Part shown: piece by piece, positions 1 to 64,000 of the stretch | Numbering within the stretch: the first letter of the stretch is position 1 | Layout of the letters: each line of letters starts with the position of its first letter | Source: Caviibacterium pharyngocola | Lineage (GTDB): Bacteria; Pseudomonadota; Gammaproteobacteria; Enterobacterales; Pasteurellaceae | Direction: 5' to 3' | Assembly: GCF_002795405.1 (NCBI RefSeq) | Contig: NZ_PHGZ01000020.1 | Coordinates: 62,001 to 126,000, forward strand | DNA: 64,000 nucleotides | Position numbers and translations under genes: made by a program | The notes under the pieces: model-generated | Seen by the model: the letters and a program-made list of their open reading frames with translations, nothing else | Told to the model about the DNA's origin: nothing | Databases searched by the model: none

Positions 1-602
<602 letters not shown>

Positions 603-650
603 AAATTCGACCGCACTTTATTTCAGAAAAAAGCATAATTTGCAAAACAA

Positions 651-676
651 AAACGGCTGAGATTTCTCAGCCGTTT
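651..676. terminator. Bidirectional hairpin between purB and proS
   Basis: An 11-bp perfect stem (AAACGGCTGAG / CTCAGCCGTTT) with a 4-base loop lies between two convergent genes. The T content after it is modest. It likely serves both genes as an intrinsic terminator. Confidence 0.75.
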
Positions 677-682
677 GTCTTT

Positions 683-2398
683 CTATGCTTGAATTTGCGT
701 TTGAAGGAAGGACAATAATTGTTCTTTTGCAATCATTTGTTTTTCGCCGCTGCGGCGATTTTTATATTCAATCTCACCGTTGGCGAGGTTTTTCTCACCG
801 ATGACGATCATATGCGGCACGCCGATTAATTCCATATCGGCGAACATTACGCCCGGACGTTCTTTGCGATCGTCAAAAATCACATCCACGCCTTGTGCTA
901 ATAAAGTGCGGTATAATTCTTCGGCGAATTGTTGCACGCTTTCCGATTTATGCATATTCATCGGCACAATCGCCACGGTAAACGGCGCAATCGCGTCGGT
1001 CGGCCAAATAATACCGCGTTCGTCGTGATGTTGTTCGATCGCCGCCGCAACGACACGGCTGACCCCGATACCGTAACAGCCCATAATCATTGTTTGCGGA
1101 CGACCGTCCTCGCCTTGCACGGTGGCTTTCATCGCTTCGGAATATTTCGTGCCGAGTTGGAAAATGTGTCCCACTTCGATACCGCGTTTGATTAGCAACG
1201 TGCCTTTGCCGTCCGGACTCGGATCGCCTTCCACCACATTACGCAAATCTGCGATTTTCGGTAATGCGACATCGCGTTCCCAGTTAATATTAAAATAATG
1301 TTTTCCGTCGATATTCGCACCGGCGCCGAAATCGCTCATTAAAGCGACGCTGCGGTCAATAATCGCCGGAATCGGTAAGTTAATCGGCCCTAAAGAACCC
1401 ACGCCGGCACCGATTTTGGCTTTAATGTCCGCTTCATCGGCAAACTCCAACGGATCGGCAACTTCCGGTAATTTCTGTGCTTTCACTTCGTTTAATTCGT
1501 GATCCCCGCGAATAATTAACGCGATCAGCGGTTGTTCTTCCGTCGCACCTTTGACAATCAGGGTTTTCACTGTTTTTTCAATCGGTAAATCGAACTGCTC
1601 TACCAATTCGGCGATGGTTTTCGCATTCGGCGTATCGACTAATTCCATTGCGGCGCTCGGCGCTTGGCGTTCGCCCACGGCGACCGCTTCCGCCAATTCG
1701 ATATTGGCAGCAAAATCGGATTCGGTAGAAAAAACGACATCGTCTTCACCGCTTTGTGCCAACACTTGGAATTCGTGCGACGCGCTGCCGCCGATCGAAC
1801 CGGTATCCGCCTGAACCGCACGGAAATCCAAACCTAAGCGGGTGAAAATATTGCTGTAAGTTTGATACATCACTTCATAGGTTTGTTGTAAACATTCTTT
1901 GCTGGTGTGGAAAGAATAGGCATCTTTCATTAAAAATTCACGACCGCGCATTACACCGAAACGCGGGCGCACTTCGTCACGGAATTTGGTTTGAATTTGA
2001 TATAAGTTCAGCGGTAATTGTCGGTATGAACTGACTTCGCGACGCACCAAATCGGTGATCACTTCTTCGTGCGTTGGACCCAACACGAATTCGCGGTTGC
2101 CGCGATCGACGAAACGCAATAATTCCGGGCCGTATTGCTCCCAACGTTGTGATTCTTGCCATAATTCCGCCGGTTGCACCACCGGCATTTCCACTTCCAC
2201 CGCACCGCTTTTGTTCATTTCTTCACGCACGATTTTTTCCACTTTTTTCAACACGCGCAAACCGGTCGGCAACCAGTTATAAAGTCCGGACGCCAACGGG
2301 CGAACCATTCCCGCGCGTAGCATTAATTGGTGACTGACAACCTGTGCGTCATTCGGTGTTTCTTTCAATGTGGATAATAAATATTTACTGGTACGCAT
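683..2398 (-). CDS. proS: Prolyl-tRNA synthetase (bacterial type with editing domain)
   Basis: Charges tRNA-Pro with proline in the cytoplasm. The 571-residue length matches the bacterial ProS family (E. coli 572). The N-terminal class II core begins [18 protein letters not shown]. Motif 2 lies near residues 100-120 ([17 protein letters not shown]). An inserted YbaK-like editing domain that removes mischarged Ala-tRNA spans about residues 225-390. Motif 3 is [17 protein letters not shown] near residue 443, and the anticodon-binding domain follows. The ATG at 2398 gives the standard N-terminus. It is transcribed alone, convergent with purB. Confidence 0.98.
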
Positions 2399-2545
2399 TT
2401 TTTCCTATGCCTTGTTATTTTGAATTGAAAAATTGTCGATAGTGTATCATTGACCGGGATTTGCACAAAGCGATTCTAAATTGAAAGCTTAATTTTTCCG
2501 ATGAATGAAAAGTGCGGTGGCTTTCGGCGAGAAATTTTCGGGCGG

Positions 2546-3073
2546 TTAGGCAGTAAGAACCAGTTGCACTGCGCTCATAAAACAGCGGATTTTACATTCG
2601 CCGCAGCCGTTGCATTTTTCATTATCCACTTCAAGCTCGGCGGAAATCGCCTGTTGCGGACAGGCTTGTTGACAGACATCGCAAGATTGATTTTGCCGTT
2701 GCAGGCAATTTTCGCTAAAAGACGGGCGCAATGTTGTATCTGCTTTAAAGGCGACATTGAGCGCATTGGTCGCACAGCTTTGTGCACAACGTCGGCAAAA
2801 ATCACAGGCGGCAAAATCAATCGTCAATTCGGCTTTGCCGGAATGCACATCAATTAATCCGTAAGGACAAGCACGAGCGCATTCTCCGCAGCCGTTACAC
2901 ACTTCCGAAAATAAATGTTCCGCGCAAGCAAAGGGCGGGCGTGTTATCGTGCGCGGCATATCTGAATTCAAAGTTTTATGTGCCGCGCCGAAAACCCCGC
3001 GAAACAACCCGCGTCGCGAGACGCTGTGATGACTTAAATAGGCTTGATAATAACGCTCGTCTTTCGCCGTCAT
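2546..3073 (-). CDS. napF: NapF-type ferredoxin protein of the dms cluster
   Basis: A 175-residue polyferredoxin with several CxxCxxC..CP motifs: CNGCGECARACP near 58, CDFCRRCAQSC near 90, CDVCQQACP near 130 and CNGCGECKIRC near 154. This is the usual NapF pattern for [4Fe-4S] clusters. NapF-like proteins are cytoplasmic and thought to help mature or supply electrons to molybdoenzymes. Here the gene is the last of the dms operon, 15 bp after dmsD, so it probably serves DMSO reductase rather than a periplasmic nitrate reductase; no nap genes are in the window. The symbol reflects family, not proven function. Confidence 0.85.
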   Translation of the reverse strand: MTAKDERYYQAYLSHHSVSRRGLFRGVFGAAHKTLNSDMPRTITRPPFACAEHLFSEVCNGCGECARACPYGLIDVHSGKAELTIDFAACDFCRRCAQSCATNALNVAFKADTTLRPSFSENCLQRQNQSCDVCQQACPQQAISAELEVDNEKCNGCGECKIRCFMSAVQLVLTA

Positions 3074-3088
3074 ATTCCGCCCCGAAAG

Positions 3089-3691
3089 TTAGCGATAAAA
3101 TTGTGCTTTCGGCACGATTAATGCGAGCTCTTCTTGCCACTCACGCAACGTTTGCCGTGCCAATAAGCCCAGACCTTGATAAAACGGATAGTCGCTTTGC
3201 GCGGTAAGTAATTCCAAATAACGCCCGCTCCAAATTAGAAAATGGCGAGAAAGAAATTCGCTTAATAACTCCTGTTTATTTTCTGCCAGATAAGCGGAAA
3301 GCATTAACATTAAGCCGAAATGATCTTCCGGTTCTTGTTGACTTGCGGAAAAGGCGATTTGATGTCGAGCCAAAAAATCACGCAAATCCAATAGAGAATT
3401 GCCGAAAATCACCGCTTCCGGATCCAAATACACCGAACCCCAAGGCGGCGCCGGTAACGCATTCGGGCCGATAAACAGCGCTTGATATTGCGCGCTTAAA
3501 TCTTGTTGCAATCCTTGTTGAATAAACGTAATGGTCTGCGGATTTTCCACATTTCCCCATTGCAGCGCCCAATCCGGTTGTTGAAAAAATGCCAGTGCAG
3601 ATTTTGCTTGCGCGGAGGTCGGTTCGTAATAGAATAACGAACCTAAAATTCGCCCGCCGGTTGAAATCCATTGCATGAGTTCCGAGTGCAT
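3089..3691 (-). CDS. dmsD: DmsD/TorD-family molybdoenzyme maturation chaperone
   Basis: A 200-residue all-helical chaperone of the TorD/DmsD family. It carries the family hallmark LFIGPNALPAPPWGSVYLDPE near residues 93-113 (quoted in part as LFIGP..PPWGSVY) and EPEDHFGLML near 140. Such proteins bind the twin-arginine leader of DmsA and hold it until the molybdenum cofactor is loaded. Its position directly after dmsC supports DmsA as its client. A strong hairpin lies between dmsC and this gene, which could lower or stabilise expression of the distal part. Confidence 0.9.
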   Translation of the reverse strand: MHSELMQWISTGGRILGSLFYYEPTSAQAKSALAFFQQPDWALQWGNVENPQTITFIQQGLQQDLSAQYQALFIGPNALPAPPWGSVYLDPEAVIFGNSLLDLRDFLARHQIAFSASQQEPEDHFGLMLMLSAYLAENKQELLSEFLSRHFLIWSGRYLELLTAQSDYPFYQGLGLLARQTLREWQEELALIVPKAQFYR

Positions 3692-3711
3692 ATTATTCCT
3701 TTTTAAGAGAG

Positions 3712-3737
3712 AAGGGTAAGAAACCGTTCTTACCCTT
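3712..3737. terminator. Hairpin between dmsC and dmsD
   Basis: An 11-bp stem (AAGGGTAAGAA / TTCTTACCCTT) with a 4-base loop. On the operon strand the sequence after it is CTCTCTTAAAAAGG, not a T tract. It may therefore be a stability or processing structure, or a leaky terminator, rather than a full stop. Confidence 0.5.
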
Positions 3738-3759
3738 ATATTTAATGCGAACGAATTAT

Positions 3760-4599
3760 TTAACCGCCGAACGCTGTTCCTACTGTCATATGCAAGCCAT
3801 AGAACAAGGTTCTGCCGATAAATTCGGCGACAAAGGTGAGTAAAAATGCGAGGGTGAGTAGCGGTAAACTTTTGCCTTTAAACAAAATGGTCGCGGCAAC
3901 ACCAAGTAAGCACAAGCGCAAGGCGGTCATTTGGGCAAAATCCGGCACTAAGGCTGCCGCTTGTTGTGCGGAACTTTGAATGCTACCGATGTGAACGCCT
4001 TGATATACTGCGGTAATGGCAATCAGCAAAACGCCGACTAAATACGCCCAAGGCAACCATTTCAGGCAATATTCTTTGTGGCGATTCGGTTGTAACAGGG
4101 CATAGGCAAGGGAAAGCCCGCCGGCTACAAGAGTTAAATAAAACGAAATCGGCGTTAACACCGTATCCCACGTCGGTACGGTCGGAATGCGGTAAAGATT
4201 CGCCATCATCCACATAAACACCAAGCCGACAATCGCAGCCAAGGCAATCCAAACTTTACCAAGTGCGGTCGGTAATTTATTTAAAATTGCGCATAACCAG
4301 TAAAGTCCGGCAACAGCGAAAAATGCGGAGCCGCTTGCAATTTCGTTGCTTAGCATTGATTCGCCTACGCGGTTAAGCGAATTAAACGCGCGCAGCGGCG
4401 AACCTAAATGCATTACGGAGGAAAGAAAACCGATACCGAGCAATGCCAATAGCACAAACATCGCTTTGTGAATATGATTTCGGCTTTGCGTATTTTGTGT
4501 GTTAAACAATGCAAAAGCAAAAACTAACACCGATCCGACCGCACTTTGTGCCAAGACGGTAAAAAGAATTAACGGTAATTCGTGTAAACCTGCGTTCAT
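3760..4599 (-). CDS. dmsC: DMSO reductase membrane anchor subunit
   Basis: DmsC anchors the DmsAB catalytic dimer to the inner membrane and oxidises menaquinol. The 279-residue product has about eight hydrophobic helices and begins MNAGLHELPLILFTVLAQSAVGS, the usual DmsC start, including the SVMHLGSPLRAFNSL segment near residue 60. It starts one base after the dmsB stop, consistent with translational coupling. The length fits the family (about 280-290). Confidence 0.95.
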   Translation of the reverse strand: MNAGLHELPLILFTVLAQSAVGSVLVFAFALFNTQNTQSRNHIHKAMFVLLALLGIGFLSSVMHLGSPLRAFNSLNRVGESMLSNEIASGSAFFAVAGLYWLCAILNKLPTALGKVWIALAAIVGLVFMWMMANLYRIPTVPTWDTVLTPISFYLTLVAGGLSLAYALLQPNRHKEYCLKWLPWAYLVGVLLIAITAVYQGVHIGSIQSSAQQAAALVPDFAQMTALRLCLLGVAATILFKGKSLPLLTLAFLLTFVAEFIGRTLFYGLHMTVGTAFGG

Positions 4600-4600
4600 A

Positions 4601-5218
4601 TTACACCTCTCTCGGATTCGCTAAAAAGCCCGTGGTATCACCGCTTGGGCGGGCGTGTTTGTTCGGTTTGACCACCAAATTCGGCTGTGTCACCTCCGCC
4701 GGCGGAAGCGGCGCAATGGAAGCTTGCTCGCCGTATTTTGCGCGCAATTCGTCAATCGGCGCGAAATCCAATGCACGCAACGGACAGGCTTCCACGCAAA
4801 TCGGTTTATGTCCTGCTTGAATACGTGAATAGCAACCGTCACATTTGGTCATATGTCCTTTTTTCGCATCATATTGCGGTGCGTCATACGGACAAGCCAT
4901 ATGACAATAACGACAACCGATACAGATTTCTTCGTTGACGATCACAAAACCGTCGGCATTCTTATGCATTGCGCCGGTCGGACACACCTTAGTGCAAGCC
5001 GGATCACTGCAGTGATTGCACGAAATTGACATATAATACGCAAAGACATCTTGACGATAACAGCCGTCGTTATCCTGCACCCAATTTCCGCCGGCGTATT
5101 CATAAATTCGACGGAAATTCACTTCCGTACTCAAATCTTTATAATCTTTGCACGCCAATTCGCAAGTTTTGCAGCCCGTGCAACGTTCCGAATCAAAATA
5201 AAAACCGTATTGTTTCAT
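4601..5218 (-). CDS. dmsB: DMSO reductase iron-sulfur subunit
   Basis: DmsB passes electrons from DmsC to DmsA through four [4Fe-4S] clusters. The 205-residue protein shows all four Cys groups in order: CTGCKTCELACKDY near 14, CNHCSDPACTKVCPTGAM near 67, CIGCRYCHMACPYDAPQYD near 99 and CDGCYSRIQAGHKPICVEACP near 126. It lies 10 bp after dmsA and directly before dmsC. Confidence 0.97.
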   Translation of the reverse strand: MKQYGFYFDSERCTGCKTCELACKDYKDLSTEVNFRRIYEYAGGNWVQDNDGCYRQDVFAYYMSISCNHCSDPACTKVCPTGAMHKNADGFVIVNEEICIGCRYCHMACPYDAPQYDAKKGHMTKCDGCYSRIQAGHKPICVEACPLRALDFAPIDELRAKYGEQASIAPLPPAEVTQPNLVVKPNKHARPSGDTTGFLANPREV

Positions 5219-5228
5219 TTTCTACTCC

Positions 5229-7658
5229 TTACACGCGCTCAATTTGCACTAAATTAGAATGTTGCGGATTCCCTTTCGCCAACGGCGACGGGCGTTGGGT
5301 GGTGAGTACGTTGACACAGCCGGAGTGATCCACGCGATTATTATCCGGTGCATACCAAGCCCCTTCGCTTAGCGCAACTACGCCGGGAATAATACGCGGT
5401 GTGACTTTTGCGTGAATGCGCACTTCTCCGCGATCGTTAAAAATTTTGATCATATCGCCGTTTTTAATGTCTCTCGGTTCCGCGTCAATCGGGTTAATCC
5501 AAACTTCTTGCGGATTCGCTTCTTTAATCACATCCACATTGCCATATGTGGAATGGGTGCGCGCTTTGTAGTGGAAACCGGTCATTTGTAGCGGATATTT
5601 TTGCATTAACGGATCGCCGTAATGTTCGAAACTTTGGGCGTGAACCGGCAACGGATGAATCACTTCATCCTCTTTCAGCGTCCAAGCTGCGGCAATTTGT
5701 GCCAATCGTTCGGAATAAATTTCGATTTTACCCGACGGTGTTTTTAACGGATTGGCTTGTGGGTCTTCGCGGAAACTCTTATAGGCAACATAGAAACCGT
5801 TCGGATCCACTTTTTTGAAAATACCTTGCTGTCTGAATTCTTCAAACGTCGGCAATTCCGGAAGGCGCTCGCGGGATTGAGCGTAAAGATGACGCAGCCA
5901 TTCCTCTTGCGTTCTGCCTTCGGTGAACTGATCTTTCACGCCCAATTTCTCTGCCAAATCACTCATCATATCGTACAAAGTACGACATTCGAATGACGGC
6001 GCAACTACTTGATCAGCGAAAATCACATAGTTCATATTGGCGACATAGGCATCCAAACAAAAATCTGCTTGCTCCGCCGCCACGCAATCCGGCAATAAAA
6101 TATCGCTGTATTTTGCCGTTGAGGTCATATGGTTATCGATCGTGACAATCAATTCGCACTGACTTTCATCCTGTAAGATATCGTGCGTGCGATTGATGTC
6201 TGCGTGTTGGTTGATTAGGCAGTTACTTGCATAATTCCAAATCACTTTGATCGGCGCGGTTAATTTTTCTACGCCGCGAATACCGTCCGTGAGTGCGGTC
6301 ATTTCGTGGGCACGGAAAATGGCATCCGTCCATAAGAACATCGGAATGCTGGCTTGCACCGGATTGGTTAAAGTCGGCATCCGAACAAACGGAATGGCAT
6401 AGGCACTTTCCCGTGCGCCGGTGTTGCCGCCGTGAATCCCCACATTGCCGGTTAAAATCGGTAGCATTGCAATCGCGCGAGAGATCAATTCGCCGTTACT
6501 GCGACGCTGCGGTCCCCAACCTTGCGCAATAAATGCCGGTTTTGCCGAAGCGATTTCTCTAGCCAACTTGATAATCCGTTCGCGCGGAATGCCGGTGATT
6601 TTCGCCGCCCATTCCGGCGTTTTGGCTATGCCGTCATCGCCTTGACCTAAAATATAGGCTTTATAATGACCGTTTTTCGGCGCGGATTCCGGTAAAGTTT
6701 TTTCGTCATAACCGACACAATATTTATCAAGAAAAGCCTGATCTATTAAATCTTCGGTGATCATTACATAAGCAAGAGCGGAGACCAACGCTGCATCCGT
6801 ACCCGGGCGGATTGGAATCCATTCGTCCTCACGACCGACGCCGGTATCCGTATAACGCGGATCAATAATAATCAATTTGGCATTGGATTTTTCTTTTGCC
6901 TGTTGAATGCAATAGGTTAAACCGCCGCCGCTCATTCTGGTTTCGGCAGGATTATTCCCGAATAACACGATTAATTTCGTATTTTCAATATCTGCCATAC
7001 CATTACCGACTACCCAACCGCCGCCATAGGTATAATCCAATCCGACGGCAATTTGCGCGGTACTGTAATCACCGTAATGATTGAGGTAGCCGCCGACACA
7101 GTTCATCAAACGCGCGATCAATGTCGCACCCGGTGGCCAAGATTTTGTCATCGTACCGCCTAACGTACCCGTGCCGTAGTTCAAATAGATGCTTTCATTT
7201 CCATATTGGGCGATATTTTTCTTTAATGATTCGGCAATTTCGCTTAATGCTTCGCCCCAGCTAATCCGTTTGAATTTGCCTTCACCGCGTTTACCGATAC
7301 GTTTCATCGGGTATTTCAAGCGATCCGGATTATATACGCGACGACGCATTGAGCGTCCGCGCAAGCAAGCGCGGACTTGATGATCCGCATTATAAGTTTC
7401 CGTGCCCGTATTATCGGTTTCGACGTAAGTGATTTTATTGTCTTTAACGTGCATTCTTAGCGGGCAACGGCTTCCACAGTTTACTGTGCAGGCGCTCCAG
7501 ACGATTTTCTCTTCATTATCGGACGGTTCGGTCGGTAACGGATTCGCCACCGCATTGAAAGGTAAAGAAATATCCGCTGCGACGGCAACGGCGCCAAGCG
7601 AAGAGCCTTTTAAAAAAGTTCTTCGGGAAAGCAGTGATTTATCCATCGATTCACTCAT
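5229..7658 (-). CDS. dmsA: DMSO reductase catalytic subunit with Tat signal
   Basis: The catalytic molybdopterin-guanine-dinucleotide subunit of anaerobic dimethyl sulfoxide reductase; it reduces DMSO and related S- and N-oxides as terminal acceptors. The N-terminus has a twin-arginine signal (SRRTFLKGSSLGAVAVAA), so it is exported folded. The FS0 cluster motif CTVNCGSRCPLRMHV follows near residue 57, then the stretch LNYGTGTLGGTMTKSWPPG near residue 160, whose serine is the expected molybdenum ligand. The C-terminal dinucleotide-binding domain ends VLTTQRPSPLAKGNPQHSN. The 809-residue length is close to E. coli DmsA. It is first in the operon dmsABC-dmsD-napF, behind an FNR-like site. Confidence 0.98.
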   Translation of the reverse strand: MSESMDKSLLSRRTFLKGSSLGAVAVAADISLPFNAVANPLPTEPSDNEEKIVWSACTVNCGSRCPLRMHVKDNKITYVETDNTGTETYNADHQVRACLRGRSMRRRVYNPDRLKYPMKRIGKRGEGKFKRISWGEALSEIAESLKKNIAQYGNESIYLNYGTGTLGGTMTKSWPPGATLIARLMNCVGGYLNHYGDYSTAQIAVGLDYTYGGGWVVGNGMADIENTKLIVLFGNNPAETRMSGGGLTYCIQQAKEKSNAKLIIIDPRYTDTGVGREDEWIPIRPGTDAALVSALAYVMITEDLIDQAFLDKYCVGYDEKTLPESAPKNGHYKAYILGQGDDGIAKTPEWAAKITGIPRERIIKLAREIASAKPAFIAQGWGPQRRSNGELISRAIAMLPILTGNVGIHGGNTGARESAYAIPFVRMPTLTNPVQASIPMFLWTDAIFRAHEMTALTDGIRGVEKLTAPIKVIWNYASNCLINQHADINRTHDILQDESQCELIVTIDNHMTSTAKYSDILLPDCVAAEQADFCLDAYVANMNYVIFADQVVAPSFECRTLYDMMSDLAEKLGVKDQFTEGRTQEEWLRHLYAQSRERLPELPTFEEFRQQGIFKKVDPNGFYVAYKSFREDPQANPLKTPSGKIEIYSERLAQIAAAWTLKEDEVIHPLPVHAQSFEHYGDPLMQKYPLQMTGFHYKARTHSTYGNVDVIKEANPQEVWINPIDAEPRDIKNGDMIKIFNDRGEVRIHAKVTPRIIPGVVALSEGAWYAPDNNRVDHSGCVNVLTTQRPSPLAKGNPQHSNLVQIERV

Positions 7659-7778
7659 AAATATCCCCCCATATTTAGTAAGTCATAAATCAATGGGTTA
7701 TTTAACCATTATTAGGCAGCACAAGACTGTGACTCCGATCAAATTATTCAATGCACGGCTTAAAAAACAAACGAAAAA

Positions 7779-7792
7779 ATGATTAAAATCAA
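7779..7792 (-). promoter_or_regulatory. FNR box upstream of dmsA
   Basis: On the operon strand the site reads TTGATTTTAATCAT, matching the FNR consensus TTGAT-N4-ATCAA at nine of ten positions. It lies about 120 bp upstream of the dmsA start. This fits anaerobic induction of DMSO reductase, which is FNR-dependent in related bacteria. Confidence 0.75.
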
Positions 7793-7806
7793 ATAGTTAT
7801 TGTAAT

Positions 7807-7821
7807 TGAGAATTATTCTCT
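7807..7821. promoter_or_regulatory. Fur-like box upstream of dmsA
   Basis: TGAGAATTATTCTCT fits the 7-1-7 inverted repeat form of the Fur operator (TGATAATnATTATCA) with symmetric T-to-G and A-to-C changes and one mismatch at the last base. It would link the iron-rich dms operon to iron supply. This is a pattern match only. Confidence 0.4.
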
Positions 7822-7973
7822 AAGCGGCTCGAAAGCGTGTTTGAACAAGAGGCGGAAAAAAGAGGAAAAGTGCAGCTTGTTAAGCAAAAAAGTACTACGT
7901 CAAAAATGCTAACGGAAGACAGGAAAGACATCCAAGCGAAAATTTATCGCGCATTGTTTTCGCCTTTACATCT

Positions 7974-8429
7974 TTAGTCATCCTCGTGCGAGGAGCACAT
8001 AGCATCGGCAAAGTCGTCGGGAGAAAATCCGTGAGAGAGCATATAGCGCCAAATCTTTTGTTTGGTTTTCAGATCAAGTGCGGTGCGATATTGCGGAAAT
8101 TTTTTTTGTAATACAGAGAGGGCTATTTGCGTCCAATCAATTTCGGATTCGTCCAATACTTCATTGATTAAATCCGCTTGAATACCTTTTAATTGGCGCA
8201 ATTCTTGTTTAATTCGCTGCACGCCGTAACCGCGCTGCGAGCGCATATAAAGATAATTTTCCGTAAAGCGTCGATCATTTTGCCAATTTTTTTGCCGACA
8301 ATGTGCTAAAGTTTGCTCAATTTCTTGTTCGGAAAAAGCTTTTTCCTGCATTTTACAACGAAGTTCGAATTCGCTGTATTCGCGTTTGGCTAACAAATTC
8401 AGCACATAGCCGAGTGAAAGAGATGACAT
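7974..8429 (-). CDS. recX: Regulatory protein RecX
   Basis: RecX binds the RecA filament and limits its recombinase and coprotease activity. The 151-residue, helix-rich, charged sequence has the family hallmarks NDRRFTENYLYMRSQRGYGVQRI near residues 50-72 and three-helix repeats. It lies directly downstream of recA on the same strand, separated by an inverted pair of uptake signals that forms a terminator. Read-through would couple it to the SOS-controlled recA promoter. Confidence 0.93.
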   Translation of the reverse strand: MSSLSLGYVLNLLAKREYSEFELRCKMQEKAFSEQEIEQTLAHCRQKNWQNDRRFTENYLYMRSQRGYGVQRIKQELRQLKGIQADLINEVLDESEIDWTQIALSVLQKKFPQYRTALDLKTKQKIWRYMLSHGFSPDDFADAMCSSHEDD

Positions 8430-8491
8430 TTCGTTTACTTAACCGATGTTTCAGCTATAAGATAGAGCGTTAGATGAAATAAAAAGTGATG

Positions 8492-8520
8492 AAAGTGCGG
8501 TCAATTTTAACCGCACTTTT
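8492..8520. terminator. Inverted uptake-signal terminator after recA
   Basis: AAAGTGCGGT and ACCGCACTTT face each other with a 9-base loop and poly-A/T flanks. It ends recA transcription and probably attenuates recX. Paired AAGTGCGGT signals used as terminators are characteristic of the Haemophilus branch of Pasteurellaceae. Confidence 0.85.
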
Positions 8521-8532
8521 CAGTGTAGTTTA

Positions 8533-9597
8533 TTAGAAATCGCTATCCATTTCGTTTAGCGCTTCTTCCGGCTGTTCAATGTCCGCCATTAGCGCTTTTT
8601 CCGGATTCGCCAATAATTCGGCACGCAATTTATTTTCCAATTCTTGCGCCGATTCAGGATGTTCCGTCAACCATTTGATCGCATTGGCTTTACCTTGACC
8701 GATTTTCTCGCCTTGGTAGGAATACCACGCGCCGGCTTTATCCACCAATTTGTGTTTAACGCCGAGTTCGATTAATTCGCCTTGTTTCGAAATACCTTCG
8801 CCGTAAAGGATTTGGAATTCCACTTGACGGAATGGAGGTGCTACTTTATTTTTCACCACTTTTACACGGGTTTCGTTACCGATCACTTGATCGCCTTCTT
8901 TAATTGCACCCACGCGACGAATATCCAAACGCACGGATGCATAGAATTTCAGCGCGTTACCGCCGGTTGTGGTTTCCGGATTACCGAACATTACGCCGAT
9001 TTTCATCCGAATTTGGTTGATAAACACGACCAAACAGTTCGAGCTTTTAATTTGTGCGGTTAATTTACGCAACGCTTGTGACATCAAACGTGCTTGTAAA
9101 CCCATATGGGAATCGCCCATTTCGCCTTCGATTTCCGCTTTCGGCGTTAAGGCGGCAACCGAGTCCACAATCACCACATCCACCGCGCCGGAACGCACTA
9201 ACGCGTCGCAAATCTCCAAGGCTTGTTCGCCGTTATCCGGCTGGGAAACCAATAATTCTTTTACATCCACGCCGAGTTTTGCCGCATAAATCGGATCCAA
9301 TGCGTGCTCCGCATCAATAAACGCACAGGTTTTTCCTTCTTTTTGCGCTTGCGCGATAACCGAGAGCGTTAACGTGGTTTTACCGGAGGATTCCGGCCCG
9401 AAAATTTCCACGATACGCCCCATCGGTAAACCGCCGATCCCCAATGCAACGTCTAAACTTAACGAACCGGTCGAAACCGCTTCGACGTCTAAGGTTTTGG
9501 TTTCGCCCAATTTCATAATCGAGCCTTTACCAAATTGTTTTTCAATTTGACCTAACGCGGCAGCCAATGCTTTTGCTTTATCTTCTTGTGTCGCCAT
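8533..9597 (-). CDS. recA: Recombinase RecA
   Basis: RecA drives strand exchange in homologous recombination and LexA self-cleavage in the SOS response. The start is set at the ATG at 9597 ([20 protein letters not shown]), giving 354 residues, the size expected for the family; the frame stays open for eight more upstream codons (MMIFLRYK), which have no family counterpart. Walker A is GPESSGKTT near residue 67; the L2 region near residue 200 ([17 protein letters not shown]) is intact. A LexA box lies 49 bp upstream of the start. Confidence 0.98.
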
Positions 9598-9645
9598 TTT
9601 ATACCTCAGGAAAATCATCATTAGTAGAATTACATATAATATTAA

Positions 9646-9661
9646 CTGTATTGATATACAG
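9646..9661. promoter_or_regulatory. LexA (SOS) box of recA
   Basis: CTGTATTGATATACAG is a CTG-N10-CAG palindrome placed 49 bp upstream of the recA ATG. It matches the gamma-proteobacterial LexA operator closely. Confidence 0.93.
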
Positions 9662-9890
9662 TATCAAGTAAAATTTTGATCTTTTTTCATATTGTTGCAA
9701 AAAAGTGCCGTATTACCGGTTTTCTCAGATCATTCAAACTCACTGAGTCTAAATTCTTTTCATTTAGTGGTATTTTGTGATTGTTTTACTCTTTTGAGAA
9801 TATCGGTTATAGTGAAAATCTCTATCTATTCCATAAGAAGTTTTTATAAGCAATCAAAACCAACAAGGTACGGATAATGAGGAATAACCT

Positions 9891-10277
9891 ATGAAACTTG
9901 AAGAACTTGATATTGTTGCGGAATATGAGGAATTTCTTGAGGGAAGTTCCGAATCCTTATGGGAGGAACCTTTCCCTTGTTGGATAAAATTTAATCCTGC
10001 AACAAAAGAACTTAGTATTAAATTTGAATATGAGCAAGAGGATGATAAACCGAATACTTATGTTTGGTTTAAGGGATTTCAAACAAACTCCTCATATCCT
10101 TATACATTTGAATTGCAATCGAATAAACCCGAAGTTACAGAAGAAAAAATGTGGTTAGAGATTTTTTATGAAAATGAATTTTGGTGTTTAGAGGGGAAAG
10201 TTGAGGCTCTTTATCAAGAAAATGGCATTAATAAGATTGAAAAAAGAACAATTCTTATTGATCAGGTTAACGATTGA
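9891..10277 (+). CDS. Hypothetical acidic protein, 128 residues
   Basis: Not recognised. The product is acidic and rich in Glu, Trp and Phe (for example EYEEFLEGSSESLWEEPFPCW near residues 11-31), with a beta-rich look and no signal peptide or membrane segment. It is preceded by AGGAATAACCT as a ribosome site. Base composition is clearly more AT-rich than recA and mutS on either side, which suggests horizontal transfer. Small acidic proteins of this kind are often immunity proteins or antitoxins, but nothing here proves that. The next gene follows after 37 bp on the same strand. Confidence 0.6.
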   Translation: MKLEELDIVAEYEEFLEGSSESLWEEPFPCWIKFNPATKELSIKFEYEQEDDKPNTYVWFKGFQTNSSYPYTFELQSNKPEVTEEKMWLEIFYENEFWCLEGKVEALYQENGINKIEKRTILIDQVND

Positions 10278-10314
10278 GAAAATTATTATTAAATATGTTT
10301 CATAGGATATAAGG

Positions 10315-10581
10315 ATGAATAAGGAAAAATACCATAATTTAATCTTTTTCACTCAAAATGATAAAATTGTCGCTAGAATACAAAACTTCTATAAAAAACA
10401 TCAGATTAAGCTTATTTTTAAATCTGTAACTACCTATTTTCATTTTAAATCTTACACTTTTTCTATTGAAAGAAATCAAGTATTTTCAGAAATAAAAGCC
10501 TTAAATGATAAATTGACTAAATCATTGCGAGTCAAATCGATCTTAATTATTCAACAAAATTGCTCAGATATTTCTTTCTAA
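10315..10581 (+). CDS. Hypothetical basic protein, 88 residues
   Basis: Not recognised. An 88-residue Lys- and Ile-rich product starting MNKEKYHNLIFFTQNDKIV, preceded by AGGATATAAGG. It is basic, in contrast to the acidic product just upstream; the two could form a pair. Strongly AT-rich. It may be a truncated end of a larger accessory gene. Confidence 0.4.
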   Translation: MNKEKYHNLIFFTQNDKIVARIQNFYKKHQIKLIFKSVTTYFHFKSYTFSIERNQVFSEIKALNDKLTKSLRVKSILIIQQNCSDISF

Positions 10582-11104
10582 ATCTGCTCTAAAAACAGAA
10601 AGGCTTATAATTTTTTTGATGCCATTGAAGATGAATATTTCCAAAATCCAAAGGAAATGACATTACCTTACCACCTTAGACTGATGACAAACCTGATTTA
10701 AATCGTATTTTATGTGTAGGATGGGCTTCAGCCCATCAAAAAAATATAATTATTTCAATATGATGGGCTAAAGCCCATCCTACTTAAGTATACTTTGTCA
10801 ATAAACTGAGGTGGGTTTACCACCTATTTTTGGCTGAGTCAGTGGACTTGTATAGCGCAGAAAAATCTTTTAAACCCTGTTTTCCGCAAGAAATCCTTCA
10901 TCCTGAATAATAAAGCCGGCTAAAATCCAGTATAATAGCAACATTTTATATACTTAATTAGCCAAGTAAGCTACATTTTAGCCTATATTTTTTTATGTAG
11001 GTTTCTATGAAACTTTAAAAAACCACTTAAAACTTATTGAAACTCGAGAGATGAATTAATCCATTTAAAATCAATAAGATAAAATAATTAGAACAGTGAT
11101 AAAT
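10582..11104. other. Intergenic stretch with gene remnant and REPIN-like palindrome
   Basis: 523 bp without an intact gene. Between about 10588 and 10701 the + strand keeps a coding-looking segment (NFFDAIEDEYFQNPKEM...) without a start, ending in TAA; it looks like the tail of a lost gene. A 68-bp paired palindrome follows at 10716-10783. A weak inverted repeat flanks that pair: ACCACCT...TGACAAA at 10663-10690, and its approximate complement at about 10795-10818. A small hairpin AGGTGG/CCACCT sits at 10810-10826. The last 200 bp before mutS are AT-rich. Confidence 0.5.
10716..10783. repeat. REPIN-like paired palindrome, copy 1
   Basis: Two palindromes in inverted orientation: GTAGGATGGGCTTCAGCCC then GGGCTAAAGCCCATCCTAC, separated by about 24 AT-rich bases. 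Total length is 68 bp, exactly that of the second copy at 32210-32277. The layout is that of REP doublets (REPINs), which are spread by REP-associated tyrosine transposases. Confidence 0.75.
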
Positions 11105-13681
11105 ATGGAAAATTTAATACAACACACCCCAATGATGCAACAATATCTGCGCTTAAAAGCGGAAAATCCCGACATTCTGTTATTTTATCGGATGGGTGAT
11201 TTTTACGAGCTTTTTTATGACGATGCTAAGAAAGCGGCGGCGTTGTTGGATATTTCGTTGACCAAACGCGGGCAGTCCGCAGGGCAGCCGATTCCGATGG
11301 CGGGTGTGCCTTATCACGCGGTGGAAGGCTATTTGGCGAAGTTGGTTCAATTAGGCGAAAGTGCGGCGATTTGTGAGCAAATCGGCGATCCTGCGACGGC
11401 AAAAGGGCCGGTGGAGCGTCAAATCGTGCGTGTTGTGACGCCGGGTACGGTCAGTGATGAAGCCCTATTACCGGAACGGCAAGACAATTTGATCGCAGCG
11501 GTATATCAAGAGAAAGAGCGTTTCGGTTTGGCAATGTTGGATATGACTTCCGGACGATTTCAGTTGAGCGAGCCGGAAAGCGGTGCGCAACTCTATGCGG
11601 AATTACAACGTATTCAACCGGTCGAATTGTTATATTGCGAGGATTTTCGCGATCTCGGTTTAATCGAAAATGCGAAGGGCTTGCGTCGTCGTCCGATTTG
11701 GGAATTCGAGTTAAAAACGGCGATTCAATTACTTAACCGCCAATTCGGTACGCAAGATTTGCGCGGTTTCGGCGTGGAAAAAGCCGTGCTAGGGCTATGC
11801 GCCGCCGGTTGTTTATTGCATTATGCCAAAGAAACCCAGCGCACCGCATTGCCGCATATTCAAAGTATTGCCTTGTTGCAAAGTTCGGACAATGTGCAAT
11901 TAGATGCCGCCACGCGGCGTAATTTGGAACTCACGCAAAATCTTGCCGGCGGCACGGAAAATACGCTGGCGGCAATTTTGGATCACTGCGTGACGCCGAT
12001 GGGCAGTCGCTTGTTAAAACGTTGGATTCATCAGCCGATTCGCGATATTACAAAATTGCGTCGTCGCCAACAGGCTATTAGTGAAGTGTTGCAACAAGAT
12101 TTGATTGGCGAATTACAGCCTTATCTTCAACAAGTCGGTGATATGGAACGCATTTTAGCGCGCGTAGCGTTATGTTCCGCCCGACCGCGCGATCTCACCC
12201 GTTTGCGCACTGCGTTAGCACAAATTCCTTTTATCCAACAAGTGTTACAAACGGAAAGTTGCGAAAATTTAACCGCACTTTCCCGTCAAATCGCAGATTT
12301 TTCGCCGCAATTTGATTTATTACAACGGGCGATTATTGATAATCCGCCGTTACTAATTCGCGACGGCGGCGTGATTGCGCCGGGCTATAATGCCGAACTG
12401 GACGAATGGCGCAGCTTATCCGACGGCGCCACGCGTTATTTGGAAGATCTGGAGCAGCGTGAACGCGAAAGCACCGGCATTGATACCCTGAAAATCGGCT
12501 TTAACGCCGTGCACGGTTATTACATTCAAATTAGCCAAGGGCAAGCGCACAAAGCACCGATTCATTATGTTCGTCGCCAAACCTTGAAAAATGCGGAACG
12601 CTATATTATTCCCGAGCTGAAAACTTACGAGGACAAGGTGCTGAAATCCAAGGGCGCGTCCTTAGCATTGGAAAAACAGCTCTATGAAGAAATTTTCGAC
12701 CAATTATTACCGCACTTAGGTGCATTGCAAGCCGCCGCGATGAGTTTGGCGGAGTTGGACGTTTTGGTGAATTTGGCGGAACGCGCGGACAGCTTAAATT
12801 ATGTTCAACCGCAATTTGTCGAAAAAATCGGCGTATCGATTCGAAACGGTCGGCATCCGGTGGTAGAACAAGTACTGAAAGAGCCTTTTATCGCCAATCC
12901 GACCGAGCTTTCGCCGCAGCGCCGTTTGTTGATCATCACCGGCCCGAATATGGGCGGTAAAAGCACCTATATGCGCCAAACCGCGCTAATTACGTTAATG
13001 GCGTACATCGGCAGTTTCGTGCCGGCGGAGCAAGCGACGATCGGGCCGATTGATCGTATTTTCACCCGAATCGGCGCTTCCGATGACTTGGCGTCCGGTC
13101 GCTCGACCTTTATGGTGGAAATGACGGAAATGGCGAATATTTTGCATCAAGCCACGCAAAATAGTTTAGTGTTGATTGATGAAATCGGGCGAGGCACCTC
13201 CACTTACGACGGCTTATCACTAGCTTGGGCCTGCGCCGAACAACTGGCGAAACAGCTACGCTCGCTTACCTTATTCGCTACCCATTATTTTGAATTAACT
13301 GTCTTGCCCGAACAAATCGACGGCGTGGTCAATGTTCATTTGGATGCCCTTGAACACCAAGACACCATCGCTTTTATGCACTCTGTGCAAGAAGGCGCTG
13401 CGAGCAAAAGTTACGGTTTAGCCGTCGCCGCCCTCGCCGGCGTACCACAAACGGTGATTAAATCGGCGAAACAAAAGCTCAAACAGCTGGAAAAATTGTC
13501 CGGCAAACAAACTCACGCGGAAATGACCGCACTTTTAACCCAATCGCAAGGCGAACTGGCATTAATGGAAGAAGATGACAACCGCCAAGCGTTGTTAGAA
13601 ATGCTGGAAAAATTGGATCCCGATGAAATGACGCCGAAACAAGCATTGGCGTATTTATATCAACTGAAGAAAATGTTGTAA
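11105..13681 (+). CDS. mutS: DNA mismatch repair protein MutS
   Basis: MutS recognises mismatches and recruits MutL. The start is set at the ATG at 11105 ([20 protein letters not shown]), giving 858 residues; an in-frame GTG nine bases upstream is possible. The mismatch-contact motif is [12 protein letters not shown] near residue 33, where the Phe stacks on the mismatch. The Walker A motif is [13 protein letters not shown] near residue 615, and the [12 protein letters not shown] signature and FATHYFEL follow. The C-terminal region ends with the helix-turn-helix dimer part [19 protein letters not shown]. Confidence 0.98.
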
Positions 13682-13698
13682 GGGTAAATAGAGATAAG

Positions 13699-13735
13699 AA
13701 AAAAGCATAACGATTTGAGCGTTATGCTTTTTTTT
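13699..13735. terminator. Bidirectional terminator between mutS and yqhA
   Basis: A 14-bp stem (AAAAAAGCATAACG / CGTTATGCTTTTTT) with a 7-base loop and long A/T flanks, between convergent genes. Confidence 0.9.
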
Positions 13736-13739
13736 ACAA

Positions 13740-14291
13740 TTAATGACTTTTATGGCTGGTGCTATATAAAATTTTATCCGTATAAGCCATTGCAATCGCG
13801 GAAACCAAGAAACCTAAATGCAAAAACAGTTGCCACATCATTGTTTTTTCCGGCATATTGGCGGCATTGACGAAAGTTTGTAGCATATGGATCGACGAAA
13901 TGCTGATAATCGACATTGATAATTTCACTTTCAGCACTGAAGCGTTAACGTGACTTAACCATTCCGGTTCGTCCGGATGACCTTCGGTGTTCAGTTTCGA
14001 CACGAAAATCTCATAACCGCCGACAATCACCATCACCAGCAAATTGGCAATCATCACCACATCGATCAAATTTAACACCGCCAACATAATGGCATTGGAA
14101 TCCAAAACCGGCAGATCGACGATTAATTGCCAAAGGGATTTCATAAATTTATAGGCATAAATGCCTTGCACCACGATTAAACCCAAATAAATCGGCAGCT
14201 GCAACCAACGGCTGGCAAAAATAATATGGCTGAACAACGAAGGCGCTCGGCGCTTTTTCGTTTGTAATGCTGAAGAAGGTGTGTGTTCCAT
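13740..14291 (-). CDS. yqhA: YqhA-family (UPF0114) membrane protein
   Basis: A 183-residue inner-membrane protein with about four hydrophobic segments, at roughly residues 28-50, 70-92, 118-140 and 150-172. The family signature [18 protein letters not shown] near residue 83 and [17 protein letters not shown] near 125 are clear. The molecular role of this family is unknown. It is convergent with mutS and followed upstream by rmuC on the same strand. Confidence 0.88.
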
Positions 14292-14361
14292 TTTTTTCCA
14301 AAACTAAGCTAATAATAAGGTTGAGAAAATTACCTGTTTTTTAACCGAATTTCAACGAATT

Positions 14362-15990
14362 TTACACTGATTTAACCTCATTTTGCGATTCGGCTTTCAA
14401 CGCGACTAATTTTTCCGTGTGAAAATCGTTGTTCAATAATTCCACCGTCGGCATTATTTTGTTGGCTTTGGCGGATAAATCCTTAAAGCGCTCGACTTTT
14501 CCGATTAAACCTTGCTGTCCGGTCAGCGCCGTCACCGTGCTGTTATAATGGTTACTCACGCCGGCAAGCGCGCCGCCCAATTTATTCAAACGTTCCGCCA
14601 CCAAACAGATTTGGTTATAAATTTCGCCGGATTTTTCGGCAATTTCCTTCGCTTCCGCATTGCCGCGTTCGATACGCCATAAATTCGCCACGGTGCGTAA
14701 AATCGGCATTAAAGTGGTGTGCGACACTAAAATCACGTTCTTTTCATAGCCGTAATTAAACAGCCCGCCGTCCAGTTTCATCGCTTCGATATAAGCCGGT
14801 TCCACCGCGACGAACATCAACACGAAATTCGGGCTGCGCATTCCGATCAAATTGCTGTAATCTTTGCGTGCCAAATCGTCGATATGATTTCTTAACGCCT
14901 TGACGTGTTCGCGCAAAAAGCTTTGTTTTGCATTTTCGTCCTCGGAATTGACCGCACTTTCATAAGCAACCAGCGACATTTTGCTGTCGATAATCAAATG
15001 TTTGTTATCAGGCAAGTGCAGCACGAAATCCGGATAATTATGTTTTCCCTGTTGATCTTTAAAATGCGCTTGCGCCGTGTAATGCGTATTTTCCAGCAAG
15101 CCGGCGGATTGCAGCGCGCCTTCCAGTTGCACCTCACCCCAGTTGCCCAACGTTTTTTTCTCGCCTTTTAATGCGGAAGTCAGATTATTCGCCTCTTTTG
15201 ACATCGTTAAACCGATATCCAGCACCTTTTTGATTTCCGCTTCTAAGCCCGCATTGCCTTTTAAGGATTCGGAATGAATTTCGTTCACCCGTTTTTGAAA
15301 ACCTTCGATTTGCTCGCGGAAAGGCTTAAGTAAAGTGTTCAACGCAGTTTGATTGGTTTGATTGAAACGCTCGGTTTTTTCCTCCAAAATCCGGTTTGCC
15401 AGATTTTGGAATTCCATGCTCATTTGTTGTTTGGTTTGTTGAAAATGTTGCTGCTGCTCAAGAAAATGCTTTTCTCTTTCCGCCAAACCGGTTTTCAGCT
15501 CGGTAAATTCTTGCGAAAGTGCGGTATGTTTTTCGCTTAAATCCGCCAATTCTCGTTCTTTGCGCAACATTGCTTGACGGCTTTGTTCCAGCTGAGTTTG
15601 CAAACTTTCCGCCTGCGCCGAGGCGATCCCGAACCGTTCTTTCAACGCGGTGATATGCGCTGCCACGGTTTCGTTGCGCGCTTGGGATTCATCAAATTCT
15701 TTTTGTAAATAGAGAATTTTTTCATCGCGTTCCGCTAAGCGAATTTGCAAACCTTCGGCGTGGGTTTGCGCGCGCACGGCGATTTGATCCGTTTGTTGTT
15801 TCGCCGCGGACAAGGTTTCGTGTTTATTTAATAATTGATTGAAATCATTGATATTTTTATTCAATTCTTGACGTAATTGCGTCACATCGCGTTTACGTTG
15901 CACGGCGACGGCAAGTAAAATCAGGCACAGCACACCGAAAAACAGCACCGCGCCGAGTAATTGATCTTGGGTAAATTCAAGCATAATCAT
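14362..15990 (-). CDS. rmuC: DNA recombination protein RmuC
   Basis: RmuC limits rearrangements at inverted repeats and is thought to be a nuclease-like protein. The 542-residue product has one N-terminal membrane helix (about residues 9-27), a long coiled coil from about 30 to 200, and the conserved RmuC domain from about 260. Key segments are WGEVQLEGALQSAGL, YPDFVLHLPDNKHLIIDSK (the D...D-K pattern of a PD-(D/E)XK fold) and NFVLMFVAVEPAY. The start could be the ATG at 15990 or the one at 15984. Confidence 0.93.
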   Translation of the reverse strand: MIMLEFTQDQLLGAVLFFGVLCLILLAVAVQRKRDVTQLRQELNKNINDFNQLLNKHETLSAAKQQTDQIAVRAQTHAEGLQIRLAERDEKILYLQKEFDESQARNETVAAHITALKERFGIASAQAESLQTQLEQSRQAMLRKERELADLSEKHTALSQEFTELKTGLAEREKHFLEQQQHFQQTKQQMSMEFQNLANRILEEKTERFNQTNQTALNTLLKPFREQIEGFQKRVNEIHSESLKGNAGLEAEIKKVLDIGLTMSKEANNLTSALKGEKKTLGNWGEVQLEGALQSAGLLENTHYTAQAHFKDQQGKHNYPDFVLHLPDNKHLIIDSKMSLVAYESAVNSEDENAKQSFLREHVKALRNHIDDLARKDYSNLIGMRSPNFVLMFVAVEPAYIEAMKLDGGLFNYGYEKNVILVSHTTLMPILRTVANLWRIERGNAEAKEIAEKSGEIYNQICLVAERLNKLGGALAGVSNHYNSTVTALTGQQGLIGKVERFKDLSAKANKIMPTVELLNNDFHTEKLVALKAESQNEVKSV

Positions 15991-16055
15991 TCCTTCTTCG
16001 AGCGATTAAGTATAAACTAAATTTATCCGATTCAACCGATTTAAACACGAATATT

Positions 16056-16652
16056 ATGCAAAATACTCAACTTTATCTTGCCTCCGGTAGCCCGCGCCGT
16101 TTGCAGCTTTTACAACAACTCGGTTTGCAAATCGAGGTGTTCGCCGCGGAAATCGACGAAACGCCGTCGCCGATGGAGACGCCGCAGCATTATGTGCAAC
16201 GAATGGCGCGCGAGAAAAATCAGGCGGCGCGCACGTTGTGGCAAAAACAGCGCGGAAACGCACCGCACTTGCCCGTGCTGTCCGCCGATACGATTGTGGT
16301 GTCGAACGGGCAAATTCTCGGCAAACCGCGCGATGCGGCGCACGCGAAAGCAATGTTGCGACAACTTTCCGCTAGCACGCACCAAGTTTTGACCGCCCTT
16401 TGTTTATCTTATGAAAATCAACTGCTGAGCGATTTGAATATCAGTCAGGTGCGGTTTCGTGCCTTAACGGAGGCGGAAATCGACGGTTATATTCGCAGCA
16501 GCGAGCCGCTGGATAAAGCCGGCGCTTACGGTATTCAAGGCTTGGGCGGGATTTTTATCGAACATATTGAAGGTAGTTTCACCGGCGTAATGGGCTTGCC
16601 GATTTTCGAGTGCGCGCAATTATTGCGCCGAGCGGGCGTGAATTTATTGTAA
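16056..16652 (+). CDS. maf: Maf-family nucleotide pyrophosphatase
   Basis: Maf proteins hydrolyse non-canonical or excess nucleoside triphosphates; this subgroup (YhdE-like) is known to act on dTTP and UTP. The 198-residue protein has LASGSPRRLQLLQQL at residues 7-21, DTIVVSNGQILGKPRD near 79-94 with the catalytic Asp, and AGAYGIQG..IEGSFTGVMGLPI near 156-182. It is first in a row with yrdD, tsaC and aroE; the gap to yrdD is 51 bp. Confidence 0.93.
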   Translation: MQNTQLYLASGSPRRLQLLQQLGLQIEVFAAEIDETPSPMETPQHYVQRMAREKNQAARTLWQKQRGNAPHLPVLSADTIVVSNGQILGKPRDAAHAKAMLRQLSASTHQVLTALCLSYENQLLSDLNISQVRFRALTEAEIDGYIRSSEPLDKAGAYGIQGLGGIFIEHIEGSFTGVMGLPIFECAQLLRRAGVNLL

Positions 16653-16703
16653 AATCACGCGTTTGTTGTTAATCTCAAGGCGAATTATTTTTCAGGAACG
16701 ATT

Positions 16704-17276
16704 ATGAGCGACAGCCTTTTTCAACCGACCAAACACGACGAACGTTGCCCGCAATGTCAGGGAATATTGCAGATTAAACGCGGCAAGAAAGGACTGTTTT
16801 TAGGCTGTTCCAATTATCCCGATTGCACTTATTTAAAACCCTTAGGGCCGCAAATCGAACCGAAAGTATTGAAAGATCTTGAACAGCATTGTCCGAAGTG
16901 CGGTCATTTTTTGCAATTAAAACAAGGGCATTACGGAATGTTTATCGGCTGTAGCGATTATCCGAATTGCCGTTTCAGCGTGCGTCCCGATGAACAAGAA
17001 AATGAGGCGCAAAGCGAGCAAGAATCCGAGGTGGCGTTGAGCTGTCCGGAATGTCAACGCGGGCATTTGGTTGCGCGGCGCGGCAGACAAGGTAAACCGT
17101 TTTATGCTTGCGATCGTTTCCCGAAATGCAAATTTACTTTACCGAGCAAGCCTTATTCCGTGGATTGTCCGCAATGCGGCGGGCAGGTTTGTATGCTGAA
17201 AAAAACGACGGAAACGCACCGCACTTGGCAGTGCGCGAATAAAACCTGTCGTCATTTATTTGAAACCGAACAATGA
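16704..17276 (+). CDS. yrdD: Topoisomerase-type zinc-finger protein YrdD
   Basis: A 190-residue protein made of four zinc ribbons like those at the C-terminus of topoisomerase I. The CPxC pairs start at about residues 15, 63, 113 and 152, each followed by a C(S/A)xYPxC or related second half ([30 protein letters not shown]). It presumably binds single-stranded nucleic acid; its cellular role is not defined. The stop overlaps the tsaC start (ATGA), so the two are translationally coupled, as in the E. coli yrdD-tsaC-aroE cluster. Confidence 0.92.
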
Positions 17277-17824
17277 ATCTTCAACAACTTGTCGCACAAC
17301 TTCAACAACAGCAAGTGATTGCCTATCCGACCGAAGCGGTTTTCGGTTTAGGATGCGATCCGCGAAGTGAAAGTGCGGTGCGAAAATTACTCGATTTAAA
17401 ACAACGCCCGATAGAAAAAGGGCTGATTTTGGTGGCGCCGGATTTGACTTATCTGCGTCCGTTTATCGATGCGGAAAAGCTGAACGACGCACAATGGCAA
17501 CGATTAAACGCCGAATACGCGCGCCCAACCACTTGGGTGGTTCCCGCGCATCCGGATACGCCGCGATTTTTAACCGGACGTTTTGACAGCATTGCGATTC
17601 GGCTGTGTCGGCACGAGGCGGTTAAAATGTTGTGCGAACAAAGCGGATTGGCGCTCACGTCAACCAGCGCCAATCTTAGCGGTCAGCCGCCTTGCCGTTC
17701 TGCGCAAGAAGTGCGGTCACAATTCGGCGAACATTTTCCGGTGTTGGATATGGCGGTGGGCAACGCCGTCAATCCGTCGGAAATTCGCGATTTGTTGACA
17801 AATCAATTATTTAGACAAGGTTAA
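17273..17824 (+). CDS. tsaC: Threonylcarbamoyl-AMP synthase
   Basis: Makes threonylcarbamoyl-AMP from threonine, bicarbonate and ATP for the t6A37 modification of tRNAs reading ANN codons. The 183-residue single-domain YrdC fold shows [16 protein letters not shown] at about 15-30, [13 protein letters not shown] near 43 and [17 protein letters not shown] near 128, all typical. It overlaps yrdD by 4 bp and lies 6 bp before aroE. Confidence 0.95.
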
Positions 17825-18634
<810 letters not shown>

Positions 18635-18645
18635 TGTTTCAACAC

Positions 18646-18745
18646 ACAGAGCCTCACAAGAGCGAGGCCCTATGTGTTGCCCTGAATTGGAAGAGGTTAC
18701 GCCTCTTCCAATTAAATTATCCGCCATAAATGGCGGGGTTTCAAC
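18646..18745 (+). repeat. Three tandem hairpins, possible transposon-end remnant
   Basis: GCCTC...GAGGC nested between ACACA and TGTGT (18640-18675), then TTGGAAGAGG/CCTCTTCCAA around TTACG (18687-18711), then CCGCCAT/ATGGCGG (18721-18736), followed by GGTTTCAACC. Closely spaced hairpins ending in GGTTTCAA resemble the right ends of IS200/IS605-type elements, where TnpB guide RNA scaffolds are encoded. No transposase or TnpB gene is next to it, so it would be an orphan end. This is resemblance, not proof. Confidence 0.4.
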
Positions 18746-18810
18746 CATAAGGTAGATATTTGATGAAAGTGCGGTTAAATTTATTGCAATTTCGGCGAAA
18801 ATAACGACAA

Positions 18811-18847
18811 AATGACGGATAATTTTTAACAATCCGTCATTTTTTTA
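18811..18847 (+). terminator. Intrinsic terminator downstream of aroE
   Basis: AATGACGGAT / ATCCGTCATT stem with an 11-base AT-rich loop followed by TTTTTT. Confidence 0.85.
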
Positions 18848-19096
18848 TTCTTAGCTTTTTATTCGGCAATTTCCCTTGTTTTTTAGCGATAAAAATTAAG
18901 CAAAACGATTAATTAAATTATCTTACTAAATTTAATAATTTTAGTAGAATAAAAAACTAAAAATTTTTACTTTTATCCTGTAAAAGTGAGTTATTTTTTA
19001 TAAATTTGATATTTTTATCTATTGACGGGAAAACGTTTTGCGCGCTATATTTTTAGACCTTTACATTTATTTAACGTTCTACTAAAGGTTATTACT

Positions 19097-20605
19097 ATGG
19101 CACAATCAACGGCTAAACGCGAAACGTTCTCCGGACGTCGCGCATTTATTATCGCCGCAATCGGTTCTGCAGTCGGCTTGGGAAATATTTGGCGTTTCCC
19201 TTATACAACATATGAAAACGGCGGCGGCGCATTTATTATTCCTTATCTTATCGCGCTTCTTACCGCAGGGATTCCGCTTTTATTTTTAGATTACGCCATC
19301 GGACATCGCCATCGCGGCGGCGCGCCGTTGTCTTATCGTCGTTTCAGCCCACACTTTGAAACCTTCGGCTGGTGGCAAGTGATGGTGAATGTCATCATCG
19401 GGATTTATTACGCCGTGGTGCTCGGTTGGGCGGCAAGCTACACCTATTTCTCATTTAACACCGCGTGGGGTGATAAACCAATCGACTTCTTTATCGGCGA
19501 ATTTTTGAAAATGGGTGATATTACTCAAGGCGTCAGCTTTGAATTCGTCGGAATGATTACGGGCCCATTGATTGCCGTTTGGCTGGTAGCGCTCGGCGTA
19601 TTGGCGCTCGGCATACAAAAAGGGATTGCTAAATCCTCCGGTATTTTAATGCCGATTTTAGTGGTGATGTTTATTATTTTGGTGGTTTCCGCCTTATTCT
19701 TACCGGGCGCAGCAAAAGGTTTAGACGCATTATTTACGCCGGATTGGTCGAAACTTTCCAGCCCAAGCGTTTGGATCGCCGCATACGGACAAATTTTCTT
19801 CTCACTTTCCATTTGTTTCGGCATTATGATCACCTACGCCTCTTATTTGAAAAAAGATTCGGATTTAACCGGCAGCGGCTTAGTGGTCGGTTTTGCTAAC
19901 AGTAGTTTCGAATTATTAGCCGGTATCGGTGTGTTTGCCGCCCTCGGTTTTATGGCGACGGCAGCCGGTCAAGAAGTAAGCGAAGTAGCGAAAGGCGGTA
20001 TCGGCTTGGCATTCTTCGCCTTCCCGACCATTATTAACGAAGCACCGTTCGGTCAAGTGCTCGGCGTATTATTCTTCGGTTCTTTAACCTTCGCCGCATT
20101 AACATCATTTATCTCGGTAATCGAAGTTATTATTTCCGCGGTACAAGATAAATTAAGAATGCGCCGCGTGAAGGCAACTTTCGTGGTCGGTATCCCGATG
20201 ATGTTCGTTTCAGTATTGTTATTCGGCACCACCACAGGTTTACCGATGCTTGACGTGTTGGATAAATTCGTCAACTATTTCGGTATCGTCGCCGTTGCGT
20301 TCGTTTCCTTAATCGCCATCGTCGCCAACGAAAAACTCGGCATTTTGGGCGATCACTTAAACGAAACTTCTTCGTTTAAAGTCGGTTTCTTCTGGCGCTT
20401 ATGCATCGTATTAACCACCGGTATCTTAGCATTTATGCTATTCAGCGAAGGGGCGAAAGTGTTCTCCGAAGGCTACGAAGGCTACCCGAGCTGGTTCGTT
20501 AATACCTTCGGCTGGGGAATGTCCGTCGCCTTACTTGTCGTCTCCTTCCTCCTTTCCCGTTTAAAATGGAAAGACGAAGAATTAGCCGTTAAAAAAGGAG
20601 AATAA
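19097..20605 (+). CDS. Sodium-dependent amino-acid importer (NSS family, MetP-like)
   Basis: A 502-residue neurotransmitter:sodium symporter family protein with about 12 membrane helices. The first helix has the family signature [23 protein letters not shown] (residues about 17-39; quoted in part as [14 protein letters not shown]), which forms the sodium and substrate site. The start is the ATG at 19097 behind AAAGGT; the frame runs open to 19022 but the extra residues have no family counterpart. A 30-residue hydrophobic partner gene follows one base after the stop. In Corynebacterium such pairs (MetP-MetS) import methionine and alanine; that substrate is an inference here. Confidence 0.9.
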
Positions 20606-20606
20606 A

Positions 20607-20699
20607 ATGAGTTCTATTGCAATCGTTATGATGGTTATTGCGTTAGTGATTATTTGGGGTGGCTTGCTCTATTCAATCAAACGCTTACCGAAAGAATAA
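20607..20699 (+). CDS. metS: MetS-like small transporter subunit, 30 residues
   Basis: A tiny single-helix membrane protein: MSSIAIVMMVIALVIIWGG, then LLYSIKRLPKE. It has a good ribosome site (AAGGAG) that overlaps the end of the transporter gene, and starts one base after its stop. Length, single helix, basic C-terminal tail and position match the MetS family of small subunits of methionine/alanine importers. It is short enough to be missed by default gene finders. Confidence 0.85.
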   Translation: MSSIAIVMMVIALVIIWGGLLYSIKRLPKE

Positions 20700-20710
20700 T
20701 TTCTTTCAAA

Positions 20711-20752
20711 AAAACCACCGCACTTTTATGCCGGAAGTGCGGTGGTTTTTAA
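20711..20752. terminator. Inverted uptake-signal terminator after metS
   Basis: AAAACCACCGCACTT and AAGTGCGGTGGTTTT pair around a 9-base loop with T-rich tail. It separates the importer genes from the convergent LysE gene. Confidence 0.9.
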
Positions 20753-20774
20753 TTATTTTTATCCTGTCTAATAC

Positions 20775-21383
20775 TTACTGTAACTGTTCCACAACCAACA
20801 TTACCGCCAACGTCACCATCGCAATGCCTGAAAAACGGCGAATATAATCGGCGCAAGCGGGATGTTTTTGCACCAATTTGCCCACACCAAGCCCGACAAA
20901 CGGGTAAATCAACGCACAATTCGCCAAATGAAGCGAACCGAGCAAGAAAATTTGTAGCGGCAGACTAACGCCGGTTTGCGGTGTTAAAAACGGTGGAATA
21001 AGCGCGATGAACATTAATAATACCTTGGGATTTAATCCGCTCACGGCAATGCCTTTGGCGATCCAACGGGACAGAGCATTTTGCGCGGCGGCGGAGGACT
21101 GTAACGTCGCGGATTGGCGAAAGACTTGCACGCCGAGCCAAAGCAGATAAAACGCGCCAATAAAAGTAAACGATGAAAGCAAGACCGGCGAAGACGCCAC
21201 CGCCGCACCCACGCCGAACATTACCGCAACAATCACAATTAAATAGCCCAACAACATTCCGAACAAGGCGGGCAAAATCCGCCGCGCAATGCCCGCCGAC
21301 ATCACATACGCCCAATCCGCCCCCGGCGTAACGGTTAAAGATAATGACAATAACCAAAATCCGATAATCAAACTTTCGTTCAT
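20775..21383 (-). CDS. LysE/RhtB-family amino-acid exporter
   Basis: A 202-residue inner-membrane protein with about six hydrophobic helices. The N-terminal VTPGADWAYVMSAG near residues 18-31 is the family PG(P/A)(D/N) motif, and SGLNPKVLLMFIALIPPF near 112 is the NPK signature. Members export basic or neutral amino acids or analogues; the substrate cannot be told. It is divergent from an Lrp-type regulator with about 110 bp between the starts, the usual arrangement for amino-acid-controlled exporters. Confidence 0.88.
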   Translation of the reverse strand: MNESLIIGFWLLSLSLTVTPGADWAYVMSAGIARRILPALFGMLLGYLIVIVAVMFGVGAAVASSPVLLSSFTFIGAFYLLWLGVQVFRQSATLQSSAAAQNALSRWIAKGIAVSGLNPKVLLMFIALIPPFLTPQTGVSLPLQIFLLGSLHLANCALIYPFVGLGVGKLVQKHPACADYIRRFSGIAMVTLAVMLVVEQLQ

Positions 21384-21493
21384 ATTTTCTCCAAAAATAA
21401 CCGCACTTTCTGTTGATTATTGTAGTGGATTCGTGTTGAAATGAATTTGCGATATTTATCAAAGATAACTCAATAATTGGAAGATTATTTCAA

Positions 21494-21946
21494 ATGGATA
21501 AGATAGATAAGAAAATTATTGCCGAATTACAAAAGAACGGGCGAATTTCTCTCACCGAGCTTTGCGAAAAGGTGGGAATCAGCCTTTCACCTTGCCAAAG
21601 ACGCGTGAAATTATTGGAACAATCCGGTGTGATTAGCGGTTATCGAGCGGAAATTTCACCGGAACTCGCCGGTTTTCATTTTTCCGCCATTGTGTTTGTG
21701 GTATTGAAAGACGTAATAAGCGAACACATCGATCGCTTTGAAAATGCCCTTGCCGATATCCCGCAAATCACCCAAGCGCAGCGATTGTTCGGCGATACGG
21801 ATTATATGTTACACATCACCACCGAAAATCTCGATGCATTTCAACAACTTTATGATAAAACTCTTTCTAAATTACCGAACGTACATCGAATGAATTCAAC
21901 ATTAGTAATGAAAGAAATCGTGGCAAAACGAGGGCTACCGATTTAA
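21494..21946 (+). CDS. Lrp/AsnC-family transcriptional regulator
   Basis: A 150-residue regulator: DNA-binding helix-turn-helix at about residues 8-55 (DKKIIAELQKNGRISLTELCEKVGIS, quoted in part as ISLTELCEKVGIS) and a C-terminal ligand-binding RAM domain. It is divergent from the LysE-type exporter and most likely activates it in response to an amino acid. Confidence 0.92.
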   Translation: MDKIDKKIIAELQKNGRISLTELCEKVGISLSPCQRRVKLLEQSGVISGYRAEISPELAGFHFSAIVFVVLKDVISEHIDRFENALADIPQITQAQRLFGDTDYMLHITTENLDAFQQLYDKTLSKLPNVHRMNSTLVMKEIVAKRGLPI

Positions 21947-21980
21947 TCCGGAAAAAGTGCGGTGGTTTTTTCCGGATTTT

Positions 21981-22003
21981 TTGCGATCTTGAGCGAAAAA
22001 TTA
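21981..22003 (+). repeat. Semi-palindrome copy 1
   Basis: Reads TTTGCGATCTTGAGCGAAAA, the same family as five other sites in 22-40 kb. Unlike copies 2-5 it is not placed in front of a gene; it is followed about 30 bp later by a REP-like CCGACAG, as copy 6 is. Confidence 0.6.
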
Positions 22004-22164
22004 AGGTGAAATGCTGTTGTCTTTGACCGACAGTGTAACCAATAACAATCGCCTTAAATGATAGCGAATAAAATTAAGCTTAAAAAAATTTGAACCCTAC
22101 AAATTACAGAGCTCAATATTTAATCTAAATTATCTGTCCAAATTTTGGGGAGCAGATCACTTTT

Positions 22165-22192
22165 TTATTTTTTCGACGAAGATCGCAAAAAT
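22165..22192 (-). repeat. Semi-palindrome copy 2, upstream of broken Bro-N gene
   Basis: TTTTTTCGACGAAGATCGCA followed by AAAA. It ends 67 bp before the start codon at 22260 and has the same orientation relative to the gene as copies 3, 4 and 5. Confidence 0.7.
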
Positions 22193-22221
22193 AGTAATGC
22201 TGTCTTGTATCTCAAATTTAC

Positions 22222-22237
22222 CTGTATAAAATTACAG
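22222..22237. promoter_or_regulatory. LexA box upstream of broken Bro-N gene
   Basis: CTGTATAAAATTACAG is a CTG-N10-CAG site with good outer symmetry, 22 bp before the start codon, overlapping the expected promoter. It suggests SOS control. Confidence 0.8.
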
Positions 22238-22259
22238 TTATTTATTTTAGGAGGGAATA

Positions 22260-22704
22260 ATGAACAACCATATTCAACTTTTTGAAAATCAACAAATTCG
22301 TTCTGTTTGGGATAATGAACAGGAAGAATGGTTCTTTAGCATTATTGATATTGTCGCGGTTCTGACGGAAAGCGCCGATCCAAAACAATATATAAAAAAA
22401 ATGCGAAGTCGAGATAATGAACTAAATTTGAAGTGGGGTACAATTTGTACCCCTGTTGAAATGATAGCTCAAGATGGAAAAAAACGTAAAATTCAAGCAG
22501 CAACAATGCAAGGCATTTTCCGTATTATTCAATCTATTCCTAGCCCGAAAGCCGAGCCGTTTAAAATGTGGTGGTGCAGTGGCTGGTAATGCACGAAAAG
22601 AAATTGAGCAGCAAACAGGGCAACCCGTCATCACGCAAAAGAAAGCCATTGATTTTGCCAAAGTGATGAATGATGTCAGAAAAATTGAAAAAGAAACCGA
22701 ATGA
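22260..22704 (+). pseudogene. Broken Bro-N/DinD-like gene
   Basis: Homologous to the intact 273-residue gene at 24079. The first about 103 residues (Bro-N domain, ending ..IPSPKAEPFKMWW) are in frame from the ATG at 22260. After about 22569 the homology jumps to the C-terminal tail in another frame (AVAGNARKEIEQQTGQPVIT, stop at 22704). Relative to the intact copy, about residues 104-240 are deleted and the frame is shifted. Promoter, LexA box and ribosome site remain, so a truncated Bro-N domain may still be made. Confidence 0.85.
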
Positions 22705-22709
22705 ATTTT

Positions 22710-22770
22710 CCGACAGCGACCTTTGGTCGCAATCGGTTAATGATTAGTCGGTGGATTTGCCGTGCTAAGA
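22710..22770 (+). repeat. REP-like element of the 40-kb transposase family
   Basis: CCGACAGCGAC-CTTTG-GTCGC hairpin, then AATCGGTTAATGATTAGTC and GCCGTGCTAAGA. The same modules flank the transposase gene at 40396. It lies directly after the broken Bro-N gene and before the convergent hydrolase. Confidence 0.75.
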
Positions 22771-22781
22771 TAAAAATTCTC

Positions 22782-23831
22782 TTATTTCAAATTCGCCTTA
22801 AAAAATTCTTCCAATTTCGCAAACGGGATTTTATCCGCATTATCATACATATCCGTATGGCTTGCGCCTTCCACTAAATACAGTTCTTTCGGTTCACTCG
22901 CCAATTTGTACGCCTCTTCCGAGAACCCACGAGAGATTGCCACATCGCCTGTGATAAAGAGTAATGGGCGGTTTACTTTATCCAAATCGTTAAACGGATA
23001 GAAGTTAATCAGCTTCGGATTTTGGCTTAATAATGGCATTGTAGTGTGACTTTTATCTGCACCTTCAGGGGTATATTCACCACGAGAAGTGCGGTAGAAA
23101 TCGTAAAATTCTTTTTGCATTGGGTTGGTGTCTGCCGTCAATTCGGTGATTGTACCGCCAGTGTAAGCGGGTTTTCCGCCTGCAAATTCCACTTCACGCT
23201 GCGCCATTCCAGCGACCATATCTTCAGGTTTAATGTTCATCACACGCGAAGCTGTGCCCATATCCACCATCGCTGTGGTTGCCATTGCTTTAATGCGTGG
23301 GTCGATTTTCATTGCCGACAAACCGTAACCGCCACTAGCACAAATGCCCAACACGCCAATTTTGTTTTTGTCGATTTCAGGGCGAGTGCTTAAATAATCC
23401 ACCGCTGAGCTAAACGCATCTTCAAACATTGTCGGTTCAACCGCTTGACGTGGGCTACCGCCACTTTCACCCCAGAAAGGCATATCAATGGCAAGCGTGG
23501 CGAAATTGCCTTGCTCCGCTAACACTTGTGCATAAAGCATTGAAGACTGCTCTTTCACTGCACCCATCGGGTGTCCGATGATGATTGCTTGTAATTTATC
23601 GCCTTGTTTGTAGTTTTTCGGTAGTACAAGATTGCCTGCGATTTCAATGCCATACGGGTTTTTAAATTTCACTTTTTGAATGTTGACGTTCTCGCTTTGA
23701 TACCAGTTTGCATAGCCTGTCGGGTAAGAAATGCCTGTTGTCTGTGGATTTGCCATTGCGTTTGCCCTCAAAAATGTTGTGCTTAAAAGTAATGCTGCGG
23801 TTAAGGTTTTGAATGTGGTTTTAAGTTTCAT
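22782..23831 (-). CDS. Secreted alpha/beta hydrolase, YcjY-like
   Basis: A 349-residue alpha/beta hydrolase with a Sec signal peptide (MKLKTTFKTLTAALLLSTTF..ANA, about 25 residues). The nucleophile elbow is GVLGICASGGYGLSA near residues 164-178; by comparison with dienelactone hydrolases and the paralogue at 30933 the nucleophile is Cys. The catalytic His is in VEGASHTDMYDN near 322. The substrate is unknown. It is a paralogue of the Tat-exported hydrolase at 30933-32099. Upstream lies a 46-bp element shared with two other promoters (23881-23926). Confidence 0.85.
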   Translation of the reverse strand: MKLKTTFKTLTAALLLSTTFLRANAMANPQTTGISYPTGYANWYQSENVNIQKVKFKNPYGIEIAGNLVLPKNYKQGDKLQAIIIGHPMGAVKEQSSMLYAQVLAEQGNFATLAIDMPFWGESGGSPRQAVEPTMFEDAFSSAVDYLSTRPEIDKNKIGVLGICASGGYGLSAMKIDPRIKAMATTAMVDMGTASRVMNIKPEDMVAGMAQREVEFAGGKPAYTGGTITELTADTNPMQKEFYDFYRTSRGEYTPEGADKSHTTMPLLSQNPKLINFYPFNDLDKVNRPLLFITGDVAISRGFSEEAYKLASEPKELYLVEGASHTDMYDNADKIPFAKLEEFFKANLK

Positions 23832-23880
23832 TGTTTGCTCCGTTTTGTTGATGGGGCATTATAAAGTGGTTTTTAATTTA

Positions 23881-23926
23881 TAAATAATACTTTGTTTTTA
23901 TGGTTAATTATGCTCTAAAGGCATAG
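23881..23926. promoter_or_regulatory. Shared regulatory element, copy A (hydrolase promoter)
   Basis: Matches AATAATRCTTTGTTTYTATG followed by a second block ending TATGC...AAAG. Near-identical stretches lie at 30826-30873 and 34721-34770. It starts 50 bp upstream of the hydrolase ATG. Likely a binding site for a common LysR-type regulator. Confidence 0.6.
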
Positions 23927-23975
23927 AAAAAGCGGCTGTATTTTACATATTTTTTGCAAGATCCGATCGTTCTTT

Positions 23976-24002
23976 TTTATTTTTTCGATGTCGATCGAAA
24001 AA
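23976..24002 (-). repeat. Semi-palindrome copy 3, upstream of DinD-like gene
   Basis: TTTTTTCGATGTCGATCGAA plus AAAA; almost a perfect palindrome in this copy. It ends about 75 bp before the ATG at 24079. Confidence 0.7.
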
Positions 24003-24045
24003 ATCACATTTCATTGTTGAAGTTTCTTTTTTTAATCTTAAAATA

Positions 24046-24061
24046 CTGTTTATATTTACAC
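24046..24061. promoter_or_regulatory. LexA-like box upstream of DinD-like gene
   Basis: CTGTTTATATTTACAC matches the LexA consensus (CTG-N10-CAG with alternating T/A core) except for the last base. It lies 17 bp before the start codon. Confidence 0.65.
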
Positions 24062-24078
24062 TATAAAGAATATGGGAA

Positions 24079-24900
24079 ATGGAAGAAATTAAACTGTTTG
24101 AACAGCGTTCTGTGAGAAGCCATTATGATGAAGAAACGGAAACTTGGTATTTTTCTTTAGTTGATGTGGTTGCAATTTTAACTGATTCTGCAAATCCGAC
24201 TGATTATCTGAAAAAAATCCGTAAAAGAGATGAATCTCTACATTCTTACATAGGGACAAATTGTCCCCAGGTAGCGATGATGACAGAGAGCGGAAAAAAA
24301 CGAAAAACATTAGCAGGGAACGTTGAACATATTTTCCGCCTTATCCAATCCATTCCCAGCCCGAAAGCCGAGCCGTTTAAACAATGGCTGGCTCAAGTGG
24401 GTTATCAACGTTTACAAGAAATTCAAGATCCGAGCCAAAGCCTTGATCGTGCTCGTGAAAATTGGCAGAAAATGGGGCGAAGCGAAAAGTGGATCCAACA
24501 GCGAATGACGGGGCAAGAAACTCGCAATAAACTCACGGATTATTGGAAAGAAAACGGTGTAGAAACCCCGAAAGATTTTGCCACTTTAACCAACATTATT
24601 CATCAAGAGTGGACGGGGCTTTCGGTGCAAAAGCATAAAGATTTGAAAGGGTTAAAAAGCCAGAATTTGCGAGATCATATGAGCGAAGCCGAGTTGCTTT
24701 TTACCGCACTAGCTGAATTATCTACCCGACAAATTGCGGAAGTACAACAAGCCCAAGGTGTGCAAGGAAATGCCAATGCGGGCAAACAAGGCGGTAAAAT
24801 CGCCAAAAATGCCCGTGAAGAATTAGAAGCTAAAACAGGAAAATCCGTAGTTACTGGCGAAAACTTCTTACCGCCTGAACCCAAAAAATTGAAGAAATAA
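24079..24900 (+). CDS. Bro-N domain protein, DinD-like
   Basis: 273 residues. A Bro-N domain occupies about residues 5-105 (VRSHYDEETETWYFSLVDVV, then AILTDSANPTDYLKKI). The middle and C-terminal part (MTGQETRNKLTDYWKENGV near 143, DFATLTNIIHQEWTGLSVQ near 167, GLKSQNLRDHMSEAELLF near 191) follows the layout of E. coli DinD, a 274-residue SOS protein that inhibits RecA filaments in vitro. Bro-N proteins are often phage antirepressors, but no phage structural gene is near. A LexA-like box directly upstream supports SOS control. A hairpin terminator follows the gene. Function is inferred from layout and regulation, not from a close match. Confidence 0.78.
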   Translation: MEEIKLFEQRSVRSHYDEETETWYFSLVDVVAILTDSANPTDYLKKIRKRDESLHSYIGTNCPQVAMMTESGKKRKTLAGNVEHIFRLIQSIPSPKAEPFKQWLAQVGYQRLQEIQDPSQSLDRARENWQKMGRSEKWIQQRMTGQETRNKLTDYWKENGVETPKDFATLTNIIHQEWTGLSVQKHKDLKGLKSQNLRDHMSEAELLFTALAELSTRQIAEVQQAQGVQGNANAGKQGGKIAKNAREELEAKTGKSVVTGENFLPPEPKKLKK

Positions 24901-24908
24901 GAGAATAT

Positions 24909-24949
24909 AGCGGTCAGATTTTAACAATTTTTTGCAAGATCAGACCGCT
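24909..24949. terminator. Terminator with Actinobacillus-type uptake signal
   Basis: AGCGGTC...GACCGCT stem around a T-rich loop; the right arm contains ACCGCTTGT (24944-24952). It sits between the DinD-like gene and the convergent OYE gene. Confidence 0.7.
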
Positions 24950-24987
24950 TGTAAGAATTTATAAATAAAAAATGGCTTTGTTGAATT

Positions 24988-26091
24988 TCACAGCCTCGGC
25001 AATGGTGGAAGTGGACTGTTAGCTTGTTTAAACCAATTAATCAAATCTGCTGGAAGTTTGGCGTAATCTTCAATATAACTTGTTACGATTTTAACCATCT
25101 CGCCCGATTTAATTTTTTTGTAGAAATTCGGTTCAATCAAGGTTGCACGCCCCAATGCGATGAAATCGGCGTGTTGCAGGGCTTGTGCGGCTTGTTCTGC
25201 GGTAAAGGCAGCAGCAACCATCAATTTGCTTCTACTCACCAAACGCTCCTTGACCTGTTGCGAAAACGGATCTTTGCCGCCGTACTCTTCCAGCGACAAA
25301 TGAATGTAATCTACGCCGATTTCAGCAATTTGATTGATGAGTTCCAAACATTCGTCAAAAGTGAAACCAATATGATTACCGTGAATTTCCTCAGGCGAAA
25401 TGCGGTAGCCCAAAATAAAATCAGGCGGTGCAAGTTCAGCAATCACGTTTTTTACCGCCTTAGTTACTGCCAAAGCAAACGCCATACGATTAAACAACGA
25501 ACCACCCCATTTATCTTCGCGTTGATTGCTCAATTTAGAGAAAAACTGGTGCAATAAATAATGGTTCGCCCCTTGAATTTCCACACCCGATGCACCTGCT
25601 TCAATAGCTCGGCGAGTGGCTTCGGCAAAATCGCGAATAGTTTGGGCAATATCTTCTTCAGTCATCGCACGGGCTTGGTCTCCAGTTCGTCCGGCGGCGG
25701 GCTTTGATGGTGCAAGTAATTCGCCTGTTTGTTCAAATCCTTCTTGTGCCAAGCGTCCTGAATGTTGCAGTTGGATAATGAAACGATTGCCGTCTTGCTG
25801 TGCTGCCTGAACCAGTTTTTGCAGGTTGGGGATAAATTTATCATCGTGAATGCCGAGCTGGTAACGATTAATCCGCCCAACTAAATTTACTGACGCTGCA
25901 CCACTAATGAGTAAACCTGCTACGTCAGAACGGTAGGCAAAATAATCCATATCCGTTTGGCTTGCTGTGCCATCGGGTTTAGATGAGATAATTTCCATTG
26001 GTGCCATTGCCAGCGGAGTCGGCAGGCTGACCCCATTGGGCAATACCACAGGTTGCAACAATTTAGCAATGATATTTGTGTTATCTGTCAT
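24988..26091 (-). CDS. Old-yellow-enzyme family NADH:flavin oxidoreductase
   Basis: A 367-residue FMN-dependent TIM-barrel enzyme. N-terminal LPTPLAMAPMEIISSKPDG near 22-40 binds FMN; the substrate-binding pair is in GANHYLLHQFFSKLSNQREDKWGG (His and the following polar residue near 180; quoted in part as GANHYLLHQFFS); R and D/W features of the family (REDKWGGS) follow. Such enzymes reduce enones, quinones or nitro compounds. The gene is followed by a PACE-type efflux gene upstream on the same strand, and a LysR regulator is divergent from that pair. Confidence 0.88.
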   Translation of the reverse strand: MTDNTNIIAKLLQPVVLPNGVSLPTPLAMAPMEIISSKPDGTASQTDMDYFAYRSDVAGLLISGAASVNLVGRINRYQLGIHDDKFIPNLQKLVQAAQQDGNRFIIQLQHSGRLAQEGFEQTGELLAPSKPAAGRTGDQARAMTEEDIAQTIRDFAEATRRAIEAGASGVEIQGANHYLLHQFFSKLSNQREDKWGGSLFNRMAFALAVTKAVKNVIAELAPPDFILGYRISPEEIHGNHIGFTFDECLELINQIAEIGVDYIHLSLEEYGGKDPFSQQVKERLVSRSKLMVAAAFTAEQAAQALQHADFIALGRATLIEPNFYKKIKSGEMVKIVTSYIEDYAKLPADLINWFKQANSPLPPLPRL

Positions 26092-26123
26092 TTTCTTTTT
26101 CCTTATTTACCCATCAACACACA

Positions 26124-26543
26124 CTACGCCGTTGCAGGCGCAACAAATCGTAAACGCAAATGATCGTAGCACCAGTTAAACACAAAGGTATAAACCATAA
26201 TAAATAAAGTCATACCAATATCCATCACAAATGCCGTCCACCAATCCACATTCAGCAGATACGCCACCAATGGAATGGTAAAAATTAATAAACCAAGTTC
26301 AAAAATAACCGTGTGTGCCGTGCGTAACTTGATAGAACGCTTTTCTCTTGCACCGGTAAAGACTTTGTCAAAGAAGTAGTTGAATACAAAATTCCAAACC
26401 ACAGCCGTTAATGAAATCGCCACTATCGTGCCGAAAATGGCGCTAGTTTCGTGTTTAGTAAAAATTGCCATACCAATCGTGGTCAATAAAACCGCCAACA
26501 CTTCAAATAATACAGCGTGAAAAATACGTTCTTTAAATTGCAT
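26124..26543 (-). CDS. PACE-family efflux transporter (paired BTP domains)
   Basis: 139 residues with four membrane helices in two tandem bacterial-transmembrane-pair repeats: MQFKERIFHAVLFEVLAVLL and, after the mid-point, RTAHTVIFELGLLIFTIPLV. The conserved Glu in the first helix (E14, FEVL) and the second-repeat FELG match the AceI/PACE family, which exports chlorhexidine-like biocides and short diamines in other bacteria. The start is the ATG at 26543 behind AGGAGC; the open frame to 26711 is upstream non-coding sequence. Substrate not provable here. Confidence 0.85.
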   Translation of the reverse strand: MQFKERIFHAVLFEVLAVLLTTIGMAIFTKHETSAIFGTIVAISLTAVVWNFVFNYFFDKVFTGAREKRSIKLRTAHTVIFELGLLIFTIPLVAYLLNVDWWTAFVMDIGMTLFIMVYTFVFNWCYDHLRLRFVAPATA

Positions 26544-26647
26544 TTTGTTTGCTCCTATTAAGTTAAATCGTAAAAACAGGCGTATTATCCTTTGAGATAG
26601 GCAATGAAAAAAGTTAGAATGTATCATTATTTGTGATAGGTGGTGCG

Positions 26648-27529
26648 ATGTATAGTTTAGAACAGTTACGTATTTTTTTAAGTGTGTGTGAGACGGGGTC
26701 GTTTTCGGCAAGTGCTCGTCAATTAAAGCGGGTGCAATCGGGCATTAGTCAGGCGATAGCGAATTTAGAAATTGATGTCGGGCAGGAATTATTTGACCGA
26801 AGTGCGCAAAAGCCTGTGCTCACACCCGCAGGGCAAGCGTTGCTACCGCTTGTGCAAGCGATGATGTCGCAGAAAAATCAGCTCGATCAAAAGATTGAAG
26901 CCTTATCGCGTGAAGAAGAGAGTGAGCTATCGCTTGTGTGTGATGAGAGTATTTTAGGCGATAAATTACTGTATCAAATCAATCAATTTAACCAAAAGCA
27001 CCCTATCACAAATTTGAATATCTTTACCACTTCAACGTTTGAAGCCGAAGCAATGATTAAGCAAGGCAAGGCGCAGATTGGGTTGGTTTATTTAAGCAGT
27101 GATTTTAAAAACGACTTTGATTTCTTTACCTTAGGCTATCAACGTTTTATCACCGTGGTTTCGCCCCAACACGAACTGGCAAAAGCCGCAACATCGATTA
27201 GTGGCGAGCAGTTAAAAGCCCACCGCCAACTTGTTTTTCGCGATATGGAACAACGTGAATTGTGGTTTAGCGACCGCATCACCGCCCAATTTACCTACGC
27301 CAACAGCCACGCTATTTTACTGGAAATGGCAAAGCAAGCGATGGGCTGGACGATGTTGCCCGAGCCGTTGGTACGAAAGGCGTTGCAATCAGGCGAATTA
27401 GTGAAACTCGATTTAGCCTTTGAAGAGAGCGATGTGTTTGTGCCAATCGCCGCTATTGTCTCACGCAGTTATCAGCGTGGGCGAGTGCTGGAAGAGTTAT
27501 TGCAGGTGTTGAAAAGGGAATTTAAATAA
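26648..27529 (+). CDS. LysR-family transcriptional regulator
   Basis: 293 residues from the ATG at 26648 (MYSLEQLRIFLSVCETGSFS); five upstream codons are open but unlikely. N-terminal winged helix-turn-helix (SASARQLKRVQSGISQAIA near 21-39) and a C-terminal co-inducer domain. It is divergent from the PACE efflux gene with 104 bp between starts and likely controls it and the OYE gene. It carries an exact ACCGCTTGT uptake core at 26845-26853 inside the coding sequence. Confidence 0.9.
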   Translation: MYSLEQLRIFLSVCETGSFSASARQLKRVQSGISQAIANLEIDVGQELFDRSAQKPVLTPAGQALLPLVQAMMSQKNQLDQKIEALSREEESELSLVCDESILGDKLLYQINQFNQKHPITNLNIFTTSTFEAEAMIKQGKAQIGLVYLSSDFKNDFDFFTLGYQRFITVVSPQHELAKAATSISGEQLKAHRQLVFRDMEQRELWFSDRITAQFTYANSHAILLEMAKQAMGWTMLPEPLVRKALQSGELVKLDLAFEESDVFVPIAAIVSRSYQRGRVLEELLQVLKREFK

Positions 27530-27637
27530 GAAGGAAATCGTCGCACAGCCGGGATAAATTTACTCCGTTTTTTCCAACCGCACTTTTATTTTTATTCATA
27601 AAATTTTCTTCTTTTAGTTGTTTTATTATTTTTATAG

Positions 27638-27650
27638 TTGTATCATACAA
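27638..27650. promoter_or_regulatory. Candidate operator TTGTATCATACAA
   Basis: A perfect inverted repeat TTGTAT-C-ATACAA located 29 bp upstream of the start of the first gene of the sugar module. Position and symmetry fit an operator for the GntR/UTRA regulator encoded downstream in the same operon. Confidence 0.5.
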
Positions 27651-27678
27651 TCAAACCAATAAACAACTTAGGAGAAAT

Positions 27679-28080
27679 ATGATGAACACACATCTTCGTT
27701 TTGTATTTGAACTTCAAGCCATTGCTGATCTTCAAGGGAATAACATACAATTTTTGGCTCAGGCTGAAAGCCTGTTAACATCGCTTGAAGTGCAAAATTA
27801 TCGGGTTTTGGTGCAATCCAATCAGTTGGCACAGGCTAAGGCGTTGGGGATAAATGTAGAGCAAATCACCTTTTGCAACAATAAAGCGGATCTCAGCCAA
27901 TTCTTGCACAATAACCAAGTGGATTACCTATTTCTCAATCAATTCCACGATTTCACCTGCGACCGCAATCAATGCTTTACGCAGTTGGTGTTGGTCGATC
28001 ATCAAGATAATTTACTGCCTGAACCGCAGAGCCTGTATGTCAATAGCTGGCAGGAACTTAGCGCATTATTTACCGAATAA
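27679..28080 (+). CDS. Hypothetical protein of the SemiSWEET operon
   Basis: 133 residues, not recognised. It looks like a small alpha/beta protein, with segments such as NYRVLVQSNQLAQAKALGIN near 41-60 and VDYLFLNQFHDFTCDRNQCF near 84-103, and no signal or membrane helix. A good ribosome site (TTAGGAGAAAT) precedes ATGATG. It leads an operon with a HAD phosphatase (10 bp further), a GntR regulator and a SemiSWEET transporter, so a role in sugar handling is plausible. Confidence 0.65.
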   Translation: MMNTHLRFVFELQAIADLQGNNIQFLAQAESLLTSLEVQNYRVLVQSNQLAQAKALGINVEQITFCNNKADLSQFLHNNQVDYLFLNQFHDFTCDRNQCFTQLVLVDHQDNLLPEPQSLYVNSWQELSALFTE

Positions 28081-28090
28081 GGAACACAAA

Positions 28091-28741
28091 ATGAAAAAAG
28101 CCTTTATTTTTGATATGGACGGATTATTGATTAATTCCGAACCCCTTTGGCAAGCCACAGGCATTGAAGTGCTTAATGCTCACGCCATTCCCGTAACCCT
28201 TGAAAATATGTTGCAATGGACTGGCTCGCCTGTGCCGGTGATTGTGGAAAAAGCCTGTGCGTTATACCAAATTAAAGCAGATCAAGCGGTGATTTCCGAG
28301 CAATTTTTAGCAAAAGCTATTGATAACATCATCAAGGCGAAACCGATAATGCCCTTTGTTCGAGAAACCCTAAATTTGCTTAAAGCAAAAGGCTACCGAA
28401 TGGCGATTGCGTCAGCATCACCCCGTTATATGTTAGATGCCATTGTGCAAAGCCTTGATATTGCAGATTTCTTTGACGTGATTTCTTCCGCTCACGAGCT
28501 GGAATATAATAAGCCCCATCCGCAAGTTTATTTAAACGCCTGTCAGCAATTAGGTTTGAAGCCAAAAGAATGTGTCGGTGTGGAAGACTCGAAAGTGGGA
28601 ATGACGGCGGTAAAATCCGCACTAATGACTTGTATTGTGGTTCCCCATTCCGATGTCGCCCATCACGGCTATTGGCAGTTGGCGGATTATCAGCTCAACC
28701 ATTTAGGTGAAATTACCCCGGAATTTTTAGCGAGATTATAA
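28091..28741 (+). CDS. HAD-family sugar-phosphate phosphatase, HxpB-like
   Basis: 216 residues from the ATG at 28091. HAD motif I is FDMDGLLINSEPLW (residues 6-19), motif II ASASP near 116, motif III Lys in YNKPHPQVY near 154, motif IV GVEDSKVGMTAVKSA near 175. The sequence resembles E. coli HxpB (YniC), which dephosphorylates hexitol and 2-deoxyglucose phosphates. It lies 10 bp after the unknown gene and 2 bp before the GntR regulator. The true substrate is unknown. Confidence 0.9.
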   Translation: MKKAFIFDMDGLLINSEPLWQATGIEVLNAHAIPVTLENMLQWTGSPVPVIVEKACALYQIKADQAVISEQFLAKAIDNIIKAKPIMPFVRETLNLLKAKGYRMAIASASPRYMLDAIVQSLDIADFFDVISSAHELEYNKPHPQVYLNACQQLGLKPKECVGVEDSKVGMTAVKSALMTCIVVPHSDVAHHGYWQLADYQLNHLGEITPEFLARL

Positions 28742-28743
28742 AA

Positions 28744-29550
28744 ATGCCTTCCATTTATGACCACTTTAAGCAACATTTTGTATTAAATCTGCAAAGTGAA
28801 TTGCCGATTTACCGCCAAATTGAAAACTACGTTACGGCACAAGTGCGGTTGGGGACTTTTCAAGAAAACGACAAAATGATCTCGGAAAACGAACTGTGTG
28901 ATTTGCTCAATATCAGCCGAACGACTGTCAGACAAGCAATGGACGCTCTTTATAAAAAAGGTATTGTGCAGAAAATTCGGGGCAAAGGGACGTTTATTGC
29001 CAGCGAAAAAATTCAGCGCAACATCAACCAAGTGTACAATTTTAGCGAAAGTATGACAGCATTGGGGCATCAACCGAGTTCGATCGTTTTAAGCAGTGAA
29101 ATTATCACCGCTGATGAAGAACTTGCCGAGATCCTGAAATTACCTGAATTTAATCGCAAGGTATTTAAACTTGAGCGTATCCGTAAAGCTGATGATATGC
29201 CAATGATTTGGGAAACCAGCTATATTCCTTACTACCTTTGCCCAAGCATTGAAACCGTGGATTTTGAACACCGTTCGCTTTACAACGTATTGGAAAAAAT
29301 CTTTCAGCTTGAAGTCAAAACGGCAAACGAAACCATTGAAGCCATTGTTTTAACGGAAGAAATGACCCGTTTGCTTGAATGTCCGCAAATGGCAGGGTTC
29401 TTTATCCATCGCACAGCTTATCTTGATGAACACACAGTTTTGGAATACACCCATTCCATTACCCGAGCAGATAAATGCACCTTCCAACTCAACTGGCAAA
29501 ACGGCAAGCAAGAAGAAATGGGACGAGTGTATCGGACGGATGTAGAATGA
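28744..29550 (+). CDS. GntR-family regulator with UTRA domain
   Basis: 268 residues. Winged helix DNA-binding domain at about 20-90 (YRQIENYVTAQVRLGTFQEN then SENELCDLLNISRTTVRQA) and a UTRA effector domain from about 110 (FKLERIRKADDMPMIWETSY near 142). UTRA domains bind small molecules such as sugar phosphates. It sits inside the operon it probably controls. Its stop overlaps the SemiSWEET start (ATGA). It contains both a AAGTGCGGT signal and typical local codon use. Confidence 0.93.
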   Translation: MPSIYDHFKQHFVLNLQSELPIYRQIENYVTAQVRLGTFQENDKMISENELCDLLNISRTTVRQAMDALYKKGIVQKIRGKGTFIASEKIQRNINQVYNFSESMTALGHQPSSIVLSSEIITADEELAEILKLPEFNRKVFKLERIRKADDMPMIWETSYIPYYLCPSIETVDFEHRSLYNVLEKIFQLEVKTANETIEAIVLTEEMTRLLECPQMAGFFIHRTAYLDEHTVLEYTHSITRADKCTFQLNWQNGKQEEMGRVYRTDVE

Positions 29551-29807
29551 TGAATGAACGTTTTATGACGATTTTGGGTTGGTTGGCGACTTTTACTGCC
29601 GTTTGTATGTATGTCTCTTATTTAGAGCAAATCAATTTGAATTTAAACGGCGTAAAAGGCGGATTAATTCAGCCTTTGGCAACAGCGATTAATTGCTGTT
29701 TGTGGTTTTGTTACGGTCTATTCAAAGAAAAACGAGATATGCCGATTATCTTCGCTAATTCACCTGGGGTTGTATTAGGGATAATAGCGTTTTTGACGGC
29801 AATTTAG
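29547..29807 (+). CDS. SemiSWEET sugar transporter
   Basis: 86 residues with three membrane helices (a single PQ-loop triple-helix bundle; two copies form the transporter). Recognisable segments are LGWLATFTAVCMYVSYLEQI at 9-28, the QPLATAINCCLWFCYGLFKE part at about 42-61 with the conserved Asn and Trp that line the sugar site, and PIIFANSPGVVLGIIAFLT near 66-84. The start overlaps the gntR stop by 4 bp. SemiSWEETs move mono- or disaccharides down a gradient; coupling to a phosphatase would let the cell export or exchange free sugar. Confidence 0.88.
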   Translation: MMNERFMTILGWLATFTAVCMYVSYLEQINLNLNGVKGGLIQPLATAINCCLWFCYGLFKEKRDMPIIFANSPGVVLGIIAFLTAI

Positions 29808-29833
29808 CTAAAAGTGAAATGATACGAAATGTT

Positions 29834-29860
29834 ATTTTTTCGATGCAGATCGCAAAAATC
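29834..29860 (-). repeat. Semi-palindrome copy 4, upstream of KilA-N remnant
   Basis: TTTTTTCGATGCAGATCGCA plus AAAATC. Over 35 bases starting at 29831 it matches copy 5 (reverse strand, 38840 downwards) with a single difference. Confidence 0.7.
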
Positions 29861-29892
29861 GTTATACAGTATTGAAACCCTAAATATACTGT

Positions 29893-30190
29893 GATGTTAT
29901 TCGTAACTGGTTACGTAGTAAAGATACGATAGCTTATTTAGGATTGTGGGAAACGATGAATAATCCGAATTTTAAACCCGTCGAATTCGACGGGTTTAAA
30001 AACGAAGCTGGATTTAATTCATTTACTCTTTCGCCACAAAAATGGTTCGAAAGCACTAATGCTATTGGGATTGTGTCAAAATCGGGGCGGTATGGGGCAC
30101 TTTTGCTCACGCTGATTTAGCCTTGGAATTTGCATCTTGGATTTCGCCTGAATTTAAGCTGTACATAAACAAGAATGCAATGAACCCGTG
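29893..30190 (+). pseudogene. Broken KilA-N domain gene
   Basis: The frame from 29893 reads DVIRNWLRSKDTIAYLGLWE and continues through NPNFKPVEF..GFNSFTLSPQKW and AIGIVSKSGRYG, the core of a KilA-N DNA-binding domain. At about 30091-30100 one base is missing, and the domain continues in the next frame (TFAHADLALEFASWISPEFK) up to about 30190. The normal N-terminus is absent, as is the C-terminal domain. KilA-N and Bro-N proteins are related phage-type regulators and here share an upstream element. Confidence 0.85.
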
Positions 30191-30224
30191 ACAAATTGTC
30201 ACAGATTGTAAATAAAAAATACAA

Positions 30225-30272
30225 TCTTTATAGGGACAAATTCTCCCTAGGTAGTAATGATGACGGAAATCG
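30225..30272 (+). pseudogene. Short remnant of a third Bro-N gene
   Basis: ATAGGGACAAATTCTCCCTA and GGTAGTAATGATGACGGAAA match bases 24250-24295 of the intact DinD-like gene with few changes. Only about 48 bp survive, directly followed by REP-like sequence. Confidence 0.65.
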
Positions 30273-30350
30273 GTAGCTTTACTACCTTTAAAACCGAGCG
30301 ACAAAGTCGCTCACTTATGATTAACCTTGTACGGCTTTGCCGTGCTAGGA
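30271..30350. repeat. REP-like modules (GAGCGACAAAGTCGCTC type)
   Basis: CGGTAG...CTACC, then GAGCGACAAAGTCGCTC, then ACTTATGATTAACC, then TACGGCTTTGCCGTGCTAGG. The order and sequence match 40241-40318 beside the transposase gene. Confidence 0.75.
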
Positions 30351-30364
30351 TCAACATAAAGGTT

Positions 30365-30781
30365 TTACTCCGCCTTTTCCAACCGCACTTTGATTTTTTC
30401 ACCTGTTAAAATCGCCGAAAAATCACCGTCAAATTTGCCTAAGTGAACTAACCCACGGGCTTTTTGATGCGGTTTGTAAAAAATTGCTACATTTCCCCAC
30501 GGGGCAAAATAGTTAATATCGCCAATGCGGGCAGATACGCCTGACGGTTCTTGGCTCACGTCTAATTTGCGTGGTAGATAGCTGATTTTCTCTTCGCCTG
30601 CATAATCGGAAAGCTCCAATTCAAGCGGTAACATTTGGTAAAAATCTTGCGAAGCGTGGCTGTTTGCAAGCGTCGCAGATAAGGTTTTGCCGTTGGCAAT
30701 CACGTTAATTTTCATCGCCTTCTCCTGTGCAAATGCGTTTATGGCGAGCAATAGAGTGAAAAGTGCGGTCAGTTTTTTCAT
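30365..30781 (-). CDS. Secreted cyclophilin-like fold protein, copy 1
   Basis: 138 residues from the ATG at 30781. Signal peptide MKKLTALFTLLLAINAFAQ, then a domain of the cyclophilin-like family (DUF369 type): MKINVIANGKTLSATL, LPLELELSDYAGEEKISYLP, WGNVAIFYKP and ARGLVHLGKFDGDF. About 85-90% of residues match the paralogue at 33245. The function of these proteins is not established; they often neighbour flavin or aldo-keto reductases. A 46-bp element shared with two other promoters lies about 45 bp upstream. Confidence 0.85.
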   Translation of the reverse strand: MKKLTALFTLLLAINAFAQEKAMKINVIANGKTLSATLANSHASQDFYQMLPLELELSDYAGEEKISYLPRKLDVSQEPSGVSARIGDINYFAPWGNVAIFYKPHQKARGLVHLGKFDGDFSAILTGEKIKVRLEKAE

Positions 30782-30825
30782 TGTTTTTTCCTTAAATGTG
30801 GATATGTCGCCCAAAATCGCTGTAC

Positions 30826-30873
30826 TATGAATAATGCTTTGTTTCTATGATTAGATATGCCTAAAAAGTATGG
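30826..30873. promoter_or_regulatory. Shared regulatory element, copy B (cyclophilin-like promoter)
   Basis: Matches AATAATRCTTTGTTTYTATG and the following TATGCCTAAAAAGTATGG block, as in copies at 23881 and 34721. Confidence 0.6.
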
Positions 30874-30932
30874 GATTTAGGGGTAAAAACGCCGTTTCTC
30901 ACAAGAAAAAACAGCGTTTTGGGTTTGTTAAG

Positions 30933-32099
30933 TTATTTCAAATTCGCCTTAAAGAACTGTTCAAATTTATCAAACGGGATTTTGTTTGCGACATTGTCGT
31001 ATAAATCCGTGTGCGTTGCGTTTGGTACGATAACCAGCTCTTTGTTTTGCGTGCCTGTTAATTTCGCAAATGCGTCTTCACTCATATAGCGAGAATGCGC
31101 TTTTTCGCCTGCTACGATCAATACAGGGACTGAAATTTCATAAGTGAAAGCGTCCATCGGCATGGTGAAGAACGACAGCGGCATAGTGGCAAGCCACGCT
31201 GTGTTTGAGTTAATGCCGCGTGGGTGGTAACCGCGTTTTGTGCGATAGTAATCAAAGAAACCTGCCCACATTTCAGGGAAATCATCAGGTTTATTTTCAG
31301 GTAAAATTTGGGTAAGACCTTCAACCACTTGACCGTTTATAATCGGCAATTCGTGCATAGCAACCGCTCGAGTGCCGCTATCCACGTCTGCCCAGCGTTG
31401 TTTTGCAAGGTAATCTTTCACTAAACGGCGGTCTGCCGCAGTATAGAGATCTTGCTGATCGCCCACGCCTTTGCTGATGGAACGGCTCATATCGTACAAC
31501 ACCGAAGTCGCCAACGCTTTTACACGCGTATCCATTGATGCCGCATTTAAGCTCATTCCGCCAAAACCACAGATACCGAATAAACCTAAACGTTCACGAT
31601 CGACTTCAGGCAATGTGCCTAAAAAATCTAATGCCGCAGAAAAATCTTCACTGTTAATGTCCGGTGATGCCATTCCTCGTGGCTGACCGCCACTCTCGCC
31701 AACGTAAGACGGGTCAAAAGCGATAGTGATAAAACCACGTTCTGCTAATGTTTGTGCATAAAGCCCTGATGTTTGTTCTTTTACTGCGCCGAACGGACCG
31801 CTAAATGCGATGGCGGCAAGCTTGCCCGAACGGTTTTTTGGCATATATAAATCGCCTGCAAGGGTAATTCCGTAACGGTTTGTGAAGGTCACTTTGCGGT
31901 GATCGACTTTATCGGATTTTGGGAAAGTTTTATCCCATTCTTGAGTTAAAGCGAGCATACCGTTGCCTGAGCCAGTGTTGATATTTTGAGATGGTACGCC
32001 GTTTGTAACTGCCATTGCCAACGGGCTTAACGCCATTGCCGCACCTGTTGCAACCGCACCTTGTAAAAATTGACGACGTGCTAAAACTGATTTAGTCAT
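30933..32099 (-). CDS. Tat-exported alpha/beta hydrolase, YcjY-like
   Basis: 388 residues with a twin-arginine signal (ARRQFLQGAVATGAAMALSP). The nucleophile elbow is GLFGICGFGGMSLNA near residue 192, with Cys at the nucleophile position and no Ser alternative; the His is in VPNATHTDLYDN near 360. It is a paralogue of the Sec-exported hydrolase at 22782-23831; the two share motifs throughout (for example the ESGGQPR/ESGGSPR pair and the C-terminal FEQFFKANLK/LEEFFKANLK). A LysR regulator is divergent, beyond a REPIN-like repeat. Confidence 0.87.
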   Translation of the reverse strand: MTKSVLARRQFLQGAVATGAAMALSPLAMAVTNGVPSQNINTGSGNGMLALTQEWDKTFPKSDKVDHRKVTFTNRYGITLAGDLYMPKNRSGKLAAIAFSGPFGAVKEQTSGLYAQTLAERGFITIAFDPSYVGESGGQPRGMASPDINSEDFSAALDFLGTLPEVDRERLGLFGICGFGGMSLNAASMDTRVKALATSVLYDMSRSISKGVGDQQDLYTAADRRLVKDYLAKQRWADVDSGTRAVAMHELPIINGQVVEGLTQILPENKPDDFPEMWAGFFDYYRTKRGYHPRGINSNTAWLATMPLSFFTMPMDAFTYEISVPVLIVAGEKAHSRYMSEDAFAKLTGTQNKELVIVPNATHTDLYDNVANKIPFDKFEQFFKANLK

Positions 32100-32209
32100 T
32101 TTGAGTTCCTTTTAATAAGTGTTTGTTGTTGATGTGTGTATTATAGGGAAAAGGAATTTGAAGATAATCGGCTGTTTTTTTATAATAGTTATAAGTTAAT
32201 CTAATAAAT

Positions 32210-32277
32210 GTAGGATGGGCTTTAGCCCATCAATCACAATATCAACGTTTTAAATGATGGGCTGAAGCCCATTCTAC
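32210..32277. repeat. REPIN-like paired palindrome, copy 2
   Basis: GTAGGATGGGCTTTAGCCC ... GGGCTGAAGCCCATTCTAC, 68 bp in all, as in copy 1 at 10716-10783. It lies in the divergent promoter region between the Tat hydrolase and the LysR gene. Confidence 0.75.
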
Positions 32278-32297
32278 GATAACAATGGCAACAAACT

Positions 32298-33176
32298 ATG
32301 AAAGAAAACTTCAACGATCTGTACAGCTTTTTAAATGTGGCTCGTGAAGGCTCGTTTACCAAAGCGGCATTAAAATTAAATGTTACCCAATCGGCATTAA
32401 GCCAAACCATTTCGCAGTTAGAGCAGCGTTTGGGCGTGCAACTTTTTACCCGAACTACCCGAAAAGTCTCGCTTACCCACGCTGGCGAAGCGTTGTTTCT
32501 CACGGCAAGTCAGAGTTTTGATTTGCTGGAAAATCAACTGGATAATTTGGTCGGCAACCGGGAAAATCCGAAAGGCAAGGTGCGGATTTCCGCCAGTCAG
32601 CACGTTATTCAGTATGTTTTACTGCCTAAACTTGCGCATTTTAAAAACGATTATCCTAATATTCAGTTGGAACTGATTAGCGAAAATCAGCTGACCGACA
32701 TTGTGTCAGAGCGTTATGATGCAGGCGTTCGGTTGGGAAATGATGTGCAAGAAGGAATGATCGCCGTGAAAATCGGGCAGGAAATCCCAATGGCAGTGGT
32801 GGCAACGCCCGATTATTTCGCCCAATACGGCACACCTGTGAAACCGCAAGATCTCGAAAAGCATAATTGCATTGGTTACCGTTTGGGTAGCGGTGGGTTA
32901 TATGCGTGGGATTTTCAACACAGGGGCAAGCCTTTTGTCCAAAAAGTACAAGGACAATGGGTACTCAGCGACAGCTATTGTGAATACACCGCGGTAAAAC
33001 TCGGGTTAGGGCTTTGCTATTTGCCGAAAGAGCTGGTGGAAAACGAACTCAACAGCGGTGAATTGGTGGAAGTGCTGACCAATTACAGCATCTCCCTACC
33101 TGCTTGTTATTTGTATTACCCACACCGCAATATCTCACCCGCGTTAAGATTGGTGGTGGAAAGTTTGAAGGTGTAA
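32298..33176 (+). CDS. LysR-family transcriptional regulator
   Basis: 292 residues: winged helix-turn-helix (GSFTKAALKLNVTQSALSQT near 18-37), then a type 2 periplasmic-binding-like effector domain (RISASQHVIQYVLLPKLAHF near 96). It is divergent from the Tat hydrolase and probably regulates it. It resembles the AaeR/DmlR-type group. A strong terminator with an ACCGCTTGT arm follows. Confidence 0.92.
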   Translation: MKENFNDLYSFLNVAREGSFTKAALKLNVTQSALSQTISQLEQRLGVQLFTRTTRKVSLTHAGEALFLTASQSFDLLENQLDNLVGNRENPKGKVRISASQHVIQYVLLPKLAHFKNDYPNIQLELISENQLTDIVSERYDAGVRLGNDVQEGMIAVKIGQEIPMAVVATPDYFAQYGTPVKPQDLEKHNCIGYRLGSGGLYAWDFQHRGKPFVQKVQGQWVLSDSYCEYTAVKLGLGLCYLPKELVENELNSGELVEVLTNYSISLPACYLYYPHRNISPALRLVVESLKV

Positions 33177-33178
33177 AG

Positions 33179-33236
33179 AGCGGTCGGATTTTGCCATTTT
33201 TTGCTATTTGCAAATTGATGAGAAAATCCGACCGCT
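33179..33236. terminator. Long terminator with Actinobacillus-type uptake signal
   Basis: AGCGGTCGGATTTT / AAAATCCGACCGCT, a perfect 14-bp stem with a 30-base AT-rich loop; the right side continues as ACCGCTTGT (33231-33239). It separates convergent genes. Confidence 0.8.
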
Positions 33237-33244
33237 TGTGGCGG

Positions 33245-33661
33245 TTACTCCGCCTTTTCCAACCGCACTTTGATTTTTTCGCCTGATAGTATCGCCGAAA
33301 AATCGCCGTCAAATTTACCTAAATGCACCAATCCGCGAGATTTTTCGTGCGGTTTGTAGAAAATCGCTAAATTTCCCCACGGGGCGTAATAGTTAATGTC
33401 GCCAATGCTAGCAGATACGCCCGACGGCTCTTGGCTTACATCTAATTTGCGTGGCAGATAGCTGATTTTCTCTTCGCCAGCGTAATCGGATAATTCCAAT
33501 TCTAGCGGTAACATTTTGTAGAAATCTTGTGCGGAGGTGCCGTTACTGATTGTGGCGGATAAGGTTTTGCCGTTGGCAATAACGTTGATTTTCATCGGGT
33601 TCTCCTGTGCAAATGCGTTTATGGCGAACAATAGGGTGAAAAGTGCGGTGAGTTTTTGCAT
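33245..33661 (-). CDS. Secreted cyclophilin-like fold protein, copy 2
   Basis: 138 residues with signal peptide MQKLTALFTLLFAINAFAQ; a close duplicate of the protein at 30365-30781. The promoter region differs: instead of the shared 46-bp element, a fragment of an aldo/keto reductase gene lies upstream. It may be transcribed from the SDR gene side. Confidence 0.85.
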   Translation of the reverse strand: MQKLTALFTLLFAINAFAQENPMKINVIANGKTLSATISNGTSAQDFYKMLPLELELSDYAGEEKISYLPRKLDVSQEPSGVSASIGDINYYAPWGNLAIFYKPHEKSRGLVHLGKFDGDFSAILSGEKIKVRLEKAE

Positions 33662-33662
33662 T

Positions 33663-33796
33663 GTTTTTCCTATTGAATACTGTGTAAGCGATAGGCTTCG
33701 TTAATTGAATAAGTGTCTAGGATCAGTGGCTTGCCATAATCTAAGGCATTGATTTTCTGCATATTGGTATCGGTCAATTCAAAATCATCAATAGGT
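33663..33796 (-). pseudogene. C-terminal fragment of an aldo/keto reductase gene
   Basis: The minus strand reads GKPIDDFELTDTNMQKINAL and on to LDYGKPLILDTYSINEAYRL before a stop near 33668. This is the usual tail of aldo/keto reductases (..DFELT..DM..I..LD...). It begins in a different frame within the end of the SDR gene and has no upstream part, so it is a remnant. Confidence 0.6.
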
Positions 33797-34546
33797 TTAC
33801 CACGGCTGAGTTGTCGGTCCTAGGGTAAATTCGCTGATATTGGTGTCTTCAGGTTGGCTAAGAGCGAAAGCAACCACGTTTGTCACACGTTCAGCAGGGA
33901 TTTCATAGGTATCGTAAAGCTCACGATAGCCTGACGATGTTTCGCTGTCGGTAATGCTTGCCACCAATTCCGATTGCACGGCTGCTGGGTAAATGGTTGC
34001 GGTGCGAATGTTTGTGCCTGCTTGTGCACTTTCCATTCTTAAGGCTTCCATAATGGCTTTCACCGCCCATTTTGTGCCACAGTATACACCTGCGCCTGGA
34101 TACACTTTTAAGCCAGCCACCGATGACACACTTAAAATATGCCCTGATTTTTGTGCTTCAAAGGTTGGCAATACCGCTGCAATGCCGTTTAACACGCCTT
34201 TAATATTCACATCAACCATTGCATTCCAGTTGTTCGTTTCTAATTTTGAGAATGGCGAATTTGGCATTAATCCTGCATTTAAGAAAATCGCATCTAACTT
34301 ACCGAAAGAGGTTTTGGCAAGTTCTACCAATGCCGTATTGTCTTCGGGTTTCACCACATCGGTAACACGGTAAACCGCTTCACCGCCTTTGGCTTTGATC
34401 TTTTCCACAATGGCTTTGAGCTTCTCTTCACGGCGTGCGCCCAGCACCAATTTCGCCCCTTGCTCCGCTAATTTATAGGCGGTGGCTTCGCCGATACCGC
34501 TTGATGCGCCTGTAATAATCACGACTTTGTTTTGAATATTGTTCAT
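33797..34546 (-). CDS. Short-chain dehydrogenase/reductase
   Basis: 249 residues with a Rossmann NADP site VVIITGASSGIGEATAYKLA at 8-27, LNAGLMPNSP near 90, catalytic Ser-Tyr-Lys in SVSSVAGLKVYPGAGVYCGT and KWAVKA (Tyr near 154, Lys near 158). Substrate unknown. It ends ..FTLGPTTQPW, normal for this subgroup. A LysR gene is divergent, past a cyclophilin remnant. Confidence 0.92.
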   Translation of the reverse strand: MNNIQNKVVIITGASSGIGEATAYKLAEQGAKLVLGARREEKLKAIVEKIKAKGGEAVYRVTDVVKPEDNTALVELAKTSFGKLDAIFLNAGLMPNSPFSKLETNNWNAMVDVNIKGVLNGIAAVLPTFEAQKSGHILSVSSVAGLKVYPGAGVYCGTKWAVKAIMEALRMESAQAGTNIRTATIYPAAVQSELVASITDSETSSGYRELYDTYEIPAERVTNVVAFALSQPEDTNISEFTLGPTTQPW

Positions 34547-34586
34547 TTTATACTCCTGTTATTTGTAAAATTTTCTGAAAAAAATA

Positions 34587-34595
34587 ACCGCTTGT
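34587..34595 (+). other. ACCGCTTGT uptake core
   Basis: Exact Actinobacillus-type uptake signal core (reverse of ACAAGCGGT) in the SDR-LysR intergenic region. Further exact cores on either strand: 24944-24952, 26845-26853, 33231-33239, 35969-35977, 40130-40138 and 41289-41297. Confidence 0.7.
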
Positions 34596-34601
34596 GGGCG
34601 A

Positions 34602-34673
34602 TTACGCCGCCTTTTCCTGTGCAAATAGGTTTGTAGCGAAAAATAGATTGAAAAGTGCGGTGCGTTTTTGCAT
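34602..34673 (-). pseudogene. Deleted third copy of the cyclophilin-like gene
   Basis: A 23-codon frame reading MQKRTALFNLFFATNLFAQE then KAA and stop. The signal peptide of the cyclophilin-like family is joined directly to what looks like the last codons of the gene; the whole mature domain is missing. The junction falls at a short CTTTTCC/CTCC similarity, as expected for a microhomology deletion. Confidence 0.75.
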
Positions 34674-34720
34674 TGTTTCTCTCCTTGTTTGTGTTGAGTG
34701 CATTATAGGAAAAACATTTT

Positions 34721-34770
34721 GGTATGAATAATACTTTGTTTCTATGTTAAACTATGCCCAAAAAGTATAG
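34721..34770. promoter_or_regulatory. Shared regulatory element, copy C (LysR promoter)
   Basis: AATAATACTTTGTTTCTATG followed by TATGCCCAAAAAGTATAG. It lies between the deleted cyclophilin-like gene and the divergent LysR gene whose ATG is at 34784. This is where an autoregulating LysR protein would bind. Confidence 0.65.
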
Positions 34771-34783
34771 ATAAGGCATAAAA

Positions 34784-35665
34784 ATGGACATCAAATCCCT
34801 ACGCTATTTTCTCGCCCTTGCTAAAACAGGCTCTATTTCAGGGGCGGCGGAATACTTACATTTAACCCAGCCCACCCTTTCACGCCAATTAGCTGATTTG
34901 GAATATCAGCTTGATACACAATTATTTATTCGTGGTAGTCGGCGAATTACATTGACCGAAGACGGCGAAAAATTACGCCACCGAGCCGAAGAGATTTTGG
35001 CGTTGGTATCAAAAACCGAACAGGAATTTAAGCCGTCCAGCGAAGCCGTTAGCGGTGAGATTTATATTGGTTGTGGTGAAACTGTGGTGATGCGTCATTT
35101 GATTTATCTGTTGCACCAATTCCAACAAGATTATCCGCAAGTCAAAGTACATATTATTAGTGCAGACGGCAATGATGTATTAGAAAAATTGGAACAAGGT
35201 TTATTGGATTTTGGCGTGTTGTTAATGGAAAGCGCTTATATTAGTGCGTATGAAAGCCTTACCTTGCCCGAAAAAGACGTTTGGGGTGTACTGATGAGAA
35301 AAGACAATCCACTTGCCCAAAAAGAGAGTATTTCTCCCCAAGATTTGCGTGATATTCCACTGATTTCTTCATGGCAAAATCAAGTGGGTGATTTTTTATC
35401 GCAGTGGCTGAAATACGATTACAGCGAATTGAATATTGTCGCCACTTACAATTTGATTTTCAATGCCACACTTATGGTAGAACAAGGCATTGGCGTTGCT
35501 TTGGGCTTGGATAATTTGGCGAATACCAGCGAAGAAAGTAAGCTAACGTTCCGCCCCTTTGAGCCGATTTTGAGCGTTGAAAGCCATATTGCGTGGAAAA
35601 AATACCGCCCGTTGTCTAAGGCGGCGGAATTGTTTTTGAATAGGGTTAGGGATAGGTTGAAGTAA
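34784..35665 (+). CDS. LysR-family transcriptional regulator
   Basis: 293 residues: MDIKSLRYFLALAKTGSISG, helix-turn-helix through LHLTQPTLSRQLADLEYQL, effector domain from about 90. It is divergent from the SDR/cyclophilin side and its promoter carries copy C of the 46-bp element that is also in front of the Sec hydrolase (23881) and the intact cyclophilin-like gene (30826). It is the best candidate for the regulator of that set. Confidence 0.92.
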   Translation: MDIKSLRYFLALAKTGSISGAAEYLHLTQPTLSRQLADLEYQLDTQLFIRGSRRITLTEDGEKLRHRAEEILALVSKTEQEFKPSSEAVSGEIYIGCGETVVMRHLIYLLHQFQQDYPQVKVHIISADGNDVLEKLEQGLLDFGVLLMESAYISAYESLTLPEKDVWGVLMRKDNPLAQKESISPQDLRDIPLISSWQNQVGDFLSQWLKYDYSELNIVATYNLIFNATLMVEQGIGVALGLDNLANTSEESKLTFRPFEPILSVESHIAWKKYRPLSKAAELFLNRVRDRLK

Positions 35666-35670
35666 AAGAA

Positions 35671-35695
35671 CGGTCGTTTTTTTGCAAACCGACCG
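35671..35695. terminator. Short terminator between convergent regulators
   Basis: CGGTCG / CGACCG with a T-rich loop. The right arm runs into ACCGCTTGC, a one-base variant of the Actinobacillus-type uptake core. Confidence 0.55.
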
Positions 35696-35701
35696 CTTGC
35701 C

Positions 35702-36637
35702 CTACTCCCCAAACGTCTTCCGCCACTGGTTCGGGCTGACTTGATACTTCTCTTTAAAATGTTCTCGAAAACTGACCGCACTTTGAAAGCCGATTTGTTC
35801 TGCGATTTGTTCAATGCTCAAGGCGGAGCTTTCCAATAAATCCAAACTTTTCTGCAACCGTTCGGCGATCAACCATTGGGTGAAACTCGTGCCGGTGGCT
35901 TTTTGGAAATGGCGGGTAAAGGTGCGGCGGCTCATCGCCAGTTGTTCAGCAAGCTCATCAATGCGGTAACAAGCGGTTGAATTTTCCCGAATTTTTGCAA
36001 GTAGCTGATTGATATTGCGATCGTTGGTTTTGGTGGGAACGGGGGTATCAATAAACTGCGCCTGACCGCCTTCCCGATGGGGCGGAACAACCATTATCCG
36101 TGCGATTTGGTTTGCGGTGCGACTGCCATAAAATTTACGCACGATGTATAAACAGCAATCCAAACTTGCTGCCGTGCCTGCGGACGTGATGATATTGCCG
36201 TCGTCCACATACAAGGCGTTGCTGTCGAGTTTTACTTGCGGAAAACGGCTGATAAAATCTTGCTCGCCTGCCCAATGGGTTGCCGCTTTTTTGCCGTCCA
36301 ACACACCGCTGTACGCCAGCGCATAAGTGCCGTAACACAAACCGACCAAAATTTTGTTCTGTGCATAAGCCTTTTGTAACACCCGTTGCAACTCAGCACT
36401 CGGCGGTTCGTCCACATCGTGCCAACCCGCCACAATCAACACGTCCATCTCTTCTGCCCGTTCCAATCCGCCGTCAAAATGAAGAAAAACCGAACCTGTT
36501 CGATGCGGTTCAATATTTAATACAAACAAATCAAACAGTTTCTGATCGGGCAATAAGTCGCTAAAAATCATATGGGGAACGGAAAACTGAAACAGTTTAA
36601 CGTCAGGGTGAAAGAGTAATCCGATTTTAATTGGCAT
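35702..36637 (-). CDS. GlxA-type AraC regulator with DJ-1/PfpI domain
   Basis: 311 residues from the ATG at 36637 (MPIKIGLLFHPDVKLFQFSV). An N-terminal DJ-1/PfpI-like domain (LVGLCYGTYALAYSGVLDGK near 98-117, with the elbow Cys) is followed by two AraC helix-turn-helix motifs (RIDELAEQLAMSRRTFTRHF near 220 and LSIEQIAEQIGFQSAVSFRE near 268). It is divergent from a secreted metallo-beta-lactamase-fold protein, its likely target. Confidence 0.92.
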   Translation of the reverse strand: MPIKIGLLFHPDVKLFQFSVPHMIFSDLLPDQKLFDLFVLNIEPHRTGSVFLHFDGGLERAEEMDVLIVAGWHDVDEPPSAELQRVLQKAYAQNKILVGLCYGTYALAYSGVLDGKKAATHWAGEQDFISRFPQVKLDSNALYVDDGNIITSAGTAASLDCCLYIVRKFYGSRTANQIARIMVVPPHREGGQAQFIDTPVPTKTNDRNINQLLAKIRENSTACYRIDELAEQLAMSRRTFTRHFQKATGTSFTQWLIAERLQKSLDLLESSALSIEQIAEQIGFQSAVSFREHFKEKYQVSPNQWRKTFGE

Positions 36638-36755
36638 AGTTTTCCTTATTTTGAGCTTTGACCCAATTCTTTCGTTTATTGGCGTAAAAGTCAATTTTTT
36701 GATAGGCGTATTTTCGGCAAAATAGTCGGCGTTCAAACAATAGAAGGAAAACAAA

Positions 36756-37598
36756 ATGAAACTTAAATCTCTACTTTTAACACTCGGATTAACGACCGCA
36801 CTTTCTGCCCAAGCCTTTGATTATCAGCATATCCGCAATGCAACGGCAAAAATCAATTACGGTGGAACAACCTTTTTAGTTGATCCGTATTTGGCGGAAA
36901 AAGGGGCGTATGAAGGCTTTGCACAAACGCTCAACAGCGAAAAACGCAACCCGTTAATTTCAATGGCGCAATCAGCCGATGATGTGATCAAAGGCGTTGA
37001 TGCGGTGATTGTTACTCACACCCACGATGATCACTGGGATAAAGCGGCGCAAGAGTTACTGCCGAAACACTTGCCGATCTTCGTACAAAACGCAGGCGAT
37101 GCGAAAATCATTCGTTCACAAGGCTTTACCGATGTGCGTGTGGTAGGCAAAAACACCGAATTCAACGGCGTGAAACTCAGCAAAACAGGCGGACAACACG
37201 GTACGGATCAGATGTATAGCGTACCGATGCTTGCCGAAGTATTGGGCGATGCAATGGGTGTGGTGTTCCAAGCAGATAAGGAAAAAACGCTCTATATCGT
37301 GGGCGATACTATTTGGAATGCCGAAGTGGATCAGGCACTTTCCGCCTACCAACCGCAAGTAATGGTAATGAACACAGGCGATGCGAAATTGGAAGGCATT
37401 GAAGGCGGTATCATTATGGGAACGAAAGACGTGGCAAAAGCCTATCAAGTTGCCCCGAAAGCCCAAATCATCACCGTGCATATGGACGCCGTTAATCACG
37501 GCTCGGTAACCAGCGATGAAATGCGTGAGTTTGTCAAAGCAAACAAAATGACTGATCGCGTGAGCGTGCCGAAAGAAGGGGAAGTGTTGAAGTATTAA
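36756..37598 (+). CDS. Secreted metallo-beta-lactamase-fold hydrolase
   Basis: 280 residues with a Sec signal (MKLKSLLLTLGLTTALSAQA). The metal site HTHDDHWD is at about residues 87-94, with further ligands in QHGTDQ near 148, GDTIWN near 187 and the late His in MDAVNHGS near 247. The fold is of the UlaG/YtnP-like group; many are lactonases or phosphodiesterases. The substrate is unknown. It lies 118 bp from the divergent GlxA-type regulator. Confidence 0.87.
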   Translation: MKLKSLLLTLGLTTALSAQAFDYQHIRNATAKINYGGTTFLVDPYLAEKGAYEGFAQTLNSEKRNPLISMAQSADDVIKGVDAVIVTHTHDDHWDKAAQELLPKHLPIFVQNAGDAKIIRSQGFTDVRVVGKNTEFNGVKLSKTGGQHGTDQMYSVPMLAEVLGDAMGVVFQADKEKTLYIVGDTIWNAEVDQALSAYQPQVMVMNTGDAKLEGIEGGIIMGTKDVAKAYQVAPKAQIITVHMDAVNHGSVTSDEMREFVKANKMTDRVSVPKEGEVLKY

Positions 37599-37690
37599 AA
37601 TCGTTCGCTATGAGTAACACAGTACGGCAGTGCTGAGTATTGGCATTTGCAAAATTTTTTAAAAATCCGACCACTTGAATAAGTTACAAC

Positions 37691-37719
37691 GAAAACTGCG
37701 ACGCTACGTCGCAGTTTTC
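37691..37719. terminator. Perfect 13-bp stem terminator
   Basis: GAAAACTGCGACG / CGTCGCAGTTTTC with a 3-base loop between convergent genes. Eleven bases of each arm recur as a palindrome inside the next gene (38420-38446). Confidence 0.85.
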
Positions 37720-37725
37720 ATTCCG

Positions 37726-38739
37726 TTATGATTTCTCTTTATTTAACTCATTTAACACCAATGTTTGCAATTCGTCTTTTGGTAGCAAGAGTTGATATTC
37801 CGCCACACCGATAGGCTTGGCGATATCTTGTAAAGCGATTTCTACGTCTAAATGATCTTTATCCGCACACAGAATAATGCCGATTGACGGGTTTTCGTGG
37901 TCGCCTTTTTCTAACTTATCTAACAGTGTTAAATAGAAATTCATCTTTCCAACATATTCAGGCTTAAAACTGCCGATTTTAAGCTCAATCACCACCAAAG
38001 ATTGCAACCCACGATGAAAGAAAAGCATATCCACAAAATACTCTTTTTGGTTATATTCCAAACGGTATTGATTGCCGATAAAGGAAAAGCTTTTGCCTAA
38101 TTCCAGCACAAAAGTGCGGATCTTTTCTGTCAGCCTTTTTTCTAATTCTTGCTCTTTAAGCGGTTCAGTTACGCCCAAAAAGCCGAGATTATAGGAATTT
38201 TTAAATACTTCATTGGCGTATTCCGCACTGATTTGTGGCAAGGTTTCAGCAAAATTATGCGTAGCGATTTGATTTTGAACGTGGCGATAGGTATCCATTT
38301 TGATAGCGTTGAGTAATAACGCTCTTGACCAATTCTTATTGATAGTTTCATTAGCATAAAATTCAACCATCTTTAAACTTTCAACTTTATTCAAAAGCAG
38401 TAAATTATGTCCCCACGGCAAAACTGCGACAGCTTGTCGCAGTTTTTCATCTGCCTGATAATAACGCTCATAAAAGCGCTTCATATCCCATAAATTGCGT
38501 GGTGAAAGCCCCATATCAGGGAATTCTTTTTTCAGGTCGATAGAGAGTTGCTTTACCACTGCACTGCCATAACCTTCCGATAGTTGTTTTTCAAACAACA
38601 ACTTGCCTAACACCCAATACACTGAAGTCACTGCGCTGTTGATCTGTTTGGCGACTTGGGTTCTGGTGGTGTGAATGTGTGAAATAGCTTGATGTAAAAT
38701 TTCGTTATATTCTGTTGGATTGATAAGTTCCGTTTTCAT
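37726..38739 (-). CDS. DUF1016 (YhcG) family PD-(D/E)XK nuclease-like protein
   Basis: 337 residues. N-terminal DUF1016 region (YWVLGKLLFEKQLSEGYGSA near 45-64, LSPRNLWDMKRFYERY near 78) and a C-terminal nuclease domain with YFVDMLFFHRGLQSLVVIEL then K near 232-252, the D...E-x-K pattern of PD-(D/E)XK enzymes, plus GIILCADKDH near 287. Such genes often sit in restriction or defence regions; no restriction partner is next to it. Semi-palindrome copy 5 lies 72 bp upstream of the start, as for the Bro-N genes. Confidence 0.88.
   Translation of the reverse strand: MKTELINPTEYNEILHQAISHIHTTRTQVAKQINSAVTSVYWVLGKLLFEKQLSEGYGSAVVKQLSIDLKKEFPDMGLSPRNLWDMKRFYERYYQADEKLRQAVAVLPWGHNLLLLNKVESLKMVEFYANETINKNWSRALLLNAIKMDTYRHVQNQIATHNFAETLPQISAEYANEVFKNSYNLGFLGVTEPLKEQELEKRLTEKIRTFVLELGKSFSFIGNQYRLEYNQKEYFVDMLFFHRGLQSLVVIELKIGSFKPEYVGKMNFYLTLLDKLEKGDHENPSIGIILCADKDHLDVEIALQDIAKPIGVAEYQLLLPKDELQTLVLNELNKEKS
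38420..38446. repeat. Palindrome inside the DUF1016 gene
   Basis: AAAACTGCGAC-AGCTT-GTCGCAGTTTT within the coding sequence, encoding KLRQAVAVL. Its 11-base arms are identical to those of the terminator at 37691-37719. Confidence 0.6.
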
Positions 38740-38810
38740 TGCTTGTTCCTTGGTTCAAATTAAGTGGATTTATTATTTCCAATGTTTTTGAACTGACAAC
38801 CAGCAATAAC

Positions 38811-38838
38811 GATTTTTGCGATCAGCATCGAAAAAATA
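38811..38838 (+). repeat. Semi-palindrome copy 5, upstream of DUF1016 gene
   Basis: GATTTTTGCGATCAGCATCG plus AAAAAATAA, read on the + strand; the gene is on the minus strand, so its orientation relative to the gene is that of copies 2-4. Its distance to the start codon is 71 bp. Confidence 0.7.
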
Positions 38839-38976
38839 ACATTTAAGCGTTGAGATCTTGCCATTTTTTCATTTTAAGCTCTTTTTTGACGATATATTCA
38901 TAAAATCAGCCGATTTTCTGCTAACATCTATCCAGATTCAGCACATAAAATACCAATCAGTTATTAAGGGGTATTT

Positions 38977-40128
38977 ATGTCAAACCAAAAAATCTATCAG
39001 TATCTAATGGCGTTCGGGCATTTTTGTTCGGATATCAATCAAACCGCATTAACGGCGTTATTGCCCTTTTTAATTGCTATTCATCATTATGATTACACCA
39101 CAGCAGCGATGTTGGTTTTGGTTGCCAATATGGTCAGCTCGGTGGTGCAGCCGCTGTTTGGGCATTTGGCGGATAAGTTTAATTGGGTGTGGATTGTGCC
39201 GGTGGGGTTGTTATTGGCTGGCGGTGGCATTGCGGCAACGGGTTACACATCTGATTTTTGGCAACTCTGTTTAGCCGTGATGATAAGCGGTATCGGCATT
39301 GCGATGTTTCATCCGCAAGCGGCGAAATTAGTCAATCTTGCATCAGGCTTGCATAATCGTGGCACGGCATTAAGTATCTTCGCTTTTGGTGGTAGTACGG
39401 GGGCGGCAATGGGTCCGATTTTAATTACTGCATCAATCGCTTTATTCGGTGTGCAAGGTACGCTCACGTTTTTGCTGATTGAACTGCTCGCTTGTTTGAT
39501 GATTGGGCGTTATTACCGTGCATTGACCGAATTAAACGGCGGTTCAATAAAAGCGAAACAAGCAAATGCACAGGCAACACAACAAGATCAATGGGGCGCA
39601 TTTTCCGTGTTGTGTGTGGTAATGTTCGGGCGTTCGATTATCTATTACGGGCTGAACACTTTTTTGGCACTTTATTGGATCAACGTTCTCGGCACAACTG
39701 AAACGGTAGGCAATACCATGCTCAGCATTTATTACACCATCGGCGCAATTTGCACCTTATTCGGCGGAAAATTGGCGGATAAATTCGGTGCGCGCAATGT
39801 GTTGAAGTGTGGTTTTGCCGTGTTGTTTCCGAGTATTGCCTTGCTTGCGATGACAGGAAACGAACTTTTCGCCTCCGCACTTTTATTGCCAATGGGGGCG
39901 GCAATTCATATTGTGTACAGCCCGACCGTGGTATTAGGGCAACAATATTTGCCGAACCGTATCGGTTTTGCATCAGGCATCACGCTTGGGCTTGCCATCA
40001 GTATCGGCGGGATTACTGCCCCAATACTTGGAAAAATCGCCGATATTTACGGATTAACTACCGCACTTTATAGCGTGGCACTTGTGCCACTTGTTGGAGC
40101 ATTCTTATTAGCGAAACCGAAAGATTAA
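38977..40128 (+). CDS. MFS transporter, Fsr-like
   Basis: 383 residues with about 12 membrane helices. The sequence AFGHFCSDINQTALTALLPF at 12-31 and the loop FGHLADKF near 59 match the fosmidomycin-resistance (Fsr) subgroup of the major facilitator superfamily, proton-driven drug exporters. It is monocistronic, divergent from the DUF1016 gene, and followed after one base by an ACAAGCGGT uptake core. Confidence 0.88.
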   Translation: MSNQKIYQYLMAFGHFCSDINQTALTALLPFLIAIHHYDYTTAAMLVLVANMVSSVVQPLFGHLADKFNWVWIVPVGLLLAGGGIAATGYTSDFWQLCLAVMISGIGIAMFHPQAAKLVNLASGLHNRGTALSIFAFGGSTGAAMGPILITASIALFGVQGTLTFLLIELLACLMIGRYYRALTELNGGSIKAKQANAQATQQDQWGAFSVLCVVMFGRSIIYYGLNTFLALYWINVLGTTETVGNTMLSIYYTIGAICTLFGGKLADKFGARNVLKCGFAVLFPSIALLAMTGNELFASALLLPMGAAIHIVYSPTVVLGQQYLPNRIGFASGITLGLAISIGGITAPILGKIADIYGLTTALYSVALVPLVGAFLLAKPKD

Positions 40129-40155
40129 AACAAGCGGTGAGATTTTTTGGAAAAT

Positions 40156-40177
40156 TTGCGATCTCGAGCGAAAAATT
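40156..40177 (+). repeat. Semi-palindrome copy 6
   Basis: TTTGCGATCTCGAGCGAAAA. As with copy 1, a REP-like CCGACAG follows about 30 bp later rather than a gene. Confidence 0.6.
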
Positions 40178-40202
40178 GAGATAAAACACTTGTTGCTTTT
40201 AT

Positions 40203-40387
40203 CCGACAGCGACTAAAGTCGCAATCGGTTAATCATAAGTCGGTAGTTTTGCTATCTCAAAAAGAGCGACAAAGTCGCTCACTTATGATTAACCTAGTAC
40301 GGCTTTGCCGTGCTAGGAAAAAGACGTTTATCCGACAGCGACTAAAGTCGCAATCGGTTAATCATAAGTCAGTCGCTTTGCGACTGT
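40203..40387. repeat. REP-like elements upstream of transposase
   Basis: Two direct copies of a module with hairpin GCGACTAAAGTCGC and tail AATCGGTTAATCATAAGTC (40203-40240 and 40331-40370), with GAGCGACAAAGTCGCTC plus GGCTTTGCC modules between (40264-40318) and AGTCGCTTTGCGACT at 40371-40385. The tail TTAATCATAAGT recurs in both orientations. Confidence 0.8.
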
Positions 40388-40395
40388 AACGGCAG

Positions 40396-40857
40396 GTGAA
40401 AATGAGTTATACAAGATTGCTTTATCATATTGTTTTTAGAACGAAAAATGGCAAGCCTGCAATTACCGTAGAACACGAGAAGATTTTATATACTTATATT
40501 TGGAAATTTATTCAAGAGCGAAATTCGGTTTTATATCGTGTGAACGGAATGCCTGATCATATTCATATTTTTACGGCATTACACTCTGATATTGCCGTTG
40601 CTGATTTTGTCAGAGAGCTGAAAAATGCGACACATTTGCTATTAGAAAAACATCACGCCGAATTTCCGCAATTTTATGCGTGGTCTAAAGGCTATTGTGC
40701 GATCAGCTATTCGGATAAAGAACGTGAAAAAATCGTTAATTACATCAAAAATAAAAAAGAGCATCATCAATACACTAGCTTTCTTGAAGAAACAAAATAT
40801 CTTTTAAATGAAGCTGGGATTGAATACGATGAACGTTATTTTGATCGAAATATTTAG
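40396..40857 (+). mobile_element. REP-associated tyrosine (Y1) transposase
   Basis: 153 residues, a Y1 HUH transposase of the IS200/RAYT class. The metal-binding HUH motif is HIH at residues 55-57 (GMPDHIHIF), and the catalytic Tyr is Y116 in VNYIKNKKEHH. The start is probably the ATG at 40402 (MSYTRLLYHIVFRTKNGK). It is flanked on both sides, in inverted orientation, by REP-like palindromes that also occur at 22710 and 30271. That arrangement identifies a RAYT that mobilises REP elements, rather than a plain IS200. The gene looks intact. Confidence 0.85.
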
Positions 40858-40866
40858 ATATATTAT

Positions 40867-40921
40867 CAGCCACAACGTGGCTGACTTATGATTAACCGAT
40901 TGCGACTTTGTCGCTGTCGGA
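40867..40921 (-). repeat. REP-like element downstream of transposase
   Basis: CAGCCACAACGTGGCTG, then ACTTATGATTAACCGATTGC and GACTTTGTCGCTGTCGG. It is the inverted counterpart of the upstream modules, and runs up to the ribosome site of ogt. Confidence 0.8.
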
Positions 40922-40941
40922 GCAAGCTTAAGGAAAATAAT

Positions 40942-41475
40942 ATGCACTACACCAGTTTCTATCAATCGCCTGTTGGCGAAATATTACTTGCCAGTGATGA
41001 TGTCGGCGTGGTTGGTATTTGGTTTAAAGGCGAAAAGTATTATGCCTACTGTCTTGATAAAGAATATGAACCGAAGGAAACGCAAAGCATCCGAGAAATG
41101 AAGCGTTGGCTTGATGTTTATTTTCAAGGCAAACAACCTGATTTTGAACCGCCTATTCATATGATCGGCACGGCATTTCAACAAGAAGTTTGGCATATCC
41201 TGCGTGAAATTCCCTACGGAACGACAACCACTTATAAAGAAATCGCCCGAAAAATCGCCCAAAGCAAAGGCATTGAAAGTATGTCGGCACAAGCGGTCGG
41301 TACGGCAGTGGGCAAAAACAATCTTAATTTGATTGTGCCTTGTCATAGAGTGGTTGCGTCTAATAATAGCCTTGCAGGATATGCTGGCGGTATCGACAAG
41401 AAAATTACCTTTCTAAAATTAGAAGGGGCTTTTAAAGATGAATATTTTGTACCGAAACACAGTACAGCACCCTAA
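40942..41475 (+). CDS. ogt: Methylated-DNA--protein-cysteine methyltransferase
   Basis: Repairs O6-alkylguanine by transferring the alkyl group to its own Cys. 177 residues from the ATG at 40942 behind AAGGAAAA. The active-site motif IVPCHRVV is near residue 133, the helix-turn-helix with Arg finger in PYGTTTTYKEIARKIA near 92 and AVGTAVGKNN near 118. The region encoding ALSAQAVGTAVG carries an exact ACAAGCGGT uptake core (41289-41297). Confidence 0.94.
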   Translation: MHYTSFYQSPVGEILLASDDVGVVGIWFKGEKYYAYCLDKEYEPKETQSIREMKRWLDVYFQGKQPDFEPPIHMIGTAFQQEVWHILREIPYGTTTTYKEIARKIAQSKGIESMSAQAVGTAVGKNNLNLIVPCHRVVASNNSLAGYAGGIDKKITFLKLEGAFKDEYFVPKHSTAP

Positions 41476-41553
41476 GTGAAATTTTGAATATTGACGAGAT
41501 ATTGCTAATATTGTTGGATAAATCGATATTTAACCGACAATATTGGCAATAAA

Positions 41554-42465
41554 ATGCAAAACAACGACTATTTAAACTTTACCAATCTTAATGCTCACAC
41601 CGATTTCCCCTATCTGGTATTAGATGAAAAAATGACGGTTGCCGTACCCGAGCAAATATGCTTTCATATTATGCACTGGCACGATGATTTTCAATTTACT
41701 TACATTGAAAAAGGGGAAATCGAATGTGTAACGCTGGAACAACGTTATCACTTGAAGGCAGGTGATACGGTGTTTATCAACGAAAATATCTTGCACCAAA
41801 TTGTGCCGACCGAAAACGCCTGCTACAAAACTTTCCGTTTTCCACGCCAGTTAGTCAGTTTTTATTTAGGTAGCCCTGCAAGCCGTGAAGTTAATCGCAT
41901 TGCAGGAAACGAGCATTTACCGCTTTATGCCTTTACCGCTCAAACCGCAGGACATCAAGCGATTACCGCATTATTGCAAGAGCTGATTGCACTAGAAAAT
42001 CAACCTATTCCCTTTTATGAATATGCCGTATTAAGTACCTTATCTCGCTTATGGTTGGCATTATTGCAACACACCCAATCTGTTCAGCCAACCGCCGAAA
42101 TCCCCAAAAACAAACCAGCCCAACGAATGCGACAATTTTTGCACTATATCGAACGCCATTATGCCGAAGAGATTTCATTAGACAGCTTGGCACAGAGTGC
42201 ACACGTCAGCAAATCCGAATGTTTACGCTGTTTCCAAAATACAATGAACACTACACCTTACCAATATTTAATGGAATTTCGCCTTGCCAAAGCACAACAG
42301 TTACTTTTGGAAAGCAGTTTATCTGTGGGGGATATTGCCGAACAAACGGGTTTTAATCAACAAAGTTACTTTGGTAAATGTTTTAGGCAGAAAACCGGAT
42401 TGTCGCCGAGTGAATATCGCCAAAAGTATAGAAAATATTGCTTACCGGCGATGACATTGGTGTGA
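41554..42465 (+). CDS. AraC-family regulator with cupin sensor
   Basis: 303 residues. N-terminal cupin-type domain (HIMHWHDDFQFTYIEKGEIE near 34-53) and a C-terminal AraC DNA-binding domain with two helix-turn-helix motifs (LDSLAQSAHVSKSECLRCFQ near 210, LSVGDIAEQTGFNQQSYFGK near 256, then FRQKTGLSPSEYRQ). It follows ogt by 78 bp; its target is unknown. Confidence 0.92.
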   Translation: MQNNDYLNFTNLNAHTDFPYLVLDEKMTVAVPEQICFHIMHWHDDFQFTYIEKGEIECVTLEQRYHLKAGDTVFINENILHQIVPTENACYKTFRFPRQLVSFYLGSPASREVNRIAGNEHLPLYAFTAQTAGHQAITALLQELIALENQPIPFYEYAVLSTLSRLWLALLQHTQSVQPTAEIPKNKPAQRMRQFLHYIERHYAEEISLDSLAQSAHVSKSECLRCFQNTMNTTPYQYLMEFRLAKAQQLLLESSLSVGDIAEQTGFNQQSYFGKCFRQKTGLSPSEYRQKYRKYCLPAMTLV

Positions 42466-42473
42466 AATAAAAC

Positions 42474-42533
42474 AAAAAAACACCGCACTTTTTCTATCAT
42501 TCTAAGAATCAAATGAAAGTGCGGTGTTTTTTA
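42474..42533. terminator. Inverted uptake-signal terminator
   Basis: AAAACACCGCACTTT / AAAGTGCGGTGTTTT with a 26-base loop between the convergent AraC gene and lysA. It marks the return to the Haemophilus-type core. Confidence 0.85.
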
Positions 42534-42549
42534 TTTACTTTTCAGCAAG

Positions 42550-43800
42550 CTAAGGCAATACCGATTCCAAGCGCCATAAGTCGGCGAAGCTTTCGCGGCG
42601 TTTGATTAAATGTGCTTGATCGCCATCCACCATAATTTCAATGGCGCGCGGGCGTGAATTGTAGGTGGAAGCCATACTTGCGCCGTATGCGCCGGCGGAA
42701 CGTTGGGCGATAAAATCCCCTTGGGCGATCGCCAGTTCGCGTTGTTTACCTAAGAAATCCGAGGTTTCGCAAATCGGGCCGACCACATCATAAACGCGTT
42801 TTTCACGCGCTAAAGTGCGGTCAACTTCTATGATGTTCATATAGGCTTGATATAACGCCGGACGGATCATATCGTTCATTCCGGCATCCACAATGGCGAA
42901 ATTAAGCGCTTCGTTGCTTTTTAAATATTCCACTTTCGTGACTAAAATGCCGGCATTTGCGGTGATGGCGCGACCCGGTTCGAGCAAAATTTCCAGTTCC
43001 GTATAATCTTTTAATTTTGCCAACAACGCCGCGGCATATTCCGTCGGATGCGGCGCGTTTTCATCGGTGTAAGTGACACCCAAGCCGCCGCCGAGATCCA
43101 AATGTTTGATGTTAATTCCGTCTTGTTTAAGCTGCTCCATTAATACGATTAAACGATCGGTAGCATCTAAAAACGGTTGTAATTCGGTTAATTGCGAGCC
43201 GATATGACAATCCATTCCGGTAACGACGATATGTGGCAATTCGGCGGCGATACGATACACTTCGCGCGCTTCATCTACGCTGACGCCGAATTTATTTTGT
43301 TTCAAACCGGTGGAAATGTAAGGGTGCGTATGCGCATCCACGTCGGGATTGACGCGTAACGAAATCGGTGCGATTTTGCCCATTTCGCCCGCCACTTCGT
43401 TAATGCGATACAATTCCGCCGGACTTTCCACATTAAAACAGCGAATGCCGACGTCCAACGCGCGGCGAATTTCTTGCACCGATTTCGCCACGCCGGAAAA
43501 CACAACTTTGCTCGCGTCGCCGCCGGCGGCTAATACACGTTCCAATTCGCCTTGCGACACAATATCAAAGCCCGAACCGAGTTTCGCCATAATATTTAAA
43601 ATCGCAATATTGGGATTGGATTTCACCGCAAAGCAAATTAAATGCGGATGTTGACCCAGCGCATCATCAAAAGCGTGCCAGTGGCGCTCAAGGGTGGCGC
43701 GGGAATAAATATAAGCGGGTGTGCCGAATTGTTCGGCAAGGCGGCGAACCGAAACGGATTCCGCCATTAATTGATTATCTTGATAGTGGAAAAAATCCAT
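42550..43800 (-). CDS. lysA: Diaminopimelate decarboxylase
   Basis: Last step of lysine synthesis: decarboxylates meso-diaminopimelate, PLP-dependent. 416 residues with FAVKSNPNIAIL near 57 (PLP Lys), HIGSQLTEL near 197, GGGLGVTY near 233, EPGRAITANAGILV near 273 and CETSDFL near 342 (Cys of the second subunit). It follows lptM by 15 bp on the same strand. Confidence 0.97.
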   Translation of the reverse strand: MDFFHYQDNQLMAESVSVRRLAEQFGTPAYIYSRATLERHWHAFDDALGQHPHLICFAVKSNPNIAILNIMAKLGSGFDIVSQGELERVLAAGGDASKVVFSGVAKSVQEIRRALDVGIRCFNVESPAELYRINEVAGEMGKIAPISLRVNPDVDAHTHPYISTGLKQNKFGVSVDEAREVYRIAAELPHIVVTGMDCHIGSQLTELQPFLDATDRLIVLMEQLKQDGINIKHLDLGGGLGVTYTDENAPHPTEYAAALLAKLKDYTELEILLEPGRAITANAGILVTKVEYLKSNEALNFAIVDAGMNDMIRPALYQAYMNIIEVDRTLAREKRVYDVVGPICETSDFLGKQRELAIAQGDFIAQRSAGAYGASMASTYNSRPRAIEIMVDGDQAHLIKRRESFADLWRLESVLP

Positions 43801-43815
43801 AAATTACCTTACCGT

Positions 43816-43932
43816 TTATTGTTGTGTTTGCGAGGTTTGTTTTTCCGGAAAATACAGCGGACCTTTTACGCCGCAACCGACTGTAGAAAGCGTTACGACG
43901 CCGAGTATAAAAATAGCAATCAGTTTTTTCAT
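43816..43932 (-). CDS. lptM: Small lipoprotein LptM (YifL)
   Basis: 38 residues: MKKLIAIFILGVVTLSTVGC then GVKGPLYFP and a Gln/Thr-rich tail. The lipobox is STVGC with the acylated Cys at position 20, and CGVKGPLYFP is the hallmark of LptM, which helps the LPS translocon LptD/E assemble. It precedes lysA as yifL precedes dapF in E. coli and lies divergent from cyaY as in many gamma-proteobacteria. Short enough to be missed by default gene finders. Confidence 0.93.
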   Translation of the reverse strand: MKKLIAIFILGVVTLSTVGCGVKGPLYFPEKQTSQTQQ

Positions 43933-44089
43933 CAAATATCTACCTTATGGTTGAAACATTATTTTTTACCTTCTGAATTAAGATGATATTTTTTACCATT
44001 AAATCGCGCTTTGCGCTATCACAATCTGGCGAAAAAGCGCGAAAATCTCTATAATCTCGGTTTATTCTTTTATTATTCGGGAAAGTTTT

Positions 44090-44398
44090 ATGAACGTAGC
44101 GGAATTTCATCAAAATATCGAGCAAATCTGGTTAAGCATCGAAGAACAATTAGAACAACAGGATTGTGATGTGGATTGCGACACGCAAGGTTCGGTGTTC
44201 ACCATCACCTTCGCCGATCGCAGTCAAGTCGTGGTAAACAAGCAAGAACCTTTGCTGGAACTCTGGCTTGCCGGTAAAAACGGCGGCTTTCATTTCGCCT
44301 TTAAAAATCAACAATGGGTGACTTCCGACGGTAAATTATTTTGGCAATGCTTGGAAGAAGCCTGCCGTGCGCACGGAGAAACGGTGAGCTTCGCGTAA
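44090..44398 (+). CDS. cyaY: Frataxin-like protein CyaY
   Basis: 102 residues. CyaY binds iron and slows the cysteine desulfurase in iron-sulfur cluster assembly. The acidic first helix (HQNIEQIWLSIEEQLEQQDC) and the beta sheet (FADRSQVVVNKQEPLLELWL, GGFHFAF) match the family. It is divergent from lptM and its stop abuts the recQ start. Confidence 0.95.
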   Translation: MNVAEFHQNIEQIWLSIEEQLEQQDCDVDCDTQGSVFTITFADRSQVVVNKQEPLLELWLAGKNGGFHFAFKNQQWVTSDGKLFWQCLEEACRAHGETVSFA

Positions 44399-46303
44399 AT
44401 GAGCGTATCGGCGCATTCGGCGGAACACGCAGAAACAGCAAAAAGTGCGGTGGATTTTTCGCAAGATTCTGCGCTAAAAACCACCGCACTTGAAAAGCTG
44501 AATTCGGTTTTCGGCTACCAATCCTTCCGCAAAGGGCAGCAAGAGGTGATTCACGCCGCCTTAAATAAACAAGACAGTCTTGTGGTAATGGCGACGGGAA
44601 ACGGAAAATCCCTGTGCTATCAAATTCCTGCGCTTTGTTTTTCCGGCTTAACCTTGGTGATTTCGCCTTTGATTTCATTAATGAAAGATCAAGTGGATCA
44701 ACTGCTTACCAACGGAATCGCCGCCGATTATCTCAATTCCACCCAAACCTTCGAACAACAGCAACAAGTGCAAAGCATGGCGATGTCAGGACAACTGAAG
44801 TTGTTGTATTTATCGCCGGAAAAAATCACCACGCAAAGCTTTTTCCATTTTATTTCCCAATGCCAAGTCAGTTTTATCGCTATTGACGAAGCCCATTGTA
44901 TTTCCCAATGGGGACACGATTTTCGTCCCGAATATACCCAGCTCGGCGGGCTGAAAAGCTGCTTTCCCGACGCGCCGATTATGGCGCTGACCGCCACGGC
45001 GGATGAAACCACAAGGCGCGATATTTTATTTCACCTGAAATTACAAACGCCGCATATTTATATCGGCAGTTTCGATCGTCCGAATATTCGTTATATGTTG
45101 GTGGAAAAATTCAAACCGATGGAGCAGCTTTGCCAATTTGTGCTCGGACAAAAAGGCAAAAGCGGCATTGTGTATTGCAACAGCCGCAATAAAGTCGAAC
45201 GTATCGCGGAAAGTTTGCGCAAAAAAGGCGTGGCGGCGCAAGCCTATCACGCCGGAATGGATAACGCCCTGCGTGAGCGGGTTCAGCGAGATTTTCAACG
45301 CGATAATGTGCAAGTGGTGGTAGCGACCATCGCGTTCGGAATGGGTATTAATAAATCCAACGTGCGCTTTGTCGCCCATTTCGATTTGCCGCGCAGCATT
45401 GAAGCCTATTACCAAGAAACCGGACGTGCCGGACGCGACGATTTACCGGCGGAAGCAGTGCTATTTTATGAGCCCGCCGATTACGCGTGGTTGCAAAAAA
45501 TGCTGCTGGAAAAACCGGAAACGCCGCAACGTCAAATTGAGCAACATAAATTGCAAGCTATCGGCGAGTTCGCCGAAAGCCAAACCTGCCGGCGTTTGGT
45601 GTTGCTGAATTATTTCGGCGAAATGCGGCAAACGCCTTGCAATAACTGTGATATTTGCTTGGATCCGCCGAAAAAATATAACGGCTTAATCGACGCGCAA
45701 AAAGTGATGTCGGCGGTGTATCGCGTCGGGCAACGTTTCGGCGTGCATTATGTGGTGGCGGTTTTGCGTGGTTTGCAAAATCAAAAGATCAAAGACAACG
45801 GTCACGATACACTCAGCGTGTTCGGCATCGGGAAAGATCGCAGCAAAGAATATTGGCAATCGGTGATTCGTCAGTTGGTGCATTTAGGTTTGCTCCGCCA
45901 AGTGGTGGATCAATATAACAGCACGTTACAACTCACCGAAAACGCTAAGCCCGTGTTGCGCGGAGAATGTGAATTAGAACTGGCAACGCCGCGAATTTCA
46001 TCCGTCATCACGCGCACGGCGGAAAAAAGTGCGGTGGTTAATTACGACAAAGATCTGTTCGCGCGCTTGCGTTTCTTGCGTAAACAAATCGCAGATAAAG
46101 AAAATATTCCGCCCTATATTGTGTTTAACGACGCGACTTTGCAAGAAATGGCGCAATATCAACCGACCACCGCAAGGGAAATGTTGCAAATCAACGGCGT
46201 CGGTTCGATTAAATTGGAACGTTTTGCCCAACCATTTATGACGATTATTCGCGAACACAAAGCGGCGCATCGCACCGACGCGCCCGCATTCGAATTACAC
46301 TGA
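44399..46303 (+). CDS. recQ: ATP-dependent DNA helicase RecQ
   Basis: 3'-5' helicase in recombination repair. 634 residues: helicase core with FGYQSFRKGQQEVI near 39, Walker A MATGNGKSLCYQIP near 66 (the usual form is PTGGGKS), DEAH box IDEAHCISQWGHDFRPEY near 162, then motif VI QETGRAGRD near 342, zinc-binding Cys cluster (CRRL..CNNCDICLDPP near 398-425), winged helix and HRDC domain near 545-620. The first about 30 residues include an inverted uptake-signal pair within the coding sequence; GTG at 44450 is an alternative start. It is directly coupled to cyaY. Confidence 0.95.
   Translation: MSVSAHSAEHAETAKSAVDFSQDSALKTTALEKLNSVFGYQSFRKGQQEVIHAALNKQDSLVVMATGNGKSLCYQIPALCFSGLTLVISPLISLMKDQVDQLLTNGIAADYLNSTQTFEQQQQVQSMAMSGQLKLLYLSPEKITTQSFFHFISQCQVSFIAIDEAHCISQWGHDFRPEYTQLGGLKSCFPDAPIMALTATADETTRRDILFHLKLQTPHIYIGSFDRPNIRYMLVEKFKPMEQLCQFVLGQKGKSGIVYCNSRNKVERIAESLRKKGVAAQAYHAGMDNALRERVQRDFQRDNVQVVVATIAFGMGINKSNVRFVAHFDLPRSIEAYYQETGRAGRDDLPAEAVLFYEPADYAWLQKMLLEKPETPQRQIEQHKLQAIGEFAESQTCRRLVLLNYFGEMRQTPCNNCDICLDPPKKYNGLIDAQKVMSAVYRVGQRFGVHYVVAVLRGLQNQKIKDNGHDTLSVFGIGKDRSKEYWQSVIRQLVHLGLLRQVVDQYNSTLQLTENAKPVLRGECELELATPRISSVITRTAEKSAVVNYDKDLFARLRFLRKQIADKENIPPYIVFNDATLQEMAQYQPTTAREMLQINGVGSIKLERFAQPFMTIIREHKAAHRTDAPAFELH
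44443..44491. other. Inverted uptake-signal pair inside the recQ 5' end
   Basis: AAGTGCGGTGG and CCACCGCACTT form an 11-bp stem in the first codons of the annotated recQ. Elsewhere in this window such pairs lie between genes and act as terminators. Confidence 0.6.
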
Positions 46304-46340
46304 ACCGCTTAACTTAAAGTGCGGTGAAATTTTCTCGCGT

Positions 46341-46967
46341 TTATTGCGGCGGCATTACCGGTTTGGTGGCTTGCAAGCAAGGATATAACCGGTTCATTTC
46401 CTCCGACCATTGACGCAATTCGTCCATCGCCGCATATTCCGCCGCGCCGGTGACATTGGCGCGAAATAGCAAGAAATCAATCATACACACCGTGTATAAC
46501 GTGCCGATGTTTAATTTGGTGCCGAATTGTTTCAATGTTTGCGCGATAAGCGTTAAAGTGCGGTCGTTTCGTTGCATAATTTGTTGATGACGCCCAACCC
46601 ACCATTCGTTTTCCGGACGAAACATTCTTTCCGGCAGCACCAAACCGACCAAATTTTCCAACACACCTTCTGCCAACGCATACAAATTCAGCACTTGCCA
46701 ACGGCTTTCGCCTTGCGGGAACAAGGTCGGCTGCGTGCCGATAGCGTCCAAATACTCGGCGATAATTTGACTATTATATAACCATTCGCCGTTATCAAGC
46801 TGCAATGCCGGCACTCTACCCAACGGGGTGTCTTGATTGTGCGGCGAATCGGCGGAAAAGGCGCGCGTGACCAATAATAATTCGATTTGATCTTGCAAAT
46901 GGTGATAATGCGCCACGGCGCGTACTTTGCGCACGAAAGGGCTGGTGGTGGAATACCAAAGTTTCAT
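46341..46967 (-). CDS. Glutathione S-transferase family protein
   Basis: 208 residues from the ATG at 46967 behind AGGAGGAAAA. Thioredoxin-like N-terminal domain MKLWYSTTSPFVRKVRAVAH (Ser at the glutathione position), VPALQLDNGEWLYNSQIIAE near 46-65 (cis-Pro and the Ser contacting glutathione), helical C-terminal domain. It is most like the YibF group; its substrate is unknown. Confidence 0.87.
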   Translation of the reverse strand: MKLWYSTTSPFVRKVRAVAHYHHLQDQIELLLVTRAFSADSPHNQDTPLGRVPALQLDNGEWLYNSQIIAEYLDAIGTQPTLFPQGESRWQVLNLYALAEGVLENLVGLVLPERMFRPENEWWVGRHQQIMQRNDRTLTLIAQTLKQFGTKLNIGTLYTVCMIDFLLFRANVTGAAEYAAMDELRQWSEEMNRLYPCLQATKPVMPPQ

Positions 46968-46991
46968 TTTTCCTCCTGACAAAAACAAAAA

Positions 46992-47012
46992 AGCCGGTCT
47001 TTGCGACCGGCT
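46992..47012 (-). terminator. Intrinsic terminator of ilvC
   Basis: AGCCGGTC / GACCGGCT stem, followed on the minus strand by a T-rich tract. Confidence 0.85.
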
Positions 47013-47025
47013 CGGATAAAGTGTC

Positions 47026-48507
47026 TTAACCTTGTGAAGAAATACGTTTCATATCTGTCATATAACCGCGTAATTCTTGACCGATTAATTCAATCGGATG
47101 ATTGCGAATCGCGTCGTTCACATCGCGTAATGTCACGTTGTCGATTTCGCTTGCCGGTGTCGGCTCACCTAAATCGCCGCGTTCAAGGTTCGGGATAATG
47201 TCTTTCGCCAAAATCGGAGTAGCGACATTTGCGAATAAGTAGTTACCGTATTCCGCCGTATCGGAAATCACCACGTTCATTTCATATAAACGTTTACGCG
47301 CAATGGTGTTGGCGATTAACGGTAATTCGTGTAATGATTCGTAGTATGCGGATTCTTCATAAATACCGGATGCCACCATTGTGTCGAAGGCTAATTCTAC
47401 GCCCGCTTTAACCATTGCCACCATTAATACGCCGTTATCAAAATATTCTTGTTCGCTGATTTTGATACCGTCCGCTTTCGGTGCATTTTCAAAGCCGGTT
47501 TTGCCGGTTTCTTCGCGCCATTTTAATAAATTCGCGTCACCGTTCGCCCAGTCTTCCATCATCACACGAGAGAATTCGCCGCTGATAATGTCATCCATAT
47601 GTTTTTTGAACAAGAAATCCAATTTGTCTTTAATTTGTTCGGAAAGTTCGAAAGCGCGTAATTTTGCACTGTTGGACAAACGATCCATCATTAACGTGAT
47701 ACCGCCTTGTTTTAAGGCTTCGGTGATGGTTTCCCAACCGTATTGAATTAATTTGCCCGCATACGCCGGATCTTTGCCGTCCGCCACCAATTTGTCGTAA
47801 CAAACGATAGAACCCGCTTGCAACATACCGCAAAGAATGGTTTGTTCGCCCATTAAGTCGGATTTCACTTCCGCCACGAAAGAAGATTCCAACACGCCCG
47901 CACGATGACCGCCGGTTGCCGCAGCCCACGCTTTCGCAATCGCCATACCTTCGCCTTTCGGGTCGTTTTCAGGGTGAACTGCGATCAATGTCGGCACACC
48001 GAAACCGCGTTTGTATTCTTCACGCACTTCCGTACCCGGACATTTCGGCGCCACCATTACAACCGTGATGTCTTTACGAATTTGTTCGCCCACTTCCACA
48101 ATGTTCAAACCGTGCGAATAACCTAACGCCGCACCTTGTTTCATTAAGCCCATTACATCGGCGATCACTTTGCTGTGTTGTTTATCCGGCGTTAAATTGA
48201 TCACTAAATCCGCGGTCGGAATCAATTCTTGATAAGTACCGACCACAAAGCCGTTTTCCGTTGCACGTTGGAAAGACGCGCGTTTTTCCGCGATAGCTTC
48301 CGGACGTAGCGCATAGCTAATATCCAAACCGGAATCGCGCATATTTAAACCTTGGTTCAAACCTTGTGCGCCGCAACCGACGATAACCACTTTTTTGCCT
48401 TTTAAGAAATTCGCTTCATCGGCAAATTCTTCGCGATCCATAAAACGACAGCGACCTAATTGATCTAATTGTTGACGTAAATTCAATGTGTTGAAATAGT
48501 TAGCCAT
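47026..48507 (-). CDS. ilvC: Ketol-acid reductoisomerase (class II)
   Basis: Second common step of valine and isoleucine synthesis, NADPH-dependent. 493 residues from the ATG at 48507 ([20 protein letters not shown]), the size of the long class II enzymes (E. coli 491). The nucleotide site is [20 protein letters not shown] near 38-57; acidic metal ligands are in [12 protein letters not shown] near 215 and [15 protein letters not shown] near 385. The frame extends to 48615 but the extra residues are not family sequence. It is divergent from its regulator ilvY. Confidence 0.97.
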
Positions 48508-48688
48508 TTTTAATCCTTTGTTACTCTTTGTTGATGAGGTTGTGTTTGCATATTGTGTTGTAATGTCAAAGATTATACGCTTTTTAAACATTGCGTAAAT
48601 TGATATTATTGACATTTAATGTTGCGTTTTTTGCAACGTAGAGGCAAAATTTCTCAGCAAAAAACCACCGCACTTTAAGGCTTACACG
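48508..48688. promoter_or_regulatory. ilvC-ilvY divergent promoter with operator
   Basis: Contains GTTGCGTTTTTTGCAAC (48621-48637), an inverted repeat of the T-N11-A LysR type, and a related TTGCGTAAAT half-site about 30 bp away. In enterobacteria IlvY binds two tandem operators here and activates ilvC with acetolactate or acetohydroxybutyrate. One AAGTGCGGT signal lies just before ilvY. Confidence 0.65.
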
Positions 48689-49567
48689 ATGAATTTTAAT
48701 GATCTCAATCTATTTATTCACTTAGCGGAAAGCAAAAATTTCAGCAAAACCGCCGCGCAACATTATATGTCGCCGTCAACCCTCTCCCGCCAAATTCAAC
48801 GAATGGAAGAAGAACTCGGACAAATTTTGCTTTTACGTGACAATCGACAAGTTTCGTTAACCGAAGCGGGCGAGACTTTCTTACGCTTCGCCCAACAAAA
48901 TTGGCAACAATGGCAACAACTGAAACAATCTTTCACCTCTGCACAACAAGAACTTAGCGGAGAATTACGCCTGTTTTGTTCCGTCACCGCCGCCTACAGC
49001 CACTTGCCGAGTTTATTGGAAAAATTCCGCGCCCATTATCCGAAAGTGGAAATTCAACTCACCACCGGCGATCCGGCAATGGCGGTGCAACTCATTCAGA
49101 ATCAACAAGTGGATCTCGCCTTAGCCGGCAGACCGGCGAATTTACCGAATAACCTGATTTTTCATTATATCGACGATATTACCCTTTCGTTAATCGCCCC
49201 GCGCGTGGCGTGCACGGCAACGCAACTGTTGCAACAAACCCCGACAGATTGGCAAAAAATTCCGTTTATCTTGCCGGTGGAAGGCCCGGCGCGGCAACGA
49301 ATCGACCAATGGTTTCGGCAAAAAAACGTGAAACATCCCACGGTTTACGCCACGGTTTCAGGACACGAAGGCATCGTTTCAATGGTCGCTTTGGGTTGCG
49401 GCGTGGCAATGTTGCCCGATGTGGTGATCAAAAACAGCCCGCTCAACAGCCAAATCTCCACCTTATCTCTCGACATTCCGGTCGAGCCGTTCGATTTAGG
49501 CATTTGCGCGCAAAAGAAATGTTTAAATCTCCCGTTAATTCGTGCATTTTGGCAAATGTTAGGGTAA
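48689..49567 (+). CDS. ilvY: LysR-type activator IlvY
   Basis: 292 residues. Helix-turn-helix in AESKNFSKTAAQHYMSPSTL near 13-32 and SRQIQRMEEELG; effector domain from about 90. The divergent position next to ilvC and the whole sequence pattern match IlvY, positive regulator of ilvC. Confidence 0.93.
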   Translation: MNFNDLNLFIHLAESKNFSKTAAQHYMSPSTLSRQIQRMEEELGQILLLRDNRQVSLTEAGETFLRFAQQNWQQWQQLKQSFTSAQQELSGELRLFCSVTAAYSHLPSLLEKFRAHYPKVEIQLTTGDPAMAVQLIQNQQVDLALAGRPANLPNNLIFHYIDDITLSLIAPRVACTATQLLQQTPTDWQKIPFILPVEGPARQRIDQWFRQKNVKHPTVYATVSGHEGIVSMVALGCGVAMLPDVVIKNSPLNSQISTLSLDIPVEPFDLGICAQKKCLNLPLIRAFWQMLG

Positions 49568-49603
49568 AGTGCGGTGTAATTTCGCAATGTTTTTGGATGA
49601 AAT

Positions 49604-50476
49604 ATGTTAAAAGGCGTCGGTTTTTCTTTATTCGCTTCCGTATTATTCGGCTATATTTATTATTTTTCCACCTTATTACTGCCTTTAAGCGGCGAAGATA
49701 TTTTCGGCTATCGCGTTATTTTCACCGTGCCCTTCGTCGTCGCAGCGGTATTTATCTTTCGCCAAAAACATATGCTGATCAGTCATCTAAAACGTATCAA
49801 ACGACAACCTTGGCTGTTTTTGGTCTTTTGTTTTAACGGCGCAATGATGGGCTTTCAAATGTGGTTGTTTTTATGGGCGCCGAATAACGGCAGCGCCCTC
49901 AGCGTCTCCCTCGGCTATTTGCTTTTGCCGTTGGTATTAGTGTTATGCGGACGCATTTTTTTCAACGAACATATTTCCAAACTGAAATTCATCGCCATTA
50001 TTTTCGCCGCAATCGGCGTCACATCCAACATCGCCCTCAAAGGCGGATTATCTTGGGAAAGCCTCGCCGTCTGCGGCTATGCGCTGTATTTCATTATTCG
50101 AAAACAACTGAAAATGACCGACATCGCCGCCTTCGCCCTCGAAATGCTCACCACCTTACCGATTTGCATTTACTTCGCCTCGCAAGTGGATATTCCCAGC
50201 GTTCAACTCGCCAACGAACACATCGTCGGGCTGTTATTTTTACTCGGATTACTCAGCGGCGTAGCGTTCAACTCCTACATCGCCGCCAGCAACATCCTCC
50301 CGATTAACTTGCTCGGCTTATTAGGCTACGTCGAACCCATTATGATGCTCATCGTCGCCCTCATCATCGGCGAAAAAATCGACGCAGAAACCTACCCGCT
50401 GTTTGTGTGTTTGATGATTGCGATGGGGTTTGTTTTGTTAGACGGCGTATTAAAAATAAAAAATAACAGGACTTAG
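49604..50476 (+). CDS. rarD: RarD-type EamA-family transporter
   Basis: 290 residues with ten membrane helices in two EamA repeats. The N-terminal MLKGVGFSLFASVLFGYIYY and the FRQKHM.. and QMWLFLWAPNNGSALSVSLG (near 86-105) stretches match RarD (chloramphenicol-sensitive protein family). The transported substrate is unknown. Its stop is one base from that of the convergent deoR-type gene. Confidence 0.9.
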   Translation: MLKGVGFSLFASVLFGYIYYFSTLLLPLSGEDIFGYRVIFTVPFVVAAVFIFRQKHMLISHLKRIKRQPWLFLVFCFNGAMMGFQMWLFLWAPNNGSALSVSLGYLLLPLVLVLCGRIFFNEHISKLKFIAIIFAAIGVTSNIALKGGLSWESLAVCGYALYFIIRKQLKMTDIAAFALEMLTTLPICIYFASQVDIPSVQLANEHIVGLLFLLGLLSGVAFNSYIAASNILPINLLGLLGYVEPIMMLIVALIIGEKIDAETYPLFVCLMIAMGFVLLDGVLKIKNNRT

Positions 50477-50477
50477 T

Positions 50478-51233
50478 TTAAACTAACGCCAGTTTGAACG
50501 AACCTTCTTCAAGTTCTTTTTTATCCTCGGGAGCTAGTCCTTTATCGGTAATCACGTCGGTGAATTGATTTAATCCCAATGCACAAAATAAAGAATATTT
50601 TCCGTATTTACTGCTATCCGCAACCAATACGCGTTTTCTGGCGTTTTGCTGCAAATATCTTTTCAAATAGGCTTTTTCTTCCGTCGGAGCCGTCACACCG
50701 CGAGCTAAACTCCACGAGTTACAGCTAATAAAGGCTATATCAGGATTTAGATTTTGTAAAAACGTTAATCCGTGATTACCAATACAAGATTGGCTACTAT
50801 TGTCTATCCGCCCGCCCGTTAAAATCAGCTCGATTTGTTTATATTCGGAAAGCAGCAAGGCAATATGCAAATCGGTCGTCACCACCCGCAACGGCATATG
50901 CGCGATTTTCTTTGCAATGCATAATGTTGTCGTTCCGGCATCCAATACCACCGAATCTCCCGCAGAAATCAACGAAACCGCATACTCGGCAATACAATCT
51001 TTTTCGACGATTTGGCGATATTGCTTTTCATTGGTTGTCGGCTGAAAGGGAATAAATTGATTTAAACTCACCCCACCGTGCGTACGAATAATCGAACCTT
51101 CTTCATTTAATTTAATCAAATCACGGCGAATTGTCGCGGGCGAAGAATTTGTAACTTTAACCAACTGCTCGACAGTCGCGATATTATGGCTTTTTAAGAA
51201 CAACATTATTTGTTCTAGGCGATCTTGGGACAT
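50478..51233 (-). CDS. DeoR-family transcriptional regulator
   Basis: 251 residues. N-terminal helix-turn-helix (VEQLVKVTNSSPATIRRDLI near 17-36) and a C-terminal sugar-phosphate-binding DeoR domain with DSVVLDAGTTTLCIAKKI near 92 and VLVADSSKYGKYSLF near 201. It lies downstream of the acid-sugar operon, same strand, separated by a terminator; it is the likely repressor, responding to a phosphorylated intermediate. Confidence 0.92.
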   Translation of the reverse strand: MSQDRLEQIMLFLKSHNIATVEQLVKVTNSSPATIRRDLIKLNEEGSIIRTHGGVSLNQFIPFQPTTNEKQYRQIVEKDCIAEYAVSLISAGDSVVLDAGTTTLCIAKKIAHMPLRVVTTDLHIALLLSEYKQIELILTGGRIDNSSQSCIGNHGLTFLQNLNPDIAFISCNSWSLARGVTAPTEEKAYLKRYLQQNARKRVLVADSSKYGKYSLFCALGLNQFTDVITDKGLAPEDKKELEEGSFKLALV

Positions 51234-51386
51234 AATGGTATTCCATTCAGTTATTTATTATTAGTAATGATTTATTTTAGTATAGTTAAATTTCTTATAA
51301 ATTGAGTATAGGTTCATCATATAAACATATCAATAATATGTTTAAAAAATTAGGATCTTTTACAGATATTAAATAATTTTTGATAA

Positions 51387-51415
51387 AATGCCCATTTATA
51401 ATCTAAACGGGCATT
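51387..51415 (-). terminator. Terminator of the acid-sugar operon
   Basis: AATGCCC / GGGCATT stem followed on the minus strand by TTTATCAAAAATTATTT. It lies between tctC and the deoR-type gene. Confidence 0.7.
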
Positions 51416-51423
51416 AATTTAGG

Positions 51424-52404
51424 TTAGTTATTAACTAAATCTTTATTGTCTTCAAACATTTTTAACGTATTATTTAAATGTTCAATAAGTGCTTTGGAAC
51501 CGACAAATGTAGGAGATACGCTATAAGCTTCTTCGGTTTTTTTGCGGAATTCCTCTTTTTCCGTTACAGCCTGAATAGCTTTTTCCATTTTTTCAATAAT
51601 CTTTTGATCCGTGCCTTTCGGGAAACTTAAGAAATAATATCGTTGAGCAGTCCAATCGAAACCTTGCTCTTTAGCAGTCGGAACATTAGGAAATAATTTA
51701 TTTCTGTGATCACTGATAACAGCTAAAGGTAAAAAATCACCGGAATCAAAATAGGATTTCATTACACCGTAAGGATTTACATTAGTGTCGATTTTACCGG
51801 CTAATAAAGCAGCATTTCTATCACTACCGCCACCGGCATCAACAATATTAAAGTCAATCCCTGTCTGAGTTTCTAAAACACGCCCTAAGAAATATGAATA
51901 TCCGCCGACTGATGATGCATAAACAAGTTCGCCCGGACGTTTTTTCGCCGCATCCACTAAATCATTTAGATTTTTCAGTCCGCTTTTAGCATTAACCGCT
52001 ATCACATAAGAATCATCAACGATTGTTGCGGCAACAGGATCTAATGCTTCGTGAGCTTGATTTGATAATCCGACAACCTTATTCGTTAACATAGATTCGT
52101 GAAAAAATAATGCCGTATAACCGTCCGGTTTCGCACTGGCTACTTGTTTCATTCCGGCATTTCCATTTGCACCGGAAACATTATTCACAATAATTCTCGC
52201 TCCTAATTCTTTTTCTAAATGATTCGCTAAATTACGTGCGTGAAAATCCGTATCGCCGCCCGCACCAAAAGGTACAATTAATGTGATAGTTTTTTGTGGC
52301 CAATTATTTTCCACTTGAACGGAAATATTTTCTGTTTTCTTATCGCAAGCCGTCAGGCTTACACCCAAAATACCGGCACATAAAACACTTAATAATTTTT
52401 TCAT
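51424..52404 (-). CDS. tctC: Tripartite tricarboxylate transporter, binding protein TctC
   Basis: 326 residues, a lipoprotein (MKKLLSVLCAGILGVSLTAC; Cys at 20). The mature part is a Bug/TctC-type binding protein: WPQKTITLIVPFGAGGDTDF near 34-53, ANHLEKELGARIIVNNVSGA, GNAGMKQVASAKPDGYTALF near 85. It delivers an organic acid to TctAB; the neighbouring enzymes point to an acid sugar rather than citrate. Confidence 0.93.
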   Translation of the reverse strand: MKKLLSVLCAGILGVSLTACDKKTENISVQVENNWPQKTITLIVPFGAGGDTDFHARNLANHLEKELGARIIVNNVSGANGNAGMKQVASAKPDGYTALFFHESMLTNKVVGLSNQAHEALDPVAATIVDDSYVIAVNAKSGLKNLNDLVDAAKKRPGELVYASSVGGYSYFLGRVLETQTGIDFNIVDAGGGSDRNAALLAGKIDTNVNPYGVMKSYFDSGDFLPLAVISDHRNKLFPNVPTAKEQGFDWTAQRYYFLSFPKGTDQKIIEKMEKAIQAVTEKEEFRKKTEEAYSVSPTFVGSKALIEHLNNTLKMFEDNKDLVNN

Positions 52405-52414
52405 AGAAAACTCC

Positions 52415-53917
52415 TTATTTAATTGATTGTTTCTTTTTAAGTTGATTTCTTACTGCAAACACAATAACAAGTGCGGTAAGAATAAAGAAAGTTACTGCGA
52501 TAGGCGCTTTAAAAAACTCGGTGAAATCGCCACGTGAAAACATTAAACCGCGTCTTAAATTTAGCTCAGCTAACGGACCGATAATAAATCCTAAGATAAA
52601 TGGTGCAGCAGGAATGGAAAGTTTGTAAAAACTAAACCCTATTACCCCGAATAATACTGTCGCCCAAACATCAAAGAAATTGTTTCTGACACCGAATGCA
52701 CCGATTACACAGAATAAAAAAATAGCAGGAAGTAAAAAATGTTTTGGAATGGCTAAAATCTTAGTAAAGATTCTTAATCCATAAAATTCCATTACAAACA
52801 TTACTATCGCACCAAAAAACATTGCGGAGAAAATCGCATAAACAGTACTGACGTTTTCAGTAAACATTAACGGTCCCGGAATAATGCCGTGTAATGTTAA
52901 TCCGCCTAATAAAATCGCCGTCACCGTATCGCCCGGAATACCAAGAGCTAATAAAGGAACTAAAGCACCGCCGATAGCCGCATTATTTGAAGCTTCCGAT
53001 GCAACAATTCCATCCATAATTCCCGTTCCGTATTTTTCCGGATATTTGGATGTTGATTTAGAAACCGTATATGCCATTACATTAGCCGCACCGCCGCCTA
53101 TACCGGGTAAAATACCAATTCCAGTACCTAAGGATGACGAAACAATGAAATTCTTAGTTTGCCCAAAAAATTCTTTAAGAGAAAATCCTAACCCTTTTTC
53201 CATTCTAATCGCAGTAATTACTTGCGCATTTTGTCTTTCTGCTTTTACCGTATCCGCTTTAGCAATAATTTCATTAATCGCAAATAAACCGATTAGCACG
53301 GGTAATACATCAAAGCCATAGGCAATTTCTTCTGATCCAAAGGTAAAACGATTAACCGAAGCAATACTATCCATACCGACAGTTGCAAACATACATCCCA
53401 TTAATCCGGAAATAAGCCCTTTCCAAATATTATCGCCGGATAATCCGACTAACATACTTAATGAAAATAGCGCCACGGCAAAGTATTCATAGGCACCAAA
53501 TTTAATAGCGATTTTGGCAAGCACCGGTGACAAAAAAACAAGGACTATCGTAGAAAAAATCGTACCTAAAAAAGAAAAAGTTACACCGACACCCAACGCT
53601 TTAAATGCCTGATTTCTTTTAGTCATCGGATAACCGTCGAAACAAGTCGCAATAGATGAGGGTGTTCCCGGAATACCGGTTAAAATTGCAGTAATCAAAC
53701 CGCCTGAAATACCACCGATATATAATGCAATAAGCAAAATAACCGCCATATTAGGATCTAATGCATAGGTTATCGGCAAAAATAATGCCAGCGCCATTGT
53801 GGCGGATAATCCCGGAACAGAACCAAAAATAATACCGACAAATACACCACCTAACAGACATAACATACCGGTCATTGTAAATAAGGAAGATATTCCTTGA
53901 GCAAATAATTCAAACAT
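52415..53917 (-). CDS. tctA: Tripartite tricarboxylate transporter, large membrane subunit TctA
   Basis: 500 residues with about 11-12 membrane helices. The family motif is GSVPGLSATMALALFLPITY near 32-51, with GGISGGLITAILTGIPGTPS near 67-86 and the second half GIGILPGIGGGAANVMAYTV near 261. It forms the sodium- or proton-driven channel of the TTT transporter. Confidence 0.95.
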   Translation of the reverse strand: MFELFAQGISSLFTMTGMLCLLGGVFVGIIFGSVPGLSATMALALFLPITYALDPNMAVILLIALYIGGISGGLITAILTGIPGTPSSIATCFDGYPMTKRNQAFKALGVGVTFSFLGTIFSTIVLVFLSPVLAKIAIKFGAYEYFAVALFSLSMLVGLSGDNIWKGLISGLMGCMFATVGMDSIASVNRFTFGSEEIAYGFDVLPVLIGLFAINEIIAKADTVKAERQNAQVITAIRMEKGLGFSLKEFFGQTKNFIVSSSLGTGIGILPGIGGGAANVMAYTVSKSTSKYPEKYGTGIMDGIVASEASNNAAIGGALVPLLALGIPGDTVTAILLGGLTLHGIIPGPLMFTENVSTVYAIFSAMFFGAIVMFVMEFYGLRIFTKILAIPKHFLLPAIFLFCVIGAFGVRNNFFDVWATVLFGVIGFSFYKLSIPAAPFILGFIIGPLAELNLRRGLMFSRGDFTEFFKAPIAVTFFILTALVIVFAVRNQLKKKQSIK

Positions 53918-53927
53918 ATTTTTCTCC

Positions 53928-54404
53928 CTAAAATAATATTCCCGAAGGCATTGTTAGATTGAGATAATAACTAAATATAAAGTACGCTATTACCGGTAAT
54001 ACGACTGAAAAGACTGCATAAACCCAATATTTTTTATGAATATATTGCGGAGTAAGGAGAATGGATAAACCAAACAAGAAAGGGATTGATGTGATAATAA
54101 AGCCTATATATTGCATTAATAATACATAGACGAAAATCAAAACAATAACTGCAAAAATTCTTTTCCAATCCGTTTCCTTGTTTTCTATATTTTGAGTCAC
54201 TTTCTTAATCTTATTTGCTGATGTAATCAGTAAAATCAAAGAAGTAATCAATAAAAATGAACCGTAAATTTTTGGCATAAAATCCGCTTCAACACTGACT
54301 AAATCTTTTGTCTCAATTAGAAAAGCATTGGTTAGATAAAATAATGCAACAAGAAAAAAGATAAATCCTGCTAAAAAGTTTTTATCAAAGAAATACTTTT
54401 TCAT
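53928..54404 (-). CDS. tctB: Tripartite tricarboxylate transporter, small membrane subunit TctB
   Basis: 158 residues from the ATG at 54404 (MKKYFFDKNFLAGFIFFLVA) behind TGGAGGTTG; the open frame to 54524 overlaps the dehydrogenase gene and is not used. Four membrane helices, low sequence conservation as usual for TctB. Confidence 0.88.
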   Translation of the reverse strand: MKKYFFDKNFLAGFIFFLVALFYLTNAFLIETKDLVSVEADFMPKIYGSFLLITSLILLITSANKIKKVTQNIENKETDWKRIFAVIVLIFVYVLLMQYIGFIITSIPFLFGLSILLTPQYIHKKYWVYAVFSVVLPVIAYFIFSYYLNLTMPSGILF

Positions 54405-54459
54405 ACAACAACCTCCATTTAGTATTGGGCTATTTATCATTGAAATAACCCCACAGTCT

Positions 54460-55617
54460 TTAAATAATTTTCTCGTAAATCGCCCGAATATCCGCTTTTG
54501 ACATTTCTTTCGGATTATTATCAAGCAAACGTCTTACCGTAAATGCGGAATCAACTAATTCATCCAACACATTTTCCGAAATTCCGACCGCTCTTAAATC
54601 ACATTTAATGTCAAGATCACGAATTAATGCGTAAAGCTCATCAATCATTTTCTCGGCGGCTTCACGTTGCGAACAACCCGCCACATCCAATCCCATTACT
54701 TGAGCAACTTTGGCAAATTTTTCTTCACAAGCATCAAGATTAAATTTCATTACGTCAGGTAATAAAATTGAGTTCGCTAATCCGTGAGGAATATGATATT
54801 TACCACCCAACGGGTAGGATAAAGCGTGAATCGCCACGGTACTGGAAGTTGCGATACAAGCACCGCCGAAATAAGAGCCCAACAGCATATTTTCACGGGC
54901 TTGCAGATTTTTGCCGTCTTGATAAGCGGTGCGAATATTAGCGGAAATTAATTCGATCGCTTTTAAGGCAAAAGTATCGCTAAACGGGCTGGATTTTTTG
55001 GAAATATAACATTCTAATGCGTGGCAGAACGCGTCAATACCGGTATTTGCCGTAATATGCGGCGGCAGACCAATCGTCATTACCGGATCGAGAATGACGC
55101 AATTCGGCAACATTTTTTCATCCACAATTCCGACTTTTAACTCACGTTCAGGAATTAATACGATTGAATTTTGTGTTGCTTCCGAACCGGTTCCGGATGT
55201 GGTCGGCACCATAATAGTCGGCAGTCCGCGACGTTTAAATTTTGCTTTGCCGTCAGCCACATCCTGTAAACTGACGTCATTATTCAACAAAATAGCCACT
55301 AATTTTGCCGTATCCATTGCCGAACCGCCGCCGATACCGATAATGACTTGCGAATTCATATTTTTTGCAGCAAGATAAATATCATTCACTTTGTCGATAG
55401 GTGGCTCAGGCGGTGTATCGTTAATGATATTTACGCTAATCCCTGATTTTTCTAACAGTTCTTTAGGCTGATTAATCAAGCCGGTATTAAATACGCCTTG
55501 ATCCGTAATAATTAATACATTTTTGGCACCGTATTCATTCACTACATCGACGATTTGACCGATACAACCTGCTCCGCCAATGATTTTGTTGGTGTGAAAT
55601 AAAGAATAATTATTCAT
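54460..55617 (-). CDS. Iron-containing alcohol dehydrogenase
   Basis: 385 residues of the group III ADH family. NAD-binding GIGGGSAMDTAKLVAILL near 95-112, TTSGTGSEATQNSIVL near 138, metal ligands in TGIDAFCHALECYISKKSSP (Asp and His near 192-200) and HALSYPLGGKYHIPHGLANS (near 260-279). It presumably reduces or oxidises an aldehyde or hydroxyacid intermediate of the pathway; no closer assignment is possible. Confidence 0.92.
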   Translation of the reverse strand: MNNYSLFHTNKIIGGAGCIGQIVDVVNEYGAKNVLIITDQGVFNTGLINQPKELLEKSGISVNIINDTPPEPPIDKVNDIYLAAKNMNSQVIIGIGGGSAMDTAKLVAILLNNDVSLQDVADGKAKFKRRGLPTIMVPTTSGTGSEATQNSIVLIPERELKVGIVDEKMLPNCVILDPVMTIGLPPHITANTGIDAFCHALECYISKKSSPFSDTFALKAIELISANIRTAYQDGKNLQARENMLLGSYFGGACIATSSTVAIHALSYPLGGKYHIPHGLANSILLPDVMKFNLDACEEKFAKVAQVMGLDVAGCSQREAAEKMIDELYALIRDLDIKCDLRAVGISENVLDELVDSAFTVRRLLDNNPKEMSKADIRAIYEKII

Positions 55618-55623
55618 TTGATA

Positions 55624-56607
55624 TTACTCCGATTTATTCCATTTAGGATGTTGATATACTTCCGGATTGCAAACATAAGACCACTTTTCACCATTAATTA
55701 CAGCTAAAACCCCTTGTGCCGCCATAGTTGCGACACCCGACGCTGCTTCTTTAGTTTGACCCGCCATATGCGGTGAAACAGTTACGTTATCTAATTCAAA
55801 TAATGGTGAGTTAATATCAACAGGCTCATTGGCAAAGACATCTAAGCCTGCAGTATGGATTCGTTTTTGCTCAAGTGCTTTGGTTAATGCAACTTCATCA
55901 ACAACTTCTCCTCTAGCGCAATTAATTAAAATTGTATGTGGATTCATTAAATTTAATTGTTCTTCACCAATTAGGTTTCTGGTTGCCTCAGTTAACGGTG
56001 TGTGAATAGAAATAACGTGAGAATCTTTAATGACATCTTCTAAGGTTGAACAATAAATATAACCTTCATTTTCAATTACTTTCTTATCAACAAAGGGATC
56101 ATAAATTTTAATGTTCATTCCAATCGCTTTAGACATTTGAGCCAGAATTGACCCGATTCGACCATATCCGACTAATCCCAGTGTCTTGCCGTTTAGTTCA
56201 TAAGCCTTATAGCTACTTCTGATAGCAAAATTTCCGTTTCGCATTTCCTTATCCGAACGAACTAAATCTTTGGCGCAAGCAAACATTAATGCAAATGCGT
56301 GTTCCGCAACGGATCGTGTATTGGCACCGGGAGCAATAACAACAGGAATACCTAATTCGGTGGCAGTTTTAACATCAACATCATCAACTCCAACACCCGG
56401 TCTACCTATTACTTTAAGATTCTTAGCTTGCAATAACGTTTCTCTGTCAATAGAACCGATACGGATAATTAAACCGTCGGCATCAAGCAACTCCGGTAAC
56501 ATAACTTTAGGATTTCCGTCATTAGTAATCGCAATATTTGCGCCGGCTTTCTCCAGAACCTCCATTCCGTCATCGTGTAAACGATGTGAAATTACTACTT
56601 TTTTCAT
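55624..56607 (-). CDS. D-2-hydroxyacid dehydrogenase
   Basis: 327 residues from the ATG at 56607. NAD site LGLVGYGRIGSILAQMSKAI near 144-163; catalytic Arg in LINCARGEVVDEVALTKALE near 226-245; Glu in FANEPVD near 257; His in VSPHMAGQTKEAASG near 277. Belongs to the phosphoglycerate/2-hydroxyacid dehydrogenase family. In this operon it may oxidise an acid sugar or reduce a 2-keto acid product. Confidence 0.92.
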   Translation of the reverse strand: MKKVVISHRLHDDGMEVLEKAGANIAITNDGNPKVMLPELLDADGLIIRIGSIDRETLLQAKNLKVIGRPGVGVDDVDVKTATELGIPVVIAPGANTRSVAEHAFALMFACAKDLVRSDKEMRNGNFAIRSSYKAYELNGKTLGLVGYGRIGSILAQMSKAIGMNIKIYDPFVDKKVIENEGYIYCSTLEDVIKDSHVISIHTPLTEATRNLIGEEQLNLMNPHTILINCARGEVVDEVALTKALEQKRIHTAGLDVFANEPVDINSPLFELDNVTVSPHMAGQTKEAASGVATMAAQGVLAVINGEKWSYVCNPEVYQHPKWNKSE

Positions 56608-56640
56608 TTCATTCTCCACAAGAATCAATAGTAAGAAATA

Positions 56641-56692
56641 AAAGTGCGGCCTTTTTTAGAAAAGTTTTGAAAAAACCAACCGCACTTTTTAG
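56641..56692 (-). terminator. Uptake-signal hairpin between aldolase and dehydrogenase genes
   Basis: AAAAGTGCGGCC and its partner AACCGCACTTTT, imperfect by one base, with a long loop. It may reduce read-through inside the operon. Confidence 0.55.
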
Positions 56693-56697
56693 CTTTG

Positions 56698-57576
56698 TTA
56701 TTTGTAGTATTCAAAAACTTCCAGCAATGCTTGATCTATTGCCGGATTATTGGCGCAGTTGGACGGCTCTTTTGCAATACCAACATTATGACCTCTTAAT
56801 TGGGCCGCCCGTTTTACCACGGAATTAGGATTACCTTTTGCCATTACATTACGGAACGCACGAATTTTTTTCTGGGCTTCGTTAGCTTTTTCAAAATTGC
56901 CTTGTTTCCATTGTTCGTAAATTTCTACCATTAATTCAGGGAAAACATTGGAGCATCCGCTAATTGCACCGGTACCACCGGCTAACAATGTCCATAAAAT
57001 TAGCGAATCATTACCAGCCATAACACTTAAACGCGGATCGGTATTTTCAATATATTTCAATGAATTATCGAAATTTCCACTACTATCTTTTATACCAATA
57101 ATGTTTTCGTATTTAGCTAACTTTTTCACCGTTGTGTAATCAATGTTATTCCCTGTACGAGCCGGAATGTTGTACATTAAAATTGGTAAATTTACTGCTT
57201 CGGCTACTTGGCTAAAATGACGATAAAGATCATCTTGTGATACTTGAATAAAATAAGGAGAAATTACTGAAAGCAAATCAACTCCAAGATCTTGAACTTC
57301 TTTAGAAAATTCAATAGTTTCTTTAGTCGTAATACCGCCCGTACCCGCATACACAGGCACGCGACCATTTACGTGTTTTACCGTTTCTTTAATAATTTCT
57401 AATTTTTCTGCTCGGTCAAAGGCATAAAACTCACCATTAGTACCCAAAGTAAAAATGCCGTGCACGCCCGCATTAATCAAATAATCAATAAAATCACGGT
57501 ATGCGCCTGCATTAAAACGTTGATTATCATCAAGAGCTGTTAAGATTGGTGTAACAATACCTTCTGGTTTAAACAT
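56698..57576 (-). CDS. DHDPS/NAL-family aldolase
   Basis: 292 residues, TIM barrel of the dihydrodipicolinate synthase family. GTNGEFYAFDRAEKLEIIKE near 43-62; Tyr in PILMYNIPARTGNNIDY near 130-146; Schiff-base Lys in NIIGIKDSSGNFDNS near 158-172. The organism's own dapA would be elsewhere; the context points to a 2-keto-3-deoxy-acid or related aldolase/dehydratase. Confidence 0.9.
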   Translation of the reverse strand: MFKPEGIVTPILTALDDNQRFNAGAYRDFIDYLINAGVHGIFTLGTNGEFYAFDRAEKLEIIKETVKHVNGRVPVYAGTGGITTKETIEFSKEVQDLGVDLLSVISPYFIQVSQDDLYRHFSQVAEAVNLPILMYNIPARTGNNIDYTTVKKLAKYENIIGIKDSSGNFDNSLKYIENTDPRLSVMAGNDSLILWTLLAGGTGAISGCSNVFPELMVEIYEQWKQGNFEKANEAQKKIRAFRNVMAKGNPNSVVKRAAQLRGHNVGIAKEPSNCANNPAIDQALLEVFEYYK

Positions 57577-57596
57577 AATTATTTTCCTCGCGTTAT

Positions 57597-58598
57597 TTAT
57601 TGGTTTGCGTATTTAATATTTGCCATTTTGGCGCCTAGATAGAGGGCTTCGGTCATACTGCGGCTGTCTGCGATGCCTTTTCCGGCGATTGGGAATGCGG
57701 TTCCGTGATCCACTGAAGTGCGGATAAACGGTAAGCCGACGGTAACATTCACACCGGTATCAAACCCTAAGAGTTTGATTGGGATATGTCCTTGGTCGTG
57801 GTACATCACGACCACCATATCGAATTCGTTTAAGTTTGCAGCGCGGTGGAAAAGGGTGTCCGGTGGAACTGGGCCGGTGACATTAAAGCCTTTGGCTTGT
57901 GCAGCTTTGATTGCCGGTACGATTTCTTTTTCGTCTTCATCTCCGAACATTCCGTTTTCGCCGGAATGCGGATTTAGTCCGGCAACGGCAATGCGCGGGT
58001 TGGCGAAACCGAGCATTCTTGCGTTTTCTTCCGCCAAATCAATGACCGTCGCTACGCGTTCTTTGGTAACTAAATCGCAAGCTTTGCGTAGTTGAACGTG
58101 TGTTGTGACGTGAATAACATTAAGCTTTTCACTGGTCAGCATCATTGAATAATCTTTTGTGTGACTTAATGTGGCAAGAATTTCCGTGTGTCCGGGAAAC
58201 ATTTTGCCGCCGGCGTGTAAGGCTTCTTTATTTAAAGGTGCGGTGACAATGGCGTGAATTTTTCCGTCTAATGTGAGCTGCACGGCTTTTTCGATAAACT
58301 CATACGCAGCTCTGCCGGCGCGCGGATCCACTTGAGCAAAAGGTAAATCCGCCGGCAAGTTATCTAAATCCAAAATATCGATATAGCCGAATTCGCCGGT
58401 AAAATTATCCAAATTTTCCACCGCTCTTAGGGTCAGTTTAGAATTTACAATCGGCAATGCGCGTTGCATAATTTTTTTATCACCAATTACAATGGGATGT
58501 GCCAATTCGTAAATACGTTTATCTTCCAAGGCTTTAATAATCACTTCCGGACCGATGCCCGCCGCATCACCCATTGTGATGCCTAAAATAGGTTTCAT
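57597..58598 (-). CDS. pdxA2: PdxA2-type 4-phospho-D-threonate dehydrogenase
   Basis: 333 residues. PdxA family: MKPILGITMGDAAGIGPEVI at 1-20, metal His in GKMFPGHTEILATLSHTKDY near 131 and YHDQGHIPIKLLGFDTGVNV near 262-281, VGLPFIRTSVDHGTAFPIAG near 283-302. The neighbour is a DUF1537 kinase; published work on DUF1537 showed that such PdxA2 enzymes oxidise and decarboxylate 4-phospho-D-threonate (or erythronate) to DHAP. It is therefore not the vitamin B6 enzyme. Confidence 0.9.
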   Translation of the reverse strand: MKPILGITMGDAAGIGPEVIIKALEDKRIYELAHPIVIGDKKIMQRALPIVNSKLTLRAVENLDNFTGEFGYIDILDLDNLPADLPFAQVDPRAGRAAYEFIEKAVQLTLDGKIHAIVTAPLNKEALHAGGKMFPGHTEILATLSHTKDYSMMLTSEKLNVIHVTTHVQLRKACDLVTKERVATVIDLAEENARMLGFANPRIAVAGLNPHSGENGMFGDEDEKEIVPAIKAAQAKGFNVTGPVPPDTLFHRAANLNEFDMVVVMYHDQGHIPIKLLGFDTGVNVTVGLPFIRTSVDHGTAFPIAGKGIADSRSMTEALYLGAKMANIKYANQ

Positions 58599-58614
58599 TT
58601 TTTACTCCTTATTT

Positions 58615-59886
58615 CTAGGGTCTGTTGACCTTATTCTGTATAAAATCGATGGTTTTCCATAAAACCGTTTCGGAACCAAAACCGCCGGCTTTCGTAATAA
58701 TCGGAATGTGGGAAAAAGGCGTCGAAGGGAAATAACCGAAAGGCACGCCGCTTTCGATTTCTCCGCCGATTCGATAACGTTTACCGCCTAATTTTTTCGC
58801 CACACCGACGGCAATATCACCGCCGGTTAAAAATAATCCGCCGATATTGAAATGAATTTCCGTTAAAATTGCCGCACTTAATTTCGATAATTCTTGGCAA
58901 ATCATTTCGCCCAAAGTTGCGCGATCCAGTTGATATTGTCGGCAAAGGGTGTCAATGTTTTCTCGTGCGGCAAGGGAATTGTCGGTTTGTAATAAAACGT
59001 GATGTTTTTCACGCAAGCGATGAATAACTTTTTGTTTTATCCGTTCAAGATTGCTATCGCGGCGAAGCAGGCTTTCCGTCGGTATAACGATTGGTGTTAA
59101 ATGAGAATGCTGTGCGACATATTCCGCTTGTCGGCGGGTTTTCTCACTCATTGATCCGATAACAAAGAAAATCGGTAATGCGGATTGCACGTCAAAGTGC
59201 GGTCTTTTTTCACTGAAAATCGACTGCGCTAAACCGGATGAACCCACCAAAATATGCGGTTCGTTAAGTTGAGCGGCGATTTGATTAATACGTTGTAAAT
59301 CTTGTTCGTTTTCTGCATCAAAACAAACGATTAAAGAAGAATTTTGTGAGCAATTTTCTTTAATAATACTTAAACAATCCGATTGTCTTAATAAATCCAA
59401 ATGAATACGAAGCTGCGGAATCGCCGTTTGCGCGGCGATAATCTGCCGTACGTCTGAAGAAATAATCGGTGTTTTTGGATCGGTGGCGAACTCGGTTTCG
59501 ATTAACGGTTGATTATGTACATAGCATATGCCGTTTTTAATCGTTCTACCCGCTTTAGGAAGCGCCGGACAAAAAAGAGCGAGCTTACGTTGTGCTGCTT
59601 GTAAGCAACTTTCTATTTCCGCACCGATATTACCGCGCAGTGTCGAGTCGATTTTTTTATAAATACAAGCCGAAATAGGTTGTGAAGAAATGACTTGATA
59701 AACAGATTTTTGAGCGTTTTCAATCGTCATTGCTCGTGAATCGGTGTTCACCACAATGACATCTGCCGAATCATCATATGATTGCGAAAAATCTACCATT
59801 ACGTCCACAGATAGCCCTTGTAGGCTAAATTGAACGCCGGTATCGTTAGCTCCGGTAAAGTCGTCGGCAATCACAAACAATTTCAT
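58615..59886 (-). CDS. dtnK: Four-carbon acid-sugar kinase (DUF1537, DtnK-like)
   Basis: 423 residues. The N-terminal part begins MKLFVIADDFTGANDTGVQF, the DUF1537 signature with the substrate-binding DDFTGA; ACIYKKIDSTLRGNIGAEIE is near 93-112. The C-terminal nucleotide-binding part has FLTGGDIAVGVAKKLGGKRY near 349 and GEIESGVPFGYF. This family phosphorylates D-threonate, L-threonate or D-erythronate at C4. Pairing with pdxA2 favours D-threonate, by analogy. First gene of the operon, with a CRP site about 60 bp upstream. Confidence 0.9.
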   Translation of the reverse strand: MKLFVIADDFTGANDTGVQFSLQGLSVDVMVDFSQSYDDSADVIVVNTDSRAMTIENAQKSVYQVISSQPISACIYKKIDSTLRGNIGAEIESCLQAAQRKLALFCPALPKAGRTIKNGICYVHNQPLIETEFATDPKTPIISSDVRQIIAAQTAIPQLRIHLDLLRQSDCLSIIKENCSQNSSLIVCFDAENEQDLQRINQIAAQLNEPHILVGSSGLAQSIFSEKRPHFDVQSALPIFFVIGSMSEKTRRQAEYVAQHSHLTPIVIPTESLLRRDSNLERIKQKVIHRLREKHHVLLQTDNSLAARENIDTLCRQYQLDRATLGEMICQELSKLSAAILTEIHFNIGGLFLTGGDIAVGVAKKLGGKRYRIGGEIESGVPFGYFPSTPFSHIPIITKAGGFGSETVLWKTIDFIQNKVNRP

Positions 59887-59945
59887 AAAATTTATTTCCT
59901 TTCCGTTTTATGCACGAAAAGTATATGAAAAAAATCATTATGAAA

Positions 59946-59961
59946 CCGTGATGAATATCAC
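59946..59961 (-). promoter_or_regulatory. CRP site upstream of the acid-sugar operon
   Basis: On the operon strand TGTGATATTCATCACG, nine of ten consensus bases of TGTGA-N6-TCACA. It is 60 bp upstream of the kinase start, suitable for activation under sugar limitation. Confidence 0.75.
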
Positions 59962-60020
59962 AAAAATGAATAAATAAAATCTTTTTGATTATAAATAATC
60001 ATTTTCTAGATTTAAAGTTC

Positions 60021-61319
60021 CTACCTATACCTATCCAAAAACCGATAATAATTCGTTCCGATAAACAGCGCGGCTTTTTTGGCGAGGCGGCCGCCGCGAA
60101 TAGAAGGGACTTTTAGCACTTCGAAGGTGGAAAGGCGTTCGTCGTTGCCTAAAATGGCTTCGGCGATAATTCGCCCTGCCAAGCCGGTTAAGGCGACGCC
60201 GTGGCCGGAATAGCCTTGGGCGAAGTAAATGTTCGGTGCGATGCGTCCGAAGTGCGGGTTGGCGTTGATGGTCATATCAATCGGTCCACCCCAACCGTAA
60301 TCGATTTTGACGTTTTCCAGTTGAGGGAATACGGCGAGCATATTTTTGCGCATTACTTCGATCATATTATGTTCGGAGCTGGAATCGCTGCCGAATAATA
60401 GGCGATTGTCCGCGCTTAAGCGGTAATAATCCAATAAATAGTTGTTGTCGCAGACGGACATTCCGTTGTTGATGACGCTGTCCGCCGTTTGTTGATCTAA
60501 GGGTTCCGTTGCGATGATGAAACTTTCCACCGGCAGAATTTTTTTTGCGATGCCGTGGTGAATGGTTTTCGGTAACGCGGCGATATAAGCGTTTGTGGCT
60601 AAGACGACGTCTTTTGCAATCACGGAAGAAACGTCGGTTTTTACTTTGACTTTCGATTTGCCGATGCGTAAATCGATCACCGGCGATTGTTCGTAAATTT
60701 CCACGCCGAGATCAAGGCAAGCTTTGGCTAGACCCAAACAATAATTAAGCGGATGTAGATGACCGGAATTGCTGTCGAACAAGGCGCCTTGATAAATTTT
60801 GCTGCCGAGATGACGTTCCAGTTGCGCTTTATCCCAAAGTTGCATTTTTTCATAGCCGAAGATTTCTCGGCTGGCTTTTTCGATCGCGATCAGATCATCC
60901 AGACGACGTTGGTTGAGCGCGAGGGTTGCGTAGCCTTTGCGCCAATCGCATTGGATCTGATATTTTTTAATCCGTTCATCAATAATATCAATGGCTTCGA
61001 GGGACATTTTCCAGAGTTTATTCGCAACGTCAAATCCCACTTGCTTAATGTATTCGTCAATGCCGTCCTCAAACCCGTTAATCGCTTGACCTCCGCTACG
61101 ACCGGAAGCGCCGAAGCCGATTCGTGCGCCTTCCAGTACAATGACTTTTTTTCCTTGTTCCGCTAATTCAAGTGCGGTGGATAAACCGAGAAAACCGGCG
61201 CCGATAACACAAACGTCGGCGGATTGTCTTTTTAATAACGGCGGACATTCAAGGTGAAGATTGCAAGTGTCTGAATAATAGGATTGAATATGATCTTGGT
61301 GTGAATAGGTAAGTAGCAT
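60021..61319 (-). CDS. FAD-dependent amine oxidase, OrdL/PuuB-like
   Basis: 432 residues of the DAO family. The FAD site is VCVIGAGFLGLSTALELAEQ near 36-55 (GxGxxG), followed by GASGRSGGQAINGFE near 71, typical of gamma-glutamylputrescine oxidase (PuuB/OrdL), and GWGGPIDMTINANPHFGRIA near 347. It probably oxidises a polyamine or amino acid derivative. It is divergent from potD, a polyamine-binding protein gene, which supports a link to polyamines. No other puu genes are nearby. Confidence 0.85.
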   Translation of the reverse strand: MLLTYSHQDHIQSYYSDTCNLHLECPPLLKRQSADVCVIGAGFLGLSTALELAEQGKKVIVLEGARIGFGASGRSGGQAINGFEDGIDEYIKQVGFDVANKLWKMSLEAIDIIDERIKKYQIQCDWRKGYATLALNQRRLDDLIAIEKASREIFGYEKMQLWDKAQLERHLGSKIYQGALFDSNSGHLHPLNYCLGLAKACLDLGVEIYEQSPVIDLRIGKSKVKVKTDVSSVIAKDVVLATNAYIAALPKTIHHGIAKKILPVESFIIATEPLDQQTADSVINNGMSVCDNNYLLDYYRLSADNRLLFGSDSSSEHNMIEVMRKNMLAVFPQLENVKIDYGWGGPIDMTINANPHFGRIAPNIYFAQGYSGHGVALTGLAGRIIAEAILGNDERLSTFEVLKVPSIRGGRLAKKAALFIGTNYYRFLDRYR

Positions 61320-61526
61320 AAAACCCGATAAATAAGAAAATTTTTCGCAGATATTACTCTCATAAGAAGATATGTCAAACTTTTCGCTATAAAATAGACG
61401 AATATCTGTTATACTTCGTTCAACTTTTTTCTTAAAAGTTTCGTTTTATTCAATAAAACAAATTTATTTTTAACCGCACTTTAATCTTACGTCGTATTTA
61501 TAACATCGACTTCGGAGGACGAAAAA

Positions 61527-62576
61527 TTGAAAAAAATCATTGCTCGCGCAATCACTTCTCTTTTCTTTATTACCTTATCTCTTTTCAGTAACCTAAGTTT
61601 CGCCAAAGAAAAACTCTATGTTTACAACTGGACCGATTATATTCCTTCAAGTTTAATCGCCGAATTTACCAAAGAAACCGGCATTGAAGTCATTTATTCG
61701 ACTTTTGAAAGCAACGAAGAAATGTATGCCAAATTAAAATTACTTTCGCAAAATACCGGCTATGATCTGGTTTTTCCATCCAGTTATTATGTGGGAAAAA
61801 TGGTGAAAGAAGGTATGTTGCAACCGCTTGATCATAATAAACTGTCCAATTTTAAACAAATTCCGCAACATTTATTGAATAAAGAATTCGATCCGAATAA
61901 TCGTTATTCTTTGCCTTATGTTTACGGTTTAACCGGTATCGGCGTAAATGCGGAAGAAATTCCATTACAAAATATCACCGGCTGGGCGGATTTATGGAAC
62001 CCGCAATACAAAGGAAAAGTGTTGCTCACCAGCGATGCGCGCGAAGTGTTCCACATCGCGTTATTATTAAACGGAAAATCGCCGAATACTACCGATGAAG
62101 CGGAGATCAAAGCGGCTTACGAACGTTTGTTAGCCTTACTACCGAATGTGTCGGTGTTTAACTCCGATTCGCCGGAAGTGCCTTATGTGCAAGGCGAAGT
62201 GTCTTTAGGGATGATTTGGAACGGTTCCGCTTATTTGGGCAATAAAGAAAATAACCATATTCGATTTGTTTATCCGAAGGAAGGCGCTATTTTCTGGATG
62301 GATAATTACGCCATTCCGAAAACCGCGAAAAATGTCGCAAATGCCTATAAATTCATTGATTTCCTCCTTCGTCCGGAAAGCGCCAAAGTGGTTGTGGAAC
62401 GAATGGGATTCTCGATGCCGAATGAAGGCGTGAAAGCGTTATTGGATCCGTCCATCGCCGATAATCCGGTGTTATTCCCACCGGCGGAAGAAGTGGAAAA
62501 AGGCATTTTACAAGGTGATGTGGGCGATGCCGTAGATATTTATGAAAAATATTGGAATAAATTAAAAACCAATTAA
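61527..62576 (+). CDS. potD: Spermidine/putrescine-binding protein PotD
   Basis: 349 residues with a Sec signal ([20 protein letters not shown], cleaved after about 26). Mature sequence [20 protein letters not shown] and [14 protein letters not shown] match PotD. The start is a TTG at 61527, eight bases after GGAGG at 61514-61518; the first in-frame ATG is far inside. The permease genes potABC are not here. Ends with a strong hairpin (62584-62608). Confidence 0.94.
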
Positions 62577-62583
62577 CCGACAA

Positions 62584-62608
62584 AAACGCCGCTTTTTCTG
62601 CGGCGTTT
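62584..62608. terminator. Terminator between potD and gpt
   Basis: AAACGCCGC / GCGGCGTTT stem, 7-base loop, then TGTTTTTT; serves both convergent genes. Confidence 0.9.
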
Positions 62609-62625
62609 GTTTTTTAATAATAAGA

Positions 62626-63090
62626 TTATTTTCTTGCAAGCGGCGGAACAAAGCAAATGCCCATATCCCAAGGTTGTTCGATCCACGTATTTTGCGGAAT
62701 ATCCACAATATAATCGTCCACCAACGCCGCGCCTGCCGGTTTTGCAAATACAGTCACGAAACGCGCGTTCGGGTAAAGTTCACGAATAGCGCGAGCGGTA
62801 TTACCGGTATCGACCAAATCGTCCACCACGATAAATCCTTCGCCGCCATTATCCACTTGCGCGGCGTGTAATACGTTTAATTCGCCTTGTTTATTATGGT
62901 CATAACTTGAAATACACACGGTTTCAATGTGACGAATGCCTAATTCACGCGCTAAAACCGCTGCCGGAAACAAACCGCCGCGACTTACCGCAATGATACC
63001 TTTCCATTGTGCCGCCGGCAGTAATTGCTCGGCTAATTTTCTAGCGTGCATTTGGAACATATCCCAAGTGACAACATATTTTTCGCTCAT
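62626..63090 (-). CDS. gpt: Xanthine-guanine phosphoribosyltransferase
   Basis: 154 residues. Purine salvage: joins guanine, xanthine or hypoxanthine to PRPP. The PRPP loop is [17 protein letters not shown] near 85-101; N-terminal [20 protein letters not shown] and [17 protein letters not shown] match Gpt. Divergent from pepD, with 123 bp between the starts. Confidence 0.97.
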
Positions 63091-63213
63091 AACTCACCTT
63101 AAATAATATTGGCGGGTAAAATGCTACCCAATAAATAAAATTGGGTTAGGATAACCTGAAAAACGATTTTATGCTATTATTTTAAGAAACTTTTTCATTA
63201 AAGGAGAGAATAT

Positions 63214-64000
63214 ATGTCTGAAATCCGACAGCTACAACCACAATTATTATGGCAATGGTTTGATCAAATTTGTGCGATTCCGCATCCGTCTTATCACGAA
63301 GAAAAATTAGCCGAATTTATTCTACAATGGGCAAAAAATAAAGGCTTTTTCGCCGAACGTGACGAAACGGGCAATATTCTGATTCGTAAACCGGCAAGTG
63401 TTGGAATGGAAAACCGGAAATCCGTGGTGCTTCAAGCGCATTTGGATATGGTGCCGCAAGCGAACGAAGATACTCGACACGATTTTTCCGTCGATCCGAT
63501 TTTGCCTTATATCGACGGCGAATGGGTTACGGCGAAAGGCACGACCTTAGGCGCGGATAACGGTATCGGAATGGCATCGGCACTTGCCGTTCTCGACAGT
63601 CAAGATATCGCGCATCCGGAATTAGAAGTTTTACTAACAATGACCGAAGAACAAGGAATGGAAGGCGCATTAGGCTTGCGTGCCGATTGGGTTCAAAGCA
63701 AAATTATGATTAACACCGATACGGAAGAAAACGGTGAAATTTATATCGGTTGCGCCGGCGGCGAAAATGCCGATTTAGCCCTTTCGATTAACACAACGCC
63801 GAATACCTTCGAACATTGCCGTCTATTAAGCTTAAAAGGCTTGCGCGGCGGACATTCCGGCTGTGACATTCATACCGGACGCGCCAATGCAATCAAAACC
63901 TTAGTGCGCTTTTTAGCTCAACTGAAAGCAAGCGACGTTGAGTTTGCATTAAGCGATATTCGCGGCGGTTCGGTGCGCAATGCCATTCCGCGCGAAGCTT
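63214..64000 (+). CDS. pepD: Aminoacyl-histidine dipeptidase PepD, N-terminal part
   Basis: M20-family zinc dipeptidase cleaving Xaa-His dipeptides. Start at the ATG at 63214 behind AAAGGAGAG. About 262 of some 485 residues lie in the window; the gene runs off the right edge. Visible: [14 protein letters not shown] near 70-83 (His ligand and Asp), [11 protein letters not shown] near 110 (bridging Asp), [13 protein letters not shown] near 142-154 (catalytic Glu and ligand Glu). The pair gpt/pepD is conserved in the family. Confidence 0.95.

Follow-up and report, generated by a model that had tools for sequence, protein, structure and literature searches.

REPs are common repeats of bacterial genomes. 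Y1 proteins have been split into subclasses, of which those of class 2 carry a Y---NP motif, and the REPs beside five class 2 subclasses have a GT[AG]G foot, as given in the accessible part of PMC6006769. The same part describes subclass 1.2 by the motifs Y---Q--HH and DH[IV]H, a median length of 148 aa and a low copy number, places it mostly in Cyanobacteria and Bacteroidetes, and lists it with no REP; the REP search of that study was automatic for GTAG/GTGG hairpins and was done by hand for some subclasses, and none are listed there for subclass 1.2. IS200/IS605 elements select their cleavage sites through base pairing with guide tetranucleotides that lie 5′ of the hairpins; in REPs, this part may fall to GTAG (PMC8266576, in the sections consulted).

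Here, we analysed a stretch of 64,000 nucleotides from Caviibacterium pharyngocola (the window, contig positions 62001-126000 of a genome of 2.49 Mb), in which an earlier note had described an intact and active RAYT inside its own REP elements. The locus resembles TnpA-Y1 subclass 1.2 in its DH[IV]H motif, the Y---Q--HH motif of its relatives, its length of about 150 aa, its low copy number and its Bacteroidetes-rich family, but that subclass is described as REP-free in the accessible text of PMC6006769, whereas here repeat units lie at most loci examined, the gene type is common in Pasteurellaceae, and the window copy has Lys for Gln. With RAYTs, REPtrons and REPINs, as portrayed in the available portions of PMC2817692 and PMC8266576, it shares a single Y1 gene between inverted palindromes, dispersed gene-free inverted pairs, and a protein and a repeat that change together; it differs from them in its protein class, in having two hairpins with a 12-nt linker, and in showing TAACC, not GTAG. 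TIRYTs and TIRtrons are also Y1 genes between inverted repeats other than GTAG REPs, some of them dispersed, but many share a GGGGWSAS motif, and the accessible part of PMC3733652 makes no mention of TAACC paired hairpins; 20 of 26 TIRYTs belong to subclass 2.1 (PMC6006769, same part). IS200/IS605 elements such as ISDra2 and IS608 share with the locus the fold, the HuH/Tyr signature and hairpins whose foot is preceded on the 5′ side by a possible guide, whereas the latter has a single copy, inverted ends and two hairpins per end. We consider it probable that the locus is a REPtron-like element, in which inverted paired-hairpin repeats stand on both sides of a single-copy TnpA-Y1 gene of the subclass 1.2 type; copies of these repeats are dispersed, mostly as gene-free pairs, and their mobility would run through single-stranded DNA.

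A putative subclass 1.2 transposase gene

The transposase gene of the locus is the following:

40402..40857, + strand: tnpA, Y1 (HuH) single-strand transposase, 151 aa, subclass 1.2-like (open ORF, Pfam, NCBIfam)

Its reading frame is open, as had been stated, and the product matches Pfam Y1_Tnp at 6.4e-23. HIH at 55-57 and Tyr116, as given in the earlier note, are the positions counted from a GTG at 40396; counted from the ATG at 40402, the histidines of the DHIH motif are H53 and H55 and the same tyrosine is Tyr114, followed by Lys118 in a Tyr motif that reads YIKNKKEHH. The neighbours of tnpA are genes for an MFS transporter and an O6-methylguanine-DNA methyltransferase. The NCBIfam model of the IS200/IS605 transposases (transpos_IS200) scores the window TnpA at 64.3 bits, above its cut-off of 55, and matches 40 of the 40 family members of alignment A4 at E<=0.001. 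An AF2 model of the protein (pLDDT 89) matched the TnpA structures of ISDra2 and IS608 at E 5e-8 to 6e-6. The pattern Y--[QK]--HH was found in 56 of 61 Pasteurellaceae loci, the window included and the other five being truncated matches, and in all 73 distant loci. In a tree of 133 proteins, which held no subclass reference row, 55 Pasteurellaceae rows formed one clade (98/90) inside a Bacteroidota-rich family. A gene of the window type occurs in 47 of 140 Pasteurellaceae genomes, with one copy in the own genome (E<=0.001). The length of 151 aa and the single copy fit the length and low copy number of subclass 1.2, and, matched to the published description of the Y---Q--HH signature, the window TnpA appears to fit TnpA-Y1 subclass 1.2 best.

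At residue 118, Gln was found in 55 of 56 Pasteurellaceae and in 73 of 73 distant proteins, and the Lys of the window is the single exception among 129. Among the columns of a 40-row alignment that at least 90% of the other rows conserve, the window TnpA departs at this one alone. Eight of the 40 rows showed at least one departure at columns conserved in at least 95%; a single departure from a conserved column is not rare in itself, and it is the position of Lys118 that counts. The equivalent residue of IS608, Gln131, is part of the metal site and is essential for transposition in vivo (PMC6006769, in the part available). The gene had been called intact and active: the frame is indeed open, but since Lys118 replaces a conserved metal-ligand Gln, the activity of the window TnpA is doubtful, and the enzyme may be weakened or dead owing to this residue.

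Inverted paired-hairpin units bracket tnpA

The paired-hairpin units of the window are given below, with their scores for R1, a covariance model built from tnpA-flanking ends, and the z scores of their ssDNA folds:

40332..40386, + strand: paired-hairpin unit at the upstream end of tnpA, with hairpin A, GGTTAATCATAAGT linker and hairpin B (R1 63.2 bits; ssDNA fold z -5.4)
40867..40920, - strand: inverted paired-hairpin unit at the downstream end of tnpA (R1 63.9 bits; ssDNA fold z -6.1)
40203..40257, + strand: paired-hairpin unit with a degenerate hairpin B, left half of a gene-free inverted pair (R1 41.7 bits; z -2.6)
40264..40317, - strand: paired-hairpin unit, right half of the same gene-free inverted pair (R1 70.1 bits; z -6.0)
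30296..30349, - strand: dispersed paired-hairpin unit (R1 62.8 bits; fold z -4.3)
22710..22762, + strand: decayed paired-hairpin unit (R1 26.0 bits, E 9.3e-5; two-hairpin fold lost)

A unit is laid out as hairpin A, a 12-nt GGTTANNCATANT linker and hairpin B, the latter usually with 7 bp and a 3-nt loop, and the foot of hairpin A is TAACC (GGTTA on the other strand), with no GTAG. When folded as ssDNA, both tnpA-flanking units formed exactly two hairpins with the linker free, and 0 of 200 shuffles folded as well. The earlier note was right that inverted modules bracket tnpA, though it had not noticed that each is a pair of hairpins, and its further modules near 22710 and at 30271-30350 were recovered by R1 as the decayed unit at 22710-22762 and the unit at 30296-30349. 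The 12-mer TTAATCATAAGT, which it had called a tail common to all modules, is exact at five sites of the window, but has two mismatches at 22737. Genome-wide, the exact 12-mer was found 10 times, versus 0 for the reversed control. With two mismatches allowed, 13 were found within the window and 8.77 were expected, which is not above chance, and therefore only the exact 12-mer matches and the covariance model carry weight. The modules had also been said to sit right after broken or remnant genes; this holds at 22710, where the unit follows a split BRO-N gene, and perhaps at 30296, but the unit at 40203 follows an uninterrupted MFS gene.

Some smaller features were seen in the window as well. 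The BRO-N family gene is split over two frames at 22260-22704, a phage-type remnant before the decayed unit. By eye, a remnant of an inverted partner of the 30296-30349 unit lies at about 30271-30295. A weak R1 match (15.8 bits, E 0.03) was found at 37599-37637, just before the end of a YhcG-type nuclease gene.

The stems were analysed in 38 ends (alignment A1), nearly all of them beside tnpA of other Pasteurellaceae and picked for possessing both hairpins. They showed strong compensatory change: the paired cells amounted to 96.0% versus 64.6% when shuffled, both-side stem changes were found in 208 cells versus 61.5 in shuffles, and covariation reached 0.751 versus 0.210 shuffled and at most 0.101 in slid controls. 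Choosing rows with both hairpins raises the pairing level, but it cannot by itself create compensatory changes. For alignment A3 and model R2 (21 rows of Bacteroidota units), the rows were chosen by a detector that requires perfect inner stems, and so the 99.6% pairing in this alignment is partly by construction. On the TAACC strand, GAA predominates as the hairpin B loop of the distant group, and the commonest loops in Pasteurellaceae are AAA, GGA and AGA.

The single copy, the inverted palindromic flanks and the gene-free copies would all agree with a canonical RAYT/REP system, that is, a class 2 TnpAREP with GTAG-type REPs. The NCBIfam RAYT model (REP_Tyr_transpos) gives a weak match to the window TnpA (22.8 bits, E 7e-5) and also matches 24 of the 40 family members at E<=0.001, and 4er8, a RAYT bound to REP, came 30th among the fold matches of the AF2 model (E 9e-6). 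However, the cut-off of 80 of the RAYT model is missed, Y---NP is absent, and the foot is TAACC and not GTAG; a further point against it is that GTAGGGTGGG-type REPs accompany the RAYTs given for Haemophilus influenzae and H. parasuis (PMC2817692, in the part available). With protein model, Tyr motif and hairpin foot all contrary, we reject this explanation as highly improbable, and what is left of the RAYT that the earlier note had seen is a Y1 gene in hairpin repeats of its own.

Units accompany this tnpA type in Pasteurellaceae and in distant bacteria

The association of the units with this type of tnpA was surveyed by a detector with the layout hairpin B, 6-12 nt, TAACC and hairpin A starting at CC, run on 350 bp on each side of the gene. 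This layout was already known from the very loci that were then scored, and dinucleotide shuffles of the same flanks served as the control. It was positive at 45 of 61 Pasteurellaceae loci, from which a few further small fragments of the same genomes had been left out (83 units, both sides at 23 loci; shuffles 0.05 loci). Among the distant loci, mostly of Bacteroidota, 57 of 73 were positive (115 units, both sides at 36; shuffles 0.15 loci); 80 had been fetched, and the Pasteurellaceae L053-L058 and L060 were left out as their genomes were already used. Unit density in the distant loci was 2.28 per kb within 350 bp of the gene versus 0.024 per kb beyond 1 kb, and in Pasteurellaceae 1.94 per kb near the gene versus 0.165 per kb beyond 600 bp. 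In a motif-free test, the upstream/downstream inverted repeats of 60 of 73 distant loci outscored every one of 40 block shuffles; the common TAACC layout first emerged from these motif-free inverted-repeat alignments.

The similarity of the units also followed that of the proteins, with a Spearman rho of 0.48 over 43 loci and 0.50 over 57 loci, and 0 of 999 permutations were as high; for pairs below 85% protein identity the values were 0.38 and 0.49. TAACC is demanded by the detector, and its invariance in this comparison is by construction. As to orientation, hairpin A lies outside, relative to the gene, in 65 of 83 Pasteurellaceae units, and hairpin B in 90 of 115 distant units.

An ordinary IS200-type insertion sequence with miniature derivatives, and no REP-type system, would agree with a sequence and a fold that are nearest to the IS200/IS605 TnpA, and with a gene that lies between two matching ends. 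Yet there is one copy here, and relatives usually have one to three divergent copies of this tnpA type; moreover, the ends are inverted repeats of two hairpins each, and members of IS200/IS605 are said to be without terminal inverted repeats (PMC2817692, same part). Such paired ends were not found at seven IS200-type places of Pasteurellaceae, which gave 0 units by the detector and 0 by R1 at E<=1, the class of two of them (L267 and L268, with no later tblastn match) coming from the initial family gene search alone. We regard an ordinary insertion sequence as unlikely.

By eye, the DNA before tnpA in several Pasteurellaceae appears to be the coding end of a hisC-like gene, and in some of them a hisB-like gene seems to start beyond tnpA (L033, L143, L145-L148, L150-L152, L154, L157 and L161, among others). 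Such a setting would suggest a long-kept position, and not a hopping insertion sequence.

Dispersed copies in genomes with and without the gene

In the own genome, R1 gave at least 38 matches at E<=0.01, with 150 of 827 first-look candidates scored. The 38 comprise 14 inverted pairs, all with hairpin A outside and one of them enclosing tnpA, nine single units and one overlapping match; the gene-free inverted pairs measure about 95 to 137 bp. Together with the exact 12-mer counts above, this bears out the gene-free copies that had been proposed to lie elsewhere in the genome.

Over 140 Pasteurellaceae genomes, with at most 41 candidates scored per genome, R1 matched in 85 at E<=0.001. The median number of matches, on counts that may be lower bounds, was 14 in the 47 gene-bearing genomes and 0 in the 93 without the gene. 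Gene-bearing genomes were assigned by hand (best match of at least 52% identity, fragments included), and genomes with only 22-29% matches, of the IS200 type, were counted as without the gene. Some matches in each gene-bearing genome are automatic, because R1 was built from tnpA-flanking ends; the difference remained after subtracting four matches each (p 8e-10). Among the 93 genomes without the gene, 38 had at least one R1 match and 14 had at least five. Unit-rich genomes in which no gene of this type was found include G115 (41), G036 and G087 (33 each) and G049 (23). In a set made up of gene-bearing genomes only, R2 matched in 13 of 14 distant genomes, with at least 113 matches in Oligosphaera and at least 64 in Paludibacter (at most 150 candidates scored per genome). 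Given the association found by the detector and these dispersed copies, the subclass-1.2-type branch appears to have a REP class of its own.

Units missing at orthologous sites and an enclosing MITE-like repeat

The earlier note had looked to presence or absence at orthologous sites as a sign of mobility. In comparisons drawn from other Pasteurellaceae genera, not from the window's own copies, five sites (L214, L215, L216, L230 and L233) carry a unit in one species that one or more related species lack at the orthologous position. R1 at E<=1 finds no unit in L234, L235, L236, L239, L242-L245 and L254, and it finds the expected units in L238 and L241. The only clean junction is that of L216 of G055 against L234 of G056, where about 188 bp are missing, namely the unit pair together with the MITE-like terminal repeats that flank it. 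The junction edges of L230 and L233 are unplaced because the intergenic DNA is too diverged. The counterpart of L222 in G067 is a GTAG-type palindrome and not an empty site, the orthologous places of L217, L220, L225 and L229 are occupied or otherwise filled, and L219, L221, L223, L226, L228 and L232 gave no usable flank pair for comparison. Within the own genome, no clean empty copy came from the additional matches to the MITE ends (L199, L200).

Of the 23 unit places of the own genome, six lie inside a CTTGTTGATCTTTTGAG-type MITE-like inverted repeat, with both ends present at L169, L170, L192 and L181 and one end at L167 and L193; a genome-wide pattern search found no such repeat at the other 17. 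The earlier note had not seen this enclosing repeat. These six places, and the clean empty site that removes the MITE whole, indicate that at least part of the unit spread occurred by hitch-hiking. It might even be that another transposase mobilised a MITE which took the dispersed copies along as passengers, with a link to TnpA that is historical only, and the similar repeats that can be seen by eye in two other genera, at L214, L216 and L223, fit with this as well. But the 17 repeat-free places of the own genome, the absence from related species of the units at L230 and L233, where no MITE-like repeat is seen by eye, and a unit type that tracks the TnpA sequence all argue against it, and we hold such a passenger origin to be improbable.

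The units could also be retained because their hairpins, as RNA or DNA, serve the host, for example in transcription termination or attenuation. Five terminator-like sites were indeed found in 40000-41100 versus 0.9 expected, and in several genera the same intergenic gap is filled by differing units or by other palindromes. Against this, no Rfam match was found at E<=1 in 40000-41200, the conserved linker has no T-run, and the units are concentrated at tnpA genes and can be missing at orthologous sites. We think a host role of this kind very unlikely, and exaptation of some unit copies is possible. The gap in question (L225, L247-L253) lies, by eye, between aldolase and phosphoglycerate kinase genes; part of the genera have paired-hairpin units there, and the rest have other palindromes, some of which are GTAG-like. 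An identical left half unit, letter for letter, was seen in two genera, at L214 and L216 of G055 and at L222 and L223 of G068, which points to recent spread or transfer.

A proposed mechanism for the REPtron-like element

The system behaves as a REPtron would, without being a RAYT. Pasteurellaceae and Bacteroidota have in common a TAA that immediately precedes, on the 5′ side, the CC foot of hairpin A. With TAA at the guide position, the likeliest mechanism would have the units extruded on single-stranded DNA, e.g. on the lagging strand, and bound by a TnpA dimer, which is predicted to cut them: the TAA next to this foot would guide both the nick made by Tyr114 and the transfer of the strand, and the unit pair would be copied or moved as a result. 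Some unit copies would be carried by an enclosing MITE. Hairpin B, at a guess, might serve the second protomer. The scheme can be extended, in a tentative proposal that we hold to be slightly less probable than its opposite, to subclass-1.2-type TnpA as one more, distinct origin of REP-type repeats, alongside the GTAG REPs and the CGTC repeats, in Pasteurellaceae, Bacteroidota and Lentisphaerota and also, provided that the bins are right, in scattered other phyla; the two active sites of one TnpA dimer would then be filled by both hairpins together with the linker, and a single unit would equal two IS200 ends.

The units at most subclass-1.2-type loci read as a correction of the published no-REP description, and not of the membership. 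In the literature searched, which took in few subscription journals, no description of these paired-hairpin units was found. A Y1 branch filed as repeat-free carries a recognisable two-hairpin repeat in both Pasteurellaceae and Bacteroidota, which would account for a class of dispersed hairpins with at least 113 matches in one genome, and which would add a second, independent example of dispersed repeats that change in step with a single-copy transposase. It also offers many natural pairs of an enzyme and its presumed substrate for testing how the substrate is read.

With regard to the cleavage site, the 34 units of the own genome have a TTTTTAT consensus 5′ of hairpin A; this consensus is weak across 100 units of other species, and so no cleavage site is claimed. 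The ATAA of the linker could pair with the TTTTTAT stretch of the own genome.
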